Shown here piece by piece: positions 1 through 64,000 of a stretch of 64,000 bases of DNA. Both the position numbers and the translations under genes were made by a program. The DNA is from Acidobacteriota bacterium. GTDB lineage: Bacteria > Acidobacteriota > Blastocatellia > Pyrinomonadales > Pyrinomonadaceae. The stretch is taken from NCBI GenBank assembly GCA_019639135.1, contig JAHBSL010000002.1, positions 124,001 through 188,000 on the forward strand, in the 5' to 3' direction. The notes beneath the pieces are model-generated. The model saw only the letters and a program-made list of their open reading frames with translations. It was not told the origin of the DNA and ran no database searches. Positions within the stretch are counted from its first letter, which is position 1, and every line of letters starts with the position of its first letter.

Positions 1-272
1 GGCTCAATAAGTTCTTCGAAGAAAATATCTCGCAGCCTCGCGGCGGTGCGACTCCCGCCCCGGTCAAGGGTGGCGTTTCGCGGCTGAAGGTTCAATACAT
101 AACACAGGGCGGCGTCCGTCCGCCGACCTTTATTTTGTTCACGACCGGCGGAGGAAAAGGGGGATTGCACTTTTCATATCTGCGGTATGTTGAGAACCGG
201 CTTCGCGAAGCATTCGGCTTTTTCGCCACGCCGTTAAAGATCAAGGAGAGGCATAAGACGAAGACCAAATGA
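1..272 (+). CDS. der: Ribosome biogenesis GTPase Der (EngA), C-terminal fragment
   Basis: Only the last 89 codons are present, read from base 3 to the TGA at 270-272. The peptide carries the C-terminal KH-like domain of Der: a basic segment, then KVQYITQGGVRPPTF, then YLRYVENRLREAFGF, which matches the conserved '(K/R)hxYxTQ...PPTFhhF...YLRYhxNxLRExF' pattern. Der is a double-GTPase that acts in assembly of the 50S ribosomal subunit. Both G domains lie outside the window. The stop overlaps the next start (ATGA at 269-272), so the two genes are probably translationally coupled. Confidence 0.85.
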   Translation, partial: LNKFFEENISQPRGGATPAPVKGGVSRLKVQYITQGGVRPPTFILFTTGGGKGGLHFSYLRYVENRLREAFGFFATPLKIKERHKTKTK

Positions 273-1744
273 GCGATGAGATATTGCTGATATTGCGTGT
301 TTTGCTCGCCGCCGTTTTTGCGCTCGCTGCGGTCGGAAAGCTGCAGGACCGCTCCGGTGCTCAGAAGGCTCTGGCCGATTTCGGCGTGCCTGAGAATTTA
401 GCTCCGGCGGCCTCGTTCGCGCTCGCAATAGCGGAGCTTGCAGTTGCGTTCGCATTGCTGTTCCCGGGGCTTTCGTGGTTTGCCGCGATCGGTGCAACGC
501 TGCTTCTTGCTGCGTTCACCGCCGGAATGGGCTATCAGATAGCGAAGGGAAATGCCCCGGATTGCCACTGCTTTGGGCAATTGCATAGCGAGCCGGTCAG
601 CATTTGGAGCCTTGTTAGAAATGCCGTTTTCCTCGTTCCCGCCGTTCTCTTGTTCATTTCCGGCCGAGCGGTACAAGGACCAGCGATCGCCATCACCGCA
701 CACGAATATTTCATCGTTGCTGTTCTTGCCGCTCTTTTCTGTGCGGCGGCAGCGATTGCCGGATATGCAAAGCAGATCCTCGCCAATCAGGAAAAGATCA
801 TTAGGCGGGTCGAGACGCTCGAGCTTCTCTCCGGCGGCGAACCCTTGCTCGAACGCGAAGATGCCGGCGACCCCGCCGACGGCCTAGCCATCGGTTCGCC
901 TTTTCCGGATTTTAGGTTGCCCGACATCAACGGAAAGATCTTCACGTTCGATCATCTTTTCGCCGAGGGCGGCCCGATGCTCTTTATCTTCATCGGCCCG
1001 GACTGCAATCCGTGCAAGGCACTTTTTCCGGAGTTTCGAGAGTGGGAGCGTGAACTCGCCGGCCGGCTTCGCTTTGTTTACATAAGCCGGGGGAGCGTAG
1101 CCGATAACGCCGACAAATTTTCAGAGGGTTCGGACATTCGCCTTTTGCTCCAAAAGGAAAAAGAACTCGCCAACGAGGTCTATGCGAAATGGACGCCGAC
1201 GGCGATCTTCGTCGATGCCAACGGGAACATTGCAAGCCATCCCGCCGCAGGCGATCAGGCGATACGCGAATTGATAGACAAGCTCCGTAAGGCAGACCTT
1301 AGCCGAGAGTACATTTATTTTCGTTCGAACTTCGTAAAGACCCGCGAGCCGAAGATCGGGAAACCGATACCGGAATTCACGCTTAAGGACATCTCCGGCA
1401 ACGAGGTTAGAAAAGTCGATCTCCTTGGCAAGCGGAGCATGGTGTTTCTTCTTACGCTGACGTGTACCTATTGTCAGGATGTGGTGAAAGACATAAAGCG
1501 TCGAGAGGAAGAGAACAACGGGCACCGGCCGCAGTTCGTGGTGCTGGCAGATGGCGAACCCGCAGAACTCGCCGAATGGGGACTGAAGTCGCCGGTGCTG
1601 ATCGATAAGAACTACAAGATGGCGGTCGAGTTCGGGCTTCATGGAGCTCCCGCAGCGGTCCTGATCGGCGAGGACGGAACAATACTTTCCGAGTCGGCCG
1701 TTGGAGCACCGGTCATTTGGCCGCTCATCGGTGAAAAACCATGA
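269..1744 (+). CDS. MauE/DoxX-like membrane domain fused to two thioredoxin-like domains
   Basis: A 491-aa protein in three parts. Residues 1-175 form a four-to-five-helix membrane domain of the MauE/DoxX type, with a Cys-rich DCHCFG motif near residue 108. Residues about 205-345 are a TlpA/AhpC-type thioredoxin domain with a DCNPCK active site. Residues about 365-490 are a second one with TCTYCQD. MauE-type proteins work in disulfide or redox maturation of periplasmic proteins, so this is probably a self-contained membrane redox relay that moves electrons to two extracytoplasmic thioredoxin modules; that role is inferred. The gene overlaps der by 4 nt upstream and tgt by 4 nt downstream. Confidence 0.8.
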   Translation: MSDEILLILRVLLAAVFALAAVGKLQDRSGAQKALADFGVPENLAPAASFALAIAELAVAFALLFPGLSWFAAIGATLLLAAFTAGMGYQIAKGNAPDCHCFGQLHSEPVSIWSLVRNAVFLVPAVLLFISGRAVQGPAIAITAHEYFIVAVLAALFCAAAAIAGYAKQILANQEKIIRRVETLELLSGGEPLLEREDAGDPADGLAIGSPFPDFRLPDINGKIFTFDHLFAEGGPMLFIFIGPDCNPCKALFPEFREWERELAGRLRFVYISRGSVADNADKFSEGSDIRLLLQKEKELANEVYAKWTPTAIFVDANGNIASHPAAGDQAIRELIDKLRKADLSREYIYFRSNFVKTREPKIGKPIPEFTLKDISGNEVRKVDLLGKRSMVFLLTLTCTYCQDVVKDIKRREEENNGHRPQFVVLADGEPAELAEWGLKSPVLIDKNYKMAVEFGLHGAPAAVLIGEDGTILSESAVGAPVIWPLIGEKP

Positions 1745-2934
1745 TCGGAAGCTCGGACAAAGCCATTGAATGGAAAGTTGAGGCGACCGACGGTCGGGGA
1801 CGTGCGGGCACGCTTCGGACGCGCCGCTCGGTCATCGAAACGCCCGTCTTTATGCCGGTCGGGACGCAGGGTTCGGTCAAAGGCGTTAGGTTCGAATGGC
1901 TTGAGGATGAGATCGACGCCCGGATAATTCTCGGCAACACCTATCATCTTTTTCTTCGCCCCGGCCCTGACGCGATTCGAAAGCTCGGCGGGCTGCATAA
2001 ATTCACCACCTGGCAGCGGTCGCTGCTGACGGATTCGGGCGGTTTTCAGGTCTTTTCGCTGACCGAACTCAGGAAACTGACCGAGGAAGGCGTCGAGTTT
2101 CGCTCGCATCTCGATGGAAGCCGGCAATTCATCTCGCCGGAAGTTTCGATGGAGATCCAAGCAGCTCTGGGATCGGAGATCGTGATGGCATTCGACGAAT
2201 GCCCGCCCGGAGACGCCGTCCACGAAAAGACACGCGAGAGCATGGAGCTTACTCTTCGCTGGGCCGAGCGTTCGAAAACTCGGTTCTTTGAATTACAAGA
2301 ATCGGGCGAAGATACAGGCCGACTTACGGCTCACGCTCTCGCGGGCAGGCAGGCACTTTTCGGCATCATCCAAGGTGCGGGCCACCACGACCTTCGCAGC
2401 GAGAGCCTTGAACGCACGGTCGCGATCGGTTTTGACGGCTATGCCATTGGCGGCCTGAGCGTTGGGGAAGAAAAGCCGGTGATGTACGGCGTTCTTGACC
2501 ATATCGCTCATCAAATGCCCAGAAATGCTCCGCGTTACCTGATGGGCGTCGGAACTCCCGAGGATCTGCTTGAGGCGGTCGGCCACGGCGTTGATATGTT
2601 CGATTGCGTAATGCCGACCCGAAACGGCAGGACCGGCGGCGTATTTACATCGCGTGGAAAGATCAACATCCGCAACGCAAAATTTGCTCTGGATGAAGCT
2701 CCGCTAGATGACCGCTGCGGCTGTTCGGTTTGCCGCCGGTACTCGCGGGCATATCTTCGGCATCTTTATCAGGCAGGTGAAATGACGGCCGCGACGATGA
2801 TCTCGCACCATAACATTGCGTTCTATCTTGAACTGATGCGAGGGGCAAGGAAAGCTATTCGCGAGGGCCGATATGCGGCTTTCAAGCAGGAGCAACTCGC
2901 CGGATTTGAAGAGAATGCCTCTCGCGACGTTTGA
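1741..2934 (+). CDS. tgt: tRNA-guanine (queuine) transglycosylase
   Basis: A 397-aa bacterial Tgt that swaps guanine-34 for preQ1 in GUN-anticodon tRNAs. Visible family motifs are TPVFMPVGTQG near the N terminus, DSGGFQVFSL (substrate pocket), GIIQGA, GGLSVGE, and VDMFDCVMPTR with the catalytic Asp. A zinc site follows at residues about 325-355: CGCSVC plus a downstream His. Length is close to the usual 370-390. It starts inside the 3' end of the redox protein (ATGA overlap) and precedes yajC-secD-secF, the classic tgt-yajC-secDF order. Confidence 0.97.
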   Translation: MIGSSDKAIEWKVEATDGRGRAGTLRTRRSVIETPVFMPVGTQGSVKGVRFEWLEDEIDARIILGNTYHLFLRPGPDAIRKLGGLHKFTTWQRSLLTDSGGFQVFSLTELRKLTEEGVEFRSHLDGSRQFISPEVSMEIQAALGSEIVMAFDECPPGDAVHEKTRESMELTLRWAERSKTRFFELQESGEDTGRLTAHALAGRQALFGIIQGAGHHDLRSESLERTVAIGFDGYAIGGLSVGEEKPVMYGVLDHIAHQMPRNAPRYLMGVGTPEDLLEAVGHGVDMFDCVMPTRNGRTGGVFTSRGKINIRNAKFALDEAPLDDRCGCSVCRRYSRAYLRHLYQAGEMTAATMISHHNIAFYLELMRGARKAIREGRYAAFKQEQLAGFEENASRDV

Positions 2935-2989
2935 TAATCAAGGGGCTACTATATAATATGAATCTTTTACTTTCTGGTCAGTGTAAGCA

Positions 2990-3283
2990 ATGAACCTATT
3001 ACTCTTTTTTCAGGACGGCGGATTCTTGGGCGGATTCGGATTTCTCCTTCCGTTCGTATTGATCTTCGCGATCTTTTATTTCCTTATCATCCTTCCGCAA
3101 AAGCGGCAGAGACAGCAGCTATCGGAGATGATCGCAGGGCTGAAGATCAATGACGAGGTCGTGACAAACGGCGGTGTGATCGGAAAGATAAAAGAAGTTC
3201 GCGAAACAAGCTTCATCATCCTGAGCGCTGAGAAAACGCTGATCGAGATCGGAAAAAGTGCCGTTGTCGGCAAAAAGCCGTAG
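2990..3283 (+). CDS. yajC: Sec translocon accessory protein YajC
   Basis: A 97-aa protein with one N-terminal membrane helix (residues about 12-35, ending in the conserved YFLIILPQKRQ), followed by a small cytoplasmic domain with the typical LKINDEVVTNGGVIGKI segment. YajC associates with SecDF and SecYEG and YidC in the inner membrane. Its place between tgt and secD supports the call. Confidence 0.97.
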   Translation: MNLLLFFQDGGFLGGFGFLLPFVLIFAIFYFLIILPQKRQRQQLSEMIAGLKINDEVVTNGGVIGKIKEVRETSFIILSAEKTLIEIGKSAVVGKKP

Positions 3284-3301
3284 CCTATTCGGGACGGTGA
3301 T

Positions 3302-3333
3302 CCCCGGCCGGCATATCCCGCCCGGCACCGGGG
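3302..3333 (+). other. GC-rich hairpin between yajC and secD
   Basis: Inverted repeat CCCCGG (3302-3307) and CCGGGG (3328-3333) with further internal pairing. There is no T tract after it, so it is more likely an mRNA processing or stability element than a strong terminator. It lies 22 nt before the secD start. Confidence 0.4.
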
Positions 3334-3354
3334 CAAAAGCACATTCGGAATAAT

Positions 3355-5031
3355 ATGAACAGTAAGAGTTTGAAAGTACGGACTCTGATAATCCTTGCCG
3401 TCACCCTGGCTGGGATCTACTTCGTCTTTGGCCCGCGGCGGACGCCGACCGGAGCCGACTTCACCTGGGCCGGGATCAAGGCAAACCTTGAACAGAACAT
3501 CAACCTTGGGCTCGACCTCAAGGGCGGTTCGCACCTCGTGATGCGGGTGAAGACGGACGAATACCTCAAGACCCTGACCGAAAATAACGCTCAGGCCGCG
3601 CTGACCGCCGCACAGGATGCAAAGCTCCCGGTGACGGGCAGCAACGTTGTTGCCGAGGGTGGGACTTACCAAATTACACTAAACCTCGGGCCCGACGCCC
3701 AAGGGGCCGCGGTTGCCGAAGAGGTCAAGAAAAAGGTCGATCTTTTCAATTGGTCCGAGGACGTTTCGGCAAATGCCGTCTCGTGGTCGCTTCCCTCGAC
3801 CGTTCAGACAAACCTCAAGAATCAGGCGGTCGAGCAGGCGCTCAAGATCATCGAGAGCCGCATCAACGCTTTCGGAGTAAAGGAACCGACACTTCAACGG
3901 CACGGTGCCGAAGCCTCTGCTCAGATATTGCTTCAGATGCCGGGCGTCGAAGACCCGGAACGCGTCAAGAACCTGATCGGTGCGGAATCGAACCTGATGC
4001 TGATGAAGATCGTCAGCCCGCCGAATCCGTCGCCTGTTCAAACATATCCGACCCGCGAAGCGGCACTTCAATCCCTAGGCGGAGCCCTGCCGCCGAACCG
4101 CCGCGTTCTGCCTTACGCCGAGCGCGATGCACGTCCGAATGCCGATGGAACACAGCCGCCCCCGAGCTGGGTCGTCGTCGAATATCCGGCAGTCGTTGAC
4201 GGCAGCGAACTTCGCGATGCCCAGGCTGTTTCGCGGACGGGCAGCGAAGGCGACTACCAGATATCGTTCTCTTTCAAGCCCGCCGGTGCGCAGAAATTCG
4301 GCGAATGGACGGGCCGCAACATCGGCAATTACATGGCCGTCGTGCTTAACGACGAGGTGAAATCGGCCGCATATATCCGCTCACAAATATTCGATCAGGG
4401 CGAGATCTCCGGCCAGTTCACCAAGGCTACTGCCGAGGACCTTGCCCTGACGCTCCGTTCCGGTGCGCTTCCGGCAAAGATAGAATACCTTGAGGAGCGA
4501 ACCGTCGGGCCGAGCCTCGGCGCCGATTCGATCTCGGCCGGCGTCCGTGCTTCGCTTGGCGGCCTGGCGTTCATTATCCTGTTCATGCTCTTTTACTACC
4601 GGGCATCTGGCATCAACGCGGTCGTCGCTCTTACGCTCAATATGCTCCTGACCGGAGCCGCTGTCGTGATGTTCGGCGCGACCTTGACGCTGCCGGGGAT
4701 AGCTGGGTTCATCCTAGGTATCGGCATGGCGGTTGACGCGAACGTCCTCGTCTTCGAACGTATTCGAGAAGAGCTGAGGGCAGGTGTCGCTGTTTCAAAG
4801 GCGATCTGGAACGGCTTTGACAGGGCGTTCATCACCATCGTCGATTCGAACTTGACGACGATCATTTCGTCCTTGATCTTGTATCTTTATGGCTCCGGCC
4901 CGATCCGCGGCTTTGCCGTAACGCTTATTTTGGCGTTGTTAATTAACCTGTTCACAGCCGTTTTTGTTTCGCGGACCATTTACGGATGGCTCTTGAGCCG
5001 CAACCCGGAACCGAAATCTTTGAGTATCTGA
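3355..5031 (+). CDS. secD: Protein translocase subunit SecD
   Basis: A 558-aa SecD. The N-terminal helix (residues 8-26) is followed by LGLDLKGGSHLVM, the signature of the first periplasmic domain. A long periplasmic region carries AFGVKEPTLQRHG. Five C-terminal membrane helices (from about residue 395) include GFILGIGMAVDANVLVFERIRE-type sequence with the conserved VDANVLVFERIREE core. SecDF uses the proton gradient to pull exported proteins across the inner membrane. The periplasmic part contains a lineage-specific stretch around residues 225-275 rich in Pro and Asn. Confidence 0.97.
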   Translation: MNSKSLKVRTLIILAVTLAGIYFVFGPRRTPTGADFTWAGIKANLEQNINLGLDLKGGSHLVMRVKTDEYLKTLTENNAQAALTAAQDAKLPVTGSNVVAEGGTYQITLNLGPDAQGAAVAEEVKKKVDLFNWSEDVSANAVSWSLPSTVQTNLKNQAVEQALKIIESRINAFGVKEPTLQRHGAEASAQILLQMPGVEDPERVKNLIGAESNLMLMKIVSPPNPSPVQTYPTREAALQSLGGALPPNRRVLPYAERDARPNADGTQPPPSWVVVEYPAVVDGSELRDAQAVSRTGSEGDYQISFSFKPAGAQKFGEWTGRNIGNYMAVVLNDEVKSAAYIRSQIFDQGEISGQFTKATAEDLALTLRSGALPAKIEYLEERTVGPSLGADSISAGVRASLGGLAFIILFMLFYYRASGINAVVALTLNMLLTGAAVVMFGATLTLPGIAGFILGIGMAVDANVLVFERIREELRAGVAVSKAIWNGFDRAFITIVDSNLTTIISSLILYLYGSGPIRGFAVTLILALLINLFTAVFVSRTIYGWLLSRNPEPKSLSI

Positions 5032-5085
5032 CCGAGCCTCCGGCTTTTTGCGTAACTGACGCGGCCGGGTCGGTAAACATTTGCA

Positions 5086-6216
5086 ATGTTTCAATTTTTT
5101 ACTGAACTGAAAGTGGACTGGATGGGCCTTCGCAAGCCATTCGTCTTTATCTCAATAGCGATCCTGCTTGCCGGTTTGATCTCCGCGGCCGGCCGTCAAT
5201 TGACCGAGGGCGGCACGGATGCCTTCAACCTCGGCGTCGATTTCCAGGGCGGAACGGTGTTGACCGTCAAGTTTCGCGAAAAGCCGACCGCAGATGCGGT
5301 TCGCACCGCCCTGAACAACGTCGGCATCAACGAAGCCGTCATCCAGGATTCGACCGACAAGACCGACGAGAAGCTGATCAAGATACCGATCATCGAAGGT
5401 CAGGAGACCACCGCTCCTCAGCCCGCACCGGAAGCGAACGCTAACCCAAATACCGAGACAGGCATAACCACAGCCGGAACACAGGTCGAGGTCGGTCGCG
5501 CAAAGGTCAAGAGTGCTCTCGATACGTTTGGTAAAGAGGCCGCTCCCGATCAAACACTAGAACAGGACACGGCCGCTGCTTACAAGATCGTCGGGACCGA
5601 CTCTGTCGGCCCGGTCGCGGGCGAACAGCTCCGAGATGCCGCAGTTATCGCGACCTTGCTCGGCATGGTCGGCATCCTCCTCTTCATCGCGTTCCGTTAC
5701 GACTGGACCTATGCGGCAGGTGCCGTCATTGCTGTGTTCCATGACGTTCTGGTCACGCTTGCGTTCTTTACGGTCTTTCAATGGGAAGTCAGCCTTACTG
5801 TACTCGCCGCGATGCTTACGCTGGTCGGGTTTTCGGTCAATGACTCGATCGTCATCTTCGACCGCATCCGCGAGAACATGAACCTCAACCGGACAGAGTC
5901 GCTCTATAAGTTGACGAACCAATCGATCAACCAGACGATGTCGCGGACGATCGTCACCAACGGCCTAACGTTCCTTGCCGTACTTGCCCTCGTGCTCTTT
6001 GGCGGCGAGGTTCTACGGACGTTCTCGCTTGCGCTTCTGGTGGGATCGATCGTCGGTACGTATTCGACCATCGCCATTGCCAGCCCGATCGCCCTCTGGT
6101 GGCAGAGCAAGATCGGCCGGGCCGAGATGAAGGACGTAACGGCAGAGAAAGCGAGCGGCGAAAAGCTGGCTTCGGCCTCGCGGCGTCAGGTAACTCGAAG
6201 GCCGGTTACCCGATGA
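5086..6216 (+). CDS. secF: Protein translocase subunit SecF
   Basis: A 376-aa partner of SecD. It shows the N-terminal membrane helix, the LGVDFQGGT motif, and five C-terminal helices with VGFSVNDSIVIFDRIRENM, the SecF family signature. Residues about 105-130 of the periplasmic loop are an insertion rich in Pro, Ala and Asn (PEANANPNTETG), the same composition seen in other exported proteins here. The gene follows secD by 54 nt and probably ends the tgt-secF operon. Confidence 0.96.
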   Translation: MFQFFTELKVDWMGLRKPFVFISIAILLAGLISAAGRQLTEGGTDAFNLGVDFQGGTVLTVKFREKPTADAVRTALNNVGINEAVIQDSTDKTDEKLIKIPIIEGQETTAPQPAPEANANPNTETGITTAGTQVEVGRAKVKSALDTFGKEAAPDQTLEQDTAAAYKIVGTDSVGPVAGEQLRDAAVIATLLGMVGILLFIAFRYDWTYAAGAVIAVFHDVLVTLAFFTVFQWEVSLTVLAAMLTLVGFSVNDSIVIFDRIRENMNLNRTESLYKLTNQSINQTMSRTIVTNGLTFLAVLALVLFGGEVLRTFSLALLVGSIVGTYSTIAIASPIALWWQSKIGRAEMKDVTAEKASGEKLASASRRQVTRRPVTR

Positions 6217-6302
6217 CCGAAGTCCGCGGCCCCGGCAAGGGTTTTGGTTATTAAGTTTTTGTAAAGAATTAGTTTCGCTTACAGAAAATTGGCGATTTTA
6301 CC

Positions 6303-6331
6303 TTGACTTTCTGGAGTCGAATAATTAGACT
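6303..6331 (+). promoter_or_regulatory. Candidate sigma-70 promoter in the 407-bp leader of the TonB operon
   Basis: TTGACT (6303-6308), a 17-bp spacer and TAGACT (6326-6331) match the housekeeping consensus well. It sits in the non-coding stretch 6217-6623 between secF and tonB, leaving a leader of about 285 nt. I see no known riboswitch in that leader. It is the best promoter candidate for the TonB-ExbB-ExbD cluster. Confidence 0.5.
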
Positions 6332-6623
6332 TTGCGTGTTGCTGGTCAATTTATTTCGTTCTCCGTTTGCATCCTTTTCTTAAAGGTTGGGAATTGCTAA
6401 CGGTTTGTCGTTTATCGTGGCCGGCAAAGATCCAGTTAGCCCCGCATTTAGTGAGAAAGATCTTTAGTATTTTGGAGAACGGACTCGGGAGCCTTGTACG
6501 GCCCCACCCGGGCCAGCAGGTTCGTTTACAACGCGATCCAGGTGTTTTTACATCGAAATCGTAGCGTGATCGAGATATTCCCTGACCTCGAGTTTGGCAC
6601 CGGAAAGAAAGGGAGGACCCAGG

Positions 6624-7442
6624 ATGTTAGAACAATTAGTAGAATCAACCAGCCATTCCGAAGAGAACCGGCGCAAAAGCGGGCTTCTACTTACGACATT
6701 TGTGATACTTTCAACGGTATTGCTCAGTTCGTGGGTTTACAGCCTTTTTGCAAAGGACTACGGAATGGGCGATGGCGAGCTTTCGCTCCAGACTCTGGTA
6801 GCACCGCCGGTGGTCGAAGAACCGCCGAAGCCGGAACCGGAGGAAGAGAAGCCGAAAGATGCCCAGAAGGACCCGAACGTTGATGTCCGAAAGGAGATCA
6901 TCGCCAGCATGACCGAGACGCCGCCGAAGCCGCCGGATAAGGTCAGTACCGTTCAAAATACGATCCCGCCGCGCGACCCGAACCGCCTCACTGTGTTGGG
7001 CGACCGGAATTACACTGCCGCAAACCCGCTTCCGCCGGACTACAAGGGCCCGGTGAACACCCAGGGAACTGGAAGCGACAGCGGCCGTCCGGGTGGAGGA
7101 GGAGACGATGACCGTGGAGGTCCGCCGCCACCGCCACCGCCGCCGCCGCCGGCTCCGAAGAAGCCGATCTCGGGTGGTGTGCTCAACGGCAAGGCCCGCA
7201 GCCTTCCGAAGCCGCCGTATCCGCCGGCAGCCCGGGCCGTCCGTGCCGATGGTGCCGTTCAGGTCCAGGTGGTCATCGATGAGGCAGGCAATGTGATCTC
7301 GGCAAGCGCCGTCAGCGGACATCCGCTGCTTCGCCAGGCCGCGGTACAGGCCGCTCGCGGAGCAAAATTCAGCCCGACGATGCTTTCGGGCCAGCCGGTA
7401 AAGGTGCAGGGTATTATTACCTATAACTTTGTTGCACCGTAA
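6624..7442 (+). CDS. tonB: TonB-family energy transducer
   Basis: A 272-aa protein. The ATG at 6624 is chosen because GGGAGGA lies at 6611-6617; the in-frame TTG at 6594 has no such site. A short cytoplasmic segment and one membrane helix (about residues 18-38) are followed by a long periplasmic spacer rich in Pro, Glu and Lys, including a run of ten prolines, and a C-terminal TonB domain (KPPYPPAARA through IITYNFVAP). TonB carries proton-motive energy from ExbBD to outer-membrane receptors. ExbB and two ExbD genes follow on the same strand. Confidence 0.9.
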   Translation: MLEQLVESTSHSEENRRKSGLLLTTFVILSTVLLSSWVYSLFAKDYGMGDGELSLQTLVAPPVVEEPPKPEPEEEKPKDAQKDPNVDVRKEIIASMTETPPKPPDKVSTVQNTIPPRDPNRLTVLGDRNYTAANPLPPDYKGPVNTQGTGSDSGRPGGGGDDDRGGPPPPPPPPPPAPKKPISGGVLNGKARSLPKPPYPPAARAVRADGAVQVQVVIDEAGNVISASAVSGHPLLRQAAVQAARGAKFSPTMLSGQPVKVQGIITYNFVAP

Positions 7443-7456
7443 CCTTATAACAAGAC

Positions 7457-7495
7457 TTCGGGCCGTTCTTTTCTGCTCGGTGCGGCCCGAATTTT
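7457..7495 (+). terminator. Hairpin and T-run between tonB and exbB
   Basis: Perfect 9-bp stem TTCGGGCCG (7457-7465) / CGGCCCGAA (7483-7491) followed by TTTT. It could act as a partial terminator that sets the ratio of TonB to ExbB, since the downstream genes belong to the same functional set. Confidence 0.65.
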
Positions 7496-7548
7496 AAGAA
7501 CAAGATCTGCAATCATAGACATTCACGATTTTCTTTGGAGGAAAAACA

Positions 7549-8295
7549 ATGACTTTAATCGCAAGCCTGCTGGGCAGCGACTTCTCAGCCGCTCTGCTTT
7601 TCTTCGCCGGCCAAATGCAGTTCGGCATCTACGACATCGTCAAGAGCTTGACGATCCCGGGTTGGGTGGTCATCTTCGTGCTGCTCGTCCAGTCCGTTTA
7701 CCTGATCGCCGTCGGCATCGAACGCTGGTTGACTTACAACAAAGCAAAGCAGCAATCGCGGCAGTATGCCCCGAAAGTGGCCCAGGCTTTGAAGAACAGC
7801 AACATCGACGAAGCCATCAGCATCAGCGACAAGCACAAGGACTCGCACCTGGCCATGGTCGTCTCGAGCGGTCTCAAGGAATTCAGTGCTCACCTTGGCA
7901 ACGAGGAGATCACGGCCGACCAGATGGAAGCCTCGAAGCGCGCACTTGAGCGAGCCATCGCCGTAAAGACGGCCGAGCTCAAGCGCGGCCTTTCGGGCCT
8001 TGCAACCGTCGGCTCGACCGCTCCGTTCGTCGGACTTTTCGGAACGGTCGTCGGCATCATCGCGGCGTTCGTCTCGCTCGCACAGGCTGAAACGGCCGGT
8101 ATCGCGGCGGTCGGCGGCGCTATTGCCGAAGCTCTCGTCGCTACGGCGTTCGGTATCGGTGTGGCAGTTCCGGCCGTGTGGCTGTTCAACTACTTCACCA
8201 ACAAGGTCACCAGCTTTGGCGTCGAAATGGAAAATTCGGCCTCGGAGCTCGTTGACTATTTCATCCGCCAGCGCACCAAGCGTCTGCACGGCTAG
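7549..8295 (+). CDS. exbB: MotA/TolQ/ExbB proton channel protein
   Basis: A 248-aa inner-membrane protein with a good ribosome site (GGAGG, 7537-7541). There are three membrane helices: one near residues 35-55 and a C-terminal pair from about 145 to 220. The conserved ExbB/TolQ core LATVGSTAPFVGLFGTVVGI lies just before the second helix. With ExbD it forms the proton-driven motor that energises TonB or a Tol-like protein. The neighbouring TonB favours the ExbB role over TolQ. Confidence 0.93.
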   Translation: MTLIASLLGSDFSAALLFFAGQMQFGIYDIVKSLTIPGWVVIFVLLVQSVYLIAVGIERWLTYNKAKQQSRQYAPKVAQALKNSNIDEAISISDKHKDSHLAMVVSSGLKEFSAHLGNEEITADQMEASKRALERAIAVKTAELKRGLSGLATVGSTAPFVGLFGTVVGIIAAFVSLAQAETAGIAAVGGAIAEALVATAFGIGVAVPAVWLFNYFTNKVTSFGVEMENSASELVDYFIRQRTKRLHG

Positions 8296-8359
8296 TAGTT
8301 TGTATCGTTTGGCCGCTCCGTTAGTGGGGCGGCCCAAGGCAAATTCGGAGAATTAAGCA

Positions 8360-8809
<450 letters not shown>

Positions 8810-8856
8810 TCTTATGAGCGGCAGCAGATTTTCTGCGGCTGCGAGGAGAATAAAAC

Positions 8857-9336
8857 ATGGGAATGTCAGCCGGTGGCTCGAAAGATGGGGCCACACCAAA
8901 CATTAACGTAACTCCGCTGATCGACGTTCTGCTCGTTCTGCTCATCATCTTTATGGTCATCACACCGCTCAAGCCAAGCCGGTTCGAGGCCAAGGTTCCC
9001 GCCGAACCTAAGAACCAGCAGAACATCGAGGTCAAGCCGAACCCGCTTACGCTCGTTGTCGCCATCCGGCGGACGAGCCGCGAGCTTCTGCTTAACAACG
9101 AAGCGATGGGAACCATTGATGAACCGGAGCAGCTCACCGAGCGACTCAAAGCCATCTTTGCCGAACGCGAACAGAACAATGTCCGGCGTGAAGACAGCAA
9201 TGAGATCGAAAAGACCGTCTTCATCAAGGCACCGACTCTCGTTCGGTATGGAGATGTTGTGAAGGTCATCGACGCGGTCAAGCTCGCTGAGGCTCAACCC
9301 GTCGGATTGCAGATCGACGATCTATCAGCAGAATAA
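8857..9336 (+). CDS. exbD: Biopolymer transport protein ExbD/TolR (second copy)
   Basis: A 159-aa paralogue of the preceding gene. The membrane segment again has the INVTPLIDVLLVLLIIFM core with the key Asp. The periplasmic part is a little longer and more charged (VFIKAPTLVRYGDVVKVIDA). A GGAG ribosome site precedes the ATG at 8857. The two ExbD proteins probably act as a heterodimer with ExbB. Confidence 0.92.
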   Translation: MGMSAGGSKDGATPNINVTPLIDVLLVLLIIFMVITPLKPSRFEAKVPAEPKNQQNIEVKPNPLTLVVAIRRTSRELLLNNEAMGTIDEPEQLTERLKAIFAEREQNNVRREDSNEIEKTVFIKAPTLVRYGDVVKVIDAVKLAEAQPVGLQIDDLSAE

Positions 9337-9343
9337 ACGCAAA

Positions 9344-9390
9344 ACCGCCCCGCATCGCAAATGGCTAAGAGCCGCGGGGCGGTACTTTTT
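9344..9390 (+). terminator. Rho-independent terminator after the second exbD
   Basis: Perfect 10-bp stem ACCGCCCCGC (9344-9353) / GCGGGGCGGT (9374-9383) followed by ACTTTTT. The next gene's ribosome site begins right after it, so it separates the ExbBD unit from the lipoprotein gene. Confidence 0.85.
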
Positions 9391-9404
9391 ATATGGAGTC
9401 TAAA

Positions 9405-10373
9405 ATGAGATTTTCTCGTTTAGGGGTAATTGTATTTTTAGGTGCGCTGGTCGCTGTTTCAACCGGCTGCGAGGCTTACAATCGAATCCTCTCGCGTAAG
9501 GACGTGGTTGACGGTTCAACGGCTTATAAAGAGCGGAAATTTGCCGAGGCCGAACGCCTCTTCCGCCTGGCCGCTGCCCGCGACCCCGAAGGAAAGACGG
9601 AAGAAGGCAGAATAGCCCAGCTTTTCCTCGCCCGGACGATCCACTCGATGTACATCGGTGACCGTCAGAATAAACCGCTTGCCGAAAAGGCCATCGAGGA
9701 ATACAAGAAGGCCCTCGCCAATGATCCGAACGAGCAAAGTGCCTACAAGGCGGTCGCCAGCCTGCTCGATACCCCGGAAAGGCAGGCAGAATGGCGTGCC
9801 TGGGTGACCGAGCGTGCTAACAACGAGGGGCTTACACCACAGAACCGTGCTGAGGCCTTGTCCTCGCTCGCTGCCCGCGAAAATACCTGTGCCAATGAGA
9901 TCACCGATACCGAGGCTACCAAGAAGCCCGGTAAACGTGACGGCCAGGACGTCTTCATTTTCGTCAAGCCCGAGAAGCCCGAAGACCTCGAACGCCTCAA
10001 GAAGTGCGTTGCCGATGGTATGGCTCATGCGGATAAGGCCATCGGACTCGAACCGCCGGATGTCGAAGCCGTTAAGAATCTTGATCTCACTGCGCTTCCG
10101 CTCGCCGATCTTAATGCCAAGCACGAATTGGTAAAGGTCTTTGAATCCGCCCGGTCTTATAAGGCTGCGATGCTGAACCAGGCCGCTCGTCTGGCTGAGA
10201 TGGAGGGCCGCGAAGATGATGCCCGTCGTCTTCGAGCCGAGACTGCTGCGGCACGTACCAGGTTCAACGAATTGTCCGAACTGAACAAGTCGATCCAGAC
10301 CGAAAAGGACCGCCGTATTGCCGTCGAGCGTGAGGCTGAGAATTCTAACGCAAATGCGAAAGCCGGCAGCTAA
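9405..10373 (+). CDS. Exported TPR-type lipoprotein
   Basis: A 322-aa protein. The ATG at 9405 has GGAG at 9395-9398, and the sequence then gives a clean lipoprotein signal peptide with lipobox VSTGC; an in-frame ATG at 9393 is less likely because it overlaps that site. Residues about 35-110 hold TPR-like helical pairs (AYKERKFAEAERLFRLAA, LAEKAIEEYKKALANDPNE). The C terminus is charged, helical and ends in an Asn/Ala-rich tail. Located behind the ExbBD genes, it may assist outer-membrane transport, but no specific function is evident. Confidence 0.75.
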   Translation: MRFSRLGVIVFLGALVAVSTGCEAYNRILSRKDVVDGSTAYKERKFAEAERLFRLAAARDPEGKTEEGRIAQLFLARTIHSMYIGDRQNKPLAEKAIEEYKKALANDPNEQSAYKAVASLLDTPERQAEWRAWVTERANNEGLTPQNRAEALSSLAARENTCANEITDTEATKKPGKRDGQDVFIFVKPEKPEDLERLKKCVADGMAHADKAIGLEPPDVEAVKNLDLTALPLADLNAKHELVKVFESARSYKAAMLNQAARLAEMEGREDDARRLRAETAAARTRFNELSELNKSIQTEKDRRIAVEREAENSNANAKAGS

Positions 10374-10397
10374 CTTTTTGACAGCGATATATATATT

Positions 10398-10427
10398 AGA
10401 GGCTGGCCGGTTGGCTGGCCTCTTTTC
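10398..10427 (+). terminator. Terminator after the TPR lipoprotein gene
   Basis: AGAGGC (10398-10403) pairs with GCCTCT (10418-10423), extended inward by G-U pairs, and is followed by a T-rich stretch. Confidence 0.7.
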
Positions 10428-10513
10428 TTATCCTATCCCTGTCCGGTTACGTAGCCGGAGAACTCTGGTATAAACACACCCTATAGCTATAGAATGGTTA
10501 TAAGGGTTTTCTT

Positions 10514-12724
10514 ATGATCCGTATCGATGACGTAATCGAAAAGGTAGAGCAAAACCGCCCGAACTCGAATATCGATCTGATCCGGCGTGCTTATCTTTTT
10601 TCCGCGCTTCATCATAAAGGCCAAACGCGTGCCTCGGGCGAACCCTATCTTGTTCATCCGCTCGCGGTTGCGAAGATCCTCGCCGATCTCCGGCTGGACG
10701 AGACGAGTGTTGCGACCGGCCTCCTCCACGACGTCGTCGAAGATACGCTCGTCGATCTTGACACCATTCGCAGCTATTTCGGCGACGAGATCACATCGCT
10801 GGTCGATGGATTGACAAAGATCGCCCAGATCAGCAATCTTTCAAAAGAGAAACAGCAGGCTGAGAACGTCCGGAAGATGGTACTTGCGATGGTTACGGAC
10901 GTCCGCGTCGTTCTTATAAAGCTGGCCGATCGCCTCCACAACATGCGAACGATGCAGTTTCTCAAGCCCGAAAAGCGGGCCCGCATCGCCCAGGAAACGC
11001 TCGACATCTATGCCCCGATCGCACACCGGCTCGGTATGGGTAAGATCCGCGGTGAACTCGAGGACCTTTCGTTCCAGAATCTATATCCTGCCGAGTACGA
11101 AAGGCTCTCGAAAGAGGTCGAATCGCGCCGCTCCGAGCTCGAGGCTGCATTGACCCGCATCACCGCCACCATCGAGACGCGGCTTAAAGAGAACGATGTT
11201 CCGTACATAGAAGTGCAGGGTCGCGTCAAGCGGCTATATTCGCTCTGGAAAAAGCTCAAAAAGCAAAAGATCGTGATCGAGCAGGTCTATGACCTGATCG
11301 CCGCCCGCATTATCACCGAAAACGAACGTAAGTACTGTTATCTTGCCCTCAGTGTCATCCACGATACCTGGACTCCGGTGCCCGAGCGATTCAAGGATTG
11401 GATCGCCATACCGCGGGATAATCTTTATCAGTCGCTCCACACATCCGTCATCGGTGACGGCGGCCAACCCTTCGAGGTCCAGATCCGCACGCAGGACATG
11501 CACCAGATCGCCGAGGAAGGCGTCGCCGCCCATTGGAAATACAAGGAAAAGCGGCTTGGCTCTGCCGAGGACGACGAGAACCTGGAGGAACTCCGCCGAA
11601 CGGTTGAGAAACTCCTTTTGCCGCTCGTCGAAACTAATAACGAGAATCCCGATTCCGAGGACTTTATCGAGTCGCTCAAGCTCGACCTTTTTCCAAAGGA
11701 CGTTTACGCCTTTACACCGATGGGCAAGGTCATCCAGCTTCCGCGCGGAGCAACCCCTCTCGATTTTGCCTATGCGATCCACTCCGAGGTCGGCGATACC
11801 TGCACCGGTGCTAAGATCAACAGCCGCATAGTACCGCTGAAGACAGAACTTCAAAACGGCGACGTCGTCGAGATAATGACCACTTCGAGCTCAAGACCCT
11901 CACGCGATTGGCTCAATTATGTTGTAACCTCAAAGGCCCGAAACCGGATACGCCATTTCATAACCGAGCAGCAGCGGTCCGAATCTATCGATCTCGGCCG
12001 CAAGTTGCTTGAGAAAGAAGCTGACCGCTTCCGCCTCTCACCCAAAAAGCTCATCGGTAATGACGACGAGATGAAGCGTATCGCCAATGAATACGGCCTT
12101 GGCCGGCCCGAGGACCTTCTCGCCTCGATCGGCTACGGCAAGACCCTTCCGCGGAACGTTTTGGCGAAGTATCTCGGGCCCGAGAAGTTTGCCGAACTCG
12201 ACCCGGATAAGCGAAAGGAAACGCGGCTCGAGACCGGAATGCGGGCCGTCAAAAAGTTCATCGGGCTGGGCGAGGACGCGATCGTTGTAAAGGGCGTCGA
12301 TAATTTGCTTACGACTCGTGCCCGCTGCTGCAACCCCATCCGCGGCGAGGAGATAATCGGATACATTTCGCTCGGTAAGGGCATTGTCGTTCACAACAAA
12401 CGCTGTAAGAACGTCAAGCAGTTAATGGTCAACCGCGAGCGGATCGTCGAGGTAGAGTGGGCAAAGATCGAGAAAGAAGAGATCCAGTCCGTTCGTCTTC
12501 TTGTCACCACCGAGAACCGCACCGGTATGCTCGCCGGAATCACAAACGCCATCGCCGAGATCAAGACCGGCATCCGCGATGCCTCCGCAAGCGTCTCCCG
12601 CGACGATCAGGGCTTGATCGAAGTAACGGTCGAGGTGTTCGATAAACGACATCTTGACCGCGTTATCTCATCGGTCGAAGGCGTCCCCGGCGTACTTGCG
12701 GTGGAAAGGATGAACGCGACCTGA
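10514..12724 (+). CDS. rel: Bifunctional (p)ppGpp synthetase/hydrolase, RelA/SpoT family
   Basis: A 736-aa long RSH enzyme that makes and degrades the alarmone (p)ppGpp. Domains in order: HD hydrolase (residues about 25-180, with GLLHDVVEDT intact, so hydrolysis is expected), synthetase (about 225-350, with RFKDWIAIPRDN and YQSLHTSV), TGS (about 395-455, FTPMGKVIQLPRGATPLDFA), a Cys-rich zinc-finger segment (RARCCNPIRGEEIIGY), and a C-terminal ACT domain. Both catalytic domains look complete. It is flanked by terminator-like structures and probably transcribed alone. Confidence 0.96.
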   Translation: MIRIDDVIEKVEQNRPNSNIDLIRRAYLFSALHHKGQTRASGEPYLVHPLAVAKILADLRLDETSVATGLLHDVVEDTLVDLDTIRSYFGDEITSLVDGLTKIAQISNLSKEKQQAENVRKMVLAMVTDVRVVLIKLADRLHNMRTMQFLKPEKRARIAQETLDIYAPIAHRLGMGKIRGELEDLSFQNLYPAEYERLSKEVESRRSELEAALTRITATIETRLKENDVPYIEVQGRVKRLYSLWKKLKKQKIVIEQVYDLIAARIITENERKYCYLALSVIHDTWTPVPERFKDWIAIPRDNLYQSLHTSVIGDGGQPFEVQIRTQDMHQIAEEGVAAHWKYKEKRLGSAEDDENLEELRRTVEKLLLPLVETNNENPDSEDFIESLKLDLFPKDVYAFTPMGKVIQLPRGATPLDFAYAIHSEVGDTCTGAKINSRIVPLKTELQNGDVVEIMTTSSSRPSRDWLNYVVTSKARNRIRHFITEQQRSESIDLGRKLLEKEADRFRLSPKKLIGNDDEMKRIANEYGLGRPEDLLASIGYGKTLPRNVLAKYLGPEKFAELDPDKRKETRLETGMRAVKKFIGLGEDAIVVKGVDNLLTTRARCCNPIRGEEIIGYISLGKGIVVHNKRCKNVKQLMVNRERIVEVEWAKIEKEEIQSVRLLVTTENRTGMLAGITNAIAEIKTGIRDASASVSRDDQGLIEVTVEVFDKRHLDRVISSVEGVPGVLAVERMNAT

Positions 12725-12910
12725 CAAAGTCCTTGCATTCAACCCAAACGAGTGTTAATATTCCGTCACTTATTTTGGTCGTCCCAATTTTCCCCGGGCC
12801 GCTTCTGATTGCTTTTTAGAATAGAAAATTATATCTGGCTTGATTTACCTATTTTTGGGAGTAAGCCGGGCGAAGCATCGCCTGTAAATTTGTTCAAGGA
12901 GATCCATCTG

Positions 12911-14449
12911 ATGAAGCGATTTTTAGCGTTGACGGGGTTGTTGTTTATGGTCGGTGCGATTTGGTTCGTACTGCCGGGTAATACGGTAGAAGGTCAGAAG
13001 GCCGAGGAAAAGATCAAGAAGGCCGAAGGCAAGATACCGAACAGGTACATTGTTGTATTTGAGGAATGGGCCGCCGGAGCCCTCGGCGAAGAGTCGAATG
13101 CAGAAGCTCTTGCGACCGAGTTCGCTCAGGTTTACGAAGGAAAGATCGATCGCGTCTTTAAGTATTCGCTCAACGGCTTTTCGGTCGAAATGAGCCAGAA
13201 ACAGGCCGAGATGATGAGCCGCGATCCGAGGATCAAGTACATCGAGGAAGACTCGGTCGTCTCGATCAATCAGACCGATCAGACAGGTGCGACGTGGGGG
13301 CTTGACCGGATCGATCAAAGAAATCTGCCTCTCAATAACACCTATTCCTACACGGCCACGGGAAGCGGCGTCAACGCCTATATCATCGATACCGGAATAC
13401 GCCGAACGCATGCGGAGTTCGGAACACGGGCCTTCGTCGGGTTCGACTCGATCGGGGATGGTCAGAACTCGAACGACTGCAACGGCCACGGTACGCACGT
13501 TGCCGGGACGGTCGGCGGCGCGACATATGGCGTTGCAAAATCGGTACGCCTTTACGCCGTCAGGGTTCTCAATTGCTCAGGTTCGGGTTCGAACAGCGGC
13601 GTTATCGCCGGTGTCGATTGGGTGACGGCAAATCACGTTAAGCCGGCCGTTGCGAATATGAGCCTCGGCGGCGGCGCGTCCTCGGCACTCGATACTGCGG
13701 TCAATAATTCGATAAATGCCGGTGTGAGTTACGTTGTCGCTGCGGGCAACAGCAATGCGAACGCCTGCAATTATTCACCGGCCCGCGTCGCGAACGCCAT
13801 CACGGTCGGCTCTACCACGAGTTCCGACGCGCGGTCCTCGTTCTCGAATTTCGGTTCGTGTCTTGACATCTTCGCCCCGGGTTCTTCGATCACTTCGGCC
13901 TGGTACACGAGCAACACCGCGACGAACACGATCAGCGGAACATCGATGGCTTCGCCACACGTAGCTGGAGTCGCGGCTCTCTATCTTCAGAATAACCCTG
14001 CGGCAACACCCTCTGCGGTGACGAGCGCTATTATCAACACGTCAACCACCGGTGTGCTGACCGGAATTGGAACCGGCTCGCCGAACAGGCTCGTTTATTC
14101 GCTGCTTTCCGGCACTTCGGAACCACCGCCACCACCGCCAAGCTGCAGCGGCGGAACTTATACAGGCACGCTTTCCGGCACGGGTGCGAACCAGTACCAG
14201 CCGAATGGATCCTATTACCAGAGCACGGTAAGCGGAACGCACACCGGGGCGCTGACCGGACCTTCGAATGCCGATTTCGATCTGTATCTGCAGAAATGGA
14301 GTGGCTCGCGTTGGAATAATGTCGCTAGTTCGCTCGGCACGACATCTACCGAGAACATTTCCTATAACGGAACGGCAGGATATTACCGTTGGCGGATTTA
14401 TTCGTATAGCGGAAGCGGCAGTTACTCGCTCTGTACGACGCGACCATAG
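12911..14449 (+). CDS. Secreted subtilisin-like serine protease (S8, proteinase K type)
   Basis: A 512-aa protein. The ATG at 12911 is chosen because AAGGAG lies at 12897-12902 and a signal peptide follows. An I9-type propeptide (RYIVVFEEW...) precedes the peptidase domain with the complete triad: Asp in YIIDTGIR, His in CNGHGTHVAGT, Ser in SGTSMASPHVAG. A Pro-rich linker leads to a C-terminal pre-peptidase (PPC)-like domain of about 100 residues with two Cys. This is the layout of aqualysin-like extracellular proteases. It is likely exported and self-processed. Confidence 0.93.
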   Translation: MKRFLALTGLLFMVGAIWFVLPGNTVEGQKAEEKIKKAEGKIPNRYIVVFEEWAAGALGEESNAEALATEFAQVYEGKIDRVFKYSLNGFSVEMSQKQAEMMSRDPRIKYIEEDSVVSINQTDQTGATWGLDRIDQRNLPLNNTYSYTATGSGVNAYIIDTGIRRTHAEFGTRAFVGFDSIGDGQNSNDCNGHGTHVAGTVGGATYGVAKSVRLYAVRVLNCSGSGSNSGVIAGVDWVTANHVKPAVANMSLGGGASSALDTAVNNSINAGVSYVVAAGNSNANACNYSPARVANAITVGSTTSSDARSSFSNFGSCLDIFAPGSSITSAWYTSNTATNTISGTSMASPHVAGVAALYLQNNPAATPSAVTSAIINTSTTGVLTGIGTGSPNRLVYSLLSGTSEPPPPPPSCSGGTYTGTLSGTGANQYQPNGSYYQSTVSGTHTGALTGPSNADFDLYLQKWSGSRWNNVASSLGTTSTENISYNGTAGYYRWRIYSYSGSGSYSLCTTRP

Positions 14450-14475
14450 GTTGGCAGGAGCTTTTCGTCTCCTTT

Positions 14476-14505
14476 AGGGCCGGGGCATTCCCGGCCCTTT
14501 CATTT
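14476..14505 (+). terminator. Terminator after the subtilase gene
   Basis: AGGGCCGGG (14476-14484) pairs with CCCGGCCCT (14490-14498), followed by TTCATTT. Confidence 0.8.
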
Positions 14506-14665
14506 ACCGGCAGGAGTGTCCGAAACTTACGGCATAATTCGGGACTCTTGCCAGTTTCAGGGTCGGTCGATGAGCTTCGGATCTCTCGAACTGCACTCCC
14601 GGCTTTGTTTCCTCTACGCAATCTGTTAAAATTCGCCTTTTGCTTTAGGTAAGCAAGCGACGGCT

Positions 14666-15040
14666 ATGAAGGTGATCTCGACAGAAAATGCACCCGGTGC
14701 GATCGGCCCTTATTCGCAGGCCATCGTGGCAAATGGAATGGTCTTTTGTTCGGGCCAGATCCCGATAGATCCGGCGACCGGCGAGTTCGTTTCCGGGGAT
14801 GTGAGCGAGCAGACCGAGCAGGTCTTTAAGAACCTTATTGCAGTACTTGAAGCGGCCGGAGCTTCTCTTGAGAGCGTCGTTAAGACGACCGTCTTTCTCG
14901 CGGATATGAACGATTTTGCTGCGATGAACGAAGTTTACGGCCGCTATTTCGTCACGAACAAGCCGGCACGGGCGACGGTTCAGGCGGCACGGCTGCCGCG
15001 TGATGCCCGGGTTGAGATCGAGTGTATCGCGATGGTTTAG
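14666..15040 (+). CDS. ridA: RidA (YjgF/YER057c) family enamine/imine deaminase
   Basis: A 124-aa RidA. Family motifs are AIGPYSQAI near the start, [11 protein letters not shown], and [21 protein letters not shown] at the C terminus, including the Arg that binds the substrate carboxylate and the final Glu. RidA proteins hydrolyse reactive enamines such as 2-aminoacrylate released by PLP enzymes. Full length and well conserved. It stands alone between a terminator and the convergent rpmB. Confidence 0.95.
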
Positions 15041-15084
15041 TTTGTTTCAGGGAAGCGGCAAGGCCTTGATGCCGTACTGAGGAA

Positions 15085-15118
15085 ACAAGAAAAGCCAAAC
15101 GCCTTTTGAGCGTTTGGC
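15085..15118 (-). terminator. Terminator of rpmB
   Basis: Stem GCCAAACGC (15094-15102) / GCGTTTGGC (15110-15118). Read on the minus strand it is followed by TTTTCTTGTTT, a good intrinsic terminator just downstream of the L28 gene. Confidence 0.8.
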
Positions 15119-15150
15119 AACGTTCCTGAAAAAGCAAGACTCAAAAAGAG

Positions 15151-15345
15151 TTAAGCGGCTTTAATGATCTTTCCAGATTTGATGCAGCGTGTGCAGACCT
15201 TGGCCCGTGCGTTCCCGCCGGCCGGCATCTGAACACGGACGCTCTGAAGATTAGGGTTGAACCGACGACGCGTTTTGTTGTTCGCGTGCGAAACGTTGTT
15301 TCCAAATTGCGGGCCCTTGCCGCATATGTCGCATCTCTGTGCCAT
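15151..15345 (-). CDS. rpmB: 50S ribosomal protein L28
   Basis: A 64-aa L28. The start at 15345 is set by a GGAGG site and the conserved N-terminal [12 protein letters not shown]; an in-frame upstream start would add 24 unrelated residues. Two CxxC pairs (CDIC and CTRC) give the zinc-binding form, and [12 protein letters not shown] is the family core. Divergent from the PpiC-type lipoprotein gene, with which it shares a short promoter region. Confidence 0.97.
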
Positions 15346-15436
15346 GGTTATCGCCTCCGTAAAAATTGCGGTGGAAAGAGTTTGTAAAAACTCAAAAACA
15401 AGTTTTATAGCAAACAAGGCTCTACATAGTCAAGTA

Positions 15437-16690
15437 ATGAGTGAAAAAGGATATTTCAAAGGAGTACTTTCGAAAGTGCAGATTTCCAAGTTTCGTTTAG
15501 GTTTGGCCGCCGCTGTGGCGGTCACCGGCGTTTTTCTTTCGGCTTGCGGCGGTTCGGGGACGACCTCGGGCACGGGCGGTGACCCCAATGAGGTCGCGGC
15601 CAGGGTAAATGGCAAAGACATCAAGCTGGAAGAGGTCGAAAAGGCGATCAAAGCCCAGTCTCAGGGGGCCGAGGTCAATCTTTCGCCGCTTGAGCTCGCC
15701 TCGGCCCGGCTTCAGGTGCTTGAGCAACTGATCCAGACCGAAGTGATGTTCCAGCGTGCCGAAAAGGAGCAGACCGTTCCGACCGATGAAGAGGTTACGG
15801 CCGAGATGAATAAGCGCCGGACGGCGAGCAACCTCTCCGCCGAGGAGTTCCAGAAGCAGATGACCGCCGCCGGCGAGACAGAGGAAAGCTGGCGACAGAA
15901 CGTCCGCAAGGAAGTGGCACTTCAAAAGCTCCAGGAAAAAATCACCGGCAAGGTCGAAGCTCCGAAGGACAGCGAGATCGAAGCTTTCTTCAACAGCAAC
16001 CGCGAGCAGTTCAAGAACAAGCGCGGAGCACAACTCGCCGCGATCGTCATTGACCCCTCGAACAGCGGCCAGGGCGATACGACCACCAACGACCAGGAAG
16101 CACAGCTTCGCGCCAAGGAGGTCGGCCAACGAGCCTTGAGCGGTGCAGATTTTGCAACGCTCGCCCGCGAGTTCAGCGAGGACTTCGATACGCGTGCCCG
16201 CGGCGGCGACTGGCGTTATTTTACCGAACAAGAGATGCAGCAGGTCTTTGGCCAGGGCGTTGCCGGCTTCGTTATGGGCCAGATGCAGAATGGGCAGATC
16301 ATTCCGCAGGCGATCCCGTTCGAGGGCCGATACCTGATCATCAAGCTGCAGCGTAAGGTCGAAAAGGACGAAGACCGCACGCTTGAGAGCCCCGAAGTTC
16401 GGCCGCAGATAACGCAGCTACTGATCAACGCTCGCAAGAACCTGCTCTGGCAATCGTACATGGCCATTGCGCTCAACGAGGCCCGCATCGAGAATCTGCT
16501 CGCTCGCAAGGTCGTCGATAACCCGAACGAACTGAGCGGTGCACGCAAAGCTCCGGCGGCGACCCCGGTCGATGCCAATTCGAACTCGGCGAACGCCAAC
16601 ACGAACGCCGCTTCGAATACCAACGCTGCTGCCAATGCTCCGGCAAATGCTGCGAACTCCGCACTGGCCAACACGGCAAACGCCAACTAG
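15437..16690 (+). CDS. SurA/PpiC-like peptidyl-prolyl isomerase lipoprotein
   Basis: A 417-aa exported protein with lipobox LSAC near residue 37. A SurA-like helical N domain (residues about 50-190, RVNGKDIKLEEVEKAI, LIQTEVMFQRAEKE) is followed by a parvulin-type isomerase domain (about 195-320, FATLAREFSEDFDTRARGGD). The last 50 residues are an Ala/Asn/Ser low-complexity tail. It probably acts as a periplasmic chaperone for outer-membrane proteins. The start is uncertain: the ATG at 15437 lacks a ribosome site, whereas a GTG at 15476 follows AAAGGAG (15458-15464) and gives a shorter signal peptide. Confidence 0.85.
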   Translation: MSEKGYFKGVLSKVQISKFRLGLAAAVAVTGVFLSACGGSGTTSGTGGDPNEVAARVNGKDIKLEEVEKAIKAQSQGAEVNLSPLELASARLQVLEQLIQTEVMFQRAEKEQTVPTDEEVTAEMNKRRTASNLSAEEFQKQMTAAGETEESWRQNVRKEVALQKLQEKITGKVEAPKDSEIEAFFNSNREQFKNKRGAQLAAIVIDPSNSGQGDTTTNDQEAQLRAKEVGQRALSGADFATLAREFSEDFDTRARGGDWRYFTEQEMQQVFGQGVAGFVMGQMQNGQIIPQAIPFEGRYLIIKLQRKVEKDEDRTLESPEVRPQITQLLINARKNLLWQSYMAIALNEARIENLLARKVVDNPNELSGARKAPAATPVDANSNSANANTNAASNTNAAANAPANAANSALANTANAN

Positions 16691-16743
16691 GCGAACGCCA
16701 ACGCCGGCAAATAACCTCCCGAAAAGGGGCGTTTTACAACAAC

Positions 16744-16794
16744 GCCACGGGGCGGATCGCTTGAGTTTCTTCGCGGTCCGCCCGTGGCATTTCT
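16744..16794 (+). terminator. Terminator after the PpiC-type gene
   Basis: Long stem GCCACGGGGCGGA (16744-16756) / TCCGCCCGTGGC (16777-16788) with one bulged G, followed by ATTTCT. Confidence 0.75.
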
Positions 16795-16803
16795 AGTCTC
16801 ACG

Positions 16804-18753
16804 ATGCTGTTCAGATTCGGCGACATTACAAAAAGCTACGGCGGGACGGAGATCCTCCGCGGCGTCTCTTTCCAGATAAATCCCGGCGAAAAGGTCGGAC
16901 TCGTCGGGCGAAACGGTGCGGGGAAGACGACCGTTTTTCGTTTGCTGACCGGTGCCGAATCGCCGGATACAGGCGAGATCGCAAAGATCAATGGCCTTCG
17001 GCTCGGCCTTCTCGACCAACACGTCGATTTCGCCGCGGGCGAGACGGTGCACACTGCGGCACTCTCGGCGTTCAAAGAGATCCACGACATCGAGGCCGAG
17101 ATGCGGCGGCTCGAAAAGCAGATGGAGACGGACCACTCGGCCGAGACGCTCGACCGCTACGCCGACCTCCAGATCCGCTTTGAACAGGCCGATGGCTTTA
17201 CCTATGCGGCGCGTGCCGAGGCGATCCTCCTCGGTCTCGGCTTTGCCCGTGAGCAGTGGTCGCTTGATACCGGAATTCTCTCCGGCGGGCAGAAGAACCG
17301 TCTCGGTATGGCACGCTTGCTGCTCTCCGGAGCAGATGTTCTCTTGCTTGATGAGCCGACGAACCACCTTGACGTAAACGCCGTCGAATGGCTTGAGGGC
17401 TTTCTCTCGGAATACGACAAAGCATACGTCGTGATCAGCCACGACCGTTATTTCCTTGATCGGACGACCGGCCGCATCATCGAGATCGAGAACGGACGGG
17501 CAGTTAGCTACAAGGGCAACTACTCAAAGTTCCTTGTCGAGCGTGAACTTCGACGCGAGCAGCAGCAGCGGGAATACGAGAACCAGCAGGCTCTTATCAA
17601 CAAAACGCAGGAATTCATTCGCCGCAACATCGAAGGCCAGAAGACCAAGCAGGCAAAATCTCGCCGCAATATGCTTGAGCGAATGGAACGCGTTGAGGCT
17701 GTTATCGCCGACAAGTCCGGAGGCAGCTTTGGCCTAAAGAAGGTCGAACGGACAGGCAATAACGTACTGATGGCCGAAGACCTTACGATCGGATACGGCG
17801 ATAAAGTGCTCGCCGCAGGCATCAATCTCTCGCTCCACCGCGGCGAGGCTCTCGGGATCATCGGAGCGAACGGCACCGGCAAGACGACGTTCCTCAAGAC
17901 GATTCTCGGGCAGATCCGAGAGCTCGATGGAAAATTCATCTGGGGCACCAAGGCCGACATCGGCTACTATGCCCAGAACCTAGACGAACTCCATCCGGCG
18001 AACGAGATAATTCAGGAACTCCGCCGCGTCGATCCGATGGCAGATAATGGAACGCTTCGGTCGTTTCTTGCGCGGTTTCTTTTTGTCGGCGAGGATGTTT
18101 TTAAGCGGGTCGGCGATCTTTCGGGCGGCGAGAAGGGAAGGCTTGCACTCGCAAAACTGATCTATTCACGAAAGAACGTCCTGGTACTCGACGAACCGAC
18201 GAACCACCTCGATATACCGTCACGCGAAGCGCTCGAGGACGCCCTCCGCGAATATGACGGGACGATCATCACCGTCAGCCACGACCGCTTTTTTCTCGAC
18301 AAGATAGCGACGCAGATCCTTGCCTTTGAGACGGACGGCGTTGATTGCTACAGCGGCAACTACACCGAATACCATGATTGGAAACTTGGCAAGCGTCAAA
18401 CGCCCGCTGCCGCCGCGAACGGTGGCCCGGCCGCTTCAGGCGTTTCAAACATTCAGTCCGAAACTGCACACCCGGCAAACGGTTCGACTACTTCAGCCAC
18501 GGCCAAAAGCCCTGAGTCCCGTTTCAGCAAGAACCAGCTTCGCCAGATGCAGCAACGCGTCGCCCGGCTTGAAGAGCTTATCGCCGAAGCCGAAGACCGG
18601 CTCGCCCGCTTTTCGGCCGAGATGTCTGAACCCGCGACGGCCGGCAACGCCGAACGCATCTCCGAACTCGCCCGCCTCATCGCCGAAACCCAGTCCGAGA
18701 TCGAACGCCACACCGCCGAATGGGAGACACTTTCTTTACAACTTAGCGAGTAA
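16804..18753 (+). CDS. ABC-F family ribosome-associated ATPase
   Basis: A 649-aa protein with two ABC cassettes and no membrane domain. The first has GRNGAGKTT and LSGGQKNRLGMARLLL with DEPTNHLD; the second has GANGTGKTTF and LSGGEKGRLALAKLI with DEPTNHLD. The interdomain linker (about residues 225-310) is highly charged and helical, as in ABC-F factors that reach the peptidyl-transferase centre. A C-terminal coiled coil (about 580-645) follows a Ser/Ala/Gly-rich linker, as in Uup-type members. Likely a translation factor or ribosome rescue protein rather than a transporter. Confidence 0.92.
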   Translation: MLFRFGDITKSYGGTEILRGVSFQINPGEKVGLVGRNGAGKTTVFRLLTGAESPDTGEIAKINGLRLGLLDQHVDFAAGETVHTAALSAFKEIHDIEAEMRRLEKQMETDHSAETLDRYADLQIRFEQADGFTYAARAEAILLGLGFAREQWSLDTGILSGGQKNRLGMARLLLSGADVLLLDEPTNHLDVNAVEWLEGFLSEYDKAYVVISHDRYFLDRTTGRIIEIENGRAVSYKGNYSKFLVERELRREQQQREYENQQALINKTQEFIRRNIEGQKTKQAKSRRNMLERMERVEAVIADKSGGSFGLKKVERTGNNVLMAEDLTIGYGDKVLAAGINLSLHRGEALGIIGANGTGKTTFLKTILGQIRELDGKFIWGTKADIGYYAQNLDELHPANEIIQELRRVDPMADNGTLRSFLARFLFVGEDVFKRVGDLSGGEKGRLALAKLIYSRKNVLVLDEPTNHLDIPSREALEDALREYDGTIITVSHDRFFLDKIATQILAFETDGVDCYSGNYTEYHDWKLGKRQTPAAAANGGPAASGVSNIQSETAHPANGSTTSATAKSPESRFSKNQLRQMQQRVARLEELIAEAEDRLARFSAEMSEPATAGNAERISELARLIAETQSEIERHTAEWETLSLQLSE

Positions 18754-18829
18754 AAAAGGAACCGCAGGGACGATCGGCAAGTTGCGGTTCGTTAGTCCCG
18801 AAGGGAAGGTTCGCGTACAGAGTAATCTT

Positions 18830-20941
18830 CTAAGGGGCATCGGCAACGAAATCGAGTATGAAGATCGAATCGTTTACGTTTATCACCCGTACAGGATTTG
18901 AAAAGATAATTTGCTTCGAGCGAATTTCGGCTATATAGGTCTGGCCCACGGTGAGGTCTTCGATCTGGAAGTGCCCAAATGAATTTGAAAGTGCTTGCCG
19001 CGGCTCGGGCAATTTGCCGCCAGTTATCGTGATCGTCGCATTAGGAATCCCAAAGCCGTCCGCCGTGGTCACACGCCCCTTGATCGAAGCACTTGCCGAT
19101 GTTGGTGCGAGGTGCGCGATAGCAAAGGGCGAAAGGGAAGTTGTCTGAGCACAGACCCTTCGACTCGCAAAATCACGTGTCGTCGTCCTGTCGATCCATT
19201 CTCCGTTCTCCAAGTGAAACACGAATAAGTCTTCAAAGATCTCGGGAGTGGTAAACGAGGGCAGGTTAAAGCAAAGCCCAATGTTTCCCGTGTATGAAGC
19301 GCTAGTGCCGATGTCGTAGATCAACACCGACAGCGGATTCGATGAAATCGGCGGCAAGCCAACACCGGTCAACGGTATCTGCTGTGTGATACCGCCGGTT
19401 GTTACAACGTCGAAACTTAACGTGACGTCGCCAACCTGCGTTACTACCGCCCCTGCCGACGCCGGCGTCCTGCTCTTGAAAACCCTCGAATCTCCTACCT
19501 CGGCAAACCCTGCGGGTGTATCTGCGGTTTTTAGCTTCCCGCCGATCCCGGCGTTGGTAATGGAGGTAATCTCGGCTTGGGTAAGGGCCCGACTGAATAA
19601 CGCGGCCTCGTCGATCAGGCCCTGAAACTCCGCAATTATATTTACGTTCGGGTCAGCAATATTCGCCCCGATCGCCAGATCAGCAATACTGTCCGATATT
19701 GTAATTGGAGGGTCGGTCCTTGTTCCGACGAGTAGGCCATTGGAGTAAATTCTCCTTTCGCCGGTCGTTTGGTCATAAACAGCGACCAGATGAGTCCAGG
19801 TGTTCGGGGCCCAGGCATTGTTAGCTGAAAAGAACCCGTGAAAAGCCGCGTTGGTCTGGTTGGCATCATCTGAAATCGCAAATTGGACGCGCCCAGAGGT
19901 GTCAATGATCATTGCATAAGCTCGCTCAAGCGACCAAGGCGCGATCTGGCCCCACTTCGTGAAAACGTATGCGCGTTGCGATGCCGTCGTTGGATAGATC
20001 CAAACGGAGAGCGAAAAGCTACCGGTTGGATTCAGCGAAGGAGAGTGCGGCAGCCTGACGACCTGATCGCTCCCGTTAAATCTGAACCCCTGACCCGCAA
20101 AGCCGGGAAGAAAACCCGCTCCGTTTTGCACAAGCCCGTTATTGCTATTTCCTGATGTATCATTTGCATTGCCGTCACCGGCCCACCAGCCGATCAATCC
20201 GTCAGGAGCAACGGTCGCGGAAGGCTTGCATTTCCCGGCCGGGCCGGCAGCGTGGATGGCAGCGATCTCGGTTTGGCTCAAAACTCGGTTATATAGACTC
20301 AGCTCGTCGATCAGTCCGTCAAAATCGCGGGTGCCTACGGGATTACTCCCGATCAGGAGGTTCCCATTGCCGCTCGTGGTAAGCCCGGTCGCCAATGTCC
20401 CGGCAGCAACCTCATTGCCATTGACATACAGTCTCGTCTGTCCAGTGGCGGAATCGTAGGTGAAAGCGATATGGCTCCACTGCCCAAGCGAAATGGTGTT
20501 ATTCGGAGCGTAAAGGGACTGACCGGCAATGTTTAAGCCGAACGAGCTGCTAATGGTGCCGTCGTTTGCGAGCGTGAACAACCATTGATTTGAACCGTTA
20601 TTTTTCTCGAATATCCGCGGATAAGTATTGGGAAACGTCTCGGGAAATACCCATGCTTCGCCTGAGATCGAACCCGAAACATTGAGGTTGGCGGCAGGCG
20701 GAATACTCACCACGTCAGTTACGCCGTCGAGGCTAAACGCCTGACCGACCCGTCCCGCCGCGAAATCGGCTCCCGAAGTGCCATTGTTCCGCGAACGTGA
20801 ATCCAGGAAATTGCCATCGCCTGACCACCAGGACGTGAGCGCGACCGGTGCAGGCGTGCAGACCTGGGCATCAGCGGTGTGAACCAGAAATACAGAAATC
20901 AAGCAGAAGAGAGTAAAACAGAAAAATATTGTCAAACGCAT
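18830..20941 (-). CDS. Secreted protein with two LamG domains and a carboxypeptidase-regulatory-like domain
   Basis: A 703-aa exported protein; the ATG at 20941 is preferred over a TTG at 20965. A signal peptide ends near TADAQ. Two concanavalin-type LamG domains follow (about residues 35-235 and 240-460), each starting WWSGDGNFLDS or WWAGDGNANDTSGN and containing a LIDE motif. After an unassigned beta-rich region (about 460-610), residues about 620-695 form a carboxypeptidase-regulatory-like beta sandwich (IKGRVTTADGFGIPNATITI). Such proteins usually bind glycans or surfaces. Base composition is more AT-rich than in the flanking genes. Confidence 0.8.
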   Translation of the reverse strand: MRLTIFFCFTLFCLISVFLVHTADAQVCTPAPVALTSWWSGDGNFLDSRSRNNGTSGADFAAGRVGQAFSLDGVTDVVSIPPAANLNVSGSISGEAWVFPETFPNTYPRIFEKNNGSNQWLFTLANDGTISSSFGLNIAGQSLYAPNNTISLGQWSHIAFTYDSATGQTRLYVNGNEVAAGTLATGLTTSGNGNLLIGSNPVGTRDFDGLIDELSLYNRVLSQTEIAAIHAAGPAGKCKPSATVAPDGLIGWWAGDGNANDTSGNSNNGLVQNGAGFLPGFAGQGFRFNGSDQVVRLPHSPSLNPTGSFSLSVWIYPTTASQRAYVFTKWGQIAPWSLERAYAMIIDTSGRVQFAISDDANQTNAAFHGFFSANNAWAPNTWTHLVAVYDQTTGERRIYSNGLLVGTRTDPPITISDSIADLAIGANIADPNVNIIAEFQGLIDEAALFSRALTQAEITSITNAGIGGKLKTADTPAGFAEVGDSRVFKSRTPASAGAVVTQVGDVTLSFDVVTTGGITQQIPLTGVGLPPISSNPLSVLIYDIGTSASYTGNIGLCFNLPSFTTPEIFEDLFVFHLENGEWIDRTTTRDFASRRVCAQTTSLSPFAIAHLAPTSASASIKGRVTTADGFGIPNATITITGGKLPEPRQALSNSFGHFQIEDLTVGQTYIAEIRSKQIIFSNPVRVINVNDSIFILDFVADAP

Positions 20942-21110
20942 AGAGTTTTTCCCTGCTGGTCGCAATGTTGGACACGGATAGTTCCTTGTAAAAGGATTGT
21001 CTGAAACGAGTACGTAAAGTAAAATCTTTCTACGTTTATAATCGGCTTTACCCGAAAAGTCCTAAATTTTTTCTCAAACGTTTCTCAATTAGTTCTCGTT
21101 TTGACCAAAA

Positions 21111-22790
21111 ATGGCAGATCTGAACGGAAAAAGTGGCTTTGAATTTGGCGAATTCGTTCTGAACCCCGAAACAAAAATACTTCGCCACAATGGTGAGGTT
21201 GTCCCATTGCCGCTTAAGGCCGTCGAATTGCTCTCTGTTTTGATCGAAAATCGAGGAGAAGTGGTCTCGAAAGATCTGTTGATGGAGCGTATTTGGGGCG
21301 ATGCCTTTGTCGAAGACAGCGTTCTGACGCAAAACATCTATATTCTCCGCAAGGCGTTTAAATCAAGTGGATCGGCCGCAACGATAAAGAACATCCCGCG
21401 AAGAGGGTATGTTTTTGAATACGATCCTATTGAGCAGAAGTCGCTTTCAAATGATTCGTTAGAGGCTGAAAAGGTAGTGAGCGGGGAAGTCGGGTCGTTT
21501 CCTGCCGAAACCAGGAATGCTGCTACGACCAAGGGAAATAGTCATCGTCGTCAGATGCGATGGGTTCTCGTAACTTCTGTTTTATTGTTCGTCAGTGCAG
21601 CAGGATTTACGGCATATCGATATCTCAATGGTGAAAACCGGATTTCAAGCAATACGTCTTCCCGCCCACTCCGATTAGTCCCGGTCGGCCAGCCATCCGC
21701 CTTGAAAACGGTTGCGGTTCTGCCATTTCAGGGCACAGATAAAGCGGCGGGTGCAAGTTTTTCCCGAGATATTTCCATCAGGCTCGGCAGTATCAACAAA
21801 TTTAATGTGATACCGTTGCATCTTATTCAACAGTATGAAACTTTCGGGGTAGAGCTGAGGGCCGATTTTGTTTTGAATGGAGAATTGACGATTGCCGGCC
21901 AGAATTATTCTGCTGTCGCTCGATTGGTAAACACTACAGATAACAGCGAAATATGGAGCAGAAGATTTGACTTCGACAACGTTATCCAGCTACAGGACGT
22001 GATCGCGAATGCTGCTGGACGTACTGTTATCGAAGGAATGACGGATGCCGAACGAGAGAGTGTCGAAAAAAGACTGCCGACAAATCTATCAGCATACGAG
22101 CACTTTCAGAAAGGGGTTTTGCTCCAACGTGATCGGCGAAATGCTGAGGCGCAGCTTAAAAAGGCAATAGAATTGGACGCAAGTCTTGGTCGTGCTTATG
22201 CTGCACTGGCTCTGAGCCATGCAATGAGCGGATTATGGGAAGAAGCCGAAACGACGCTTCAGAATGCATTTGAACTCGATGATAATTTGGCCGATGCATA
22301 TGCTGTCCAGGGCTTTATCCGCATTTTTCAACACCGCGATTGGGATGGGGCTCTGAAGAGTCTCCAGAACGCGATCGAACTTGACGCGGGCAACGTCAAT
22401 GCAAGACATTGGCTCGGGGTTTACCATTCCATCCATCGTCGGCTCGATGAGGCGGAGACCGAGATGAAAACGGCTCTTGCTTTGGATCCGACGAACCCGA
22501 CCTTGCTTGCGGATATCGGACAGCTTTATTATTTTGCGGGCCAGCGGGAGACGGCGGTTGAATATTGCAATCGTGCTCTGGAGATCGACCCCGAACATTC
22601 GTTTGCTTCCGAATATCTTCCAACGTTTATGAATACGACTGTTTTTGATCGTGAAACGCTCTTGATGGAGGCAGAAGGCTTACTCCAAAAAAGTACTTTC
22701 GCGTTGCCCTACCTCAACGTAGATCCCAAGTATGAGTCGCTCCGTAGCGATCCGCGTTTTCGGAAAGTTCTCATAGGTCTCGGTTTTTAG
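21111..22790 (+). CDS. Membrane-anchored winged-helix regulator with TPR repeats (CadC/ToxR-like)
   Basis: A 559-aa protein. Residues 10-100 are an OmpR/CadC-type winged helix (LPLKAVELLSVLIENRGEVVSKDLL, shown here only in part, then VEDSVLTQNIYILRKA). One membrane helix lies near residues 148-165. A periplasmic segment with AVLPFQG leads to a TPR array (about 330-540). This layout gives a one-component transmembrane regulator without a phosphorylation step. It diverges from the LamG gene across 169 bp, so it may regulate that gene or itself. Confidence 0.85.
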   Translation: MADLNGKSGFEFGEFVLNPETKILRHNGEVVPLPLKAVELLSVLIENRGEVVSKDLLMERIWGDAFVEDSVLTQNIYILRKAFKSSGSAATIKNIPRRGYVFEYDPIEQKSLSNDSLEAEKVVSGEVGSFPAETRNAATTKGNSHRRQMRWVLVTSVLLFVSAAGFTAYRYLNGENRISSNTSSRPLRLVPVGQPSALKTVAVLPFQGTDKAAGASFSRDISIRLGSINKFNVIPLHLIQQYETFGVELRADFVLNGELTIAGQNYSAVARLVNTTDNSEIWSRRFDFDNVIQLQDVIANAAGRTVIEGMTDAERESVEKRLPTNLSAYEHFQKGVLLQRDRRNAEAQLKKAIELDASLGRAYAALALSHAMSGLWEEAETTLQNAFELDDNLADAYAVQGFIRIFQHRDWDGALKSLQNAIELDAGNVNARHWLGVYHSIHRRLDEAETEMKTALALDPTNPTLLADIGQLYYFAGQRETAVEYCNRALEIDPEHSFASEYLPTFMNTTVFDRETLLMEAEGLLQKSTFALPYLNVDPKYESLRSDPRFRKVLIGLGF

Positions 22791-22793
22791 AGG

Positions 22794-24275
<1,482 letters not shown>

Positions 24276-24283
24276 TTACTTAC

Positions 24284-24310
24284 AAAAAAACCCGCAGCTA
24301 TCTGCAGGCG
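24284..24310 (-). terminator. Terminator of the RodZ-like gene
   Basis: On the minus strand CCTGCAG pairs with CTGCGGG (one G-U pair) and is followed by seven T. It lies between the RodZ-like gene and guaB. Confidence 0.7.
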
Positions 24311-24368
24311 GCGCAATCCTTGTGATTTGGCGAAGTCTTGTGCGTTTCGTTCGGCGCGTATCGCATCA

Positions 24369-25364
24369 TTAGGGCGTTGGCGTTGCCGCCGGCCTCGGCG
24401 TTTGCGTTGCACGAGCGGCCGGTGTCGCCGTTCGAGCCGAAGCCGGTGTAGCTGCGTTTCCGCGGATCACCGGTCCGGGAGTAAGTCCGGGCGTCGATGG
24501 AGCCGTCGGTGCCGGAGTCGCGGTTGCGGCCGGAGAGGTTGTCGGAGCAGCGATAGGCGTTGCCGTTGGACTTGCCGTCGGTACTCCGGCTTCTACAAAG
24601 CGGCCTGCCGCGTAGATCGCCTCTGCATTCGTCTTGTCAATGGTGAACGTGACCGAGCTTCCGCGTGCCGGAGCGGGCGGAGGCTGTATCGCTTTCCCGT
24701 TAAGCTTAAGATTTACCTTATCGGCAAAACCCCGGTAGTAACTGAGCCTGATGCTCTCTCGAGCGGTGATCACCTTTGCCGTTCCGGTCGGCACGACCTC
24801 GGAGATCTGCTTTCCGTCAACCACCGAGGTCAGGCTGATCGCTTCTGCGGTCGGCGTGAACTCGATCCTGATCTCATTGAAGCTCGGGGCTGGCGTCGCC
24901 GTCGGTGCCGTAGCCGTGCGATTGGCATTCGCATTGGCGTTCGCATTAGCTTCCGGCGTCGAGGGCTGATTCTGCAAATAGTTCACAAGGAAGAGAACAC
25001 CGCCCGTCACCACCGCGAGCACGATGCCGGCAAAGATCAGCGTCGGGACCATCGATCCCGCTACGTTGTCATCGGTCAATACTTCGGATTTGTAAACGCG
25101 GAGTTCCTTGTCTTCAAGTCCCTCGGTCCTGGCAACGATCCGCGAATATTCCTGAACGGCCTCGTTCTCATCCAGCCCGACGAACTTTGCATAGGACTTC
25201 ACGAACCCCTTGTTGAAGATCCCGCCCGGCAAGGGCTTGTAATCGTCGCGTTCGATCGATTCAAGGTAGAGCGGCGAAATGCGCGTTTGCTCCGCCACCT
25301 CGCCGATCGATAAACCTCGCTCCTCGCGAGCCTCTCGCAGTTTTTCACCAAGGGATTGAGACAT
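24369..25364 (-). CDS. RodZ-like helix-turn-helix membrane protein
   Basis: A 331-aa protein. The start at 25364 is chosen because family homology begins there (SLGEKLREAREERGLS). Residues 1-75 are a Cro/C1-type helix-turn-helix (IGEVAEQTRISPLYLESIE), typical of RodZ. One membrane helix lies near residues 105-127, then an (Asn-Ala) repeat linker (EANANANANANR). A DUF4115-like periplasmic domain follows (about 165-255, IRLSYYRGFADKVNLKLNGK), then a Thr/Pro/Ala-rich tail of about 75 residues. RodZ links MreB to the rod-shape machinery. The long low-complexity tail is unusual. Confidence 0.82.
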   Translation of the reverse strand: MSQSLGEKLREAREERGLSIGEVAEQTRISPLYLESIERDDYKPLPGGIFNKGFVKSYAKFVGLDENEAVQEYSRIVARTEGLEDKELRVYKSEVLTDDNVAGSMVPTLIFAGIVLAVVTGGVLFLVNYLQNQPSTPEANANANANANRTATAPTATPAPSFNEIRIEFTPTAEAISLTSVVDGKQISEVVPTGTAKVITARESIRLSYYRGFADKVNLKLNGKAIQPPPAPARGSSVTFTIDKTNAEAIYAAGRFVEAGVPTASPTATPIAAPTTSPAATATPAPTAPSTPGLTPGPVIRGNAATPASARTATPAARATQTPRPAATPTP

Positions 25365-25588
25365 TTTTATTCGATCGGTAAGCCGTTCCGGAGCCATTTG
25401 CGGCCGACGTTTCCGTAAACTTGAAATATAGCCCTGAAAACAATGTGATGTCAATCGGATGCCCGCCGGGGCCTTCTTCGGGGTTGCTTGATTATTCTGC
25501 GCTGTGCGTGATACGTTTACACATTGATCAAATACGGTTGGGAAGCCTTCGCGGCGGACTTGCCGCAACACAAAAGGGAGCTAGATCG

Positions 25589-25981
25589 ATGAGTTTAGAG
25601 GCACTTGGAATGGTCGAGACCAAAGGTTTCGTCGGCGGCGTTGAGGCCGCGGATGCGATGGTCAAGGCCGCAAATGTTCAGCTGGTCGGCAAAGAGTATA
25701 TCGGCGCCGGATATGTGACGATCTTCGTCCGCGGCGACGTCGGAGCAGTGAAAGCCGCGACCGATGCCGGCGCCGCTGCGGCACGCCGTGTAGGCGAGCT
25801 TATCAGCGTCCACGTCATTCCGCGTCCGCACCAGGAGGTCGAGCGTGTCATCCCGAAGGGCGGCAAGGTTGGCTACAGCCCGGACGAAAAGGCTCTTCGG
25901 GGCGGCGGCAAGCAGCTCGCGTCCGGCACGGGCAGCTCTGAGATCTCAGAGAACGACCGCAGCAAATTGAAGTCCAAATGA
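25589..25981 (+). CDS. Bacterial microcompartment shell protein (single BMC domain)
   Basis: A 130-aa BMC-H protein. The ATG at 25589 has AAAGGGAG at 25573-25580. The domain runs from [19 protein letters not shown] through [21 protein letters not shown] to [14 protein letters not shown], a very clear match to CcmK/PduA/EutM-type hexameric shell proteins. A C-terminal extension of about 40 polar residues ([14 protein letters not shown]) exceeds the usual 90-100 aa. The next gene is an acylating aldehyde dehydrogenase on the same strand 35 bp later, so the two form a small microcompartment locus. No pentamer (EutN/CcmL) or signature enzyme gene is in the window. Confidence 0.95.
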
Positions 25982-26016
25982 TCTCTAGCTCCGGCTCTTT
26001 CCGGTAACGGCTGTCA

Positions 26017-27762
26017 ATGGGCGATAAAGATCTTGTAGCTCAGCAAGAGGCCCGCGACGCGGTCGAATCAGCTCACATAGCCTGGCAGAAGCTCTCGGCT
26101 TTTGACCAGGCTAAAGTTGATGCGATCTGCGATGCGATGTCGGCGGCTGCCCTTCGTGAAGCGGGACGGCTAGGTACACTCGCGCATGAAGAGACCGGAT
26201 TCGGCCGCCCGGAGGACAAACAAGAAAAGAACCGCTTTGCCGCCGAGGACGTATGGAATCACTTCCGCAAGCTCAAGACCGTAGGCGTCGTTGCCGACCA
26301 CGGCGACGTTGTTGAGATCGCCTCGCCCCGCGGTGTGGTCGCGGCGATCATTCCCTCGACCAACCCTACCTCGACCGCGATATTTAAGATAATCATCGCC
26401 ATCAAGTCGCGTAATTCGGTCGTTCTTTCGCCCCATCCCTCGGCCGCACGGTGCATCGCCGAAACGACGAGGGTAATGCGCGAGGCAGCGATCGCGAACG
26501 GGCTTCCGGCAGAAGCGATACATTGTCTTGAGACCTCAAGCATCGAAGGTACCGAGGCCCTGATGCGGCACAAGCATACGGCCGTAATCCTCGCAACTGG
26601 CGGCATCGGGCTTGTCCGTGCGGCATATTCTTCGGGCAAACCCGCATTCGGCGTCGGGCCGGGGAACGTACCGGTTTATGTTGATTCGTCTGCAGATGTC
26701 CGCAAAGCCGTCGCCGATATTCTTACGGGCACATGTTTCGATAACGGCACGATCTGCGCTTCGGAGCAATCCGTCGTTGTCGATCGTTCGATCGCCGAGG
26801 CCGTTCGTGCGGAGTTTGCGGCCCAGGGCGGCCACTTTCTTGACCGGGCATCGGCCGATGCGGTCGGCAAGATACTTCTCACGCCTCAACGAACGCTTAA
26901 CGCAGCGATTGTCGGCAAGTCCGCGGCACATATCGCGGAGCTCGCCGGGATTTCGATCCCGCAGGGCGTCCGCTGCCTCGTAGCCGATTGCGACGGCGTC
27001 GGCCGCGATCATCCGTGGTCGATCGAGAAACTCTCGCCAACACTGGCGTTCTTTGTGGTTGAGGGTGCAGAGCAGGCCGCTGCCCGCTGTCGCGAGATAC
27101 TTCAATTCGGCGGAATGGGCCACACCGCGGGAATGCATTCCCGTGATCGCGCCGCCGCGATCCGCTTCGGCGAGCTTATGCCGGCCGCTAGGGTCGTTAT
27201 CAATTCTCCAACAACGCACGGAGCCATCGGCCTTTCGACCGGGCTTCCGCCCTCGATGACGCTCGGGTGCGGTTCATGGGGCGGCAATGTGACCTCGGAC
27301 AACATTTCGCCGGTTCATCTCATTGATATCAAGCGCGTCGCCTTTGAGACCAAGCCGGTCAATCGCCCGGCAGCGATGCCCGCACCGGCAAAGGCCGAAT
27401 CGCCCGCATCGGGACGCAACATCAGCCGCGATGCGATCGCGACCTTGGTCGATTCGTTTCTAAGGGAAAAGCTCGCAAGTGCTCCGCCACCTGCCGCACC
27501 GTCTCCCGTTCCGGCTGCGACGCCAAGCCCCGAACCGCCGAAGCCTGCACCGTCCGCGGAAAATCCGATCAGGACTATCATCCATGAGCTCCGTCCGGCT
27601 CAGACCGACAGCAAGCCGCGTGTCGCCGTTGATTTCGTCAGCGAAGCAGATGTGAGGACGGCGGTCGATAAGGGCGAGAAGATCTTCATAAACAGCAAGA
27701 CGCTCATCACCCCGGCGGCTCGCGACCTCGGGGAAGAAAAGGACGTCTTTGCCCGTGTTTAG
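26017..27762 (+). CDS. Microcompartment acylating aldehyde dehydrogenase with C-terminal targeting tail
   Basis: A 581-aa CoA-acylating aldehyde dehydrogenase of the PduP/EutE group (aldehyde + CoA + NAD+ to acyl-CoA). The catalytic Cys lies in ICASEQS (about residue 248), with [10 protein letters not shown] and [11 protein letters not shown] as cofactor motifs. The core ends near residue 450. A Pro/Ala-rich linker then leads to an amphipathic helix [18 protein letters not shown] (469-486), typical of encapsulation peptides. A second Pro-rich linker follows, and the final 46 residues (FVSEADVR...[11 protein letters not shown]) resemble a motif of EutQ and EutT. The shell protein upstream supports luminal packaging. 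Confidence 0.93.
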
Positions 27763-27769
27763 TTTTCGG

Positions 27770-28402
27770 ATGTTTCGAACCGCGACATTTGCCTTCATTG
27801 CATTGATCTCGCTATGCGGATGGGCCAAGGCTCAATCGCCCGAGAGCGAGGGCTTGCCCGCGGTGCGTTCGGTTGGTTTTTTGGTTGATAATTCAGGCAC
27901 CTTTCGGCGAGTGCTTGACCGTGCGATCCGTATTGCAGCGGGAGTTGCCGAAGGGATTCCGGATGGAACGGCAGGCTTTCTGATCACTTACACCGATCAG
28001 GAGAATATATTTCTCAAGCAGGACCTGACGAACGACCGGGAGATGCTGGCCGATGAGATTGAGAACATATTTGTCCGGCCCGGCCGAACGGCGGTTTGGG
28101 ATGCGATCAGGGTCGCGGCCGATCATTTTCGTAAGGCCACGCCGCCGGAAGGCCGAACGCTGATAGTGTTTACCGACGGAGATGAGATCGGCAGCGTCTC
28201 AAAGCCCGATCAAGTGATCAAGGATCTGCAGGAACTCAAAGTTAAGGTGATCGTTGTCGGGCTTGCCGAGCGGCAAGTGAACCAGAAGATGATCGACCGG
28301 ATTGTCCGCGAATCCGGAGGCACGAAGATCATCCCTTTGCTCGGCAGTGAACCAAAGGCGATTGCGGCGGAGATCCTTGGCCGTTTTAACGATGGAAACT
28401 AG
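27770..28402 (+). CDS. Secreted VWA-domain protein
   Basis: A 210-aa protein starting 7 nt after the aldehyde dehydrogenase stop; the ATG at 27770 is preferred to an upstream TTG because it begins a signal peptide (to CGWAKAQ). The VWA fold shows a MIDAS-like DNSGTF instead of the usual DxSxS, then VFTDGDEIG. Its function is unknown. It overlaps the next gene by 11 nt, so it is probably co-transcribed with it and perhaps with the aldehyde dehydrogenase. Confidence 0.75.
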   Translation: MFRTATFAFIALISLCGWAKAQSPESEGLPAVRSVGFLVDNSGTFRRVLDRAIRIAAGVAEGIPDGTAGFLITYTDQENIFLKQDLTNDREMLADEIENIFVRPGRTAVWDAIRVAADHFRKATPPEGRTLIVFTDGDEIGSVSKPDQVIKDLQELKVKVIVVGLAERQVNQKMIDRIVRESGGTKIIPLLGSEPKAIAAEILGRFNDGN

Positions 28403-28796
28403 CACGGTGGAAAACCAAACCGAGCATCTGATCTGCACTTCATGCGGGGTCGAGTTCCGCGATGGAGCGATGTTCTGCTACAACTGCGGAACAGCGGCCC
28501 CGAGCGTGGAGGAGACCGAGTTTCTGGAAGCGGCGTTCGCGGAGGCCGATTCGGAGGCTCAGCTTCTCAAAGAAAAGCAGGCCGAGCCGATCGATCCGGC
28601 AAGCGTCAGTATTCCGGTAGGGGCCGCCCGCAAGTCGGCCTCGGCGATCAAGCGACGCGAACGGCGAAGGCCGGCCAGGCCGCAAGCTGTCGAGATCGTC
28701 CCGCAGAGCGGCCCGCAATGGCCGTTCGTTGCGGCCGCCGGCATACTTTTCCTGATCGGAATCGTGATAATTATTCTCGCTCTTTACTTCAAATAA
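28392..28796 (+). CDS. Zinc-ribbon protein with C-terminal membrane helix
   Basis: A 134-aa protein. The start at 28392 overlaps the VWA gene; homology begins with a zinc ribbon CTSCGVEF...CYNCG (residues about 15-38). A charged helical middle with many Arg and Lys (residues 75-100) precedes one hydrophobic helix at 110-132. This double-CxxC tail-anchored form is common for small envelope proteins of unknown role. Confidence 0.6.
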   Translation: METSTVENQTEHLICTSCGVEFRDGAMFCYNCGTAAPSVEETEFLEAAFAEADSEAQLLKEKQAEPIDPASVSIPVGAARKSASAIKRRERRRPARPQAVEIVPQSGPQWPFVAAAGILFLIGIVIIILALYFK

Positions 28797-28803
28797 CTAA
28801 CGA

Positions 28804-28905
28804 ATGGAGATCGCGATCCTCATCTTCTTTGCAGCCGTTTTGGGCGTAGCCGCCATCCTCCTGATCGGCGTGCTGATTCTCCTTTATCTCAAAAAGCGAA
28901 AATAA
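28804..28905 (+). CDS. Putative 33-aa single-helix membrane peptide
   Basis: An ATG-to-TAA frame coding for 33 residues: a negatively charged start (MEI), about 24 hydrophobic residues, then LKKRK. The shape is a clean single-pass membrane peptide. It starts 7 nt after the zinc-ribbon gene and is followed by a hairpin, which supports a real last gene of the operon. There is no clear ribosome site, so this is tentative. Confidence 0.35.
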   Translation: MEIAILIFFAAVLGVAAILLIGVLILLYLKKRK

Positions 28906-28908
28906 GAA

Positions 28909-28929
28909 CGGCCGCTTCGTCAGCGGCCG
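28909..28929. terminator. Hairpin between convergent genes
   Basis: Perfect 7-bp stem CGGCCGC (28909-28915) / GCGGCCG (28923-28929) with a 7-nt loop, lying between operons that converge. No strong T tract on the plus strand. Confidence 0.5.
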
Positions 28930-28954
28930 CATTGCAAACAAATAGGTATTAAAG

Positions 28955-30034
28955 CTAATTCCGCTGAAGTGTCGGTGCGGCTCCGGTCGGTGTCGCGTAG
29001 CGGCCGGTGCGGGTAACGGCGATCCGCCGCTCGCGGTTCGGTCCGTCCTTTATCACGACGCGGATATTGCGGTAGCTGCCGTCGTTGTTCTCGTTGGTCG
29101 GTGCGTAGCCGATCGAATACTGCATCCGCATCTCGTTTGATATCGAGGCCGCAATGTCGTTCAGTTCGTTAACGTTGTTCGGGAAGTAGGCCCTGCCGCC
29201 GGTTTGTTCTGCCAGTTTTGTCAGAAGGCTCTTTGCCCGGCCGTAAGGGCTTTTCCTGATGAAACCGCCTTCTTTAGGGAGTTCTTCGAGAAACCCGATC
29301 GTATAGATCTGGACGTCGATCTCCTTAAGCAACGCGAAAAGCTGTTCTTCCTTAAAATAACTGTCGCGGTCCTCTCCGTCCGAGATGACGATCAGTGCAC
29401 GTCTCTTTCGGTCGTTCGGTCCGACACTCTTTTCGTATTGGTTTACGTTCTCCGCAGCAAGGTAAACGGCGTCTATGATCGCCGTCTGTCCGCCTTCGGT
29501 GATAAGATCGTCGAGTGTCTCGTTAAGGTAGGTCTTGTTGCTTGTAAACGGCTGCTTGACCTCGATCTTGGACGAGCTGACAAAACGGATTATAGAGGTC
29601 TCGTCCTCCGGGCGATTCGCGTTCACAAGTATCTTACCGGCCTCGATGACCTTCTCGATCTGCGGACGAAGAGAGTTCGAGTTATCGATAACGAGCGAAT
29701 AGTTCGTCGGAACCTCGGACCGGGAGAAGAACTCGATCTGCTGCGGTACGTTATCTTCCAGAACGGTGAAATCCGCCTGCGAGAGATTGTTTATCGGTCG
29801 GTTGCTGCGGTCAACCACGCGGACGTTGAGGTTGACGAGTTCGGTCTCGATCTTGATCGGCTCGTCCTCGTCGATCGTCGGTGCAGGAGTCGGTGTCGGC
29901 GTTGCCGTCGGGGCCGAATTGACGGTACGTACCCGGCTCGCGTTCTGTGCCGAAGCATTATCGGAAAAATAGACGCCGGCCGACACGAAACACGCGAAGG
30001 CGAGCAAAGTGCTGAAGAACTTGAACTTATTCAT
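28955..30034 (-). CDS. Acidobacterial-type VWFA-domain exported protein
   Basis: A 359-aa protein with a signal peptide (ends NASAQ), a low-complexity TPTPTPAPT stretch, and the 'VWFA-related Acidobacterial domain' pattern: LVNLNVRVVDRSNRPINNL then DFTVLEDNVPQQIEFF, a modified MIDAS (VIDNSNSL), VISDGEDRDSY, and a C-terminal SIGYAPTNENNDGSYR. The role is unknown; these proteins are abundant and exported in Acidobacteriota. It is followed upstream by a paralogue in the same orientation 15 bp away. Confidence 0.85.
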   Translation of the reverse strand: MNKFKFFSTLLAFACFVSAGVYFSDNASAQNASRVRTVNSAPTATPTPTPAPTIDEDEPIKIETELVNLNVRVVDRSNRPINNLSQADFTVLEDNVPQQIEFFSRSEVPTNYSLVIDNSNSLRPQIEKVIEAGKILVNANRPEDETSIIRFVSSSKIEVKQPFTSNKTYLNETLDDLITEGGQTAIIDAVYLAAENVNQYEKSVGPNDRKRRALIVISDGEDRDSYFKEEQLFALLKEIDVQIYTIGFLEELPKEGGFIRKSPYGRAKSLLTKLAEQTGGRAYFPNNVNELNDIAASISNEMRMQYSIGYAPTNENNDGSYRNIRVVIKDGPNRERRIAVTRTGRYATPTGAAPTLQRN

Positions 30035-30049
30035 CGTATCCGATCCGCC

Positions 30050-31048
30050 CTAGCGGTAGTTGACCTGTGGAGTGGCGAAGTAGCCCTCCCGGCTCCGAAC
30101 CGTTAGACGCGGCAAACCGCGAGGGGGTTTGACGCGAACTCTAACCTTACGCCATTTTCCGTCGGGGCTGAAATCGGGCGGGGTGTAACCGATGGAATAT
30201 TGGTGACGAAGTTCGAGGGCGATCCGCTCGAATATCTCGTCCATTTCGACCGCGGTATTCGGATAAAAAGCGCGTCCGCCGGTGACGGCCGCCAGTTCAT
30301 CGAGGAACGCCTGGCCCTGCATCCCAAGTTGCGAGGAAACGTCGCCTCGATCCTGAATGCCAACGGCGTAGGTCACGACATCAGATTCCTTCATCAGCCG
30401 CTTTACCTCATTGAAGTTATAGCGGGAGGAATTGTCCTGACCGTCGCTGATGATGAGAATGGCCTTTTTTTGGTGAGTGCCGCGGGTAACGCGGTCGAGC
30501 CCGAGATAAACCGCGTCGTATAGTGCCGTATTTGCGCGCGGATTTACTAGTGTGAGCTTCTGCAGGACGGCATCGCTGTCGCGGGTCCGGTCGAGCAGGA
30601 GCTGGGCACGGCTATTAAAGCCGATCAAAAAGTACTCGTCGTTCGGGTGGCTGGCTTCGATGAACCGCCGAAGGGCGGTCCTTGCCTTCCCGATCTTTTC
30701 GCCGCTCATTGATCCCGAAACGTCGAACAGAATGCCGACCGAGACCGGGGCGTCGCTGTCGCTAAAGAAAGTGATCGTTTGTTCCTGGTTGTTGTCGAAG
30801 ACCCGAAACGAGTTCTTCGAGAGCCCGGAAACGTATCGCCCGTAGAGGTCGGTAACGGTCAACGTAAGAGTTACGAGATCGGTCCGGACGGTAACAGGGC
30901 GTGTCGGGTCGTCGGGCGGAGGTGTTGCCTCGGGCTCGGGCTGCTGGGCGAATACCGCGGCCGAGAGCAACATCATGAGGCCAAGTGTCGCGAGCGGGTC
31001 GCGAAGTAAACCGCACCGGAACACCGACATAACGGAAAAAACACGCAT
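30050..31048 (-). CDS. Acidobacterial-type VWFA-domain exported protein (paralogue)
   Basis: A 332-aa paralogue of the next gene on the minus strand. Signal peptide to VFAQQ, Pro/Glu-rich segment, then LVTLTLTVTDLYGRYVSGL and FRVFDNNQEQTITFF, a canonical MIDAS DVSGSMSGEK, IISDGQDNSSRYN, and HQYSIGYTPPDFSPDGKWR. It keeps the full DxSxS metal motif that the neighbour lacks, so the pair may have diverged in metal or ligand binding. Confidence 0.87.
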   Translation of the reverse strand: MRVFSVMSVFRCGLLRDPLATLGLMMLLSAAVFAQQPEPEATPPPDDPTRPVTVRTDLVTLTLTVTDLYGRYVSGLSKNSFRVFDNNQEQTITFFSDSDAPVSVGILFDVSGSMSGEKIGKARTALRRFIEASHPNDEYFLIGFNSRAQLLLDRTRDSDAVLQKLTLVNPRANTALYDAVYLGLDRVTRGTHQKKAILIISDGQDNSSRYNFNEVKRLMKESDVVTYAVGIQDRGDVSSQLGMQGQAFLDELAAVTGGRAFYPNTAVEMDEIFERIALELRHQYSIGYTPPDFSPDGKWRKVRVRVKPPRGLPRLTVRSREGYFATPQVNYR

Positions 31049-31279
31049 AGCGTCTCCTGTTAGCTTGTAACTATCTTAGAAAAAAGGCACACGTATCGCA
31101 AGATTTTTCTTTGATGAAGAAAGTACCGCTGTGGTTGTTCGACTCGCCGGCCCGCAGCGACTTTTTGCAGTTTGGAACATTTTCTTCCCGACAGCGTGTT
31201 ATAATTCTGGAATTCCGAGACGGCCCGGCGGCCTCGCGTTTGACCGAGTACCCGGCGATGGCCCGTTTTTCCTTTCTTT

Positions 31280-32518
31280 ATGCCCGAATTCGTTTGCCGG
31301 TTTGGCACTCCGTCAGGAGAGATCGTAACACGAATAGTCGAGGCCCACGCCGCGGGCGAGGCTCGCGCCGAACTCGAGCGCGAGGGCTACCGCGTATTTG
31401 ACGTCAGTTCGACAGAGGGCGGCATCGGCTCACTTCTTTCGATTGGCGGTTCCGGGTCGAAACAAAAGGTCAAACAGTCCGATTTTCTGCTCTTCAATCA
31501 ACAGCTTTCCGCGCTTCTTCGTGCAGGAATTCCGGTGCTGCAGGCTATTTCGCTGCTCAAAACGCGTTCGCCTTCGGCTTCTCTGAGAGCCGTTCTCGGC
31601 AGCGTTGAAGAAAAGATCAAGAACGGCATTCCGCTCTCTAAAGCATTTGAAGATCAGGGGATCTTCCCTCGCATTTACACTGCGTCGATACTTGCCGGCG
31701 AGCAGAGCGGATCGCTCGACGAGGTGCTGAGCCGCTTTGTTGAATATCTTCGCCGGAGCGTGTCGATAACGCGAAAGCTCCGCGGGGCACTCGCTTATCC
31801 GGCGTTCCTGCTGGTCGCAGCCGGCTTTATGATCGCGTTTCTGACGCTCTACATCGTGCCGCGGATGTCCGACCTCTTCCGCGGGCTCGATGCAAACCGC
31901 GGACTGCCTGCGATCACAAACTTTGTCCTTGCGGTCTCGACTGGCCTAACTCAGAACATCTGGTGGCTGCTGCCGCTTGTCATTGTCCTTATTGTCAGCC
32001 TCGTCGTATGGCTCCGGACAGCGAACGGCCGGCTGATGCTGCATAAGCTTTTGTTGAAGCTTCCGATCGCCGGAACGCTCATCCGCCAAATGGCTGCCGC
32101 ACAACTCGCCCGCTCGCTCTCGACGCTGCTTTCCGGCGGTATCACAGTGCCGGATTCCTGGGAGATCGCTTCGCAGGCCATATCAAACACCGAGCTTCGG
32201 CGGCGAAGCGAATCGGTGCTTCAACTTATCCGCGAAGGCCGCGGGTTTACCGAATCGCTCGAGCAGGCCAACTGGCTCCCGGAACTTGCCTTGGACATGA
32301 TCGGTATCGGCGAGCGTTCAGGCAGTCTCCGCGAGATGCTGGACGAGGTCGCGCAATTTTACGACGCCGAGGCCGAGGTCAAGCTCGAACAACTGACGAC
32401 GTTACTCGAGCCGGCGATCCTGCTCGTAATGGCCGGCGTGGTCGTTGTCATACTGCTGGCGATCTATCTTCCGATCATAGACACGATCTCCGCCGGGCCG
32501 ACCTCCGGACGGCGATAG
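31280..32518 (+). CDS. Type IV pilus / type II secretion inner-membrane platform protein (PilC/GspF family)
   Basis: A 412-aa protein with the duplicated GspF fold: an N-terminal cytoplasmic segment, then two repeats each with a helical cytoplasmic domain (FLLFNQQLSALLRAGIPVLQ and QLARSLSTLLSGGITVPDSW) and membrane helices near residues 170-200, 220-245 and 380-402. It anchors the assembly ATPase. The ATPase gene follows 13 bp later. No pilin or secretin gene is in the window, so pilus and secretion roles cannot be told apart. Confidence 0.92.
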   Translation: MPEFVCRFGTPSGEIVTRIVEAHAAGEARAELEREGYRVFDVSSTEGGIGSLLSIGGSGSKQKVKQSDFLLFNQQLSALLRAGIPVLQAISLLKTRSPSASLRAVLGSVEEKIKNGIPLSKAFEDQGIFPRIYTASILAGEQSGSLDEVLSRFVEYLRRSVSITRKLRGALAYPAFLLVAAGFMIAFLTLYIVPRMSDLFRGLDANRGLPAITNFVLAVSTGLTQNIWWLLPLVIVLIVSLVVWLRTANGRLMLHKLLLKLPIAGTLIRQMAAAQLARSLSTLLSGGITVPDSWEIASQAISNTELRRRSESVLQLIREGRGFTESLEQANWLPELALDMIGIGERSGSLREMLDEVAQFYDAEAEVKLEQLTTLLEPAILLVMAGVVVVILLAIYLPIIDTISAGPTSGRR

Positions 32519-32531
32519 CCCGAAAAACTTA

Positions 32532-34214
32532 ATGAACGTGGAAACGACACAAACAACCAGGAACATCTCTTCGCCGAAGATCGAGCTTTCGGACTTTCTT
32601 GAGAACGAACCGCCCGAGGTGATCAGTGCAAAGCAGATGGCCAAGCGCTATCGCCTGCCTTATATCGATCTGCTTCCGCCGGATGCTCCTTCGCCGATCG
32701 ATTACGACGAGCTGGCAAAGATACCGGTCGATATGATGCTTCGCAATCATTTCGTCCCGCTCAAACGCGAAGGCCGCGAGCTTCACGCGGCGATGGCCGA
32801 CCCGACTGATCTTGAAAAGCTCGACGAAATGGAGAACGCCTTGAACGTTCGGATCGTGCCGTACATTGCGACGCAAGGTGCCATCGATGTCGTGCTGAAG
32901 AAAGGCGACGCAACCCAACGCGTTCTGCAAGAAGCGGCTTCGGGTTTCAAGATATCTCTCGTCAAAGAGACCGAACAGGGCGAAGAGGTGCTTGACCTCG
33001 ACCGTTTGGCGACCGACGCCGACATGTCGCCGATCATCAAGCTCGTCGATACCATTATCTACAACGCGATGGAATCGCGAGCCTCGGACATCCACATCGA
33101 GGCCGGCGACCGTGACGTGAGAGTGAAGTTCCGCATCGATGGAGCTCTTTATGCAAAGGTTGACCCGATCGACATCGCCTATCACCAAACACTGATATCG
33201 CGCATCAAGGTAATGTCCGAACTCGACATCGCCGAACGGCGGATACCGCAGGACGGCCGATTTCGTGTGCGGTACAAAGGCCGGACGGTCGATTTCCGTG
33301 TCTCGATACTGCCGGCGGCATTCGGCGAGAATTGTGTTATCCGTATTCTCGATAAGGAACAGATCTCCGAAGAATTCAAAAATCTGAGCCTCGATGTCGT
33401 CGGCTTTGACTCCGATGACCTTCGCCGCTTTCGCATTTACATCAAGGAGCCGTACGGCATGGTGCTCGTCACCGGGCCGACCGGTTCCGGTAAAACGACG
33501 ACGCTCTACGCTGCCCTCAACGAGATCCGCAACGAAGAGGACAAGATCATCACTATCGAAGATCCGGTCGAATATCAGCTTCAAGGCATAATGCAGATCC
33601 CGGTCAACGAAAAAAAGGGCCTGACCTTTGCCCGCGGGCTTCGCTCGATCCTCCGCCACGACCCGGACAAGATAATGGTCGGCGAAATTCGCGACGAAGA
33701 GACGGCACAGATCGCCATCCAGTCGGCGCTTACGGGCCATCTTGTATTTACAACGGTTCACGCCAATAACGTCATCGACGTCATCGGCCGCTTCCTAAAT
33801 ATGGGCGTTGAGCCTTATAACTTCGTTTCGTCGCTCAACTGCGTGCTTGCCCAGCGTCTCGTCCGCCTGCTTTGCCCGACCTGCAAGCGGCAGTACGACC
33901 CGACCGAGGAAGAACTCAGGGAATCGGGCCTGCGTCCTGAAGAGGTCAAGGATCGCGTCTTTCTTCGTAACGTCGGCTGCGATGCCTGCAACCATACGGG
34001 CTACAGAGGCCGGACGGCGATCCACGAACTTCTCGATATGTCAGACACCATTCGGGAAATGATCATCGAACGCCGGCCAGGCTCCGAGATCCGCCGACAA
34101 GCTGAGCGCGAAGGGCTCTCGAGCCTTCGCGAGTCGGCGATAAAGAAGGTCTTCGCCGGCCAGACGACGCTTTACGAGATCAATCGTGTCACTTTTGTTG
34201 AAGAGGCGAAATAG
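32532..34214 (+). CDS. Type IV pilus / type II secretion assembly ATPase (PilB/GspE family)
   Basis: A 560-aa ATPase with an N-terminal GspE/MshEN domain (residues about 25-140) and a catalytic domain: Walker A GPTGSGKTTT, Asp box, Walker B VGEIRDEETAQIA, His box LVFTTVHANN. The zinc tetracysteine is complete (CPTCK...CDACNHTG). It drives pilin or pseudopilin assembly and pairs with the preceding PilC/GspF protein. The stop codon abuts the next start directly. Confidence 0.94.
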   Translation: MNVETTQTTRNISSPKIELSDFLENEPPEVISAKQMAKRYRLPYIDLLPPDAPSPIDYDELAKIPVDMMLRNHFVPLKREGRELHAAMADPTDLEKLDEMENALNVRIVPYIATQGAIDVVLKKGDATQRVLQEAASGFKISLVKETEQGEEVLDLDRLATDADMSPIIKLVDTIIYNAMESRASDIHIEAGDRDVRVKFRIDGALYAKVDPIDIAYHQTLISRIKVMSELDIAERRIPQDGRFRVRYKGRTVDFRVSILPAAFGENCVIRILDKEQISEEFKNLSLDVVGFDSDDLRRFRIYIKEPYGMVLVTGPTGSGKTTTLYAALNEIRNEEDKIITIEDPVEYQLQGIMQIPVNEKKGLTFARGLRSILRHDPDKIMVGEIRDEETAQIAIQSALTGHLVFTTVHANNVIDVIGRFLNMGVEPYNFVSSLNCVLAQRLVRLLCPTCKRQYDPTEEELRESGLRPEEVKDRVFLRNVGCDACNHTGYRGRTAIHELLDMSDTIREMIIERRPGSEIRRQAEREGLSSLRESAIKKVFAGQTTLYEINRVTFVEEAK

Positions 34215-34919
34215 ATGAGCCGACGAATTCTGATCCTTCTCGCGATAGTTACTTTCTCAGCCGCGGCCTTCGGCCAGATGGAAGGGAACCCGCCAAACTG
34301 GTGCCGCGGCGGCTTCTTTGCTTCAGAATCGGAGAACTTTTCGATCGGAACCGTGAAGGGCAAGCGCGGGACGCGATCTTACTTTTTCAACGACGATCAT
34401 GAGGATTGCCCGGCGAGCAGGAACTGTCGGGCGAGGTCCTACGTCGTTGCGGGCGATGAGGTCATCGTAAATCGTACATTAAACGGCTTTGCCTGCAGTT
34501 GGTTTCCGGGGAAGAACGGCGGTACTGTCGGCTGGCTCCGCGCCGATTCGCTCGATATGCCCGAAGGTCTTTATGACGCTTCACCGGCGGCGTGGTCGGG
34601 CAATTGGGAATACGCCGAAAACTCGATCAAGCTCCAGCCCGAGCCCAACTCGAATTGGCTGCGAGTGACCGGTAATGCCTTCTGGAAGGGCCTAGGCGAC
34701 AACATTCACATCGGCGAACTCGATGGCCGTGCCGAAGCAAAGAACGGCATACTGAAATACTCCGACGGCGACGACGAATACGACTGCAAGGTCACGATGC
34801 GTCTTCTCGGTCGCTATCTGATCGTTTCGGACAACCTGAAATGCGGCGGGGTGAACGTCTCTTTCTCGGGCGTTTACCTCAAGTCCAAAAAAATAAACGA
34901 ACCGCTATCCGAGAAGTGA
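34215..34919 (+). CDS. Exported protein of unknown function
   Basis: A 234-aa protein with a signal peptide (to AAAFGQ), six or more Cys that could form disulfides, and a segment GWLRADSL after residues resembling a bacterial SH3-like fold (EVIVNRTLNGFACSWF). The second half is a beta-rich domain of unknown family. It begins immediately after the PilB-like gene, which suggests co-transcription, and overlaps the convergent dehydratase by 15 bp. I do not recognise it. Confidence 0.55.
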   Translation: MSRRILILLAIVTFSAAAFGQMEGNPPNWCRGGFFASESENFSIGTVKGKRGTRSYFFNDDHEDCPASRNCRARSYVVAGDEVIVNRTLNGFACSWFPGKNGGTVGWLRADSLDMPEGLYDASPAAWSGNWEYAENSIKLQPEPNSNWLRVTGNAFWKGLGDNIHIGELDGRAEAKNGILKYSDGDDEYDCKVTMRLLGRYLIVSDNLKCGGVNVSFSGVYLKSKKINEPLSEK

Positions 34920-35813
34920 GCAGTAAACCGCAGGATCGACATTTCCGCCGCTGACAACCAAGCAGATCTTCCTTCCGGCAAAGCGTTTTGGCTGTTCAAG
35001 CAAAGCCCCGAGTGTTAAAGCTCCGGTCGGCTCGGATTTGAGGTTGGCGAGGCCGTAGTAGAGTCTCACGGCGTCGGCGATCTTCTCGTCCGAGACCTCG
35101 ATAAAGTCCTTCACTCCGTCGCGGATGATCGGCCAGTTCAGCTTTCCGAGCGAGATGGTCCTCGCTCCGTCGGCGATGGTCGTTGGCTCGGTTTCGTTTG
35201 GGATCAACCGGCCCTCGCGGAACGAACGGGCAGCGTCATTCCCAAGTAACGGCTCGGCGCCGTAAACCTCGGCTTTATCGCCGTTACGGCAAAGCCCCGT
35301 CACCACGCCGGAGATAAGGCCGCCGCCGCCGACCGGCACCAGAACGACGTCAAAGCCCCGACCGGCCAGTTCATCGCCGAGCGTCGAATTGCCCGCGATC
35401 ACCCATTCATCATCGTAGGCCGAGGCATGGTAGGCGTCCGGCATTTGAGCGGCAAGCTCCGCAACACGCTCGTTCCTTCCGACCTTTCTTGTATCGATCA
35501 GATCGACCGCCGCACCAAACCCGCGGACCGCATCGATCTTGACCTGTGCCGAGGTCTCCGGCATCACAACCGTGCACCGCTTGCCGAGCAGTTTGCAGGC
35601 ATAGGCAAGTGCCTGCCCGAAATTGCCGGAAGAAGCCGTCAGAATCTCTTCGTTCGGTACATTCAAGGCAAGATTGTAGCCGGCTCGGAACTTGAAACTA
35701 CCCGTGTGCTGGAATGTTTCGGTCGCGATCGTGATATCAAGACCAAGGTGATCGCGGAGCTTTGACGATACGACGAAGGTCGTCGGGCGAATGGCTTCTT
35801 TGAGTGGTAACAT
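34905..35813 (-). CDS. PLP-dependent threonine/serine dehydratase family protein
   Basis: A 302-aa fold-type II PLP enzyme. The lysine that binds PLP lies in GSFKFRAGYN, the carboxylate loop is SSGNFGQALAY, and the phosphate loop is PVGGGGLISG. There is no C-terminal ACT domain, so it is a catabolic-type threonine dehydratase, serine dehydratase or serine racemase rather than IlvA. It releases enamines of the kind cleared by RidA. The start codon is within the divergent region before a zinc-ribbon gene. Confidence 0.85.
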   Translation of the reverse strand: MLPLKEAIRPTTFVVSSKLRDHLGLDITIATETFQHTGSFKFRAGYNLALNVPNEEILTASSGNFGQALAYACKLLGKRCTVVMPETSAQVKIDAVRGFGAAVDLIDTRKVGRNERVAELAAQMPDAYHASAYDDEWVIAGNSTLGDELAGRGFDVVLVPVGGGGLISGVVTGLCRNGDKAEVYGAEPLLGNDAARSFREGRLIPNETEPTTIADGARTISLGKLNWPIIRDGVKDFIEVSDEKIADAVRLYYGLANLKSEPTGALTLGALLEQPKRFAGRKICLVVSGGNVDPAVYCSLLG

Positions 35814-35887
35814 ATCTCGAACGAAGTTTAATGCTCTCGGCCGAAGCGGGCAAGTTCGTCGTCGATACGGCCAAACAAGATAGCTTT

Positions 35888-36232
35888 ATGAAAAAACCGG
35901 AAAAGGAAATGAAGGAGCTTTTAGAGCTCATATTTCTTCAGGCGCAGATGCAGTTTGGCCCGGCGATACGCTCGCGATGGCTCCACGCGGAAGACGACTG
36001 TCCGGGCTGCGGCGGTGAGCTTAACGTCGTCAAATTCAAAAAGAAGAAGGCACTCTCGCTCAATGCCTTTATCTTCCGCGAACACGGCGTGCTCATCGCG
36101 TATATGCTCTGCAGCAAATGCGCGAACGCCGTAATAAAGCTCGGCGAGACGCACCCGCACGGGACGACACCGCTCCATCAGGAGATCGAGAAGAACCTGA
36201 AGGCCGCATATCTGAAACACCAGGGACACTAA
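35888..36232 (+). CDS. Small zinc-ribbon-like conserved protein
   Basis: A 114-aa protein. The ATG at 35888 is selected as the first start outside the divergent promoter; alternatives at 35804 (GTG-type) and 35831 would extend it. It has CPGCGG and CSKCAN pairs, 43 residues apart, which could bind one zinc ion, and a basic KFKKKKAL stretch. No family recognised. Its stop (TAA) abuts the gnd start, so the two are probably co-transcribed. Confidence 0.55.
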   Translation: MKKPEKEMKELLELIFLQAQMQFGPAIRSRWLHAEDDCPGCGGELNVVKFKKKKALSLNAFIFREHGVLIAYMLCSKCANAVIKLGETHPHGTTPLHQEIEKNLKAAYLKHQGH

Positions 36233-37669
36233 ATGGCTAACGCAGAATTTGGAATGGTCGGGCTCGGGACGATGGGCCGCAACTTTTTGCTTAATGTGGC
36301 CGAGAATGGCTTCGCGGCCGTCGGCTACGACCTGAGCGTCGAGAAACGCGAGCTTCTAGAGCTTGAAGGTGCCGGCACCCCGGTGACGGCAGCTATCGAG
36401 ATAGCCTCGCTCGCAGCATCGCTCGAGAGGCCGCGACGGATAATGATGCTGGTGCCCGCCGGGCCGGTGGTCGATGCCGTGATCGGCGACCTGCTGCCTC
36501 ATCTTGAACCGGGCGACATCCTGATCGACGGAGGCAACTCGCACTTTCCCGATACAGCCCGCCGCGAAGCGTTTCTAAAGGAACATGGCATCGCCTTTCT
36601 CGGCGTCGGAGTTTCGGGCGGCGAGGAAGGTGCCCGCCGCGGCCCGAGCATAATGATCGGTGGCGACCCGGCGGTTTACGAACGCGTAAGCCCGATCTTA
36701 GAGGCGGTCTCGGCAAAGGTGAATGGTGATCCCTGCGCCGCCCACGTCGGCCGCGGCTCGGCCGGGCATTTCGTCAAGATGGTCCACAACGGCATCGAAT
36801 ACGCGATGATGCAGCTAATCGCCGAGGCCTATGACGTGCTAAAGCGTGTCAGTAGCCCGCACGTAAGTAAGGGCTCATCGCAACAAACAAACGCCGAGAT
36901 CGCCCACACCTTCGCCGAGTGGAACCGCGGCCGCCTAAATTCCTTCCTGATCGAAATAACCGCTACCGTCCTCAAGAAGACCGACCCCGAAACCGGCAAC
37001 TCGCTCGTCGATATGATACTCGACACCGCCGGCCAGAAGGGCACCGGCAAATGGACCTCGCAAGCCGCAATGGACCTCGGCATCCCGATCCCGGCTATCG
37101 ACTCGGCCGTAACAATGCGGCAGATCTCAGCAAAAAAAGCATTCCGCGAAAAACAAAGCAGCCATTTTCTCCCAATTGGCAATTGGCCGATTGACAATTG
37201 TCAATTGGAAGAGAAGGCCATTGAGTCGGCACTCCATAGTTCCTTCGCAGCGGCCTATGCACAGGGCTTCTCGCTGCTCCGGGCGGCGTCGGACGAGATG
37301 GGCTTTGAGCTTGATATGGTCGAGATCGCGAAGATCTGGCGGGGCGGTTGCATTATTCGGGCCGCGATGCTTGAGGATATTCGGGCTGCATTTTCAGAGG
37401 AACCCGGCCTGGAAAACCTGATCGCGTCGCCGCAATTTCGGGATGCCTTGGCCGCGGGCCGCGAGGATCTTGCCAGAGTAGTTGTTGCTGCCGCCTCTGC
37501 CGGCATTCCGGCGATGGCCTTTGCCACGACGCTGAACTATCTTACGGCCTTCGCCACCGAACGCCTCCCGGCCAATCTTATCCAGGCCCAGAGAGACTAC
37601 TTCGGTGCCCACACGTACCAACGCACCGACCGCGAAGGCACGTTTCACACCGACGACTGGGAAGCTTGA
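36233..37669 (+). CDS. gnd: 6-phosphogluconate dehydrogenase, decarboxylating
   Basis: A 478-aa enzyme of the oxidative pentose phosphate pathway (6-phosphogluconate to ribulose 5-phosphate). It has the GLGTMGRNFLLN dinucleotide motif, VSGGEEGARRGPSIM, the catalytic HFVKMVHNGIEYAMMQ core, KGTGKWTSQAA and KIWRGGCIIRAA. Two in-frame insertions relative to the family coincide with palindromic repeats: SSPHVSKGSSQQ (from 36852) and PIGNWPIDNCQLEE (from 37169). Neither breaks the frame or touches catalytic residues, so the enzyme is probably active. It ends one base before the convergent lpxC. Confidence 0.95.
   Translation: MANAEFGMVGLGTMGRNFLLNVAENGFAAVGYDLSVEKRELLELEGAGTPVTAAIEIASLAASLERPRRIMMLVPAGPVVDAVIGDLLPHLEPGDILIDGGNSHFPDTARREAFLKEHGIAFLGVGVSGGEEGARRGPSIMIGGDPAVYERVSPILEAVSAKVNGDPCAAHVGRGSAGHFVKMVHNGIEYAMMQLIAEAYDVLKRVSSPHVSKGSSQQTNAEIAHTFAEWNRGRLNSFLIEITATVLKKTDPETGNSLVDMILDTAGQKGTGKWTSQAAMDLGIPIPAIDSAVTMRQISAKKAFREKQSSHFLPIGNWPIDNCQLEEKAIESALHSSFAAAYAQGFSLLRAASDEMGFELDMVEIAKIWRGGCIIRAAMLEDIRAAFSEEPGLENLIASPQFRDALAAGREDLARVVVAAASAGIPAMAFATTLNYLTAFATERLPANLIQAQRDYFGAHTYQRTDREGTFHTDDWEA
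36852..36879 (+). repeat. REP-like palindrome inside gnd
   Basis: AGCCC (36854-36858) and GGGCT (36871-36875) flank a 12-nt loop. The 28-bp unit matches a copy at 60264-60291 at 24 of 28 positions. It encodes SSPHVSKGSS where typical Gnd proteins pass directly from the YDVLKR helix to TNAEIAHTF-like sequence. This is an in-frame insertion of a dispersed repeat into a coding gene. Confidence 0.7.
37169..37213 (+). repeat. AATTG-family palindromic repeat inside gnd
   Basis: The first 34 bp match the left end of the cassette at 53597-53630 at 29 of 34 positions, with the same 21-bp spacing of its two boxes. The ends CTCCCAATTG and CAATTGGAAG form an imperfect palindrome. The 45-bp unit is 15 codons with no stop and encodes PIGNWPIDNCQLEE in a variable surface region of Gnd. 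Confidence 0.75.
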
Positions 37670-37670
37670 T

Positions 37671-38516
37671 CTACTCTACAATTTTCCAAGAACTTTCGGT
37701 TTTAAGGAGCTTGCTCATCAAGGCGGCGTGGACGGCGTGGCCGCTTTTTTCGGCGGTGATCTTGCCGAGGACGGGGAGTCCGACGAGGGCGACGTCGCCG
37801 ATGATGTCGAGTATCTTGTGCCGGACGAATTCGTCGTCGAAGCGGAGCGGTGTTTCGTTCAGCATTCCATCGGGAGTTAGCACGATCGCGTTATCGAGCG
37901 AGCCGCCGAGAGCAAGATTTGCTTTGCGGAGCATCTCGATCTCTTCCGTAAAGCCGAAAGTCCGGGCCGAGGCGATCTCGCGGCCGTAGCTGCCGTTGTC
38001 AGCCGTGAATGTGAAGCTTTGTCGATTGATGAAGGGATGGTTGAAGTCGATGACGCATTCGATCGAAAAATCCTCTGCCGGCTCGATCGACATCCGCCGG
38101 TCGCCCTGCTCTATCTCGACCCGCTCCCGCACCTTCAAATAGCGCCGCGGTGCGTCCTGCTCGGCGATGCCGGCCACTGCGATCAGCTCATAAAAATTCT
38201 CGCTTGAGCCATCTAGAATCGGTATCTCGATATTATCGAGGTCGATGAAGCAATTATCGACGTCCGCACCGCGAAGCGCCGAGAGCAGATGCTCGCAGGT
38301 CGAGAGCACAACGCCGCGTCGGACGAGAGTGGTGGCGTAACTGCAGTGCCCAACATATTCGACCGAGGCCGGTATCTCGAAATTATCGAGGTCGGTCCTG
38401 ACGAAAATGTAACCCGTATTGGCCGGTGCCGGCCTAAGCCGCATATTCACCGGAACCCCCGTATGGAGCCCAACTCCGGTTGCTTCAATAGGTTTTGCGA
38501 TGGTCGTTTGCCGCAT
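37671..38516 (-). CDS. lpxC: UDP-3-O-acyl-N-acetylglucosamine deacetylase
   Basis: A 281-aa LpxC, the committed step of lipid A synthesis, with zinc ligands in CEHLLSA (His 76) and the RHKILDIIGD motif (His and Asp). TGVGLHTG at the N terminus and SARTFGF with the catalytic segment are conserved. Its presence shows an outer membrane with lipopolysaccharide. Length matches the short form lacking extensions. Confidence 0.96.
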   Translation of the reverse strand: MRQTTIAKPIEATGVGLHTGVPVNMRLRPAPANTGYIFVRTDLDNFEIPASVEYVGHCSYATTLVRRGVVLSTCEHLLSALRGADVDNCFIDLDNIEIPILDGSSENFYELIAVAGIAEQDAPRRYLKVRERVEIEQGDRRMSIEPAEDFSIECVIDFNHPFINRQSFTFTADNGSYGREIASARTFGFTEEIEMLRKANLALGGSLDNAIVLTPDGMLNETPLRFDDEFVRHKILDIIGDVALVGLPVLGKITAEKSGHAVHAALMSKLLKTESSWKIVE

Positions 38517-38689
38517 TTTCTAACAGTCGGTTACAAAACGCGTGCCACTCTAAGCGGACAACAAATTCCATACAATCGACAAAGGACCGATGCGAGATTG
38601 TGGCGTGGTGCAACACCGAATGTGGCTTTTTAACCTCTTTCTTGATTTTGGGAACTCGTCCCCATCGCCTAGAATTACCTATTGCCCCT

Positions 38690-38743
38690 ATGCCCGTAAT
38701 TTCAACATTTTATGGCCTTATTGTCCTAATGTATTATCTTTAA
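38690..38743 (+). pseudogene. Remnant of a DUF4160 gene (first 17 codons)
   Basis: The frame MPVISTFYGLIVLMYYL followed by TAA reproduces the conserved start of DUF4160 proteins (MPxISxFYGhhIxMYY), which are normally 80-90 aa and continue with a His-rich HNPPHFHV segment. That segment is absent in all frames before the next gene. DUF4160 is commonly encoded directly upstream of DUF2442, which is exactly what follows at 38812. The stretch 38517-38689 upstream shows nothing else. Confidence 0.55.
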
Positions 38744-38811
38744 GGCAGCGTTAATATCTTGTCCGATTTCGTGGATGAATCGGATCGAATGATCTGGTAC
38801 CAAAGTCTATT

Positions 38812-39057
38812 GTGAATACGGTCATCGCGGCAAAAGCAATTGAAGGACATAGGCTCCAGCTTACATTTAGTGACGGCTCGGTGCGGGTTTTTGATGCCAC
38901 ACCATATCTCGAAAAGGGCATTTTCACGGAGCTGCAAGACCCGAATTATTTTCGCGATTTTAAGATCGCATTCGGTACGGTTCAGTGGCCCAATGAGCAA
39001 GATTTTGCACCGGAAACTCTTTATTTAGAAAGCGAAATATTAGACTTAAAGAAATAA
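38812..39057 (+). CDS. DUF2442-family protein
   Basis: An 81-aa protein with the DUF2442 pattern: a beta-strand pair with LTFSDGSVRVFDATPYLEK, then GTVQWPNEQDFAPETLY. DUF2442 often pairs with DUF4160 in toxin-antitoxin-like loci. Here the partner survives only as a 17-codon remnant, so this gene is probably an orphan. The function is not established. Confidence 0.85.
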   Translation: MNTVIAAKAIEGHRLQLTFSDGSVRVFDATPYLEKGIFTELQDPNYFRDFKIAFGTVQWPNEQDFAPETLYLESEILDLKK

Positions 39058-39060
39058 ATA

Positions 39061-39651
39061 ATGGCGATTCAAACTGCGGGCCAAAAGACCGCAAAGACAG
39101 TAAAGCTTAAGATCGAGAACGCATCTTCGCTTGATATGCCAAAGGGCGGCGAGGAGACCATCCGGCAGGTGCTTGACTACGTCCCGATCGAGCAGCTCCG
39201 CGGGCTTGAGCGCGTAAAGCTTGTCGATTTCATCAACGATCCGCGGCTCAAGAACGTTGATGTCCCGATGAAAGGCGATCTGCCGGGCCTTTATCACCCG
39301 AAGGTCGGCAACCAGAACGCATGGTTCGAGATCGCAATGGGCGCTCTACTCCAGCCGACCGAGGGTTTTTCCAAGCGTTGGATGGCCAAGACGTCGTTCA
39401 AGGCAAATCTCGCCGGCCTGCTCTTTTCGCTCATTGGCCAACACTATTATCTGACGCTCCGCCACTCGGTCAAGAAACAGAACCTCGAACCGCAGATCCG
39501 GCAATACACCGAGAAGAACCTTCGAGCATGGAGCGAGGAACAGAACAAGAACAGCTTCCGGGCCAAGCTCTTCAAACCCATCCGCCCGTTCGTCGAGCGT
39601 ATGGCGAAATGGCTGAACAAAAAAGCGGCGAAAGCGCAGAAGAAAGTCTAG
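39061..39651 (+). CDS. Conserved protein of unknown function, possible relict peptidase fold
   Basis: A 196-aa soluble, basic protein. The segment FSLIGQHYYLTLRHSVKK followed by an acidic-to-aromatic helix is laid out like the HExxH helix and following elements of a zincin, but the HExxH glutamate is missing. This resemblance is weak. The stop codon TAG comes from the first unit of the 9-bp repeat array that follows, so the natural C terminus may have been altered. It directly follows the DUF2442 gene. Confidence 0.5.
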   Translation: MAIQTAGQKTAKTVKLKIENASSLDMPKGGEETIRQVLDYVPIEQLRGLERVKLVDFINDPRLKNVDVPMKGDLPGLYHPKVGNQNAWFEIAMGALLQPTEGFSKRWMAKTSFKANLAGLLFSLIGQHYYLTLRHSVKKQNLEPQIRQYTEKNLRAWSEEQNKNSFRAKLFKPIRPFVERMAKWLNKKAAKAQKKV

Positions 39652-39699
39652 GAAGTCTAGGAAGTCTGGGAAGTCTGGGAAGTCTGGAAAGTTCGAAAG
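39645..39699 (+). repeat. Left boundary array: 9-bp tandem repeats (AGTCTNGGA)
   Basis: Five consecutive 9-bp units (AGTCTAGGA twice, AGTCTGGGA twice, AGTCTGGAA) and a degenerate sixth. The first unit supplies the TAG stop of the upstream gene. The same 9-mer recurs in reverse orientation at 40135-40165, so the two arrays bracket the four-helix-bundle gene. Confidence 0.8.
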
Positions 39700-39717
39700 T
39701 TTGATTCGGCGAATGAT

Positions 39718-40101
39718 ATGGGGACATTCAAGAAGTTCGAGGATATTGTCGCTTGGCAGAAGGCCCGCGAATTGAATCTTGAAATTTACCGTATTTGCGG
39801 TTTCGGGCTGTTTTCGAAAGATTTTGATCTTCGAAATCAGATCCGTCGATCATCAATTTCGATTGCTGCGAACATAGCCGAGGGGCAGGGACGGCGTACC
39901 GATAAAGATTTCGCACATTTTCTTAATATCGCCCTTGGTTCTGTTGCCGAAACGAAATCACACATATACTTGGCTTTAGACCTTGGTTACATCGACAAGA
40001 CGACCTTTGACGAACTATACATTCGGCTTGATGAGATCGGACGGATGACGTTTGGTCTCATCCAGCATTTGCGAAACACGAACAAAACGATAGAAGTTTA
40101 G
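39718..40101 (+). CDS. Four-helix-bundle protein of the S23/IVP family (first copy)
   Basis: A 127-aa protein of the family first found in intervening sequences of 23S rRNA genes: FKKFEDIVAWQKARELNLEIY, seen in part, then FDLRNQIRRSSISIAANIAEG, again partly, then FLNIALGSVAETKSHIYLA. These proteins form pentameric four-helix bundles; the Avd protein of diversity-generating retroelements is a relative. No reverse transcriptase or variable repeat is nearby. The gene lies in a 521-bp cassette bounded by inverted 9-bp arrays (39645-40165). Function unknown. Confidence 0.88.
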   Translation: MGTFKKFEDIVAWQKARELNLEIYRICGFGLFSKDFDLRNQIRRSSISIAANIAEGQGRRTDKDFAHFLNIALGSVAETKSHIYLALDLGYIDKTTFDELYIRLDEIGRMTFGLIQHLRNTNKTIEV

Positions 40102-40134
40102 GAAGCCCGAAACGGTTCAAATTTGACCATCACA

Positions 40135-40165
40135 GACTTCCAAGACCTCCTAGACTTCCAAGACT
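40135..40165 (-). repeat. Right boundary array: inverted 9-bp repeats
   Basis: On the minus strand three and a half units read AGTCTTGGA, AGTCTAGGA, GGTCTTGGA, AGTCT. This is the inverted counterpart of the array at 39645-39699. It ends 17 bp before the EVE-domain gene. Confidence 0.75.
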
Positions 40166-40182
40166 GACTGGACACTGAACTT

Positions 40183-40587
40183 ATGAACTACTGGATGGTT
40201 AAACAAGAACCCGATTCTTATTCCTGGGATGATTTTGTAAACGACGGCAAGACCGACTGGACCGGCGTGCGGAACTACCAGGCACGCAACAATCTTCGCG
40301 ATATGAAGGTCGGCGACAAGGTGCTTTTCTACCACTCGAACATCGGCAAGGAAGTGGTCGGCATTGCCAAGGTCACGAAGGCCGCTTTCCCAGATCCGAC
40401 CGCTGATGACGACAAATGGGTCGCCGTCGAACTCTCGCCGGTCAAGCCGCTCAAAAAGCCGGTCGGGCTCGGGCAGATGAAAGAGAACCTCGCTCTTCGC
40501 GACCTCAAGCTCATTCGCCAATCGCAGCTTTCCGTAATGCCCGTAACAAAAGACGAGTTCGACGAGATCCTCAGCATGGCAAGGTAA
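40183..40587 (+). CDS. EVE-domain protein
   Basis: A 134-aa protein with the EVE/PUA-like fold of the thymocyte-nuclear-protein-1 type: YWMVKQEPDSYSWDDF, WTGVRNYQARNNLRDMKVGD, YHSNIGKEVVGIAKV. The pocket residues typical of EVE proteins (WTGVRNYQARN) are intact. EVE domains bind modified bases in DNA or RNA. The gene overlaps none of its neighbours, and its 3' end is 5 nt before the ATP-grasp-like gene. Confidence 0.92.
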   Translation: MNYWMVKQEPDSYSWDDFVNDGKTDWTGVRNYQARNNLRDMKVGDKVLFYHSNIGKEVVGIAKVTKAAFPDPTADDDKWVAVELSPVKPLKKPVGLGQMKENLALRDLKLIRQSQLSVMPVTKDEFDEILSMAR

Positions 40588-40592
40588 ACCGA

Positions 40593-41951
40593 ATGACAAG
40601 AAAAGAAGCCGTTGAGTACTACCATCAGTTGCTCGAGGATGCTGATCTCGTACGCGAATCCGTCGATGTGCTCGACCGAGGCCTTGAATCCGCCCGGTTG
40701 ATCTTCGGCGGCCGCCGTTTGACGCCTTATCTCAGGCCGCATTTCATCACCGCCGATGAATGGTCGATGTCCCGGAGGGCTTGCGAGACCGTTTGGAGCG
40801 CTTTGCAAAAGGTCAAGGACGCTGCGGTCGAAAGCGACGAATTGCTTGACGAACTCGGCATAACGGAGATCGAAAGGGAATTGGTGAAGATCGACCCCGG
40901 CTACAAGCAGGTTTCGCCAACCGCCCGGCTTGATTCCTTTCTCGGCGAAACGGCCTACAGCTTTGTCGAGCTCAACGGCGAAAGCCCGGCCGGTATTGCT
41001 TACTCTGATTCCGCGTCGAACATCTTCCTAGATCTGCCGATAATGAAGCGCTTCAACGAGAGATATCCGGTAACGCAACTCGAAGGACGCTCGAAGATGC
41101 TCGAAGTGCTTCTCGATTGCCACGCCGAGTACCTTGGCCGCCGGCCGGACGTGAAACCGATCATTGCGATAGTTGACCTTAAGGGCCTTCCGACGCAGCA
41201 GGAGTTCGAACTCTTTCGGGATTTCTTTGAGTATTCGGGCTACACGGCTGTGATCTGCTCGCCTGAGGAGCTAGAGTTCGATGGCGAAAGGCTCTGGTAC
41301 GGCGGCGTTGCGATCGACATCGTTTACAAGCGGCTGCTCGTTAATGAATATCTGCCGATAATGGAACAAGCACCGGCGTTGCTCGATGCCTATCGGGCCG
41401 GTGCGGTCTGCATGGTCAATAGCTTCCGCGGGAAACTGGTTCACAAAAAAGCTATCTTTGCTGTGCTGACCAACGAACGCTATGCCTCGCTTTTCGACGA
41501 GGCGGAACTTGCAGCCATCGGACGCCACATACCGTGGACGCGACGGTTCCGAAATGAAATGACCACAAACGCAGGCACCGAGATCGACCTGGTAGAATGG
41601 ACCCGATCAAATGCGTCGAAGCTCGTCCTCAAGCCGAATGACGACTACGGCGGCCACGGCATTTACATCGGCTGGAGCCTTACAGAAAGCGAATGGGATG
41701 CAGCGATAGCGGCGGCTCTGGAGAACGGCGATTATCTGGTCCAGGAAAAGGTCCAGACGGCGAAAGAGCACTTTCCGATGCTTTTTGACGAGCACGGGAA
41801 ATGGGGAATGGTCGAGCAGCTTGTTGACCTAGATCCGCTTCTTTTCAATGGCGTTGTTGGCTCGGCCTTCACACGGCTTTCATCCTCGGAGCTTGCAAAT
41901 GTCTCAAGCGGCGGCGGAATGGTTCCGACCTTTATTTTGGGGGAAGTTTAA
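40593..41951 (+). CDS. ATP-grasp-like protein, possibly glutathionylspermidine synthase type
   Basis: A 452-aa protein. The ATG at 40593 lies right after the EVE gene; upstream in-frame starts run into that gene. Features suggestive of a circularly permuted ATP-grasp enzyme: LNGESPAGIAYSD, KLVLKPNDDYGGHGIYIG (nucleotide-binding lysine and Gly-rich loop) and a final FTRLSSSELANVSSGGG. Substrates cannot be named from sequence; carboxylate-amine ligation is the family chemistry. Overlaps the next gene by 1 nt (TAATG). Confidence 0.6.
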   Translation: MTRKEAVEYYHQLLEDADLVRESVDVLDRGLESARLIFGGRRLTPYLRPHFITADEWSMSRRACETVWSALQKVKDAAVESDELLDELGITEIERELVKIDPGYKQVSPTARLDSFLGETAYSFVELNGESPAGIAYSDSASNIFLDLPIMKRFNERYPVTQLEGRSKMLEVLLDCHAEYLGRRPDVKPIIAIVDLKGLPTQQEFELFRDFFEYSGYTAVICSPEELEFDGERLWYGGVAIDIVYKRLLVNEYLPIMEQAPALLDAYRAGAVCMVNSFRGKLVHKKAIFAVLTNERYASLFDEAELAAIGRHIPWTRRFRNEMTTNAGTEIDLVEWTRSNASKLVLKPNDDYGGHGIYIGWSLTESEWDAAIAAALENGDYLVQEKVQTAKEHFPMLFDEHGKWGMVEQLVDLDPLLFNGVVGSAFTRLSSSELANVSSGGGMVPTFILGEV

Positions 41952-43423
41952 TGACGAGAATTTGGGTCGCTTTTCTATCGGTCTTGTTGTTTTTGTGCTC
42001 CGCGGTCGGCGTAAATGCCCAGTCGTCGGTGCGGTTGTTTACGGTCACCGAGGCCTCAAGCCAGTTTGCTGAAAGGTCTTCGATCGCGGCGGTACGCGAA
42101 TTTACTATCTCTATTAATACCGGCCAGGCACTAATGGCAGAGGCTTTAGAGCTGCCGATGGCTGATGGCAAAGTGTATCGAGCCGTGAAGTCTGAAACTG
42201 AATTGCGGGGCGTCGATGACGTCACGTGGCGCGGAAAGATCAATGATATGGGCTTCGAAGGTGACGTTATCCTGACATTCCGCAAGGGCCACGTTGCCGG
42301 GTTGATCTACACTCCCGAGGCCGTATATGAGATCGTCCCGCGGGGAGGCCATCACATTCTCGTCGAACTCGATCAGTCTTTGTTCCCGGAGTGCGGCGGT
42401 GCCATCGAGACCGACGACGCGGCGACACAAAACCCGTCCGGAGGCCAGTCGCTCGCAACATCTACGGATTCCGGTGACCGTATCGATGTTATGGTCGTTT
42501 ATACAACCGCGACGAAGAATTTCCTTGGCGGCGATGCCCAGGCCCAAACGCTTTCCCAGAATGCGATCGACGCGACGAACACGGCCTACATCAACAGCCG
42601 GGTTCGTCAGCGGGTTCGGATGGTTGATGCCAAGGAATGGGTATATACGGAAACCACAAGCGCAAGCACCGACCTGAGCACCTTGAGAAATGATGCAGGT
42701 GTCCAGGCGTTGCGAAACGCAGCAAACGCAGACCTTGTCGCAATGATCGGCGAGATCGCCGGGGCTTGCGGGGTCGGTTATCTTATGGGGTCGAATCCAG
42801 CCGGCAACCCGAGCGCCGGATATACCGTCACGGCTCGTAGTTGCGCAGTCGGCAATCTTTCGTTCGCCCATGAGCTTGGGCACAATATGGGTAGCCAGCA
42901 CAATCCGGAGAACGGCAGCGGTGCGACCTACCCTTACGGCTATGGCCATTATGTGAACGGCGTGTTTCGGACCGTGATGTCCTATTCGAACCCGTGCGCG
43001 AATGGGTGCACGCGTCGGCCTTATTTCTCGAACCCTGGCATCACATATCAGGACTTTCCGACCGGGATCGATAACACCCGCGACAACGTGCGTGCGATCA
43101 ATAACACCGCCGACGCCATTGCAAACTATCGTTACAGCGGCACGAGCATTACGCTTGTCAACTTCGCCAACGGCGGCTTTTTGCCCCGCGGTATTGCACG
43201 GCCGGTTACATGGAAGGCCAATAATCTTGGAGGCAATGTTCGCATTGAAATATCGCGAAACGAGGGCTTGACGTGGACTACAGCAGTCGCGAGCACACCG
43301 AATGATGGCAATGAACAGGTAACTGTTTGGGGCGGAGCCAGCCGGCGAGCCTGGCTGCGGGTTGTCAGCATCGATTCACCTACGGTGTCAGATACCTCAA
43401 CAGGCTCGGTTTATATTCGCTGA
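41951..43423 (+). CDS. Secreted reprolysin-like zinc metallopeptidase
   Basis: A 490-aa exported protein with a signal peptide (to VGVNAQ). After a propeptide-like region, the catalytic domain (about residues 175-395) has HELGHNMGSQHN, a full HExxHxxGxxH metzincin motif, and the Met-turn VMSYSN. A C-terminal beta-rich domain (about 400-490) follows. Cys pairs suggest disulfides. It is likely an extracellular protease; the substrate is unknown. Confidence 0.9.
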   Translation: MTRIWVAFLSVLLFLCSAVGVNAQSSVRLFTVTEASSQFAERSSIAAVREFTISINTGQALMAEALELPMADGKVYRAVKSETELRGVDDVTWRGKINDMGFEGDVILTFRKGHVAGLIYTPEAVYEIVPRGGHHILVELDQSLFPECGGAIETDDAATQNPSGGQSLATSTDSGDRIDVMVVYTTATKNFLGGDAQAQTLSQNAIDATNTAYINSRVRQRVRMVDAKEWVYTETTSASTDLSTLRNDAGVQALRNAANADLVAMIGEIAGACGVGYLMGSNPAGNPSAGYTVTARSCAVGNLSFAHELGHNMGSQHNPENGSGATYPYGYGHYVNGVFRTVMSYSNPCANGCTRRPYFSNPGITYQDFPTGIDNTRDNVRAINNTADAIANYRYSGTSITLVNFANGGFLPRGIARPVTWKANNLGGNVRIEISRNEGLTWTTAVASTPNDGNEQVTVWGGASRRAWLRVVSIDSPTVSDTSTGSVYIR

Positions 43424-43432
43424 ACCGAGTGG

Positions 43433-45073
43433 ATGTCTTTGAATTTGATCTCGATGATGAGTAAATCTTCCGATAATCGCCTGCGTGTCCTTACCGATGA
43501 GTATCTCCACCTTGCGGAAAAACTCCGCGAAGGCGGCGGGCCGGAGAAGGTAGAGAAGATCCACAAGCAGGGAAAGCTGACCGCCCGCGAACGGATCGGG
43601 CTCCTGTTCGATGAGGACAGCTACTCGCAGGAGATCGGACTGCTTGTCGCCTACGATGAATACGGCGGGCAGGCTCCGGCCGCCGCGGTCGTAACGGTTG
43701 TCGGAAAGGTCAATGGCCGTGAGTGTGTCGTTGTTGCGAACGACGCCACGATCAAGGCCGGTGCCTGGTATCCGGAGACGATCAAGAAAATTCTCCGCGC
43801 ACAAGAGATCGCGATGCGAAACCGCGTTCCGATCATCTATCTCGTTGATTCGGCCGGTGTAAATCTGCCGTATCAGGGCGGCGTTTTCCCCGGTCAATAT
43901 GGAGCGGCCCGCATCTTCTATTACAACTCGATAATGCGTCGCTACCTTCGCGTGCCGCAGATCGCCGCCGTTATGGGAATGTGCGTCGCAGGCGGTGCAT
44001 ACCTGCCAGCACTTAGCGACGTTATCCTGATGGTCGAGGGCACGTCGTTCATGGGACTCGGCGGGGCAAATCTCGTTAAAGGTGCGACCGGGCAGACCAT
44101 CGATAACGAAACGCTCGGCGGGGCAATGACGCACAATGCCATCTCCGGCGTCGCTCATTACCGGACGAAAGACGACGCCGAGTGCATCGCCAAGATCCGC
44201 GACCTCGTCGCCGAAATGCCGGCCAAAGAGCCGACGCGGGTTTCGATCGAAGAAAGCCGTGAACCATTAACCGCAAGCGATAAGCTTTATGAATTGCTGC
44301 CTGAGGATCACCGCGCACCGTATGACATGCACGCCGTGCTTGAGACTTTTTTGGACGAAGGCACACTCGATGAATTTCAGGCGGATTTCGCCAAAGAGAT
44401 GATCTGCGGAACGGCCAGAATCGGCGGGATTCTGGTCGGCGTCATTGCCAATAGCCGCGGGATGTCAAAGGGCAAACCCGGCGAGCCGCCGCGTTTCGGC
44501 GGGATCGTCTATACGGAATCCGCTGAAAAGACGGCGTATTTCATCGAGAACTGCGACCGCCATGGAACGCCGCTGCTTTTTGTGCAGGACGTTTCGGGCT
44601 TCATGGTCGGCGCCGATGCCGAGCACTCGGGGATCATCCGTGCGGGAGCTCGATTTGTCGAAGCGATGGCGACCGCTCGGGTGCCGAAGATCGTTCTGAC
44701 GGTCAATCACGCCTCGGGTGCCGGCTATTATGCGATGGCGGGCCAGGGCTTTGACCCCGATTTCATCTTCTCGCTGCCGACCGGGCGAATGGGCGTGATG
44801 GAAGGCGACAGCGCCGTTCAGGCGATCTTTGGAACACAGCTCGATAAGCTCAAGGCGGCCGGCGAAACGCCCTCAGCCGAACTCGCAGCCGAGATGCAAA
44901 AGGTCCGCGAGACCTACGACCGCGAACTCGACGCCAAACACGCCGCCGCCCGCGGCCTGGTCGATGCGATCGTAACACCCGAAGACCTCCGCCCGGCGCT
45001 CATCCTTGCTTTCGAGACGTCCCTCAACACATCAACGCCGCACATTGGCGCATTCGTACTACCAACCGCCTGA
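43433..45073 (+). CDS. Acyl-CoA carboxylase, carboxyltransferase (beta) subunit
   Basis: A 546-aa subunit of the methylcrotonyl-CoA/propionyl-CoA/geranyl-CoA carboxylase type. Motifs: GKLTARERIGLLFD, VDSAGVNLPYQGGVFPG, MGMCVAGGAYLPALSD, FVQDVSGFMVGADAEHSGI and AMAGQGFDPDFIFSLPTGRMGVM, shown in parts. Length fits the MccB group. It transfers carboxyl from biotin to an acyl-CoA. No biotinylated alpha subunit is in the window. A closer start at 43454 is possible. Confidence 0.92.
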   Translation: MSLNLISMMSKSSDNRLRVLTDEYLHLAEKLREGGGPEKVEKIHKQGKLTARERIGLLFDEDSYSQEIGLLVAYDEYGGQAPAAAVVTVVGKVNGRECVVVANDATIKAGAWYPETIKKILRAQEIAMRNRVPIIYLVDSAGVNLPYQGGVFPGQYGAARIFYYNSIMRRYLRVPQIAAVMGMCVAGGAYLPALSDVILMVEGTSFMGLGGANLVKGATGQTIDNETLGGAMTHNAISGVAHYRTKDDAECIAKIRDLVAEMPAKEPTRVSIEESREPLTASDKLYELLPEDHRAPYDMHAVLETFLDEGTLDEFQADFAKEMICGTARIGGILVGVIANSRGMSKGKPGEPPRFGGIVYTESAEKTAYFIENCDRHGTPLLFVQDVSGFMVGADAEHSGIIRAGARFVEAMATARVPKIVLTVNHASGAGYYAMAGQGFDPDFIFSLPTGRMGVMEGDSAVQAIFGTQLDKLKAAGETPSAELAAEMQKVRETYDRELDAKHAAARGLVDAIVTPEDLRPALILAFETSLNTSTPHIGAFVLPTA

Positions 45074-45084
45074 ACGAACGTGAT

Positions 45085-45753
45085 CTATTCGATCGGCGGT
45101 TCGATCTTGATCGTGGTTGAGTAATCGTATTCAGTGGTGGTTCGGTATTTATTTGGGGGAATTGTATCCTCGCTGGCCATACGCAGAAGCATTCCGTCCT
45201 CACGGTACCAGTACTCTTCGACGAAAGTTCGTATCAGTTTTCTTTCGGCAATCGACGATGTCGTCGTTATGGTTTTCCTGTACCGGTCCGCCTTCTGACC
45301 GTTGATCCGATGCTTTCCTAAATACGCGTACTCGGTTTCGATCCTCGGCGGAGTGCCTTGGGTGCCGGAGCCACGGCCACTTCCAATTCCGGAACCCTGA
45401 CCCGAGGATACTTCAATTTTCCGCCATTCGCTTTCGTTTTGGCGGGTGTAAACACTGCCACCGATCCTGATCGTTTCCGACCTTGTTTCGACACCATTCG
45501 ACGTTCGGCTGACAGCGATTCGCATCGCGCCATCTGGACCGTGGTCGTAAACCGTACGGCTACGGTCTCCTGGCGCATATCCTTCCGTCGTAACGGTCAC
45601 GCGCATCGCGAGACCGGCCCTTAACCGTGAAGCATTGCTGATCTTGCCCTTAAATTCCGCCTCTTCGATCTTTCTCGTTTGAGCCTGAGCATCGATACAT
45701 AAGACCGCAGTTACGCAGATCAAAAGAAAAAATAATGTTGATCTATTCGTCAT
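45085..45753 (-). CDS. Exported protein of unknown function
   Basis: A 222-aa protein. The start at 45753 gives a signal peptide (MTNRSTLFFLLICVTAVLC...AQAQ); upstream in-frame codons add 45 unrelated residues. The mature part is beta-rich with a Gly/Ser-rich loop (SGQGSGIGSGRGSG) and no recognised family. It converges with the carboxylase gene. Confidence 0.6.
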   Translation of the reverse strand: MTNRSTLFFLLICVTAVLCIDAQAQTRKIEEAEFKGKISNASRLRAGLAMRVTVTTEGYAPGDRSRTVYDHGPDGAMRIAVSRTSNGVETRSETIRIGGSVYTRQNESEWRKIEVSSGQGSGIGSGRGSGTQGTPPRIETEYAYLGKHRINGQKADRYRKTITTTSSIAERKLIRTFVEEYWYREDGMLLRMASEDTIPPNKYRTTTEYDYSTTIKIEPPIE

Positions 45754-45884
45754 TATTAGTCCATTGCCTCCGGGATGAAGAAGTGACTGTTTATCCAACG
45801 GTTTCGTCGTGGGCCTTTTCTTTGTCATTATGATACGGCTGAGCGAATGTTGTGACAACAACAACCTAGAGGTGCCTATATCCA

Positions 45885-46394
45885 TCACCGCAAACTCGCC
45901 CTGATATCTTTGATGTTCAGCATCAAGGTAAGCGGTTCGATCGGTGATTCTTGGAATCCGTAACGTAGATAGAAGTGCTTGGCTTCTTCGTCCTTGGCGT
46001 GTGTTAGCATTGCCCGAAGTCCGCCAATATCCGCGGCTGCAAGGGTTCTCAACATTGCGTCCTTGAGAAGGCCCTTCCCAAGTCCTTTTCCTTTCTCGCT
46101 AACATCGACCGCCAGCCTCGCCAGCAGGATCACCGGGATCGGGTATTGCGGGAGCTCTGCCTTGATCGACGGAGTCGCCTCAGCATGCGAGACAGACCCG
46201 AAAGCGAGAGTGTAGTAGCCGACTACACTGTCATCACGGGTCGCTACATATGTCCGGGATATCTCGTTCTCTTGATTTATGAGAGCGTATTTTTTGAGAA
46301 ACTGGTTGAGTGCAGGTTTGCCGCAGGCGAACCGGGAACAGTCATGCGACTCGGTCAACAACTCCGGCGGAAGGAGAAGTCCGCTATTTTTCAT
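45885..46394 (-). CDS. GNAT-family acetyltransferase toxin (TacT-like)
   Basis: A 169-aa GNAT protein with the acetyl-CoA loop KGKGLGKGLLKDA and a final RYGFQESPI segment that is diagnostic of the TacT/AtaT-like toxins: these acetylate aminoacyl-tRNA and stop translation. The start (46394) overlaps the DUF1778 gene by 11 nt, as in known TacAT pairs. It should be regulated by that antitoxin. Confidence 0.87.
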   Translation of the reverse strand: MKNSGLLLPPELLTESHDCSRFACGKPALNQFLKKYALINQENEISRTYVATRDDSVVGYYTLAFGSVSHAEATPSIKAELPQYPIPVILLARLAVDVSEKGKGLGKGLLKDAMLRTLAAADIGGLRAMLTHAKDEEAKHFYLRYGFQESPIEPLTLMLNIKDIRASLR

Positions 46395-46668
46395 CGAAAA
46401 CGGCGGGCTCCTTTAGAAGTTTCCTTAGCGCTTCGATCCTTCGCGGCGGAGCGTCGAGCGCGGCGATGAATTTTTTCCATTCGCGATCCGAGAGCTCGAA
46501 GTGAGCATCATCGCGGACGACGGCCTCGGCCGCCGAAAGGGCATTTTCCAATACGAAATCGCTCAGATTCATACGCTCCTTTCGTGCCGCACGCTCAAGC
46601 AAAGCTTTGCCTTCGCTTGTGGTTCGAATGCTGAGCCTCTCTTTCTTTAATTCGATCGTCGTTGCCAT
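46384..46668 (-). CDS. DUF1778 ribbon-helix-helix antitoxin (TacA-like)
   Basis: A 94-aa protein with an N-terminal ribbon-helix-helix (KKERLSIRTTSEGKALLERAA region) and a C-terminal toxin-binding segment (REWKKFIAALDAPPRR). The start at 46668 is chosen for the RHH pattern; an upstream in-frame start would run through the operator. It should bind DNA upstream of itself and neutralise the GNAT toxin. Confidence 0.88.
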   Translation of the reverse strand: MATTIELKKERLSIRTTSEGKALLERAARKERMNLSDFVLENALSAAEAVVRDDAHFELSDREWKKFIAALDAPPRRIEALRKLLKEPAVFDEK

Positions 46669-46689
46669 CGGTTCAATACTTTCCTCTGG

Positions 46690-46714
46690 TGGGTGTACAC
46701 CCAATGTACGCCCA
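46690..46714 (-). promoter_or_regulatory. Candidate operator of the toxin-antitoxin pair
   Basis: A perfect 14-bp palindrome TGGGTGTACACCCA (46690-46703) is followed by the half-site TGTACGCCCA (46705-46714), a near copy of TGTACACCCA displaced by 11 bp. It lies 21 bp upstream of the antitoxin start, as expected for autoregulation by a dimeric RHH protein. Confidence 0.65.
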
Positions 46715-46841
46715 TTAAAAGAATATCGGATTTCAAGGTGCAAAAGCAAGAACTTAACAGAGCCCGGCAAGCTGCAGATCAAAATGAATCTGGACCAAAG
46801 CTAGTTTACCGTTCGCGGGGAGTTCTGATACGATTCGCCGT

Positions 46842-47363
46842 ATGGAGTTTGCCGTCGAAAGATCTATCGAATTGTTGTCATCCACGCCGGGGACCTTGCG
46901 GGCGTGGCTCGTCGGGCTTTCAGACGAGTGGACGGTGTCGGCGGGCGATCGGGACGAGTGGCAGCCTTACGATATAGTTGGGCATTTGATCCATGCGGAT
47001 GAAACGGATTGGATCCCGCGGGCAAGGGTCATACTTGCCCAGGGCAAGGACCGCCGGTTTCCGCCGTTCGATCGTTTCGGACAGTTCGAGCGGCAGCAGG
47101 GAAGGCCGCTCTCTGTGCTCCTTGATGAGTTCGCTGCGGTCCGCAAGCGATGTATCGACGAGCTAACCGGATGGAACCTCACGCCCGAACAGTTTGATCT
47201 TAGCGGCGTTCATCCCGAATTTGGCGAAGTCTCTTTAAAGCAGCTTCTTTCGACTTGGGTCGTCCATGACCTCACACACATCCGCCAGATCGCGACCGCG
47301 ATGGCACGCCGCTATGAAACGGCCGTTGGTCCGTGGAAGGCATATCTTAGCATTTTGAATTGA
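46842..47363 (+). CDS. DinB-family protein
   Basis: A 173-aa DinB/YfiT-like four-helix-bundle protein. The three metal-ligand histidines are visible: GHLIHADETDW and HDLTHIRQIA (two). Members act as metal-dependent thiol S-transferases (bacillithiol, mycothiol) or in stress detoxification; the substrate here is unknown. Its stop is 1 nt before the next start, so the pair is probably co-transcribed. Confidence 0.85.
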   Translation: MEFAVERSIELLSSTPGTLRAWLVGLSDEWTVSAGDRDEWQPYDIVGHLIHADETDWIPRARVILAQGKDRRFPPFDRFGQFERQQGRPLSVLLDEFAAVRKRCIDELTGWNLTPEQFDLSGVHPEFGEVSLKQLLSTWVVHDLTHIRQIATAMARRYETAVGPWKAYLSILN

Positions 47364-47364
47364 T

Positions 47365-47682
47365 ATGAAGTTTACTATTGAGGAATTTCTGGGCCGCCTT
47401 CCGCTTCCCGCAAACGAGAAATGGCCCGATGGCGTTTGGGACATCGAGCCATTCGAGAAGGATGGCGTAAAGCTGGTCTTCTTTGCTCCCCGCGGGACCG
47501 ATCACCAGACCAGCCACGACGAGGACGAGTTCTATTTCATCGCCCGGGGCAGCGGTGAGCTAGTGATCGCCGGCGAACGGCACTCATGCTCTGCCGGCGA
47601 CGCATTCTTCGTGCGGGCCGAGGTCGAGCATCGGTTCGAGAACTTTACCGAGGACTTCGCGACCTGGGCTGTTTTCATTTGA
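47365..47682 (+). CDS. Cupin-domain protein
   Basis: A 105-aa single-cupin protein with DEDEFYFIARGSGELVI and GDAFFVRAEVEHRFEN, the two cupin motifs (metal His and Glu positions: HxxxDEDE, VEHRFE). Function unknown; a small-molecule or metal-binding role is likely. It starts 1 nt after the DinB gene stop. Confidence 0.85.
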   Translation: MKFTIEEFLGRLPLPANEKWPDGVWDIEPFEKDGVKLVFFAPRGTDHQTSHDEDEFYFIARGSGELVIAGERHSCSAGDAFFVRAEVEHRFENFTEDFATWAVFI

Positions 47683-47753
47683 TCGATACCTTTTAGATGG
47701 ACATGACTCGTTAGTTAGACGCTGATACGTTGAAAGCTCATCCCCGCCTGAAG

Positions 47754-48227
47754 TCAAATTATGCTGCTGCTCCGGCGGCGTAGCAATAGGCGCCCGGTTC
47801 TCAGCCGCATATCTTCGCTCAAGACCACCGGGTCTGCATCTATTCGGCCGCTTTTAGGCAAACTGAGGAGCTTCTCCAGTTCCTGCCCGATCAATTCAAG
47901 ATCTCCTGGCTTTACAAAATAGCCCGAGGCTCCTGCCGAGAACGCCTGCTTTTTATCGATGTGGCGATCAAGGGCGCTGTAGATCAGTATCGGTACCCGC
48001 GGGTCGATCTCTTTGATCTGTTTGCAAAGATCGACTGCAGTAATGTCCGGCAAGCAATAGTCCAATAGCAAAACATCGTACGGATCAGATCTCAGCATAT
48101 CGATCGCCCGGTTTCCATTCGAGGCTGTATCAACCTGATATCCGTAATAGTGATTCAGCTGAAAGGCCATCAGCTCGCAGCCATCGGCGTCATCATCAAC
48201 ATAAAGAATTCGTGGTATCGTGTTCAT
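47754..48227 (-). CDS. Stand-alone response regulator receiver
   Basis: A 157-aa protein; start 48227 (MNTIPRILYVDDD) is preferred to 48236. A full receiver domain: acid pocket DDD (11-13), phosphoacceptor Asp 56 in LLLDYCLPD, Ser 84 and Lys 106 (YFVKPGD). The C-terminal 35 residues are basic and hydrophobic with no known output domain. Partner kinase not in the window. It lies 213 bp downstream of the Crp/Fnr-type gene on the same strand. Confidence 0.85.
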   Translation of the reverse strand: MNTIPRILYVDDDADGCELMAFQLNHYYGYQVDTASNGNRAIDMLRSDPYDVLLLDYCLPDITAVDLCKQIKEIDPRVPILIYSALDRHIDKKQAFSAGASGYFVKPGDLELIGQELEKLLSLPKSGRIDADPVVLSEDMRLRTGRLLLRRRSSSII

Positions 48228-48439
48228 GTAGATCACATTCCTTCAGAGGTAGAATGAAAATTATCGGTTGCTGAAGACTGGTAACCAATACTGAGGCTTC
48301 CGCCTCAGCCAGACCGCCTACCTTCCGAGCCTTCCGGTTTCCTTCGTATTTATTCAGTCGATTGATGGAGTATCGCGCAAAAACTACCCGGAGAACTGTG
48401 CGTTCGCTAACATAACCGAAAAAAATATTGGGTGAAAAA

Positions 48440-49174
48440 CTATGATCTGTGTTCAGACCGGTATTTGTTGAGGATAAGGTCGCGGCATTCGACCACAACT
48501 TCGTGGCATTCGCAGACGATGGACATCAGCTTCCCGTGATTTGCGATCGTGATCTTTCCGCGGCTGGTCTCGATCACGCCTTGTCGGCTGAGATTAGTGA
48601 GGCCAAGTGACACACTTTCTCTCCGGACACCTAAAAGGTTGGCAAGCTCTGCATGGGTGATGAAAAAGGTCTCAGTTTGAAGCTCGTCGTTCATTTCCAG
48701 AAAGAGCCGACAAAGCTGTTGATCGACACGATGTAAGCGATAGCAAATGGCATTTTGCGCGATCTGCGTAACAAGTCCCTGATTATAGGTCATCAGCAGG
48801 TCCTGGAAATCGCCGCAATCTGCAAGTTCCTTTCTAACCACGTCGGAAGCCATCTGATAGGCAGTTCCGGTATAGCTGATAACGGCTCTATCTGGGGTTT
48901 TCAATCCCATCGCAATGCTCGTGCCGGCGATGCCGTGTCGCCCGATCGTAGCGACCGCTATAGAATCGCCTTCGCCCGACTCATACATCAGCGAAACGAG
49001 CGAGTTGATAGGGAAGTAAATAAATCGGCCCCTCTCTTCGGCCTCCCACAAGACCTGGCCTTTGTGTACCTCTACGATGGTGCAGGCTTTTTTGATATTC
49101 TGCCATTCCGCATAGGGAAGTGCTGCCAGGAGCCGGTTGAGAGAAGGTGTGTCATTAGATGATTTTTCTGGCAT
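48440..49174 (-). CDS. Crp/Fnr-family transcription regulator
   Basis: A 244-aa protein with an N-terminal cyclic-nucleotide-binding-like beta barrel (KGQVLWEAEERGRFIYF, IGRHGIAGTSIA) and a C-terminal winged helix (ITHAELANLLGVRRESVSLGL). The barrel lacks the N-terminal Cys cluster of Fnr. The effector is unknown. It starts 9 nt after the ppa stop and is probably read with ppa. Confidence 0.88.
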   Translation of the reverse strand: MPEKSSNDTPSLNRLLAALPYAEWQNIKKACTIVEVHKGQVLWEAEERGRFIYFPINSLVSLMYESGEGDSIAVATIGRHGIAGTSIAMGLKTPDRAVISYTGTAYQMASDVVRKELADCGDFQDLLMTYNQGLVTQIAQNAICYRLHRVDQQLCRLFLEMNDELQTETFFITHAELANLLGVRRESVSLGLTNLSRQGVIETSRGKITIANHGKLMSIVCECHEVVVECRDLILNKYRSEHRS

Positions 49175-49183
49175 TACTTTTAT

Positions 49184-49801
49184 CTATATCGAAATCTCGG
49201 CAAGTCTGGCATAGTCTTCGATGGATGTCCTGATCACCTCATAGGACGCTTCGCGGCCGTAGGAATAGGCGATCTCGCAGACGTTCGGTGCATCGGGCAG
49301 CGATTTGTAGGTCAGGAAATAATGCTCGAACCGTTCGAGAATGCCCTTCGGAAGCTGTGAGATCTCCTCATACTGCTCAAAAACCTTGTCGCCTTTGAGC
49401 ACGGCAATTATCTTGTCGTCTGCCTCGTTGTCGTCTATCAGGCAAAAGCCGCCGATCGGCCTCGCTTTAAGAATGATGTCGCCCCGCGGGATGTGATGCT
49501 CCGAAAGCACGAGTATATCGAGCGGATCGCCGTCGCCGCCCTTGACCGGTAACTCCGTCTTCGCCCGGGCAAGTTCGGCGATACCGCTGTCGCAATAGGT
49601 CTGCGGAATGAAGCCATAGTTTGCCGGGACCACGTTCGAATATTGCTGCGGCCGGTCGATCTTCAGATACCCTGTTTCCTTATCGACCTCGTATTTGACC
49701 GTATCCCGTGGAACGATCTCGATAAAAACGGTCACCTCGGCCGGAGCGCCGTCGCCGATCGGAATGCCGTGCCATGGATGCGCTTTGTCCGTGCGGAACA
49801 T
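49184..49801 (-). CDS. ppa: Inorganic pyrophosphatase
   Basis: A 205-aa soluble family-I pyrophosphatase. The start at 49801 is the ATG before FRTDKAHPWHGIPIG; a longer frame upstream is the antisense of the hydratase gene. Motifs: KYEVDKETGYLKIDR, YGFIPQTYCDSG, and the metal-binding GDGDPLDILVL with its three Asp. It drives biosynthetic reactions by hydrolysing pyrophosphate. Followed by the Crp/Fnr-like gene. Confidence 0.95.
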   Translation of the reverse strand: MFRTDKAHPWHGIPIGDGAPAEVTVFIEIVPRDTVKYEVDKETGYLKIDRPQQYSNVVPANYGFIPQTYCDSGIAELARAKTELPVKGGDGDPLDILVLSEHHIPRGDIILKARPIGGFCLIDDNEADDKIIAVLKGDKVFEQYEEISQLPKGILERFEHYFLTYKSLPDAPNVCEIAYSYGREASYEVIRTSIEDYARLAEISI

Positions 49802-49821
49802 ACCGCTATTATTAAGCGGTA
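49801..49821. promoter_or_regulatory. Inverted repeat in the 28-bp ppa/hydratase intergenic region
   Basis: TACCGCT (49801-49807) and AGCGGTA (49815-49821) with a 7-nt AT spacer. It overlaps the last base of the ppa start codon and lies 9 bp before the hydratase ATG. Such a short divergent gap leaves no room for two full promoters, so the promoters must lie in the genes or the element must be a shared operator. Confidence 0.4.
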
Positions 49822-49829
49822 ACCCGCCG

Positions 49830-50405
49830 ATGTCTAACCCGCTGACAACCGAAGCAAACGGCGACGCCCTGATCGTCCGGTTCATGCGTCCGGAAGTGCG
49901 GAACCCGCTTTCGGCGGATGTCATCGCGGCCTTGAATCGCGTGATGGATAACCTGCCGCCTGCAACCGAGAGACTCATTCTGACCGGAGGCGAAGGCGTA
50001 TTCGCTTCAGGTGCTGATCTCCGCGAGGTTGCAAAGCTCGATGCCGCGGCGGCACGGGGATTTGCCGAACTCGGCCAGCGGCTGATGAATCGAATTTCGG
50101 ATCTCGGGGTGATCACCATCGCTGCGATCAATGGTCCGTGCTTCGGCGGAGCTCTCGACCTTGCACTTGCGTGTAAGCGGCGGATCGCGGCGCCTGCGGC
50201 CGCGTTTTGCCATCCGGGCGTCGGGCTTGGGATCATCACCGGTTGGGGCGGAACGCAGCGGCTTCCGCGTCTGATCGGCGAGGCTCGCGCGCTCGAGATG
50301 TTCTTTACCGCCGAGGCGTTCCCGGCCGAGTGGGCACTGAACGCGGGCCTGGTCGACCGAATCGCCGAAGACCCTGTCATGGCCGAAATTGAGGAGGCAT
50401 TCTGA
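49830..50405 (+). CDS. Enoyl-CoA hydratase/isomerase family protein
   Basis: A 191-aa crotonase-family protein, shorter than the usual 255-260. The ATG at 49830 starts the family homology (MSNPLTTEANGDALIVRFMR, in part). Oxyanion-hole segments FASGADLREV and INGPCFGGALDLALACKRR are present, along with GLGIITGWGGTQRLPR. The last C-terminal helices are missing, so activity or oligomerisation may differ. It ends in a 4-nt overlap region with the next gene. Confidence 0.85.
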   Translation: MSNPLTTEANGDALIVRFMRPEVRNPLSADVIAALNRVMDNLPPATERLILTGGEGVFASGADLREVAKLDAAAARGFAELGQRLMNRISDLGVITIAAINGPCFGGALDLALACKRRIAAPAAAFCHPGVGLGIITGWGGTQRLPRLIGEARALEMFFTAEAFPAEWALNAGLVDRIAEDPVMAEIEEAF

Positions 50406-52282
50406 CGAACGAAAAGTTTCCGGCTCAACATCAGCTGATCGCCATCGCGGTCATTGCACTCGTCACTATCGGCGTCTATTACGGGTCGCTCTCCGGCGAT
50501 TTTGTTTACGACGATAACCGACAGATCGCACAGAATCCCCTTATTCAGGAGCGCTCTCGTTACGCCACGGCGATCGTTTCCGACGTCTGGGCGTTCAAGA
50601 GCAGCGGCGAGATCACGGCCAGCAATTACTGGCGGCCGACGTTCACGCTTTGGAGCATCGCCAACAACGAACTTTTCGGCATCGATCCCTTTGTCTGGCG
50701 CATCTCGAATCTTGCCGTTCACATCGCCGCGGCGGTCGCCGCATTCTATCTCCTGCTTTTGTTTGGAATACCGCTGATGCCCGCTGCGGTTTTTGCTACG
50801 GTGTTCGCCGTCCATCCGGCACAGGTCGAATCGGTCGCGTGGATATCCGGATCCCCAAGTACGCTCGCCGGCCTTTTCCTGATGCTTTCGCTCATCTTCG
50901 CGATCCGCTCGGCCCGCGAACTGAATTCGAGATACGATCTGCCCGCCGCCGTTGCCGCGTTTTTGCTTGCCGTCGGAGCGAGGGAATCGTTCGTCGTTTG
51001 TCTGCCGCTGTTTTGGCTTATCTTTTCGACACGCGGGCTTTTCGACTTCTCGGAACTGAAGAAAAGATCAAGCGACAACATTCTACCGCTCGGACTCTTC
51101 GCGTCGGCCGCCGCTGCGTTTCTCATTGTCCGGTCGGTCATTTTGGGCGGCGTCGCGTTGCCGGTCGAGAATGCGCCGAGCCTCACTGAGGCGATCCTGA
51201 CCGCTCCAACGATCTTTCTGTTCTATCTCAAGCAGATCTTTTACCCTGCCGTCATCGGCCCGAATTACGGCATCCGGGCGATAGGCGAGGTCGGCCTGAT
51301 GAGCTTCGCAGTTCCTGCGGTACTATCCGCCGCGATACTCGGCTTTGCGCTATTCTTTGCTCGCTGTTCGCCGCGGGCACTCTTCGGCCTCGGACTTTTC
51401 GTTCTCCCGCTTCTGCCGGCGTTTTACATTCCGGCCTTCCGTCCCGAAGAACTCGTCCACGACCGCTATCTTTATATCTCGATCCTCGGACTCTGCATCA
51501 TGTTTGCCTCGATGATCTACGACCGCTTCGCCGCGTCGATGCAGGGCATAAATTTCAAAGCGGCGTTCACCATCGGCTGCTTCATCGCATTCCTGCTGGC
51601 GTTTCGTTCGTTGGTCTATACGGAGGTGTGGAGGTCGGATGAAACTCTCTGGCGGCATGCCGTTACGGTCGATGCAAACTCGGCGACCAACTGGCTCCAG
51701 CTTGGTGCCGCCCTTGAGGCAAACGGCAAAGACGCCCTCAGCGAATTCGAACGCGCCGTCGCCATCCGCCCCGAACCCCTCGCGCTTAATGGCCGTGCCC
51801 GTGCCCGCATCGCCCGAAACGACCCCGCAAACGCCATCGCCGATGCCGAGCGCGTCATCGCCACGCCCAATGCGAGCATCAACGCCTACACGCTTTTTCA
51901 GGCATATGAGGCGCTCTCGTTGGCACTGCAAAACGCCGGACGGCTTCCCGAAGCCGAGCAGCGGTTGACCGAAGCGCGAGAAAGGTTGCCGATCTACCGG
52001 GCCGCTCTGACCGAAAAGATCGCCGTCGTCTTGTATCAGCAAGGCCAAAAGGCCGAGGCTCTCCGCGAGCTCGAGTCTGCCCGAGAAGCTGCCGCAGCCG
52101 AGATGATACCGGGTTCAAAGCTGGTCTTTCTCCGCCTAGGGATGCTCTATGCCGAACTCGGGCGTCGGGACGAAGCGAGGCGGGATGTTCAGCGTTTTCT
52201 TCAGGCTACGAGCAGGGATCGCTCGCCGATCACGCGCGGATATCGGGCCGAGGCCGAGAAGCTTTTGAGGTCCTTGAACTAG
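50402..52282 (+). CDS. Multipass membrane protein with C-terminal TPRs (PMT/glycosyltransferase-like), non-canonical start
   Basis: The frame is open from 50393 to 52282 and reads 626 residues from CTG at 50402. No ATG, GTG or TTG occurs in frame until 50759, yet the missing part encodes the family's conserved start: a membrane helix then GDFVYDDNRQIAQNPLI and NYWRPTFTLWSI. GGAGG at 50393-50397 sits a few bases before CTG (50402), with ATT (50399) an alternative. Ten or so membrane helices follow, then TPR-like helices from about residue 425. Related proteins are undecaprenyl- or dolichyl-phosphate sugar transferases or O-glycosylation factors; the reaction is not known. Confidence 0.75.
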   Translation: MTNEKFPAQHQLIAIAVIALVTIGVYYGSLSGDFVYDDNRQIAQNPLIQERSRYATAIVSDVWAFKSSGEITASNYWRPTFTLWSIANNELFGIDPFVWRISNLAVHIAAAVAAFYLLLLFGIPLMPAAVFATVFAVHPAQVESVAWISGSPSTLAGLFLMLSLIFAIRSARELNSRYDLPAAVAAFLLAVGARESFVVCLPLFWLIFSTRGLFDFSELKKRSSDNILPLGLFASAAAAFLIVRSVILGGVALPVENAPSLTEAILTAPTIFLFYLKQIFYPAVIGPNYGIRAIGEVGLMSFAVPAVLSAAILGFALFFARCSPRALFGLGLFVLPLLPAFYIPAFRPEELVHDRYLYISILGLCIMFASMIYDRFAASMQGINFKAAFTIGCFIAFLLAFRSLVYTEVWRSDETLWRHAVTVDANSATNWLQLGAALEANGKDALSEFERAVAIRPEPLALNGRARARIARNDPANAIADAERVIATPNASINAYTLFQAYEALSLALQNAGRLPEAEQRLTEARERLPIYRAALTEKIAVVLYQQGQKAEALRELESAREAAAAEMIPGSKLVFLRLGMLYAELGRRDEARRDVQRFLQATSRDRSPITRGYRAEAEKLLRSLN

Positions 52283-53220
52283 CGTGTTTGCGGCTCTTCG
52301 GCCTTGACATCAACATCCGGCCGCGAGAAGCGTGTGTATTCGAACGTCGCACGAACGTCCAGTTCACTTTGCTGCTGCTTACGTTTTAGCGTAAAGAATT
52401 CGTGGGTGATTTTCGCAGGAATATTTATTCCGAACTCGCTTGGCTGATATTCGAGCACGACCCGCGAGATCAGTACCGCCCGGACAAATCCCGCCGGACG
52501 AACCGTCAGCTCCCGCACCTCGCGAACGACCCGTTTGCTCTCCGCATCGACCCATAGAGAGCCGCGAAGCCTTTCGTTGAAGACATCACGCGAGTTATCG
52601 TCGATCTCAAAGCTGACAACCGGCTCTTCGCCCGTCGTCGAGCCGCGGTTGACCGTGATGTAAGGGCTTTCCGCGGTCTGCTCGTAATCGAGCCGGATCA
52701 CGGGCCCGCCGCCGGCCGCTTGCCGAAAAGCCATCACCCCGCGAACCTTTGGCGAAAGTGCAACGGCCTGGAAAAGCGTGAAGCCGTTGATCCGCATCCC
52801 TTCGTCAAACCGCGTGCTCTCGTCCTGAAGCTTCTCGAGCTCTTTCCGCGAGGAGCCGAGCTTCGTCAGCTTTTCAAAGAATTCCTCCGCGCGGAGATCG
52901 GCCTTCTCGACCGGCTTGCCATCGACCCGCAGAACGTGCCGATACTCGGCCGCCTTACCCTCGCTGCCGCCGAGTTCATAGACGATAAAGTTCGATTCGA
53001 CGACTCGCGTCTTCCGAACCCGGCCGTTCGAGTCGTAAAATTCGAGTGTCTTCCGTTCCTCGGCAAGCAGGTCGCGGAACTTGGCCAGGTACTCACGTGT
53101 TGTAGCGTAAACTTCATCAGTTAGCCCATCGGCCGCCGTTTGCCCAAAAGCCGGACACAGCCCGAAAAGCACTGCCATTGCCGCACCGATAAAACCGACT
53201 CTCCGCCGCCTGTTTCCCAT
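52279..53220 (-). CDS. Exported protein of unknown function
   Basis: A 313-aa protein. Start 53220 gives a short basic N terminus and signal peptide (RRRRVGFIGAAMAVLFG to AFGQ). The mature part is rich in beta strands with repeated hydrophobic-acidic patterns and resembles the outer-membrane lipoprotein sorting-like fold found in many Acidobacteria exported proteins, but I cannot assign a family. It overlaps the 3' end of the convergent membrane gene by 4 bp and is divergent from the AtuA C-domain gene. Confidence 0.6.
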   Translation of the reverse strand: MGNRRRRVGFIGAAMAVLFGLCPAFGQTAADGLTDEVYATTREYLAKFRDLLAEERKTLEFYDSNGRVRKTRVVESNFIVYELGGSEGKAAEYRHVLRVDGKPVEKADLRAEEFFEKLTKLGSSRKELEKLQDESTRFDEGMRINGFTLFQAVALSPKVRGVMAFRQAAGGGPVIRLDYEQTAESPYITVNRGSTTGEEPVVSFEIDDNSRDVFNERLRGSLWVDAESKRVVREVRELTVRPAGFVRAVLISRVVLEYQPSEFGINIPAKITHEFFTLKRKQQQSELDVRATFEYTRFSRPDVDVKAEEPQTR

Positions 53221-53275
53221 AAATAGAAGTTCAACCGCCTTTCGGCTATATTTATCAAAAGGCCGGTTAAATGCT

Positions 53276-53614
53276 ATGAAAGTACAACTCGTTAAGATCG
53301 CACACGCCCGCTCGGGCGACAAAGGCGATACGGCAAACGTCGGGCTCATCGCCCTCGAAGATAAATACTATCCGATTCTCGTCCGCGAGGTAACGGCCGA
53401 ACGCGTCAAAGCGCACTTCGGCGATATGGTAAAAGGCGAGGTCGAACGCTTCGAACTGCCAAACCTCGGCGCCCTAAATTTCCTGCTCCACGGAGCCCTC
53501 GGCGGCGGCGGAACACTCAGCCTGATGACCGACGCCCAAGGCAAAACATTCTCGACCGCATTGCTGCGAATGTATATCGATGCGGAAGATATCGATCTCC
53601 CAATTAACAATTGA
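53276..53614 (+). CDS. AtuA-like C-terminal domain protein
   Basis: A 112-aa protein with the AtuA C-domain pattern: KIAHARSGDKGDTANVGLIA and ALNFLLHGALGGGG. In the Pseudomonas acyclic terpene (citronellol/geraniol) pathway AtuA contains this domain fused to a DUF1446 domain; here the DUF1446 part is a separate gene at 60503. The last residues (PINN) and the TGA stop are provided by the repeat that bounds the next cassette, so the original C terminus may have been changed. Confidence 0.85.
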   Translation: MKVQLVKIAHARSGDKGDTANVGLIALEDKYYPILVREVTAERVKAHFGDMVKGEVERFELPNLGALNFLLHGALGGGGTLSLMTDAQGKTFSTALLRMYIDAEDIDLPINN

Positions 53615-53630
53615 CCGATTTACAATTGCC
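53597..53630 (+). repeat. Left boundary repeat of the second four-helix-bundle cassette
   Basis: Two boxes: CTCCCAATTAACAAT (53597-53611) and ATTTACAATTGCC (53618-53630). Both recur in reverse orientation at 53977-54018. The TGA stop of the AtuA domain gene lies in this repeat (53612-53614), and the ATG of the next gene follows it by one base. The same 34-bp unit occurs inside gnd (37169-37202). Confidence 0.8.
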
Positions 53631-53631
53631 A

Positions 53632-53988
53632 ATGATGAGCGAAAATCCCATTGTCTCCAAATCTTTTGCGTTTGCCCTGCGAATTGTAAAGCTTTGCCGC
53701 ATGCTCGCCGATGAGCACAAGGAATATACGCTCAGCCGCGAGTTGCTTTCGTCCGGCACGAACATCGGCCGTTATGTTAAAGCAGCCGTAAGCGGAGAGT
53801 CCCGCGAAAGTTTTGTTCAGAACATGGGAAAGGCTTTGCAGCAAGCGGACATTACCGAATACTGGCTGCAACTTATCAGCTTTGCCCAATTGCTCAATGA
53901 AAATGAATATGAATCCATTGAACGTGACCGAAAGGAACTCGCGAGGATGCTGACCAACATCGTTAAGACATCTCGGGGCAAATTGTAA
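53632..53988 (+). CDS. Four-helix-bundle protein of the S23/IVP family (second copy)
   Basis: A 118-aa protein from the ATG at 53632 (53635 also possible); the TTG at 53611 lies in the repeat. Family features: VSKSFAFALRIVKLC, LSSGTNIGRYVKAAVSGES and KALQQADITEYWLQL. It belongs to the subgroup with ESRESFVQNMGKALQQA, common as single genes in many bacteria. Its stop codon (53986-53988) lies inside the right repeat. It occupies a 422-bp cassette (53597-54018). Sequence identity to the copy at 39718 is low, so the cassettes are old or separately acquired. Confidence 0.87.
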   Translation: MMSENPIVSKSFAFALRIVKLCRMLADEHKEYTLSRELLSSGTNIGRYVKAAVSGESRESFVQNMGKALQQADITEYWLQLISFAQLLNENEYESIERDRKELARMLTNIVKTSRGKL

Positions 53989-54018
53989 ATTGTCCATTGA
54001 AGGATTGTTAATTGGAAG
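53977..54018 (-). repeat. Right boundary repeat of the second four-helix-bundle cassette
   Basis: Contains GGCAAATTGTAAAT and ATTGTTAATTGGAAG, the inverse of the two left boxes, 13 bp apart. It is copied at 54127-54168 as part of the tandem duplication. The GGAAG at its end also forms the ribosome-site region of the hydratase gene. Confidence 0.75.
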
Positions 54019-54023
54019 AAGAT

Positions 54024-54071
54024 ATGCCCGTTCTGGTTACAGAAGATCACGAATCCATACGCGTCCTGTGA
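54024..54071 (+). pseudogene. Truncated start of an enoyl-CoA hydratase gene
   Basis: Fifteen codons (MPVLVTEDHESIRVL) ending in TGA, clearly homologous to the first 15 codons of the intact hydratase at 54174 (MSVLLTEDHKYIRVL). It is followed at once by the 3' remnant of a four-helix-bundle gene. Confidence 0.8.
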
Positions 54072-54138
54072 ACGCGACCGCAAAGAGATCGCGAGGATGC
54101 TGACCAACATCGTCAAGACATCTCGGGGCAAATTGTAA
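54071..54138 (+). pseudogene. 3' remnant of a four-helix-bundle gene
   Basis: The last 22 codons of an S23/IVP-type gene (RDRKEIARMLTNIVKTSRG..., shown in part), in-frame to the TAA at 54136-54138, with third-position differences from the intact copy. It has no start of its own. Confidence 0.75.
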
Positions 54139-54173
54139 ATTGTCCATTGAAGGATTGTTAATTGGAAGAAGAT

Positions 54174-54929
54174 ATGTCCGTCCTACTTACAGAAGATCAC
54201 AAATACATACGCGTCTTGACCCTAAACCGCCCCGAGAAGCGGAATGCGCTCAATGATGAGTTGGTCGCGGAGCTTAAGCGGGCGGTGCGGGCGGCGGATG
54301 GGGAAGATTCGTTGAGTGCGGTCGTTATCCGCGGGGCGGGGAAGGATTTCTGTTCCGGGGCGGACCTTTCGGCGTTGCAGAAGATCGCCGGGGCTTCGTA
54401 TGAGGAAAATCTGGAGGATGCGAAAAGCCTGGCTGAGCTTTTCTCATTGATCCGGAATGCGCGGGTGCCGGTCATCGCGGCGGTCCACGGGCGGGCGCTT
54501 GCGGGCGGATGCGGGCTGGCGACGGGCTGCGACATCGTGCTTGCGACCGAGACCGCCCGCTTCGGTTATCCGGAGGTGAAGATCGGCTTTGTCCCGGCGA
54601 TCGTAATGGCGATACTCCGCCGCAACCTCGGCGAAAAGCTCGCCTTTGAGCTGGTCACGCAGGGCTTCGAGTTCTCCGCACCGGAGGCGAAGGCCCTCGG
54701 CCTCGTCAACCGGCTCTTCCCCGAGGAGGGCTTTGAAGCCGCCGTGCTCGACTACGCCGCCGTCTATTCAAAGATCAGCCGCACCGCCGTCGCCCTCAGC
54801 AAATCGCTGCTCTATCGAATGGACGCAATGGACTTCGCCGCCGCCCTCGCCGCCGGCTCCGAAACCAACGCCCAAGCCAGAATGACCGAAGACTGCCAAA
54901 AAGGCATCGCCCGTTTCTTGAAGAAATAG
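54174..54929 (+). CDS. Enoyl-CoA hydratase/isomerase family protein
   Basis: A 251-aa crotonase-family enzyme of usual length. The ATG at 54174 is chosen over a TTG at 54162. Oxyanion-hole segments are FCSGADLSAL and HGRALAGGCGLATGCD, with the acidic PEVKIGFVPAIV segment that carries catalytic Glu in many hydratases. It probably hydrates an unsaturated acyl-CoA, for example methylglutaconyl-CoA-type substrates, given the carboxylase and AtuA genes nearby; the exact substrate is inferred. Spacing 54930-55127 after it is AT-rich and empty. Confidence 0.9.
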   Translation: MSVLLTEDHKYIRVLTLNRPEKRNALNDELVAELKRAVRAADGEDSLSAVVIRGAGKDFCSGADLSALQKIAGASYEENLEDAKSLAELFSLIRNARVPVIAAVHGRALAGGCGLATGCDIVLATETARFGYPEVKIGFVPAIVMAILRRNLGEKLAFELVTQGFEFSAPEAKALGLVNRLFPEEGFEAAVLDYAAVYSKISRTAVALSKSLLYRMDAMDFAAALAAGSETNAQARMTEDCQKGIARFLKK

Positions 54930-55127
54930 TCCGCTTGCGGCTTACACGTACTCGCTGATTTCGAGCTTAGATTTGCTTAACTAATGGTTCAGACATTGCA
55001 AATGTATTATCCGCCTCTTTTGCGTGATGGAGCTACACCAAAAATGAATAACAACTTAACGATCGAGCTTATTGCTTTTTTGCCTGGCAATTTCAAATGG
55101 CTTTGGGCATAATTGCCCTATCTGACA

Positions 55128-56363
55128 ATGAAAGACAACGGTATTTCAAAGAAGCTGATATTTGGAGATGTTTATGCGGGTTGTGGCGGACTCTCGCTTG
55201 GGCTACTTCAGGCAGGTTTTGAGGGACGGTTCGCGGTAGAAAAGGACGCTTCTGCCTTCGAAACATACAAGAAAAACCTTTTAAGCGTTGAATCAGACTT
55301 GCAATTTAATTGGCCGTCGTGGCTTCCCCAGTCCCCATTGTCGACTTCTTCATTGATTAGTGAGTACAAAAATGGTCTTGATTCATTGGCCGGTGAAATC
55401 GATGTTCTTGCCGGTGGCCCGCCATGCCAAGGGTACTCATTTGCCGGACGACGCAATCCCGAAGACCCGCGGAATGCGCTTTTTAGAGATTATTTGGAGC
55501 TCGTGAAAATTCTCAAGCCGCGAGTGGTCCTCGTGGAAAATGTTCGTGGATTCACCGCAGACTTTACGATCAAGAATGGGGTGCTTAATTATGCGAGTGA
55601 ACTTCGGGAAAGTCTCGAAAAATCATATCGAGTTTATGAAGAACTATTAGATTTGTCGTCGTTTGGGATTCCGCAGGCTAGGCGGAGATATTTTCTTCTT
55701 GCGGTAGAATCGGGCCTCACAATGAAGAATCCATTCGAAGAGTTGAAAACCCAACTTCCATCGTTCCTTCGAGATCTCGGACTTTCGTCGCCGGTGTCGT
55801 CGAAATCCGCGATATCGGATCTAGAGCTTGGAAATAAGGGTAGCCGTGAGTTTAGTGAGAATCCGAGATTCAGAGAAATAGTCCCGTCAGTTCCGAAAAC
55901 AAGTTATCAGAAACTGATGAACACAGGTTGCAGCGAAATAGGGGACCTAAGGCTAGCGAATCATTCGGAGAACATTATCAAGCGCTTCAAATATATCATC
56001 GCTCAGAGCCATGCTGATGGTCGACTAAACACAACGATAAGCACCGAAATGCGGGAACGGCTAGGTCTTAAAAAAATGGCGCTCAGGGTGTTAGATCCCG
56101 ATCGCCCCGCGCCGACGATTACAAGTATGCCAGATGATCTTTTACATTATAGTGAGCCGAGAACATTAACGGTACGTGAAAATGCAAGGTTACAAGGATT
56201 TCCAGATTGGTTTTCTTTCGAAGGGAAATATACAACTGGCGGCCATCGGCGTCGGATTGAGGTCCCTCGTTTCACTCAAGTAGCGAATGCTGTTCCACCT
56301 CTTGTCGCAAGGGCATTTGGCGAAATGATCATTCGTCTATTTCGGGATGTTCGTCAAGAATAG
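55128..56363 (+). CDS. DNA (cytosine-5-) methyltransferase
   Basis: A 411-aa C5 methyltransferase. Motif I DVYAGCGGLSLGL, motif IV GGPPCQGYSFAGRR with catalytic Cys 100, motif VI VLVENVRGF, motif VIII FGIPQARRRYFLLAV and motif X near TQVANAVPPLVARAFG are all present, so it should be active. It transfers methyl from SAM to cytosine in an unknown target site. The ATG at 55128 is preferred to a TTG at 55113. No restriction endonuclease gene is adjacent. Codon usage is AT-richer than surroundings, and it overlaps the convergent receiver gene by 35 bp. Confidence 0.93.
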   Translation: MKDNGISKKLIFGDVYAGCGGLSLGLLQAGFEGRFAVEKDASAFETYKKNLLSVESDLQFNWPSWLPQSPLSTSSLISEYKNGLDSLAGEIDVLAGGPPCQGYSFAGRRNPEDPRNALFRDYLELVKILKPRVVLVENVRGFTADFTIKNGVLNYASELRESLEKSYRVYEELLDLSSFGIPQARRRYFLLAVESGLTMKNPFEELKTQLPSFLRDLGLSSPVSSKSAISDLELGNKGSREFSENPRFREIVPSVPKTSYQKLMNTGCSEIGDLRLANHSENIIKRFKYIIAQSHADGRLNTTISTEMRERLGLKKMALRVLDPDRPAPTITSMPDDLLHYSEPRTLTVRENARLQGFPDWFSFEGKYTTGGHRRRIEVPRFTQVANAVPPLVARAFGEMIIRLFRDVRQE

Positions 56364-57297
56364 TCTTGAGCCTTTCTTGTCGTATAACCCCTAACATTTC
56401 TCTGAACTCCGTGCGTATCGCAAGTATTTTCCGGCGAAGCGTCCGGACCTCATCTAGACTTATGCTCTTTCCGCCAGTAGTAGAGATCTCTTTGGGTTTG
56501 CCATCAGCAATGAAAATGATGTGTCCGAGTTCGTTTCTAACGGGTACGACCGTACTCATATATTCAATTACTGATGGTCGGGTTGCCTTATGGCGCTCAA
56601 ATTCACTTCTTTTTAGTAGCCGAGATAATATTCTGAGCCGATCATTTGCCGTAAAAACATCATGCGCTGCAAACAAAGCCGACATGGCGGATTCCTCTCT
56701 TAATCCGTCGAACTTTTTAATTAATTCATTTGTTCGCTCTGAGATGCGTTCAAGGGATTGGATCAACAATTCTTGCTGACCAGTCTCATCCAAGAGTTGA
56801 TGCATCTCAACAAGGCACTCATTCACCATGTTATCGATGTCACTTGTTGCACCCATGACAATTCCGCGAGCATGGTCTATATCCAAGACCTTCTTTACAA
56901 GCGACTCAAATACTCCTAGAACTTCTTCGACTAGCCCGTCGCGGGCCGTGCAATAAACGCCCTCAAGTCGTGCTTCATAGGCTATACGTCGCAGGTCATT
57001 CGCAGGTTTTAAGGCTGAATAAAATACAACGTCCTTGTATTGAATCTTTTCTCGAATCACAGCGATTGCATCTTGTCCCGTGCTTTCGGCTCCGAGGTCC
57101 CAGTCAACTAAGATCAAATCGATTTCATCGTTGAAGACACTGTCACTAATCTGTTCGGCCAACTTATCCGGAGATTCACATAGTGTCGGGTTGAAAAGGA
57201 AGCCCTCGGCTTCCATTCGAATCTTAATAGCTTCGATTTGAGCGTTAACTCGACCTGGCTGGTCGTCGACCCAAAGGACATTAAAATCTATTCTCAT
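56329..57297 (-). CDS. Receiver-domain protein with uncharacterised C-terminal domain
   Basis: A 322-aa protein. Residues 1-125 are a receiver-like domain: Asp 11 and Asp 12 in LWVDDQ, Asp 65 in LILVDWDLG, Ser 94 in VVFYSA. The conserved Lys is replaced by Arg 119 (TARDG), which may weaken phosphotransfer. Residues about 130-322 are helical with no recognised DNA-binding motif. It lies 13 bp downstream of the double-GHKL gene on the same strand, so it is its likely partner. Confidence 0.8.
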   Translation of the reverse strand: MRIDFNVLWVDDQPGRVNAQIEAIKIRMEAEGFLFNPTLCESPDKLAEQISDSVFNDEIDLILVDWDLGAESTGQDAIAVIREKIQYKDVVFYSALKPANDLRRIAYEARLEGVYCTARDGLVEEVLGVFESLVKKVLDIDHARGIVMGATSDIDNMVNECLVEMHQLLDETGQQELLIQSLERISERTNELIKKFDGLREESAMSALFAAHDVFTANDRLRILSRLLKRSEFERHKATRPSVIEYMSTVVPVRNELGHIIFIADGKPKEISTTGGKSISLDEVRTLRRKILAIRTEFREMLGVIRQERLKTILDEHPEIDE

Positions 57298-57310
57298 AAT
57301 TCGATGCGAG

Positions 57311-59656
57311 CTATTTTGTTAATTTAATAACGAAACATGTGTTGCTATCCGAAGAATCTTCGAGTTCGATACTTCCGCCGATTTCCCCAAGGACCTGACG
57401 AACATGATAAAGGCCAAGTCCCGATCCTTGCGTTGTCGTATATCCCATCTCGAAAATCCGAGATTTGTTTGTTCCTGATGGGAATCCCCGACCGTTGTCA
57501 CAGACACGCATGATTAGACCCTTCTTGCCTAAGGAAAAAATCTCAAAACTAATCTTAGAAGCCCGAGCCTTTCTGGCATTGCTAATCAAATTGTCAACAA
57601 TAATCGACGCATCTATAGGATTAAACCTGAACTTCATGCCGGGGTGTTCGTTTGTGACTTGAATCCGCAATCTAGCACTTCCGGTTGTACGGGCAATTTG
57701 TTCGATATAATCGGCCAAAAATGCTGCAATATCGGTCTCAATCTTCTCAGAATCTAATGTAAAATTTGCCCGAGCCGCAAATCTTGTAACCGCCAAAATC
57801 TTTTGGTTCAGAAAAGCCATTTGCTCAATAGTCTTTAGTATTTCTTCCCTCGCAATCGACTTCTGACCAGACGTCGCTGTGAGAAGGTTTTCAATTTGCT
57901 GTCCGACATCTACCGCATAAATCGTAACCTGATGATGGAGATTCAGAATTGTTGCTGTGTCGACGCTAACCACAGATTCAAGAAAGTGCGACCGTCGACG
58001 TTCGACTTCGGCTTCAGCCTCCGCTGTTTCGGCCCTTTCTGTTGCCGCTTCGGCGGCTTCTCGTTCGCGATCCGCTACTTCACGTGCTTCGGCTTCCGAT
58101 CGCTTGAGTTCGTCGAATCTCTTCTCTGCAATTTCGAGCTGTTTGAGTAATTTCTTATCTTTTGTCTTTTCACCAATTGCCCTTAAATTTGTTAACGATG
58201 ATTCAAACTCGCTCGATCGTTCATTCAAGAGATTAATCAGCTGCCTACTATAATCGACGAGTTCAACTTCGTCGCTATCTACTAAAGCAGCAACGGCAGC
58301 AGTGACCCTTGCCCGACCTGGGTCGGTCTTCAGGCGCGAAAGATCTTCTGTCATAGCCTCGGCTTTATCCGCCCAAGACACCGGAACCACATATTTCTCT
58401 AGTCGCTTGAGGCAATGTTCCATTACAGCCTTACGTAGCTCTCCAACTGCAGGCGTTGAAATAAGACCCTGGTTACGACTCGATGCCTCCTGAAAGTCCT
58501 CCTCCGCTCCGAAAACGTCCACGCGGCCGATTACTTCGCGAGTTCCGAGAAATCTTGAGTAACCTTGTTGTTTTCGTCGGTCGAAACCAAACCAGTCATT
58601 GCCGTCCTCGCCTATTGGATAAACTCGAAACCCATTTCTGAATAAAAACACAGAACCAAACTGTACCGATGGTAGTCCTACTCGACGGGCGAATGTAAGT
58701 TTCGCAGATTGATTCAAATAATAAATTTCACACCTGAAATCGGAGTCCTTAAGGTGGGTATAAATGTTCGGCTCACGGATCTTATAGATGAGTTCGCCTC
58801 GATCAACAAGAATCGTTTGTAGCTGTTCACCCTCAATTTTGACATGGATGAAGGTCGTTTTTTCCTGAAGTGCTGAAAAGATGAAGTTTCCTACGCGGCC
58901 ATTTACGATATCCCTTGGCAGGACAACATCGCCCTTTTGTTTAGCCTTCTCTGTCAGGTCAGCATCAGTGGTAACTTCTTGAGGTGCGATGATAGTAATA
59001 CCAAACCGGTCTGTTTCGTCACCAAAAGGATTTATCAGCTTGGCCAGTGATGCTTTGAGTGCAAGTATACGAGGTCGTGTCCAGGCCCTTCGTAGTTTCC
59101 TTACCTCAATTACCGTTCCTGATCCTAATTCTGACGAAAAGTCATGCAGTTCGCCGGGAAGCTCGAATCTATCTTCTTGGTCGTAGGTTACCGGAATTGT
59201 CTCGAAGTGTTCTTTATCATCCTTCTCGAATCTCAGCCAGTCGATGATGAGCTTGTGTACCACTCCTGACTTCGACGCGCGGGTTTGCAAGACTATTTCG
59301 CCGCCGAGACGATCGGATGAAAATCTCCCGATGCCGTAACTTCCCGCATAATGCCGGCGTTCCGCAACAACGTCACGGAAATCTGCCGGATGGTTCGGCT
59401 CACGCTTTGCCGAATAAGCGACGAATAACCATTTGTCCGTAATCTCTGTCCGTGACATTCCTGACCCGTTGTCAGCAATAATTACACGATTAGAATCGAA
59501 GAAGAGATAAACGGAATCCGCGCCCGCATCAAATGAGTTTTTTACGAGCTCAAAGACTGCCACCTCATCGTCGGTAATGAGATTACGGCCCAATACTGTC
59601 TTTAGGCCAGTGCTTACATCAAAATGTAGAGATTCGTTTTGGATCTTCTTGGGCAT
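57311..59656 (-). CDS. Double-GHKL ATPase: Hsp90/MutL-type N domain plus histidine-kinase-type C domain
   Basis: A 781-aa protein; the ATG at 59656 (MPKKIQNES) is preferred to an upstream start. N domain: N box EVAVFELVKNSFDAG (Glu 36, Asn 40), G1 ADNGSGMS, G2 GSYGIGRFSSDRLG, typical of Hsp90/MutL/MORC. A coiled coil (about 500-585) follows, then a segment with LHHQVT as possible His-phosphoacceptor. The C-terminal HATPase has VDNLISNARKA, CDNGRGFP and GSGLGLYHVRQVL. GHKL ATPases of the MutL/MORC type have been noted in restriction-modification operons. The combination with a second kinase-type ATPase is unusual. No membrane helix, so it is cytoplasmic. Confidence 0.85.
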   Translation of the reverse strand: MPKKIQNESLHFDVSTGLKTVLGRNLITDDEVAVFELVKNSFDAGADSVYLFFDSNRVIIADNGSGMSRTEITDKWLFVAYSAKREPNHPADFRDVVAERRHYAGSYGIGRFSSDRLGGEIVLQTRASKSGVVHKLIIDWLRFEKDDKEHFETIPVTYDQEDRFELPGELHDFSSELGSGTVIEVRKLRRAWTRPRILALKASLAKLINPFGDETDRFGITIIAPQEVTTDADLTEKAKQKGDVVLPRDIVNGRVGNFIFSALQEKTTFIHVKIEGEQLQTILVDRGELIYKIREPNIYTHLKDSDFRCEIYYLNQSAKLTFARRVGLPSVQFGSVFLFRNGFRVYPIGEDGNDWFGFDRRKQQGYSRFLGTREVIGRVDVFGAEEDFQEASSRNQGLISTPAVGELRKAVMEHCLKRLEKYVVPVSWADKAEAMTEDLSRLKTDPGRARVTAAVAALVDSDEVELVDYSRQLINLLNERSSEFESSLTNLRAIGEKTKDKKLLKQLEIAEKRFDELKRSEAEAREVADREREAAEAATERAETAEAEAEVERRRSHFLESVVSVDTATILNLHHQVTIYAVDVGQQIENLLTATSGQKSIAREEILKTIEQMAFLNQKILAVTRFAARANFTLDSEKIETDIAAFLADYIEQIARTTGSARLRIQVTNEHPGMKFRFNPIDASIIVDNLISNARKARASKISFEIFSLGKKGLIMRVCDNGRGFPSGTNKSRIFEMGYTTTQGSGLGLYHVRQVLGEIGGSIELEDSSDSNTCFVIKLTK

Positions 59657-60137
59657 TGTGGATAAGTGCTCAGTCCTCAAAAACAGAGCGAACAGCAAAG
59701 CAGGTAAGGAGGAAAATTTATTCAGCCGGGATTTCGACCGATCGTTAAACCATACACAGATTTCAAACTACTTGCGGATATCCTTAAACGCCAAAATGGC
59801 TGCACAGCGTGGATATTTCCACGTGAGTTTAACAGGAGTTAGAAGCTCTTTACAACAAGTTATATTTTGATTTTCCACAGTTCCAATACTTTGACGTAGG
59901 GATTGCACCTATGATACAGTCATGCGTGTCTAGGACAGCCGGGCCGCGGGTTTGCGGCGGGCGGTTGAGGAAAAAATGGTGATGATGGGAATGGATCGGA
60001 AACTGGTGATGGCGGCGGAGCGTAGGGAACGATCGGCTCCTGCGTTTAGCCGTTCGTTTTCTTTTTGGGCGGGGCTGTTCCAATCGGCCGACGGAAAACG
60101 TGTAAACCTATTTCAGGACAAAGCTCCACGGCCTTGT

Positions 60138-60209
60138 GTTTCCGGCGTTCGCGATGTTCGCGGTGTTTTCGATGTTCGCGATGCTTTCGGTGTTCACGGC
60201 GTTTCCGCG
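60138..60209 (+). repeat. Eight 9-bp tandem repeats (GTTYNCGRY)
   Basis: Units: GTTTCCGGC, GTTCGCGAT, GTTCGCGGT, GTTTTCGAT, GTTCGCGAT, GCTTTCGGT, GTTCACGGC, GTTTCCGCG. The 72-bp length equals that of the array at 60381, with which it shares a GTTTC(A/C)GGC core in the same orientation. Confidence 0.8.
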
Positions 60210-60265
60210 AACGCGCAGTGCCCGTTAAAAAACATAACAACACTGAACGCGGAACCCGGATACGG

Positions 60266-60289
60266 AAGCCCGCGCGTCAGCAAGGGCTT
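60266..60289. repeat. REP-like palindrome (second copy)
   Basis: AAGCCC (60266-60271) and GGGCTT (60284-60289) around a 12-nt loop. It matches the unit in gnd (36852-36879) at 24 of 28 aligned positions. Confidence 0.7.
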
Positions 60290-60308
60290 ATCATCCATTG
60301 CGATATTC

Positions 60309-60343
60309 GGAATCTGGAATCTGGAATTTGGAATCTGGAATGA
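60309..60343 (+). repeat. Five 7-bp tandem repeats (GGAATCT)
   Basis: Units GGAATCT, GGAATCT, GGAATTT, GGAATCT, GGAATGA. Period 7 unlike the flanking 9-bp arrays. Confidence 0.75.
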
Positions 60344-60380
60344 AATCCCGTCGGCTATGGCCGGGACTCAAAACTCCGGA

Positions 60381-60452
60381 GCGTTTCAGGCGTTTCAACT
60401 GTTTCAGGCGTTTCAGCCGTTACAAGCGTTTCATCTGTTTCAACCGTTTCAG
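60381..60452 (+). repeat. Eight 9-bp tandem repeats (GCGTTTCAG)
   Basis: Units GCGTTTCAG, GCGTTTCAA, CTGTTTCAG, GCGTTTCAG, CCGTTACAA, GCGTTTCAT, CTGTTTCAA, CCGTTTCAG. It ends 50 bp before the stop of the AtuA-family gene. Confidence 0.8.
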
Positions 60453-60502
60453 AAACAACGTGTCTTCCTAAAAAATGAAACAGAGCGAATCCCAGATCGC
60501 CG

Positions 60503-61912
60503 TCAGGCCTCGATGATCTCGACCTTTGTCTCGATCAGGTGCTTGGGGATGAGGGCGGGGAAGTACGCCATTATCTCCTCGACCTTCGGGCGGCCGCCGG
60601 CAAAGCCGGTGACAGCGGGCGGGCCGGTCAGGATGAGCGGTGCGATCTCTTTCGTGAACCGCTCAACGTCCGCCTTGCTCTGCCCGCGAACGCCGATCCG
60701 GAACTGTACTTCGGGGATGTCAGATGGAGCGCGGACACTCTTGTCCGCATCGCCGGTTCCTCCTGCAAACGATTGCATTGCCAGATGCCCGTGGGTCGCA
60801 TTAACACCGACGAACTCGCTGAGCACAACGTCGAACTTAAGGCCGAGGCGGTCGAGCCGCTCGCGGAGTATGCGGTCGGCGGCCTGGGCCTTCTGGTAAG
60901 CGTCCGGCCAGGCATATACAAGAGTGCCGACGGCCTTCCAACCATGAGAATATGCGATCGAAACCTTATAGAACTCGGTGTTCGGGCCGCCCTTGATACC
61001 GAAAACGCGAACGCGGTCCGGGCCGGCGTCTTCGAGTTGAATGGACGAGAAATCGGCGACAACGTCGGGCGTGATGTAGGCCTTCGGGTCGCCCATTTCG
61101 TAAAGAAGCTGCTCTTTGACACTCTGCACGTTCACGCGGCCGCCCGTGCCTTCGTGTTTGGTGACGATGAACTCGCCGCTCGGCCCGGCCTCGACTATCG
61201 GAAAGCCGACGCGGGCCATGTCCGGTATCGTCTCCCACTCGAACTGGCAGTTGCCGCCCGAGGCCTGAGCTCCGCATTCGATGATGTGGCCGGCGATCGT
61301 CCCGGCCGAGATCAGGTCCCACTGATCGAACTTCCAGCCAAACTCGTGCATCAGCGGAGCAAGCGTAAGGCCCGTATCGGTCAGCCGGCCGCCGACCACG
61401 ACCCTTGCACCGCGGTCGAGAGCCTCGACCAAGCCGCCGGCACCGAGATAGACATTCGCCGCCTGCACCTTGTCGCGAACGGCCGCAAGCGGCTCGCCGG
61501 TGTCCATGTTGGTGATCTCAATGCCGCGTTCGGCGAATTCATCAAGCCGCGGAAGAATGTCATCGCCCGTGATCACGCCGATCTTGAGCTTGCCGCCGAG
61601 CCCGAGTTCGCGAGCGGTTTCGCGAATCGCCTCGGCACAGCCTTCGACGTTGACGCCGCCGGCGTTCGAGAGCACCTTGATGTCCTTATCGACGCAATCG
61701 GGAAGTATCTCGCGCATCAGCGATACGAAGTCGCGGGCATAACCGGCATTCGGGTCGCGTTGCCGCTGCTTCTGGACTATCGACATCGTTACCTCGGCGA
61801 GGTAATCGAGCATCAGATAGTCGATCGGTCCGCCACGCACCTGATCGACCGGTGCAGTAAGCATATCGCCCCAAAAACCCTGTCCGCTGGCAACTCTGAC
61901 CTTTTCTTTCAT
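60503..61912 (-). CDS. AtuA-family protein (DUF1446 domain)
   Basis: A 469-aa protein matching the N-terminal DUF1446 part of Atu[12 protein letters not shown] near the start, [43 protein letters not shown] and [13 protein letters not shown]. AtuA is required for acyclic terpene utilisation in Pseudomonas, but its exact reaction is not settled. The C-terminal domain of AtuA is a separate gene at 53276, 7 kb away. It reads toward the repeat spacer. Confidence 0.88.
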
Positions 61913-62049
61913 AAGCGTTTGTTAGGAAAGTATAAGCGGAAACGCGGGCTTTGGCGAAGTTGGGAGTACGCCTCTGGGCGCCGGGCAGCACCGGCAAAGG
62001 AAAAAGCGTCCACAAGGACGCTTTCGAGAACAGAAGGATGCCCACGGCT

Positions 62050-62361
62050 TTAGTAAACGACCTTCTTCGTGCGGCTGACGACCTTTCGGCCGGTTCGCCA
62101 GGATTTGTTGGTGACCCATTTGCCGCCGCGATAGGTCTTATAAGCAACCCAACGCGTCCCGTTCCAGATCTGGAGGCCGACGTACTTGCCGCCGCGGTAA
62201 ACGCGACGTGTAACGCCAACCTTGCGTTTCCGCTTGACAGAGGTTTGAGCCTGAGCGGCAAACGAATCGCCGCCTCCAGTGACCGAGGAGACGGCTCCGC
62301 TGACGAAGGCCGCCGAAAGGATGAGTGCGAAAGCGAAGAATACGGAGATCAGTTTTTTCAT
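62050..62361 (-). CDS. Small secreted basic protein with internal repeats
   Basis: A 103-aa protein: signal peptide (MKKLISVFFAFALILSAAF...), then a very basic mature part with a repeated unit (VYRGGKYVGLQIW; TYRGGKWVTNKSW) rich in Tyr, Trp, Lys and Arg. No family recognised. It may bind nucleic acid, polyanions or the cell wall; that is only a guess from composition. It stands alone between the AtuA-like and mutase genes. Confidence 0.6.
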   Translation of the reverse strand: MKKLISVFFAFALILSAAFVSGAVSSVTGGGDSFAAQAQTSVKRKRKVGVTRRVYRGGKYVGLQIWNGTRWVAYKTYRGGKWVTNKSWRTGRKVVSRTKKVVY

Positions 62362-62421
62362 CGTTTATTCATTACTCCTTGTTCGATGTTTCTAGCAATT
62401 CAGTGTCATGTTCGACCTGAC

Positions 62422-62826
62422 CTAATCAGCGCTTCTGACGTTCGCCCTGATGTAGGTAACAATATCTTCGGTCGAGGTTCCAGGCAGAAAGACCTCCGAG
62501 ATCCCTTTTTCTTTAAGGACCGGAATGTCCTCGGCCGGGACGATCCCGCCGACAAGGACGAGCGTGTCATCCATTCCGTTTTCACGGAGAAGATCGACGA
62601 TCCGAGGGCAAAGCGTTTTGTGGGCTCCGCTAAGAATAGAAATGCCGACTGCATCAACGTCCTCCTGCAAGGCTGCCGAAGCGATCATTTCGGGCGTCTG
62701 ACGCAGGCCGGTGTAAATGACCTCCATTCCGGCATCGCGGAGAGCACGGGCGATGACCTTCGCACCGCGGTCGTGGCCGTCGAGGCCCGGTTTGGCTACC
62801 AAAACCCTTATTTTGCGTTCGCTCAT
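62422..62826 (-). CDS. Methylmalonyl-CoA mutase, B12-binding subunit
   Basis: A 134-aa stand-alone cobalamin-binding domain: [18 protein letters not shown] with the DxHxxG base-off motif, [10 protein letters not shown] and [11 protein letters not shown]. In a two-gene mutase the catalytic subunit lies elsewhere. It isomerises methylmalonyl-CoA to succinyl-CoA, the end of propionyl-CoA catabolism, or a related acyl-CoA. Complete at its ends. Confidence 0.92.
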
Positions 62827-62871
62827 AAAAGCGTAAGTATATTACCCGCAAATGTTTCGGGCAAGCGAGGG

Positions 62872-63771
62872 TCATACGGGCAGTCGGGTTTCGGTGACCG
62901 ATTCTTCGGCATCGATGTTCGGCGAACCGAAAATGCAGCGGAGTTTTGCAAGCATTCCTTTGCGGCTTCGCATCGCTTGCCACGTCTCGACCCAGCCGTG
63001 CGTGTTGATCCAAAGCGGGTTGTAGCTTTTGATCGGTTTGATGATGCCGTATCTCGGTTCCTCTGTCTCAGGGACGAAGGATCCAAAAAGCTTGTCCCAG
63101 ATGATAAGTACGCCCGCGTAGTTCTTGTCGAGATACGGATTGTTTACACCGTGGTGAACCCGGTGATGCGATGGCGTGTTGAGCACATGCTCAAGCGGGC
63201 CAAGGTTTCGAATGAATTTCGTGTGTATCCAGAACTGGTAGATCAGGTTGAACCCGTGCATCAGAGCGAACATCCACGGTGCAAATCCGAGCAACATTAT
63301 TGGGGCGTAAAATACCCAGTGCAAGATTCCCGAAAACCAGCTTTGCCGCACCGCGACGCTCAAGTTGTAGTGTTCGCTCGAATGGTGGACAACATGGAAG
63401 TTCCAAAAGAGCCGCATTTCGTGACTGATGCGATGGAACCAGTAATATGCGAAGTCATCGACGAAAAAGAGGATCGCCCATGTCCACCAAGCCTCAGCCG
63501 GGAATTTATAGGGTGCGAGTTCGTACGCGGCGTTATAAATGACCGCTACAAAAATGCCAAAGAGTGCTCCAAAAGCAACACTCATGAACCCGACGAAAAT
63601 GTTAGTCCACGCATCGCGAGTTTCGTAGGCGTTGGCGTGCCGGCGATGCGAATACCAAGCCTCGATCCCAATAAGAAGGGCAAAGATCGGGATCGCAATT
63701 ACCGTCGGCTTAAGCATCTCTTTGTATTCTATTACTTTCGCAGGAAAAGTGGGAAGCGAATCTGCCGACAC
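62872..63771 (-). CDS. Sterol desaturase / fatty acid hydroxylase family membrane protein
   Basis: A 299-aa membrane protein with the eight-histidine di-iron pattern: WFHRISHE, HVVHHSSEHYN and HHRVHHGVNN. Four or so membrane helices are predicted (residues 15-35, 45-70, 85-105, 140-165). The substrate could be a lipid, carotenoid or sterol-like compound. It is followed upstream by the divergent def gene. Confidence 0.88.
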   Translation of the reverse strand: MSADSLPTFPAKVIEYKEMLKPTVIAIPIFALLIGIEAWYSHRRHANAYETRDAWTNIFVGFMSVAFGALFGIFVAVIYNAAYELAPYKFPAEAWWTWAILFFVDDFAYYWFHRISHEMRLFWNFHVVHHSSEHYNLSVAVRQSWFSGILHWVFYAPIMLLGFAPWMFALMHGFNLIYQFWIHTKFIRNLGPLEHVLNTPSHHRVHHGVNNPYLDKNYAGVLIIWDKLFGSFVPETEEPRYGIIKPIKSYNPLWINTHGWVETWQAMRSRKGMLAKLRCIFGSPNIDAEESVTETRLPV

Positions 63772-63843
63772 ACGTTAAGGTCCGGGTTCGGTGCCGCTTC
63801 GATGCGTGAATATGTAACCCCGCTCGTGATATTATTTAGCTTT

Positions 63844-64000
63844 ATGCCGGACCTGAAGATCGTCCATTATCCCGACCCCGTTCTCCTCACGGTCGCAAAG
63901 CCCGTGAGCGAGGAGCGTTTCGGCCGGGACCTGGAAGAACTGGTCGATAAGATGTTCGCCACGATGTATCAGGCTCGGGGAGTCGGGCTTGCCGCTCCTC
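63844..64000 (+). CDS. def: Peptide deformylase, N-terminal part (cut by window end)
   Basis: The ATG at 63844 starts LKIVHYPDPVLLTVAKPV, the classic Def N terminus, and the visible part ends in GVGLAAP, motif 1 of the active site (GxGLAAxQ). The zinc motifs EGCLS and HExxH lie beyond the window. It removes the formyl group from new proteins. The def stretch is 52 codons here. Confidence 0.93.
   Translation, partial: MPDLKIVHYPDPVLLTVAKPVSEERFGRDLEELVDKMFATMYQARGVGLAAP

Follow-up and report, generated by a model that had tools for sequence, protein, structure and literature searches.

In-frame palindromic repeats in genes of a Pyrinomonadaceae bacterium, and a RAYT lineage found embedded in acs and priA

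Two systems of palindromic repeats very probably enter protein-coding genes in frame in the genome analysed here: short REPs, one of which lies within gnd, and SADT, a REPIN-like element, accompanied by a RAYT that is embedded in host genes. It is also fairly likely that this RAYT lineage, rather than having a gene to itself, persists as a translated in-frame domain of housekeeping proteins, at two sites of acs and in priA, together with in-frame REPINs distributed among many essential genes, in an intein-like manner without splicing, its loss being checked by the host gene. Beyond gnd, the strongest in-frame examples are provided by SADT and by the embedded transposase. The window is the whole stretch of 64,000 nucleotides that was analysed, corresponding to C12:124001-188000 in genome G000 (4.09 Mb, 41 contigs). 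Its features, and the host genes of the inserts, are collected in Table 1.

Table 1. Features of the window and host genes of the in-frame inserts. Positions refer to the window, unless a locus is named.
Feature	Position	Strand	Description
gnd, 6-phosphogluconate dehydrogenase, host of units 1 and 2	36233..37669	+	ORF of 478 aa; best PDB match 2w8z, E 7e-139
Unit 1, REP in frame in gnd	36852..36877	+	5' GTAG, stem GCCC/GGGC, GC/AA internal mismatch, GTAA loop; encodes SSPHVSKGS; net +9 aa
Unit 2, AT-rich palindrome of CAATTGN heptamers, in frame in gnd	37167..37215	+	encodes PIGNWPIDNCQLEE; 42 bp identical in G019
Unit 2 relative CCAATTAACAATTGACCGATTTACAATTGCC	53597..53634	+	inverted relatives at 53982-54019 and 54132-54169; outside any convincing gene
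Second REP copy, GCGCGT/AGCAAGGGC subtype	60268..60287	+	between genes 57311-59698 (-) and 60503-61912 (-)
AtuA-family gene with in-frame half SADT element	60503..61912	-	Pfam AtuA E 1.6e-145 over 5-465; insert missing in G019 and G011 orthologues
SADT REPIN-like element, right half	60726..60762	-	core TGCGGACAAGAGTGTCCGC at 60731-60749
acs ORF with SADT elements and whole in-frame RAYT	L175:2365-5376 (G000:C9)		about 1003 aa; Pfam AMP-binding, AMP-binding_C, ACAS_N, Y1_Tnp
REP-bearing ORFs in G000			MutS2, M1 aminopeptidase (5), beta-lactamase-family, PntA (2), MetH (2), epimerase, GlcD-like oxidase (2), Gnd, S58 peptidase, DUF1697, saccharopine dehydrogenase, ThiC
SADT hosts			TatD, M14 peptidase, LeuRS, CarB, NuoG-like molybdopterin protein, AsnB, ACS (4), RtcB, GltD-like, KorA, acyl-ligase, GH92, TrmFO, MetH, alpha-2-macroglobulin (3), AtuA (window), ThiC
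Embedded RAYT, acs at the G000 site (site A)			G000, G117, G023, G041, G050
Embedded RAYT, acs second site			G003, G017, G022, G051
Embedded RAYT, priA			G004, G047

The in-frame palindrome without stops that an earlier note had described in gnd is confirmed for unit 1 (GTAGCCCGCACGTAAGTAAGGGCTCA), which is translated as SSPHVSKGSS at residues 207-216 of Gnd. With respect to PDB 2w8z and to its relatives, the protein carrying the unit is 9 aa longer, corresponding to 27 bp; the unit length of 28 bp, which the note had taken for a multiple keeping the frame, is not divisible by 3. The alignment of Gnd with relatives, which the note had proposed, includes 29 rows, counting G000 (one more match, in which the anchor motif is missing, was left out), and the unit 1 peptide is missing in 27 of the 28 relatives. 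The exception is G019, the closest relative (88% amino acid identity in Gnd), which carries both units and, at the unit 1 site, an extra tandem REP of another subtype. In the AF2 model of Gnd (mean pLDDT 90.5) the fold is confident apart from the loops holding the two units, and unit 1 corresponds to a low-confidence loop, 206-219, between helices.

By its sequence, unit 1 is a REP: a short palindrome in high copy number, with an AA-GC bulge in the stem, in a genome where RAYT genes lie between inverted REPs. At up to 3 mismatches, its core pattern gave 2 matches within the 64-kb window, versus 0.01 expected; at up to 2 mismatches, the genome search that the note had also proposed gave 73 matches in G000 and 0 with the reversed pattern. 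A wider pattern, covering three subtypes at up to 1 mismatch, identified 105 sites in the same genome (control 0). The partner of unit 1 in the window, placed by the note at 60264-60291, where the agreement is 7/28, truly starts at 60265, and the match claimed as 24/28 is 23/28 when counted by eye. In nearly all copies, G5C6 is found as a mismatch opposite A15A16. Among 86 rows, 46 have G-C and 35 have A-U at one stem pair. None of 500 shuffles equalled the covariation score, but this is the only pair that covaries, and kinship among copies inflates such scores. A GTAG tag is a typical REP feature; it is present in the gnd copy, and most copies have GAAG or GAGG instead (T in 6/87). A CGTC-tagged end was absent from the position counts over 87 copies.

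Y1_Tnp matches in G000 are 11. Two RAYT ORFs, L018 on C21 and L019 on C6, lie between inverted REPs, of the GCAC..GTAAGGGC and GCGC..GCAAGGGC subtype, respectively; a gene flanked by inverted REPs is the layout that defines RAYTs in the available text of PMC2817692, and the GC/AA stem mismatch of E. coli REPs is conserved and required according to that of PMC8266576. A covariance model matches the REP family in 25/25 genomes of the genus and in 5/15 outside it, with candidates limited to 150 per genome. The note had placed unit 1 among elements of the Rickettsia palindromic type (RPEs), an assignment replaced here by that of REP, in view of the GC/AA-bulged hairpin and of the two RAYT genes between inverted copies; its broader inference, of genomic palindromes entering coding genes in frame as RPEs do, is strongly supported.

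REPs are mostly found between genes. Nevertheless, looking for copies within other genes, as the note had suggested, at least 19 of the 105 sites turned out to be in frame, in 12 ORFs with Pfam domains. Nine REP-carrying ORFs without a Pfam match were not counted as genes, and the copies on L188-L194, where ORFs do not exceed 171 aa, were left out of the genic count. Genic REPs, often in inverted pairs, are read in at least 4 of the 6 frames, as SPHVSKGS, KPAREQGR, ALTDVRAS and PSLTVG. Their peptides are missing in most orthologues, among up to six relatives compared per gene, and the loop is often filled by something else; those of PntA, the beta-lactamase-family protein, MutS2, DUF1697 and the GlcD loop are also kept in G019. 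The DUF1697 loop contains SSPHVSKG in G019 and SSPHISKG in G013; in G011 it has QKPARSKG, read from another frame, and in G001 and G022 it is without an insert. In the epimerase, ALTSVRAS is found in G013, and four other relatives lack an insert. The same loop holds different repeats in sister species, and mobile DNA would here directly meet protein evolution, loops of essential enzymes in one genus changing by insertion of coding palindromes.

The core of the SADT element, TGCGGACA(A/G)GAGTGTCCGC, was found at 50 half-sites in G000 when two mismatches were allowed (control 0), mostly as inverted pairs. Bounded by GGAG and CTCC, the element measures 97-130 bp in genic pairs; its arms are conserved, small hairpins lie inside, and the middle is variable. 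In the 22 pairs of G000 (18 genic and 4 not), two inverted hairpins and their spacer form a larger hairpin, and the folding of three copies as single-stranded DNA was far above that of shuffles (z -6.2, -8.2 and -7.9). Of the 26 solid places, 22 are in frame within Pfam-supported ORFs, a count that excludes L184 and L185 (2 mismatches each). This share is close to the usual bacterial coding density, near 0.9, although most random genic insertions should be lost; either, therefore, SADT is built for coding, or non-genic copies are lost faster. The reading, SADTPVRMS..., is nearly always in one frame, with few exceptions such as the M14 and carB copies, where one arm is in another frame, and the span between the outer core ends of a pair is divisible by 3 in 17/18 genic pairs and in 0/4 of the others (P 0.0007). 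Since most arm frames are open, frame openness alone does not account for the fixed frame, which, together with the multiple-of-three spacing, suggests an element built for coding.

SADT is missing in most orthologues, among up to five relatives, of leuS, nuoG, metH, rtcB, acs and others; the CarB and TrmFO inserts are common to G000 and G019, and the M14 gene had no orthologue in this comparison. With respect to empty sites, the net gain is 144 bp in nuoG, 120 in metH, 117 in leuS, 132 in acs and 75 in rtcB, and no exact target duplication was definable from these five sites. Counting G000, 32 of the 37 genomes of the genus contain half-sites, as does 1 of 23 outside it. The closest relative, G019, has 16 half-sites, and the RAYTs among the matches listed for it belong only to another, free clade; the embedded RAYT is therefore not needed for the element to persist. 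Ordinary loop divergence, or low-complexity drift without any insertion, might be invoked in part for unit 2, at whose site other species carry a loop that differs but is about as long, but for REPs and SADT it is contradicted by the nucleotide identity of copies read in several frames in unrelated genes, by the zero counts of the reversed-pattern controls and by the net length gains over orthologues, and as a general explanation it is very improbable.

In the acs gene of G000, a whole SADT element lies on one side of the RAYT and the right half of a second one on the other. The corresponding loop is only about 10 residues long in G013 and G001, and the RAYT with its flanking elements enlarges ACS by about 250 aa. 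The insert matches TnpA_REP 4er8 (E 5.7e-9), and PF01797 (Y1_Tnp) scored over the cut-off in the G000 protein and in 10/10 relatives scanned, of which eight belong to the embedded clade. Among 162 genomes of the class, 11 close homologues (55-100% identity) were found, from eleven species, G000 itself included, and all of them are embedded in long ORFs (826-1064 aa; 361 aa in G051); for L358 (G047), outside the Pfam scan, the host was assigned as priA by similarity to L328. The motif MPNHxH is present in 11/11 and the strict Y..NPV in 8/11, the other three keeping the Y by eye. Homologues at 48% identity or less are mostly free ORFs of about 195-283 aa, with long-ORF exceptions in G038, G054, G033, G027 and G157, plus some of 316-356 aa. 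Wherever flanks were examined, the embedded RAYT lies between SADT-like hairpins, whose arms show paired changes between species (GCGGACA/TGTCCGC, GAGGACA/TGTCCTC, GGGGACA/TGTCCCC).

A model of the ACS-RAYT protein, obtained by AF2 (mean pLDDT 58.8) and used for the RAYT part only, is confident over most of this part, low over the SADT parts and poor over ACS, the latter probably due to a shallow alignment; Foldseek, run with the same model, reported ACS structures among the best 50 matches. In G017, 80 codons separate the RAYT core from the closest in-frame start codon upstream (ATG, GTG or TTG), which lies within acs. The other embedded RAYTs have a nearer start codon, often in a SADT arm, from which internal initiation may occur.

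The 11 embedded RAYTs group as one clade (100/98) in a tree of 41 rows; those of priA are nested within the acs site A group, which suggests that the RAYT has moved between in-frame sites. The dN/dS ratio of the RAYT is 0.09 in the G003/G017 pair and 0.04 in the G004/G047 pair, in both below that of the adjoining host stretch, two other pairs being saturated; at the codon level, purifying selection on the embedded RAYT is shown in the two measurable pairs. Such strong selection, and the presence in 11 species, would also be expected of a RAYT domesticated as a functional domain of ACS or PriA, the small elements being by-products; this is rather unlikely, considering that a single clade occupies three host positions, with priA nested in the site A group, and that sister species have an acs without RAYT.

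Another RAYT clade was observed in frame within DNA-methylase ORFs (L340 and L341, in G038 and G054, and L350, in G027), where the Pfam scan shows host domains in G038 and G027, and other repeated peptides (GARASRPR.., AGVSPA..) bound the insert. They suggest that embedding arose more than once.

Many of the assemblies consist of hundreds of contigs. Incorrect assemblies, in which repeats had wrongly joined contigs or genes, could be suspected from the many repeat copies close to contig ends in G000. The G051 case (L356) also lies at a contig edge, and here acs appears to pass across SADT arms directly from the first insertion site into its C-terminal part, most of the gene being skipped; its embedding is doubtful in detail, and may reflect recombination between elements or an assembly join. 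However, host domains resume in frame on both sides of the insert in separately assembled genomes, and two species pairs have a common site despite high synonymous divergence, so that artefacts are an extremely improbable explanation.

Inteins with homing endonucleases, and IStrons, hold a mobility enzyme inside an essential gene, from which imprecise loss is costly, and the embedded RAYT resembles them in this. The location of inserts in essential enzymes, and the size of the addition to ACS, could be taken to indicate that they are removed before the protein works, by an intein-like or IStron-like process or by translational bypass. Frame and absence of stops are, however, kept in every genic copy counted, which would be needless if removal took place at the RNA level. 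No group I/II intron or IStron RNA was matched by Rfam, at the gathering threshold, in five loci (L175, L327, L330, L358 and L020), and no intein splicing domain is found among the Pfam matches at E<=0.001 in insert-bearing proteins. Removal is thus improbable and, unlike inteins and IStrons, the RAYT insert seems to stay in the protein.

In the explanation that we favour, REPs would be non-autonomous hairpins, moved through single-stranded DNA by the RAYT/TnpA_REP of the same genome, and SADT a REPIN-like element presumably mobilised by its own RAYT. Elements would enter coding genes, where out-of-frame insertions would be lost, while survival would be possible where the element is open in the host frame and extends a surface loop; the host would translate the surviving element as a short hydrophilic insert, which may be neutral or beneficial. 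System A consists of the short, mostly intergenic REPs, with their three subtypes and two RAYT genes. In system B, formed by the mainly genic SADT, the presumed RAYT is itself located between such elements, within acs or, in two species, within priA, and would thereby be read as a domain of the host protein. The reason favoured for such embedding is that an in-frame resident of an essential gene would be protected, because imprecise deletion would damage the host gene.

The REP/REPIN and RAYT systems described in the available parts of PMC2817692, PMC3116915 and PMC8266576 share with those reported here the GC/AA-bulged imperfect hairpins, the inverted pairs making larger hairpins, the Y1 HUH transposase between inverted copies and the compensatory stem changes. 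According to the same parts of PMC8266576 and PMC3116915, RAYTs cut single-stranded DNA hairpins, and the inverted doublet is regarded as the unit that moves. From what these texts describe, known REPs and REPINs are mainly extragenic, whereas SADT is mainly genic and in one frame, and its presumed RAYT differs from the known ones in lacking a gene of its own, being in frame in acs or priA. Intragenic REPs (Di Nocera 2013, PMC3733652; Opitutus terrae, Thauera) are likewise hairpins in frame in unrelated proteins, single or as dimers, but, in the portion of that paper at hand, none is from Blastocatellia and no RAYT inside a host gene is described. RPEs are also palindromic elements translated in frame within housekeeping genes, and the present repeats likewise lie in frame in genes whose functions are assigned by sequence; according to the same portion of PMC3733652, they have a CGTC end and no dedicated transposase, whereas the present REPs have no CGTC end and an identified transposase.

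Intragenic REPs with their in-frame reading, and RPEs, are already known from the text of PMC3733652 considered above. New, as far as searches show, are the system in this family, an in-frame REPIN with a fixed frame, and a RAYT clade found embedded only: neither a RAYT in frame inside a housekeeping gene nor such elements in Pyrinomonadaceae were found in the literature searched, which was mostly outside subscription papers and in part available as excerpts. A survey discarded unexpectedly long Y1 proteins as gene fusions or annotation errors (PMC6006769, available text), so that embedded RAYTs may have been overlooked, and unusually long Y1_Tnp proteins may be real. Because a candidate transposase is known, with free and embedded homologues, the entry of RPE-like elements into proteins becomes a testable question.

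Unit 2 shares no sequence with unit 1, and was rejected as a member of its REP family. The 29/34 match to 53597-53630, reported in the note, is exact. As single-stranded DNA, the unit folds into a hairpin spanning about 37167-37215 (-17 kcal/mol, z -6.0); its peptide corresponds to Gnd residues 314-327, and in the AF2 model it falls in a low-confidence loop, 309-319. In the Gnd alignment, unit 2 is common to G000 and G019 only. Because the other species hold a different loop, of nearly equal length in most, it is less clearly an insertion than unit 1, and the weaker case is for loop replacement rather than a clean insertion; of the two palindromes that gnd was said to have accepted, the first is established and the second, replacing a variable loop, is only likely. 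In the stretches inspected, other copies in G000 are mostly outside convincing genes, and no second convincing copy inside a known gene was seen among 16 further stretches inspected by eye. Cyanobacterial heptanucleotide repeats (STRR) are made of degenerate 7-bp units, and unit 2 (CAATTGN) is similar to them in unit length.

Other repeats were observed in the window and in relatives. A 150-bp tandem duplication (88%), containing a unit 2-like palindrome, is found at 53902-54201, and a 36-bp inverted repeat of AGTCTGGGA-like nonamers at 39645-39680 and 40130-40165, with 449 bp between. Loops of relatives, for example in L308 (G019), L288 (G001), L147 and L148 (G011) and L279 (G014), contain the repeated peptides SPPYEGGVDAASADG, SEPGAIATGS, PPKGGT and AETRPVGSVS, which probably represent other palindromic repeat families in frame. 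Other AATT-rich tracts are found in the Gnd loop of unit 2 in G011 and G014, and in G009, G006 and G005 (L043, L046 and L049) this loop, a hot spot of length change, has at least about 50 additional residues of unrelated sequence.

Follow-up and report, generated by a model that had tools for sequence, protein, structure and literature searches.

The 23S rRNA intervening sequences (IVSs) of Coxiella and Leptospira carry an S23 open reading frame between terminal inverted repeats, and in Coxiella the frame is preceded by tandem heptamers, GACAGAT; the IVS has been called a selfish element (PMC4990558). A second described arrangement is that of the RAYTs, Y1 tyrosine transposase genes bracketed by REPs (PMC2817692). 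Short heptamer arrays are the substance of the STRRs of cyanobacteria, and arrays of the heptamer TAACTGA in intergenic gaps are on record for Beggiatoaceae, cyanobacteria and Bacteroidetes, with no mechanism proposed (PMC4679880). At the protein level, Avd has been described as a homologue of PF05635, the S23 family, and is essential for retrohoming in diversity-generating retroelements (PMC10053308). S23 genes, under the name 23S_rRNA_IVP, have also been noted within cas operons and loci and discussed as CRISPR-associated (PMC3936711).

The S23 gene described here lies in a window of 64 kb (the whole stretch of DNA analysed, to which all coordinates refer), and the locus is likely to be one copy of a mobile element with inverted short-tandem ends, of which array-only derivatives also occur. 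Its parts and immediate neighbours are as follows.

39061..39651, plus strand: upstream host gene, without a Pfam match, its stop codon within the left array
39644..39692, plus strand: left array, about 5.4 copies of AGTCTNGGA with a period of 9 bp, the first unit carrying the TAG of the upstream gene
39718..40101, plus strand: S23 (23S rRNA-intervening-sequence protein) gene, PF05635, encoding a four-helix bundle of 127 amino acids
40130..40165, minus strand: right array, the same AGTCTNGGA unit on the opposite strand in about 3.6 copies, with 89% complementarity to the left array
40183..40587, plus strand: downstream host gene with an EVE domain (PF01878), on the same strand as the S23 gene

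The left array contains four exact AGTCTNGGA units, starting at 39645, 39654, 39663 and 39672, and a fifth, AGTCTGGAA, with one mismatch. The right array has exact minus-strand units at 40157-40165 and 40148-40156, a unit with one mismatch at 40139-40147 and one partial unit. Tandem Repeats Finder reports a period of 9 for both, with 5.4 and 3.6 copies, respectively. Outside the two arrays AGTCTNGGA does not occur in the 64 kb, for a chance expectation of 1.6 occurrences. The stop codon of the upstream open reading frame (TAG, 39649-39651) falls within the first unit of the left array. An earlier note, made from the sequence alone, had counted five plus-strand units on the left and three and a half minus-strand units on the right and had attributed the TAG of the upstream gene to the left array; these claims held.

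The element resembles an IVS in having an S23/PF05635 reading frame enclosed by terminal inverted repeats that form a stem. An IVS is also cut out of the transcript by RNase III, which for the present element would hold by analogy only. The 36 nt arms are 89% complementary, and in a single-strand fold of the locus they pair and enclose the reading frame in a loop (z -5.9 relative to shuffled sequences). The complementarity score between the upstream and downstream sides is 52, compared with an average of 19 to 20 at 4000 random positions, fewer than 1% of which reach 30. The difference is one of location: an IVS lies within an rRNA gene, whereas the present element lies between protein-coding genes. 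No rRNA was found in 20 S23 loci checked, including this one (L004), which excludes that the S23 genes at these sites are 23S rRNA inserts.

A profile search matches the encoded protein to PF05635 only (125 bits, cut-off 33.8) and gives no match to Y1 (HUH) tyrosine transposases; recognised catalytic residues are lacking in S23. The AlphaFold2 model (pLDDT 93.7) matches the solved S23 proteins 2gsc (Z 18.6, rmsd 1.4) and 2rld (Z 17.0). Avd chains are matched as well (Z 14.0 and 13.9), but unrelated helical bundles come within 1 Z of these values, so that the Avd fold match is not decisive. Both 2gsc and 2rld contain five chains of the sequence, and by analogy the protein of this locus could form a homopentameric ring. 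Given the described homology with Avd and the five chains per entry, a ring binding repeated nucleic acid is plausible.

The refuting condition set by the earlier note, that other S23 genes lack repeats and the bracketing is a coincidence, was put to a test in which 300 nt on each side of a gene were compared and the inverted arms had to exceed the 99th percentile of random positions. The genome containing the window has 17 PF05635 matches of many lineages, 14 of them above the cut-off, and 12 of these 14 genes are bracketed by inverted tandem arrays with a period of 7, 8 or 9 bp. With congeners and a few genomes of the same class included, 78 of 104 distinct S23 loci are bracketed. The same holds for 64 of 78 usable loci in named genomes of many phyla (Flavobacterium, Planctomycetes, Chloroflexi, Verrucomicrobia, cyanobacteria, Nitrospira, Proteobacteria, Bacillota and others), which were picked by protein similarity alone. 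Random positions pass in 0.7-0.9% of cases and ordinary small open reading frames in three of 142, one of the three being the present S23 gene and another lying at a Y1 transposase hit. A chance origin is rejected on the locus score relative to random positions and on these control pass rates; bracketing of S23 genes is the rule and not a pair of coincidences. S23 genes without detectable arrays, about one fifth to one quarter, are mostly confined to a few clades of the S23 tree.

Two other lines of search are not used as evidence. A first array-pair detector yielded at least some eight inverted pairs in 464 kb, a lower bound because its strict thresholds missed degenerate pairs; a direct-repeat control gave a similar figure, and this census carries no weight. 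A third bracketed gene family is not claimed, because most loops apparently holding another gene turned out to be S23 loci whose longest reading frame was not the S23 frame, or arrays separated by about 1 kb.

The window contains a second S23 gene (53620-53997), and the earlier note had proposed that the two cassettes share one plan, inverted repeats around a single four-helix-bundle gene inserted behind another gene, while differing in their boundary sequences. The plan held, with the refinement that the cassettes do not belong to one sequence family, the unit being specific to the S23 lineage. The arms of the second gene are degenerate and its score is only 29-30. They read CCAATTAACAATT.. 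and ..AATTGTTAATTGG within 53580-54215, and the right end of the gene lies within a 150-bp tandem duplication (53919-54215).

Across loci, the repeat units track the S23 protein tree. AGTCTNGGA surrounds the genes of one clade and AGTTGCAGA those of a neighbouring clade, and other clades have AAAAAGTG, GGTTCAA, GTAAATC, AAAGGCG, GGATTTT or GACGCGGG. Shared ancestry of the sites themselves was controlled by removing locus pairs with homologous flanking proteins, which left 3030 pairs. Among these, S23 proteins with a similarity of at least 0.7 share the unit in the same polarity in 83% of pairs and in the opposite polarity in 0%, and no more than 1% of the pairs with a similarity under 0.5 have a unit in common. 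None of 2000 permutations reached the observed correlation between unit and protein. Since the unit follows the S23 lineage, with fixed polarity and at unrelated sites, the arrays are part of the element and not a property of the insertion site.

The arms also have a sense relative to the gene. The left arm is C-poor on the gene strand, and GT is present in at least 60% of the units in 77% of arrays on the gene strand, against 11% on the other strand. Where the neighbours are on the same strand, the S23 gene is co-directional with them in 99 of 107 loci. This bias could reflect insertion along the direction of transcription, a need of the S23 gene for read-through or selection against antisense inserts. 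In three genomes (G000, G020 and G037), S23 genes that are closely related and have matching flanks give dN/dS values of 0.05-0.10, and the number and order of array units differ between these orthologues. The S23 protein is thus under strong purifying selection and is kept while the arrays turn over.

Comparison of equivalent junctions shows occupied, gene-less and empty sites. Of 30 genomes compared at the rpsG-fusA junction, four show a bare 8-nt gap, TAGTAATG or TAATAATG, and the genome of the window has 430 nt with an S23 gene within GTAAATC arrays; a related S23 gene, likewise inside arrays, occupies the same position in G041, which is not among the 30. In the remaining 25 genomes the gap is 49-104 nt long, and 19 of these gaps form inverted repeats beyond all 40 shuffles, 14 of the 19 being visibly periodic. 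The units of the hairpins vary widely between species. No clear target-site duplication could be read from the comparison of the empty TAGTAATG/TAATAATG junctions with the filled ones. The junction (L064-L093) is a hot spot within one genus, with many unrelated inverted-array hairpins and four clean empty sites, and is suited to the study of insertion.

At the junction of the present locus with the EVE-domain gene, G007 carries an S23 gene of the same lineage, G009 a hairpin of the same unit, AGTCTAGGA, whose loop of about 30 nt holds no gene, and G011 a hairpin of a different 7-bp unit. Gene-less AGTCTNGGA pairs were found at other sites in G000, G007 and G020. AGTCTNGGA arrays are present in seven of 13 genomes with the matching S23 lineage and in one of 28 without it (Fisher p 5e-4). 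This test concerns one unit type in 41 related, non-independent genomes, with the lineage defined by a threshold of about 59% identity, and for these reasons the p value is only indicative. No transposition was observed directly: no two sites were found to hold near-identical copies, and unit sharing was observed at about 70-80% protein similarity.

The proposal that these cassettes are inserted at a stop codon held only in part, being true locally. An array supplies the stop codon at the present locus and at the 3' end of rpsP, but between rpsG and fusA the stop codon of the host gene is kept and the element occupies the gap up to the next gene. At the rpsP site (L379 in G020 and L380 in G000; the gene is taken, by its appearance, to be that of ribosomal protein S16) the stop codon is provided by a lone AGTCTNGGA array with no inverted partner nearby.

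Several hairpins of congeners at the rpsG-fusA junction carry ACCGCAGAGACGCAGAG-type units, and for this reason GxxExxY genes (PF13366, PDDEXK_3) were subjected to the same test. Inverted arrays, mostly of the ACCGCAGAGACGCAGAG type, bracket 26 of 30 GxxExxY loci (L154-L183). Similarity of the units follows that of the proteins (rho 0.72), in a small set from which synteny was not removed. The GxxExxY genes thus show the same plan as the S23 genes with a unit type of their own. Array units of the types ACCACAGAG, ACCGCAGAG and CACAGAT were observed at these loci. The numbers of S23 and GxxExxY genes are correlated across 41 genomes (rho 0.66), but both may simply track genome quality or size.

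As a positive control, 17 of 20 Y1 transposase genes of the genus were found between inverted palindromic REPs, as described for RAYTs (PMC2817692). Y1 matches occur in all 41 congeners (1-21 per genome), and the REPs around them look unlike the S23 arrays. The Y1 loci (L318-L337) show classical REP-RAYT-REP units with GCCGTGG..CCACGG palindromes, which exist alongside the S23 elements.

Other short arrays occur in the window. An in-frame CAATTGG array within gnd (37173-37208) encodes the peptide PIGNWPIDNCQL. The linker in which the peptide lies differs widely among congeners, both in length and in sequence, and in two of them (L343 and L344) it has CAATTAACAATT-type arrays. The CAATTGG array is not claimed as an in-frame insertion, because the linkers of relatives have many lengths without arrays. 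At 60120-60452, three different short arrays (TTCGCGATG, GGAATCT and CGTTTCAGC) follow one another with no adjoining S23 gene.

The observations could be explained without a mobile element if S23 were a chromosomal regulator that binds RNA or DNA, with autoregulatory arrays around its own gene and with the gene-less arrays in operons forming a regulon spread by duplication or slippage. Strong purifying selection on S23, the co-directional placement of the genes, the match of unit to protein lineage and the presence of arrays beside rpsG-fusA, rpsP, tRNA-Sec and SRP RNA genes would all fit such a role, which is also compatible with a domesticated form of the element. However, the sites of the arrays differ between congeners, a single junction (rpsG-fusA) is empty in some species while the units that fill it in others are unrelated, one genome has 17 S23 hits of many lineages, and S23 pseudogenes exist. 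The regulator explanation is considered unlikely. Still less probable is that hairpin arrays arose in the host by replication slippage and that S23 genes landed in their loops, the arrays being a target and not part of the element. In its favour, gene-less hairpins occupy the same junction in relatives, one of them sharing the unit (L051), and IVS elements are located in rRNA helices (PMC4990558). A pre-existing target would, however, leave the unit independent of the protein lineage at unrelated sites, and it is the tight link at non-homologous sites, with its fixed polarity, that disfavours this explanation; the separate unit type of GxxExxY also argues against it.

A retroelement, in which a transcribed hairpin and the S23 product are copied by a reverse transcriptase as with Avd in diversity-generating retroelements, can be all but ruled out. 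It is supported by the described homology of S23 and Avd (PMC10053308), by the match of the S23 model to Avd chains and by an orientation that follows transcription. Against this, the Avd scores are hardly distinguishable from those of the unrelated bundles mentioned above, and RVT_1 was found in only eight of 41 congeners, its presence being unrelated to S23 number (mean of 8.2 S23 genes without and 8.0 with RVT_1; rho 0.01). S23 genes are just as numerous in the 33 congeners without RVT_1, so that the S23 element can do without a resident reverse transcriptase.

The S23 mobile element is the preferred reading. Comparison shows that the ends are inverted tandem arrays corresponding to the encoded protein, that the sites occupied vary from species to species and that derivatives without the gene exist; the mechanism is inferred. 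The ends of the element would be the two inverted arrays of a 7-9 bp tandem unit, with S23 as the sole gene between them. It is inferred that the S23 protein reads the repeat unit, either as DNA or as a transcribed hairpin. By analogy with the role of a RAYT for its REPs, it would make the ends recognisable, in cis for its own copy and in trans for gene-less copies. Cutting and joining would be carried out by an unidentified nuclease or recombinase. Insertion would take place along the direction of transcription, and the 23S rRNA IVS would be a special case, an element of this kind located in an rRNA helix.

Compared with the described systems, the S23 element differs from IVSs not only in location but also in that many lineages coexist in a genome, every one with a unit of its own, and in having gene-less derivatives. 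With REP/REPIN-RAYT systems it shares a single small gene between inverted repeats, the co-evolution of gene and repeats, the occurrence of repeat pairs without the gene and an association of the cognate repeats with presence of the gene (PMC2817692; Nunvar et al., 2010), but S23 is not a Y1 tyrosine transposase, and its ends are 7-9 bp tandem arrays in place of single palindromes of 20-40 bp. TAACTGA arrays and STRRs are similar in being 7-bp intergenic arrays of sporadic distribution that at times overlap an upstream stop codon; the TAACTGA arrays, however, are direct repeats of one unit, only one inverted set is given and S23 is not mentioned (PMC4679880). Avd is likewise a four-helix bundle but needs a reverse transcriptase and template and variable repeats, whereas the S23 element has no need of a resident reverse transcriptase. 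MITEs and insertion sequences also have inverted ends and gene-less derivatives, but the S23 element has no recognised transposase and its ends are variable tandem arrays. The element thus combines IVS-like content with a REP/RAYT-like plan and falls outside both groups by their defining features, the rRNA location of the one and the Y1 transposase and REP palindromes of the other. A search of the open-access literature, which took in papers on TAACTGA arrays, RAYTs, the Coxiella IVS, diversity-generating retroelements and cas-gene catalogues and did not cover subscription journals or preprints, found no report of non-rRNA S23 genes with inverted arrays, of a unit that follows the protein or of a similar arrangement for GxxExxY.

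S23 genes, also called 'four helix bundle' genes, are frequent in environmental bacteria, and no function has so far been assigned to them. The present finding links them with the intergenic heptamer arrays, for which no mechanism had been given, proposes an origin of rRNA intervening sequences and suggests why 23S_rRNA_IVP genes turned up within cas operons. An inverted pair of 7-9 bp arrays is a simple signature with which insertions in operons, ribosomal operons included, can be found and dated. A bolder reading, which may as well prove wrong as right, is that these loci represent a widespread and undescribed class of mobile elements, consisting of inverted short-unit arrays around one small protein gene. 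The S23 protein and the unrelated GxxExxY protein, which has a nuclease fold, would act in it as repeat readers that replace a classical transposase, each lineage having its own unit, with the 23S rRNA IVS as one special case. If this were true, gene-less copies would explain many of the unexplained heptamer arrays of bacteria.

Follow-up and report, generated by a model that had tools for sequence, protein, structure and literature searches.

The question raised by this locus is why a small gene framed by inverted repeats lies between a gene for an AtuA ferredoxin-like protein and one for an enoyl-CoA hydratase/isomerase, all three read in the same direction. A sequence-only reading of the window, meaning the whole stretch of 64,000 nucleotides that was analysed, had described an S23/IVP four-helix-bundle gene in a cassette that supplies its neighbours' stop codon and ribosome site. 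The features of the locus are the following.

53276..53614, + strand: AtuA ferredoxin-like gene, the upstream neighbour (PF23544, E 2e-30; ORF list)
53596..53633, + strand: left inverted arm, a degenerate array of about 7 nt (CAATTAA CAATTGA C.. ATTTA CAATTGC CAAT)
53632..53988, + strand: S23/four-helix-bundle (IVP) gene (PF05635, TIGR02436)
53902..54051, + strand: duplication unit 1, made up of the S23 3' end, the right arm and a hydratase start
53982..54019, + strand: right inverted arm, copy 1, containing GGAAG at 54014-54018
54024..54071, + strand: fossil hydratase start, 15 codons followed by TGA (stop 54069-54071)
54052..54201, + strand: duplication unit 2, 88% identical to unit 1
54132..54169, + strand: right inverted arm, copy 2, with GGAAG at 54164-54168 serving the real hydratase start
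54174..54929, + strand: enoyl-CoA hydratase/isomerase gene, the downstream neighbour (PF00378, E 1e-50)

The proposed family identity was borne out over the full length of the protein encoded at 53632-53988, which matched PF05635 (E 1e-13, 51.9 bits against a cut-off of 33.8) and TIGR02436 (E 5e-16, 58.8 bits against a cut-off of 24), the nearest solved structure being PDB 2rld (E 8e-25). The gene starts at ATG 53632, with TTG 53611 as an alternative. Comparison with the orthologue in the relative G019 gave a dN/dS of 0.04, within a range of 0.03-0.07 at this locus that indicates purifying selection; the orthologue in G011 is broken.

The boxes noticed to the left of the gene, CTCCCAATTAACAAT at 53597-53611 and ATTTACAATTGCC at 53618-53630, were found again to its right as inverted, imperfect copies in nested order. 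They belong to 38-nt arms (53596-53633 and 53982-54019) that are 74% complementary and within which the core ATTTACAATT pairs at 10/10 positions. An ungapped pairing score of 13.5 was matched in 1/5000 shuffles of both flanks and a gapped score of 20.5 in 0/400 shuffles, and the left arm of the target paired best with its own right arm when those of 105 S23 loci were compared. The predicted RNA fold (-135.3 kcal/mol, z -3.6) has the arm pair as its outermost stem. The left arm is conserved in the orthologues of G019, G011, G022 and G013 and holds, besides the last codons of AtuA, the stop (53612-53614) that had been proposed to lie there.

For the right arm the earlier description was correct in part. 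The S23 stop (53986-53988) and GGAAG do lie within it. This GGAAG does not stand beside the real hydratase start, since copy 1 of the arm is inside a 150-bp tandem duplication and the adjoining ATG 54024 is a fossil; the true hydratase start is 54174, 3' of arm copy 2. A shorter version of the duplication is carried by G019. An Rfam scan of 53300-54300 returned zero matches, which ruled out a known RNA family as the identity of the arms.

In order to evaluate whether the arrangement is peculiar to this locus, S23 loci were collected from relatives, 55/60 of which also had PF05635 matches, and from other phyla. Arms were counted as matched when the left flank compared with the reverse-complemented right flank scored at least 16. 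Matched inverted arms were found at 78% of 105 loci from the same class, compared with 1.8% when the flanks came from different loci and 2% when neither flank was inverted, and in 60 class loci the own right arm was the best of all 105. For the 80 loci from many phyla the figure was 68%, with 0.8% for mismatched pairs, and for a further set of 40 loci it was 75%, with 4.0% for mismatched pairs; many loci come from metagenome assemblies and these counts are not of independent events. The 80-locus set, obtained by a scan of named genomes, spans Spirochaetota, Planctomycetota, Chloroflexota, Verrucomicrobiota, Bacteroidota, Pseudomonadota, Nitrospirota, candidate phyla and others. The same test was passed by 0.03% of random windows taken from the window genome and by 0.29% of those from the other genomes. 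The comparisons with mismatched pairs and with random windows, like the shuffles, thus ruled out chance or AT-richness as the source of the arms. Paired arms beside other S23 genes, anticipated by the sequence-only reading, are accordingly the rule in these sets, which were drawn mostly from the best PF05635 matches so that divergent S23 genes are under-sampled. Some S23 loci have no arms, including several weak PF05635 matches in the window genome, and in G003, G017 and G021 one arm was lost while the gene was retained; the arms are therefore not always needed.

Across loci the arms are degenerate tandem arrays in which autocorrelation is strongest at 7/14, followed by 9/18 and 8/16. Every locus has its own word within these 7-, 8- or 9-nt arrays, and a fixed transposon-end sequence was ruled out on this account. 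Slotting between co-directional genes also proved general: both neighbours run in the S23 direction at 57/64 class loci and 27/29 others, that is 84 of the 93 scorable loci, while one S23 gene is antisense to both. Orientation was scored by the longest open frames rather than by gene calls, and the target locus itself was miscalled in this count owing to a long minus-strand ORF upstream of AtuA. The packing is tight. The upstream ORF ends within the left arm at 76 of 138 loci, so that supply of the upstream neighbour's stop extends well beyond the target, and the downstream gene starts -10 to 30 nt from the right arm at 98 of 124 loci. Mismatches between arms were more often G.U than A.C (221 vs 159, p 0.002; 73 vs 41 counted per locus); RNA pairing predicts such an excess, but C-to-T deamination of the coding strand would produce it too, which makes it weak evidence for RNA pairing and no proof.

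The word of the arms was found to follow the protein that they enclose. At non-syntenic loci, with synteny judged by translated flanks, word similarity was correlated with S23 protein similarity (Mantel r 0.25, 138 loci, 0/2000 permutations), and the correlation persisted when the set from other phyla was taken by itself (r 0.14, p 0.0005). The period was shared with the closest protein from a non-syntenic locus in 102 of 131 cases, the maximum reached by shuffling being 89. On the S23 tree the period changes 12 times against a shuffled mean of 29.6, a value as low in 0/200 shuffles with near-copies included. The 9-nt arms, with one exception, cluster in a single part of the tree; the arms of the Flavobacteriaceae entries are 8-nt arrays.

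The window holds two such cassettes, at 53596-54019 and 39641-40165, the second being composed as follows.

39641..39692, + strand: left arm (AAGTCTAGG, 9-nt array), within which the upstream ORF 39061-39651 stops
39718..40101, + strand: second S23 gene (PF05635, E 3e-36)
40134..40165, + strand: right arm, the next gene starting at 40183

In the window genome as a whole there were 17 PF05635 matches, 14 of them above the cut-off. In a 464-kb sample of this genome, gene-less array hairpins numbered about 10 and arrays located away from S23 loci 39; of the latter, 11 match arms of S23 genes in the same genome. These solo arrays matched own-genome S23 arms with a mean of 14.5, a value that none of 1000 draws from distant genomes reached (maximum 13.2), and their match to arms of other species of the same genus was no lower, which places the sharing of words at the level of the genus. 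The AGTCTAGGA family comprises the S23 gene at 39718-40101 and gene-less pairs at three other loci (L118, L121 and L126). The word of the target locus was seen again only as solo arrays or fragments: one is a solo CAATTGG array at 37173-37207 of the window, which resembles the target arms and has no S23 gene, and the others are at L003 (G000:C34, about 137800-139000, G000 being our label for the window genome), an intergenic, dense mix of heptamer and nonamer arrays (ATTCCAG, TTTGGGC, TTCACCA and GAAAC-type). At 60309-60451 of the window, GGAATCT (7 nt) and CGTTTCA-type (9 nt) arrays lie side by side between genes, and an inverted partner was not found for them. The opposite strand at 55113-59698 carries genes for a C-5 cytosine methylase and for a protein containing two HATPase domains, with one further gene next to the methylase; this is possibly a restriction-like cluster.

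Junctions lacking the gene, to be expected if the unit is mobile as had been suggested, were present among relatives. Between AtuA and the hydratase, genomes of the same genus showed three states: an S23 gene of the target type with CAATTAAC-like arms; a different S23 subtype, which shares 44-50% identity with the target S23 and has ATTACTAATTA-like arms, the left one lost in three; and, in three genomes, a gene-less hairpin of CACGAAT words. The rpsG/fusA junction, compared in 30 genomes, held an S23 cassette in 2 and a clean 2-nt junction in 3, most of the others carrying gene-less hairpins with many different words. The cassette L160 (G000:C1) lies within the str operon, between rpsG and fusA. 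At two further junctions an S23 cassette in the window genome corresponds to a gene-less hairpin or plain sequence in relatives, with flanks about 90% identical. The description as a small mobile or domesticated unit is supported by these comparisons, and the turnover suggests active movement.

The architecture, the matching of the two arms at each locus, the way in which word and period track the protein, the sense orientation, the tight packing and the turnover at junctions are demonstrated. We consider it probable that the segment represents a class of operon-embedded S23 hairpin cassettes, IVS-like or REPIN/RAYT-like and widespread among bacteria, in which S23 is likely the recognition protein. 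The S23 gene lies in the loop between two array arms and apparently relies on transcription from the host operon. In the transcript the arms may fold into a long stem that, by analogy with intervening sequences of 23S rRNA, is probably cut by RNase III, and the insert would then do the operon little harm. An oligomeric S23 ring might bind the repeat units of its own arms and so serve upkeep, regulation or movement of the element, with cassettes and their gene-less derivatives spreading or being exchanged as units. Against this reading stand the absence of a caught insertion event and of a target-site duplication among the compared junctions, the armless or one-armed S23 loci, the alternative origin of the G.U excess, and the fact that solo arrays suit the S23 arms of the same genus as well as those of their own genome. 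S23 also has no transposase-like domain in Pfam and TIGR02436 searches.

The main rival, to which we give a distinctly smaller chance, holds that the hairpin acts after transcription as a permanent part of the operon, be it as an insulator, a processing site or a stabiliser of the mRNA, and that S23 is an RNA-binding protein of the host adapted to it, the words changing by slippage and template switching without movement. Long vertical retention together with the dN/dS of 0.03-0.07 would suit such a domesticated host gene as well as they suit a cassette. One orthologous S23 that keeps its site in three species has arms of AAAATCA, AGAAGCA or AGAATTC type with left and right matched in each, which means that both arms change together; such joint drift, which also counts in favour of the cassette reading, is what a tuned pair of hairpin and protein would display. 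Hairpins are also present in about 25/30 rpsG/fusA junctions and are far rarer genome-wide. A fixed element does not, however, readily explain why G003 and G017 carry unrelated words at rpsG/fusA even though their flanks are 91-92% identical on both sides, or why G031, with AtuA/hydratase flanks 92-94% identical to those of the window genome, has the other S23 subtype (44-48% identity) and the other arm type. The occurrence of clean junctions also speaks against it.

Less probable again is that the arms act as terminal repeats at the level of DNA, recognised in double-stranded form by S23 or a trans-acting transposase, with RNA pairing incidental. Word and period follow the protein, as they do for transposases and their ends, and exchange takes place at exact junctions. 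Transposition of DNA alone does not predict the almost exclusive sense orientation of the cassettes, although selection for transcription could produce the same bias; the G.U excess, confounded as it is, also points away from DNA-level recognition, as does the lack of a known nuclease or transposase domain in S23. It is very improbable that replication slippage and quasi-palindrome correction at hairpins between genes gave rise to the arrays as a by-product, with S23 as a passenger without a role, for although heptamer arrays are known from several phyla without a mechanism (PMC4679880) and solo arrays are common in the window genome, no gene other than S23 was seen to be enclosed by matched arrays in the 464 kb sampled, and the link between period and S23 clade disfavours this origin.

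The preferred reading, of operon-embedded S23 hairpin cassettes, was compared with known systems. Intervening sequences (IVSs) of 23S rRNA exist in gene-less form, and gene-bearing and gene-less forms are therefore found both there and here. The 23S IVS of Coxiella burnetii contains an S23 ORF, a 28-bp terminal stem and GACAGAT heptamers at its 5' end and involves RNase III (PMC4990558). The target locus likewise has terminal inverted repeats that form a long stem, with an S23-family ORF in its loop. The present cassettes differ in that they are placed between genes for proteins, occur many times per genome and have locus-specific words, and cutting by RNase III is here only presumed. The target cassette lies between the AtuA and hydratase genes and not in 23S rRNA, its own assembly having no 23S match, and it is consequently IVS-like but no IVS. 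An Rfam scan of 20 S23 loci found none within a 23S gene. The 23S rRNA of G011 (L300 3535-4059) is lengthened by about 730 nt, and the ORF in it resembles, as read from its sequence, a LAGLIDADG homing endonuclease and not S23. The solved Xanthomonas S23 protein, as cited in PMC4990558, is a pentamer of four-helix bundles.

The REPIN/RAYT (TnpA-REP) system (PMC3116915, PMC8266576) is similar in that a gene lies between family-specific inverted repeats while gene-less hairpins of the same sequence occur elsewhere in the genome, as in the AGTCTAGGA family. In contrast to RAYT, S23 has no HUH tyrosine transposase domain, PF05635 and TIGR02436 being the only matches at the target, and its repeats are degenerate 7-9-nt tandem arrays around many gene copies inside operons. 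TAACTGA heptamer arrays of Beggiatoaceae, Cyanobacteria and Bacteroidetes are likewise intergenic, built of 7-nt units and near start codons; they differ in consisting of a single word in direct repeats, with inverted pairing limited to one indirect repeat and S23 unmentioned (PMC4679880). A comparison with diversity-generating retroelements (DGRs) was also made, and no reverse transcriptase was found among the target neighbours scanned with Pfam. The DGR accessory protein Avd shares the four-helix-bundle fold class with S23. In the open-licence literature we found no earlier report of S23 genes tied to inverted heptad arrays, the nearest being the note of heptamers in Coxiella.

The mirror-image arrays flanking S23 genes look like a little-noticed class of hairpin element, whose S23 genes reach up to 17 copies per genome here. 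We put forward tentatively, with rather less confidence than the cassette reading itself, that S23 is the dedicated recognition factor of mobile heptad-array hairpins across bacteria and sets their unit (7, 8 or 9 nt), that gene-less copies explain many heptamer arrays, and that the 23S IVS is the same element in rRNA. The link between S23 clade, period and word ties together the role of S23, the origin of 23S intervening sequences, a question since 1990, and the heptamer arrays reported without a mechanism; these three linked puzzles are testable with one purified S23 protein and its own arms.
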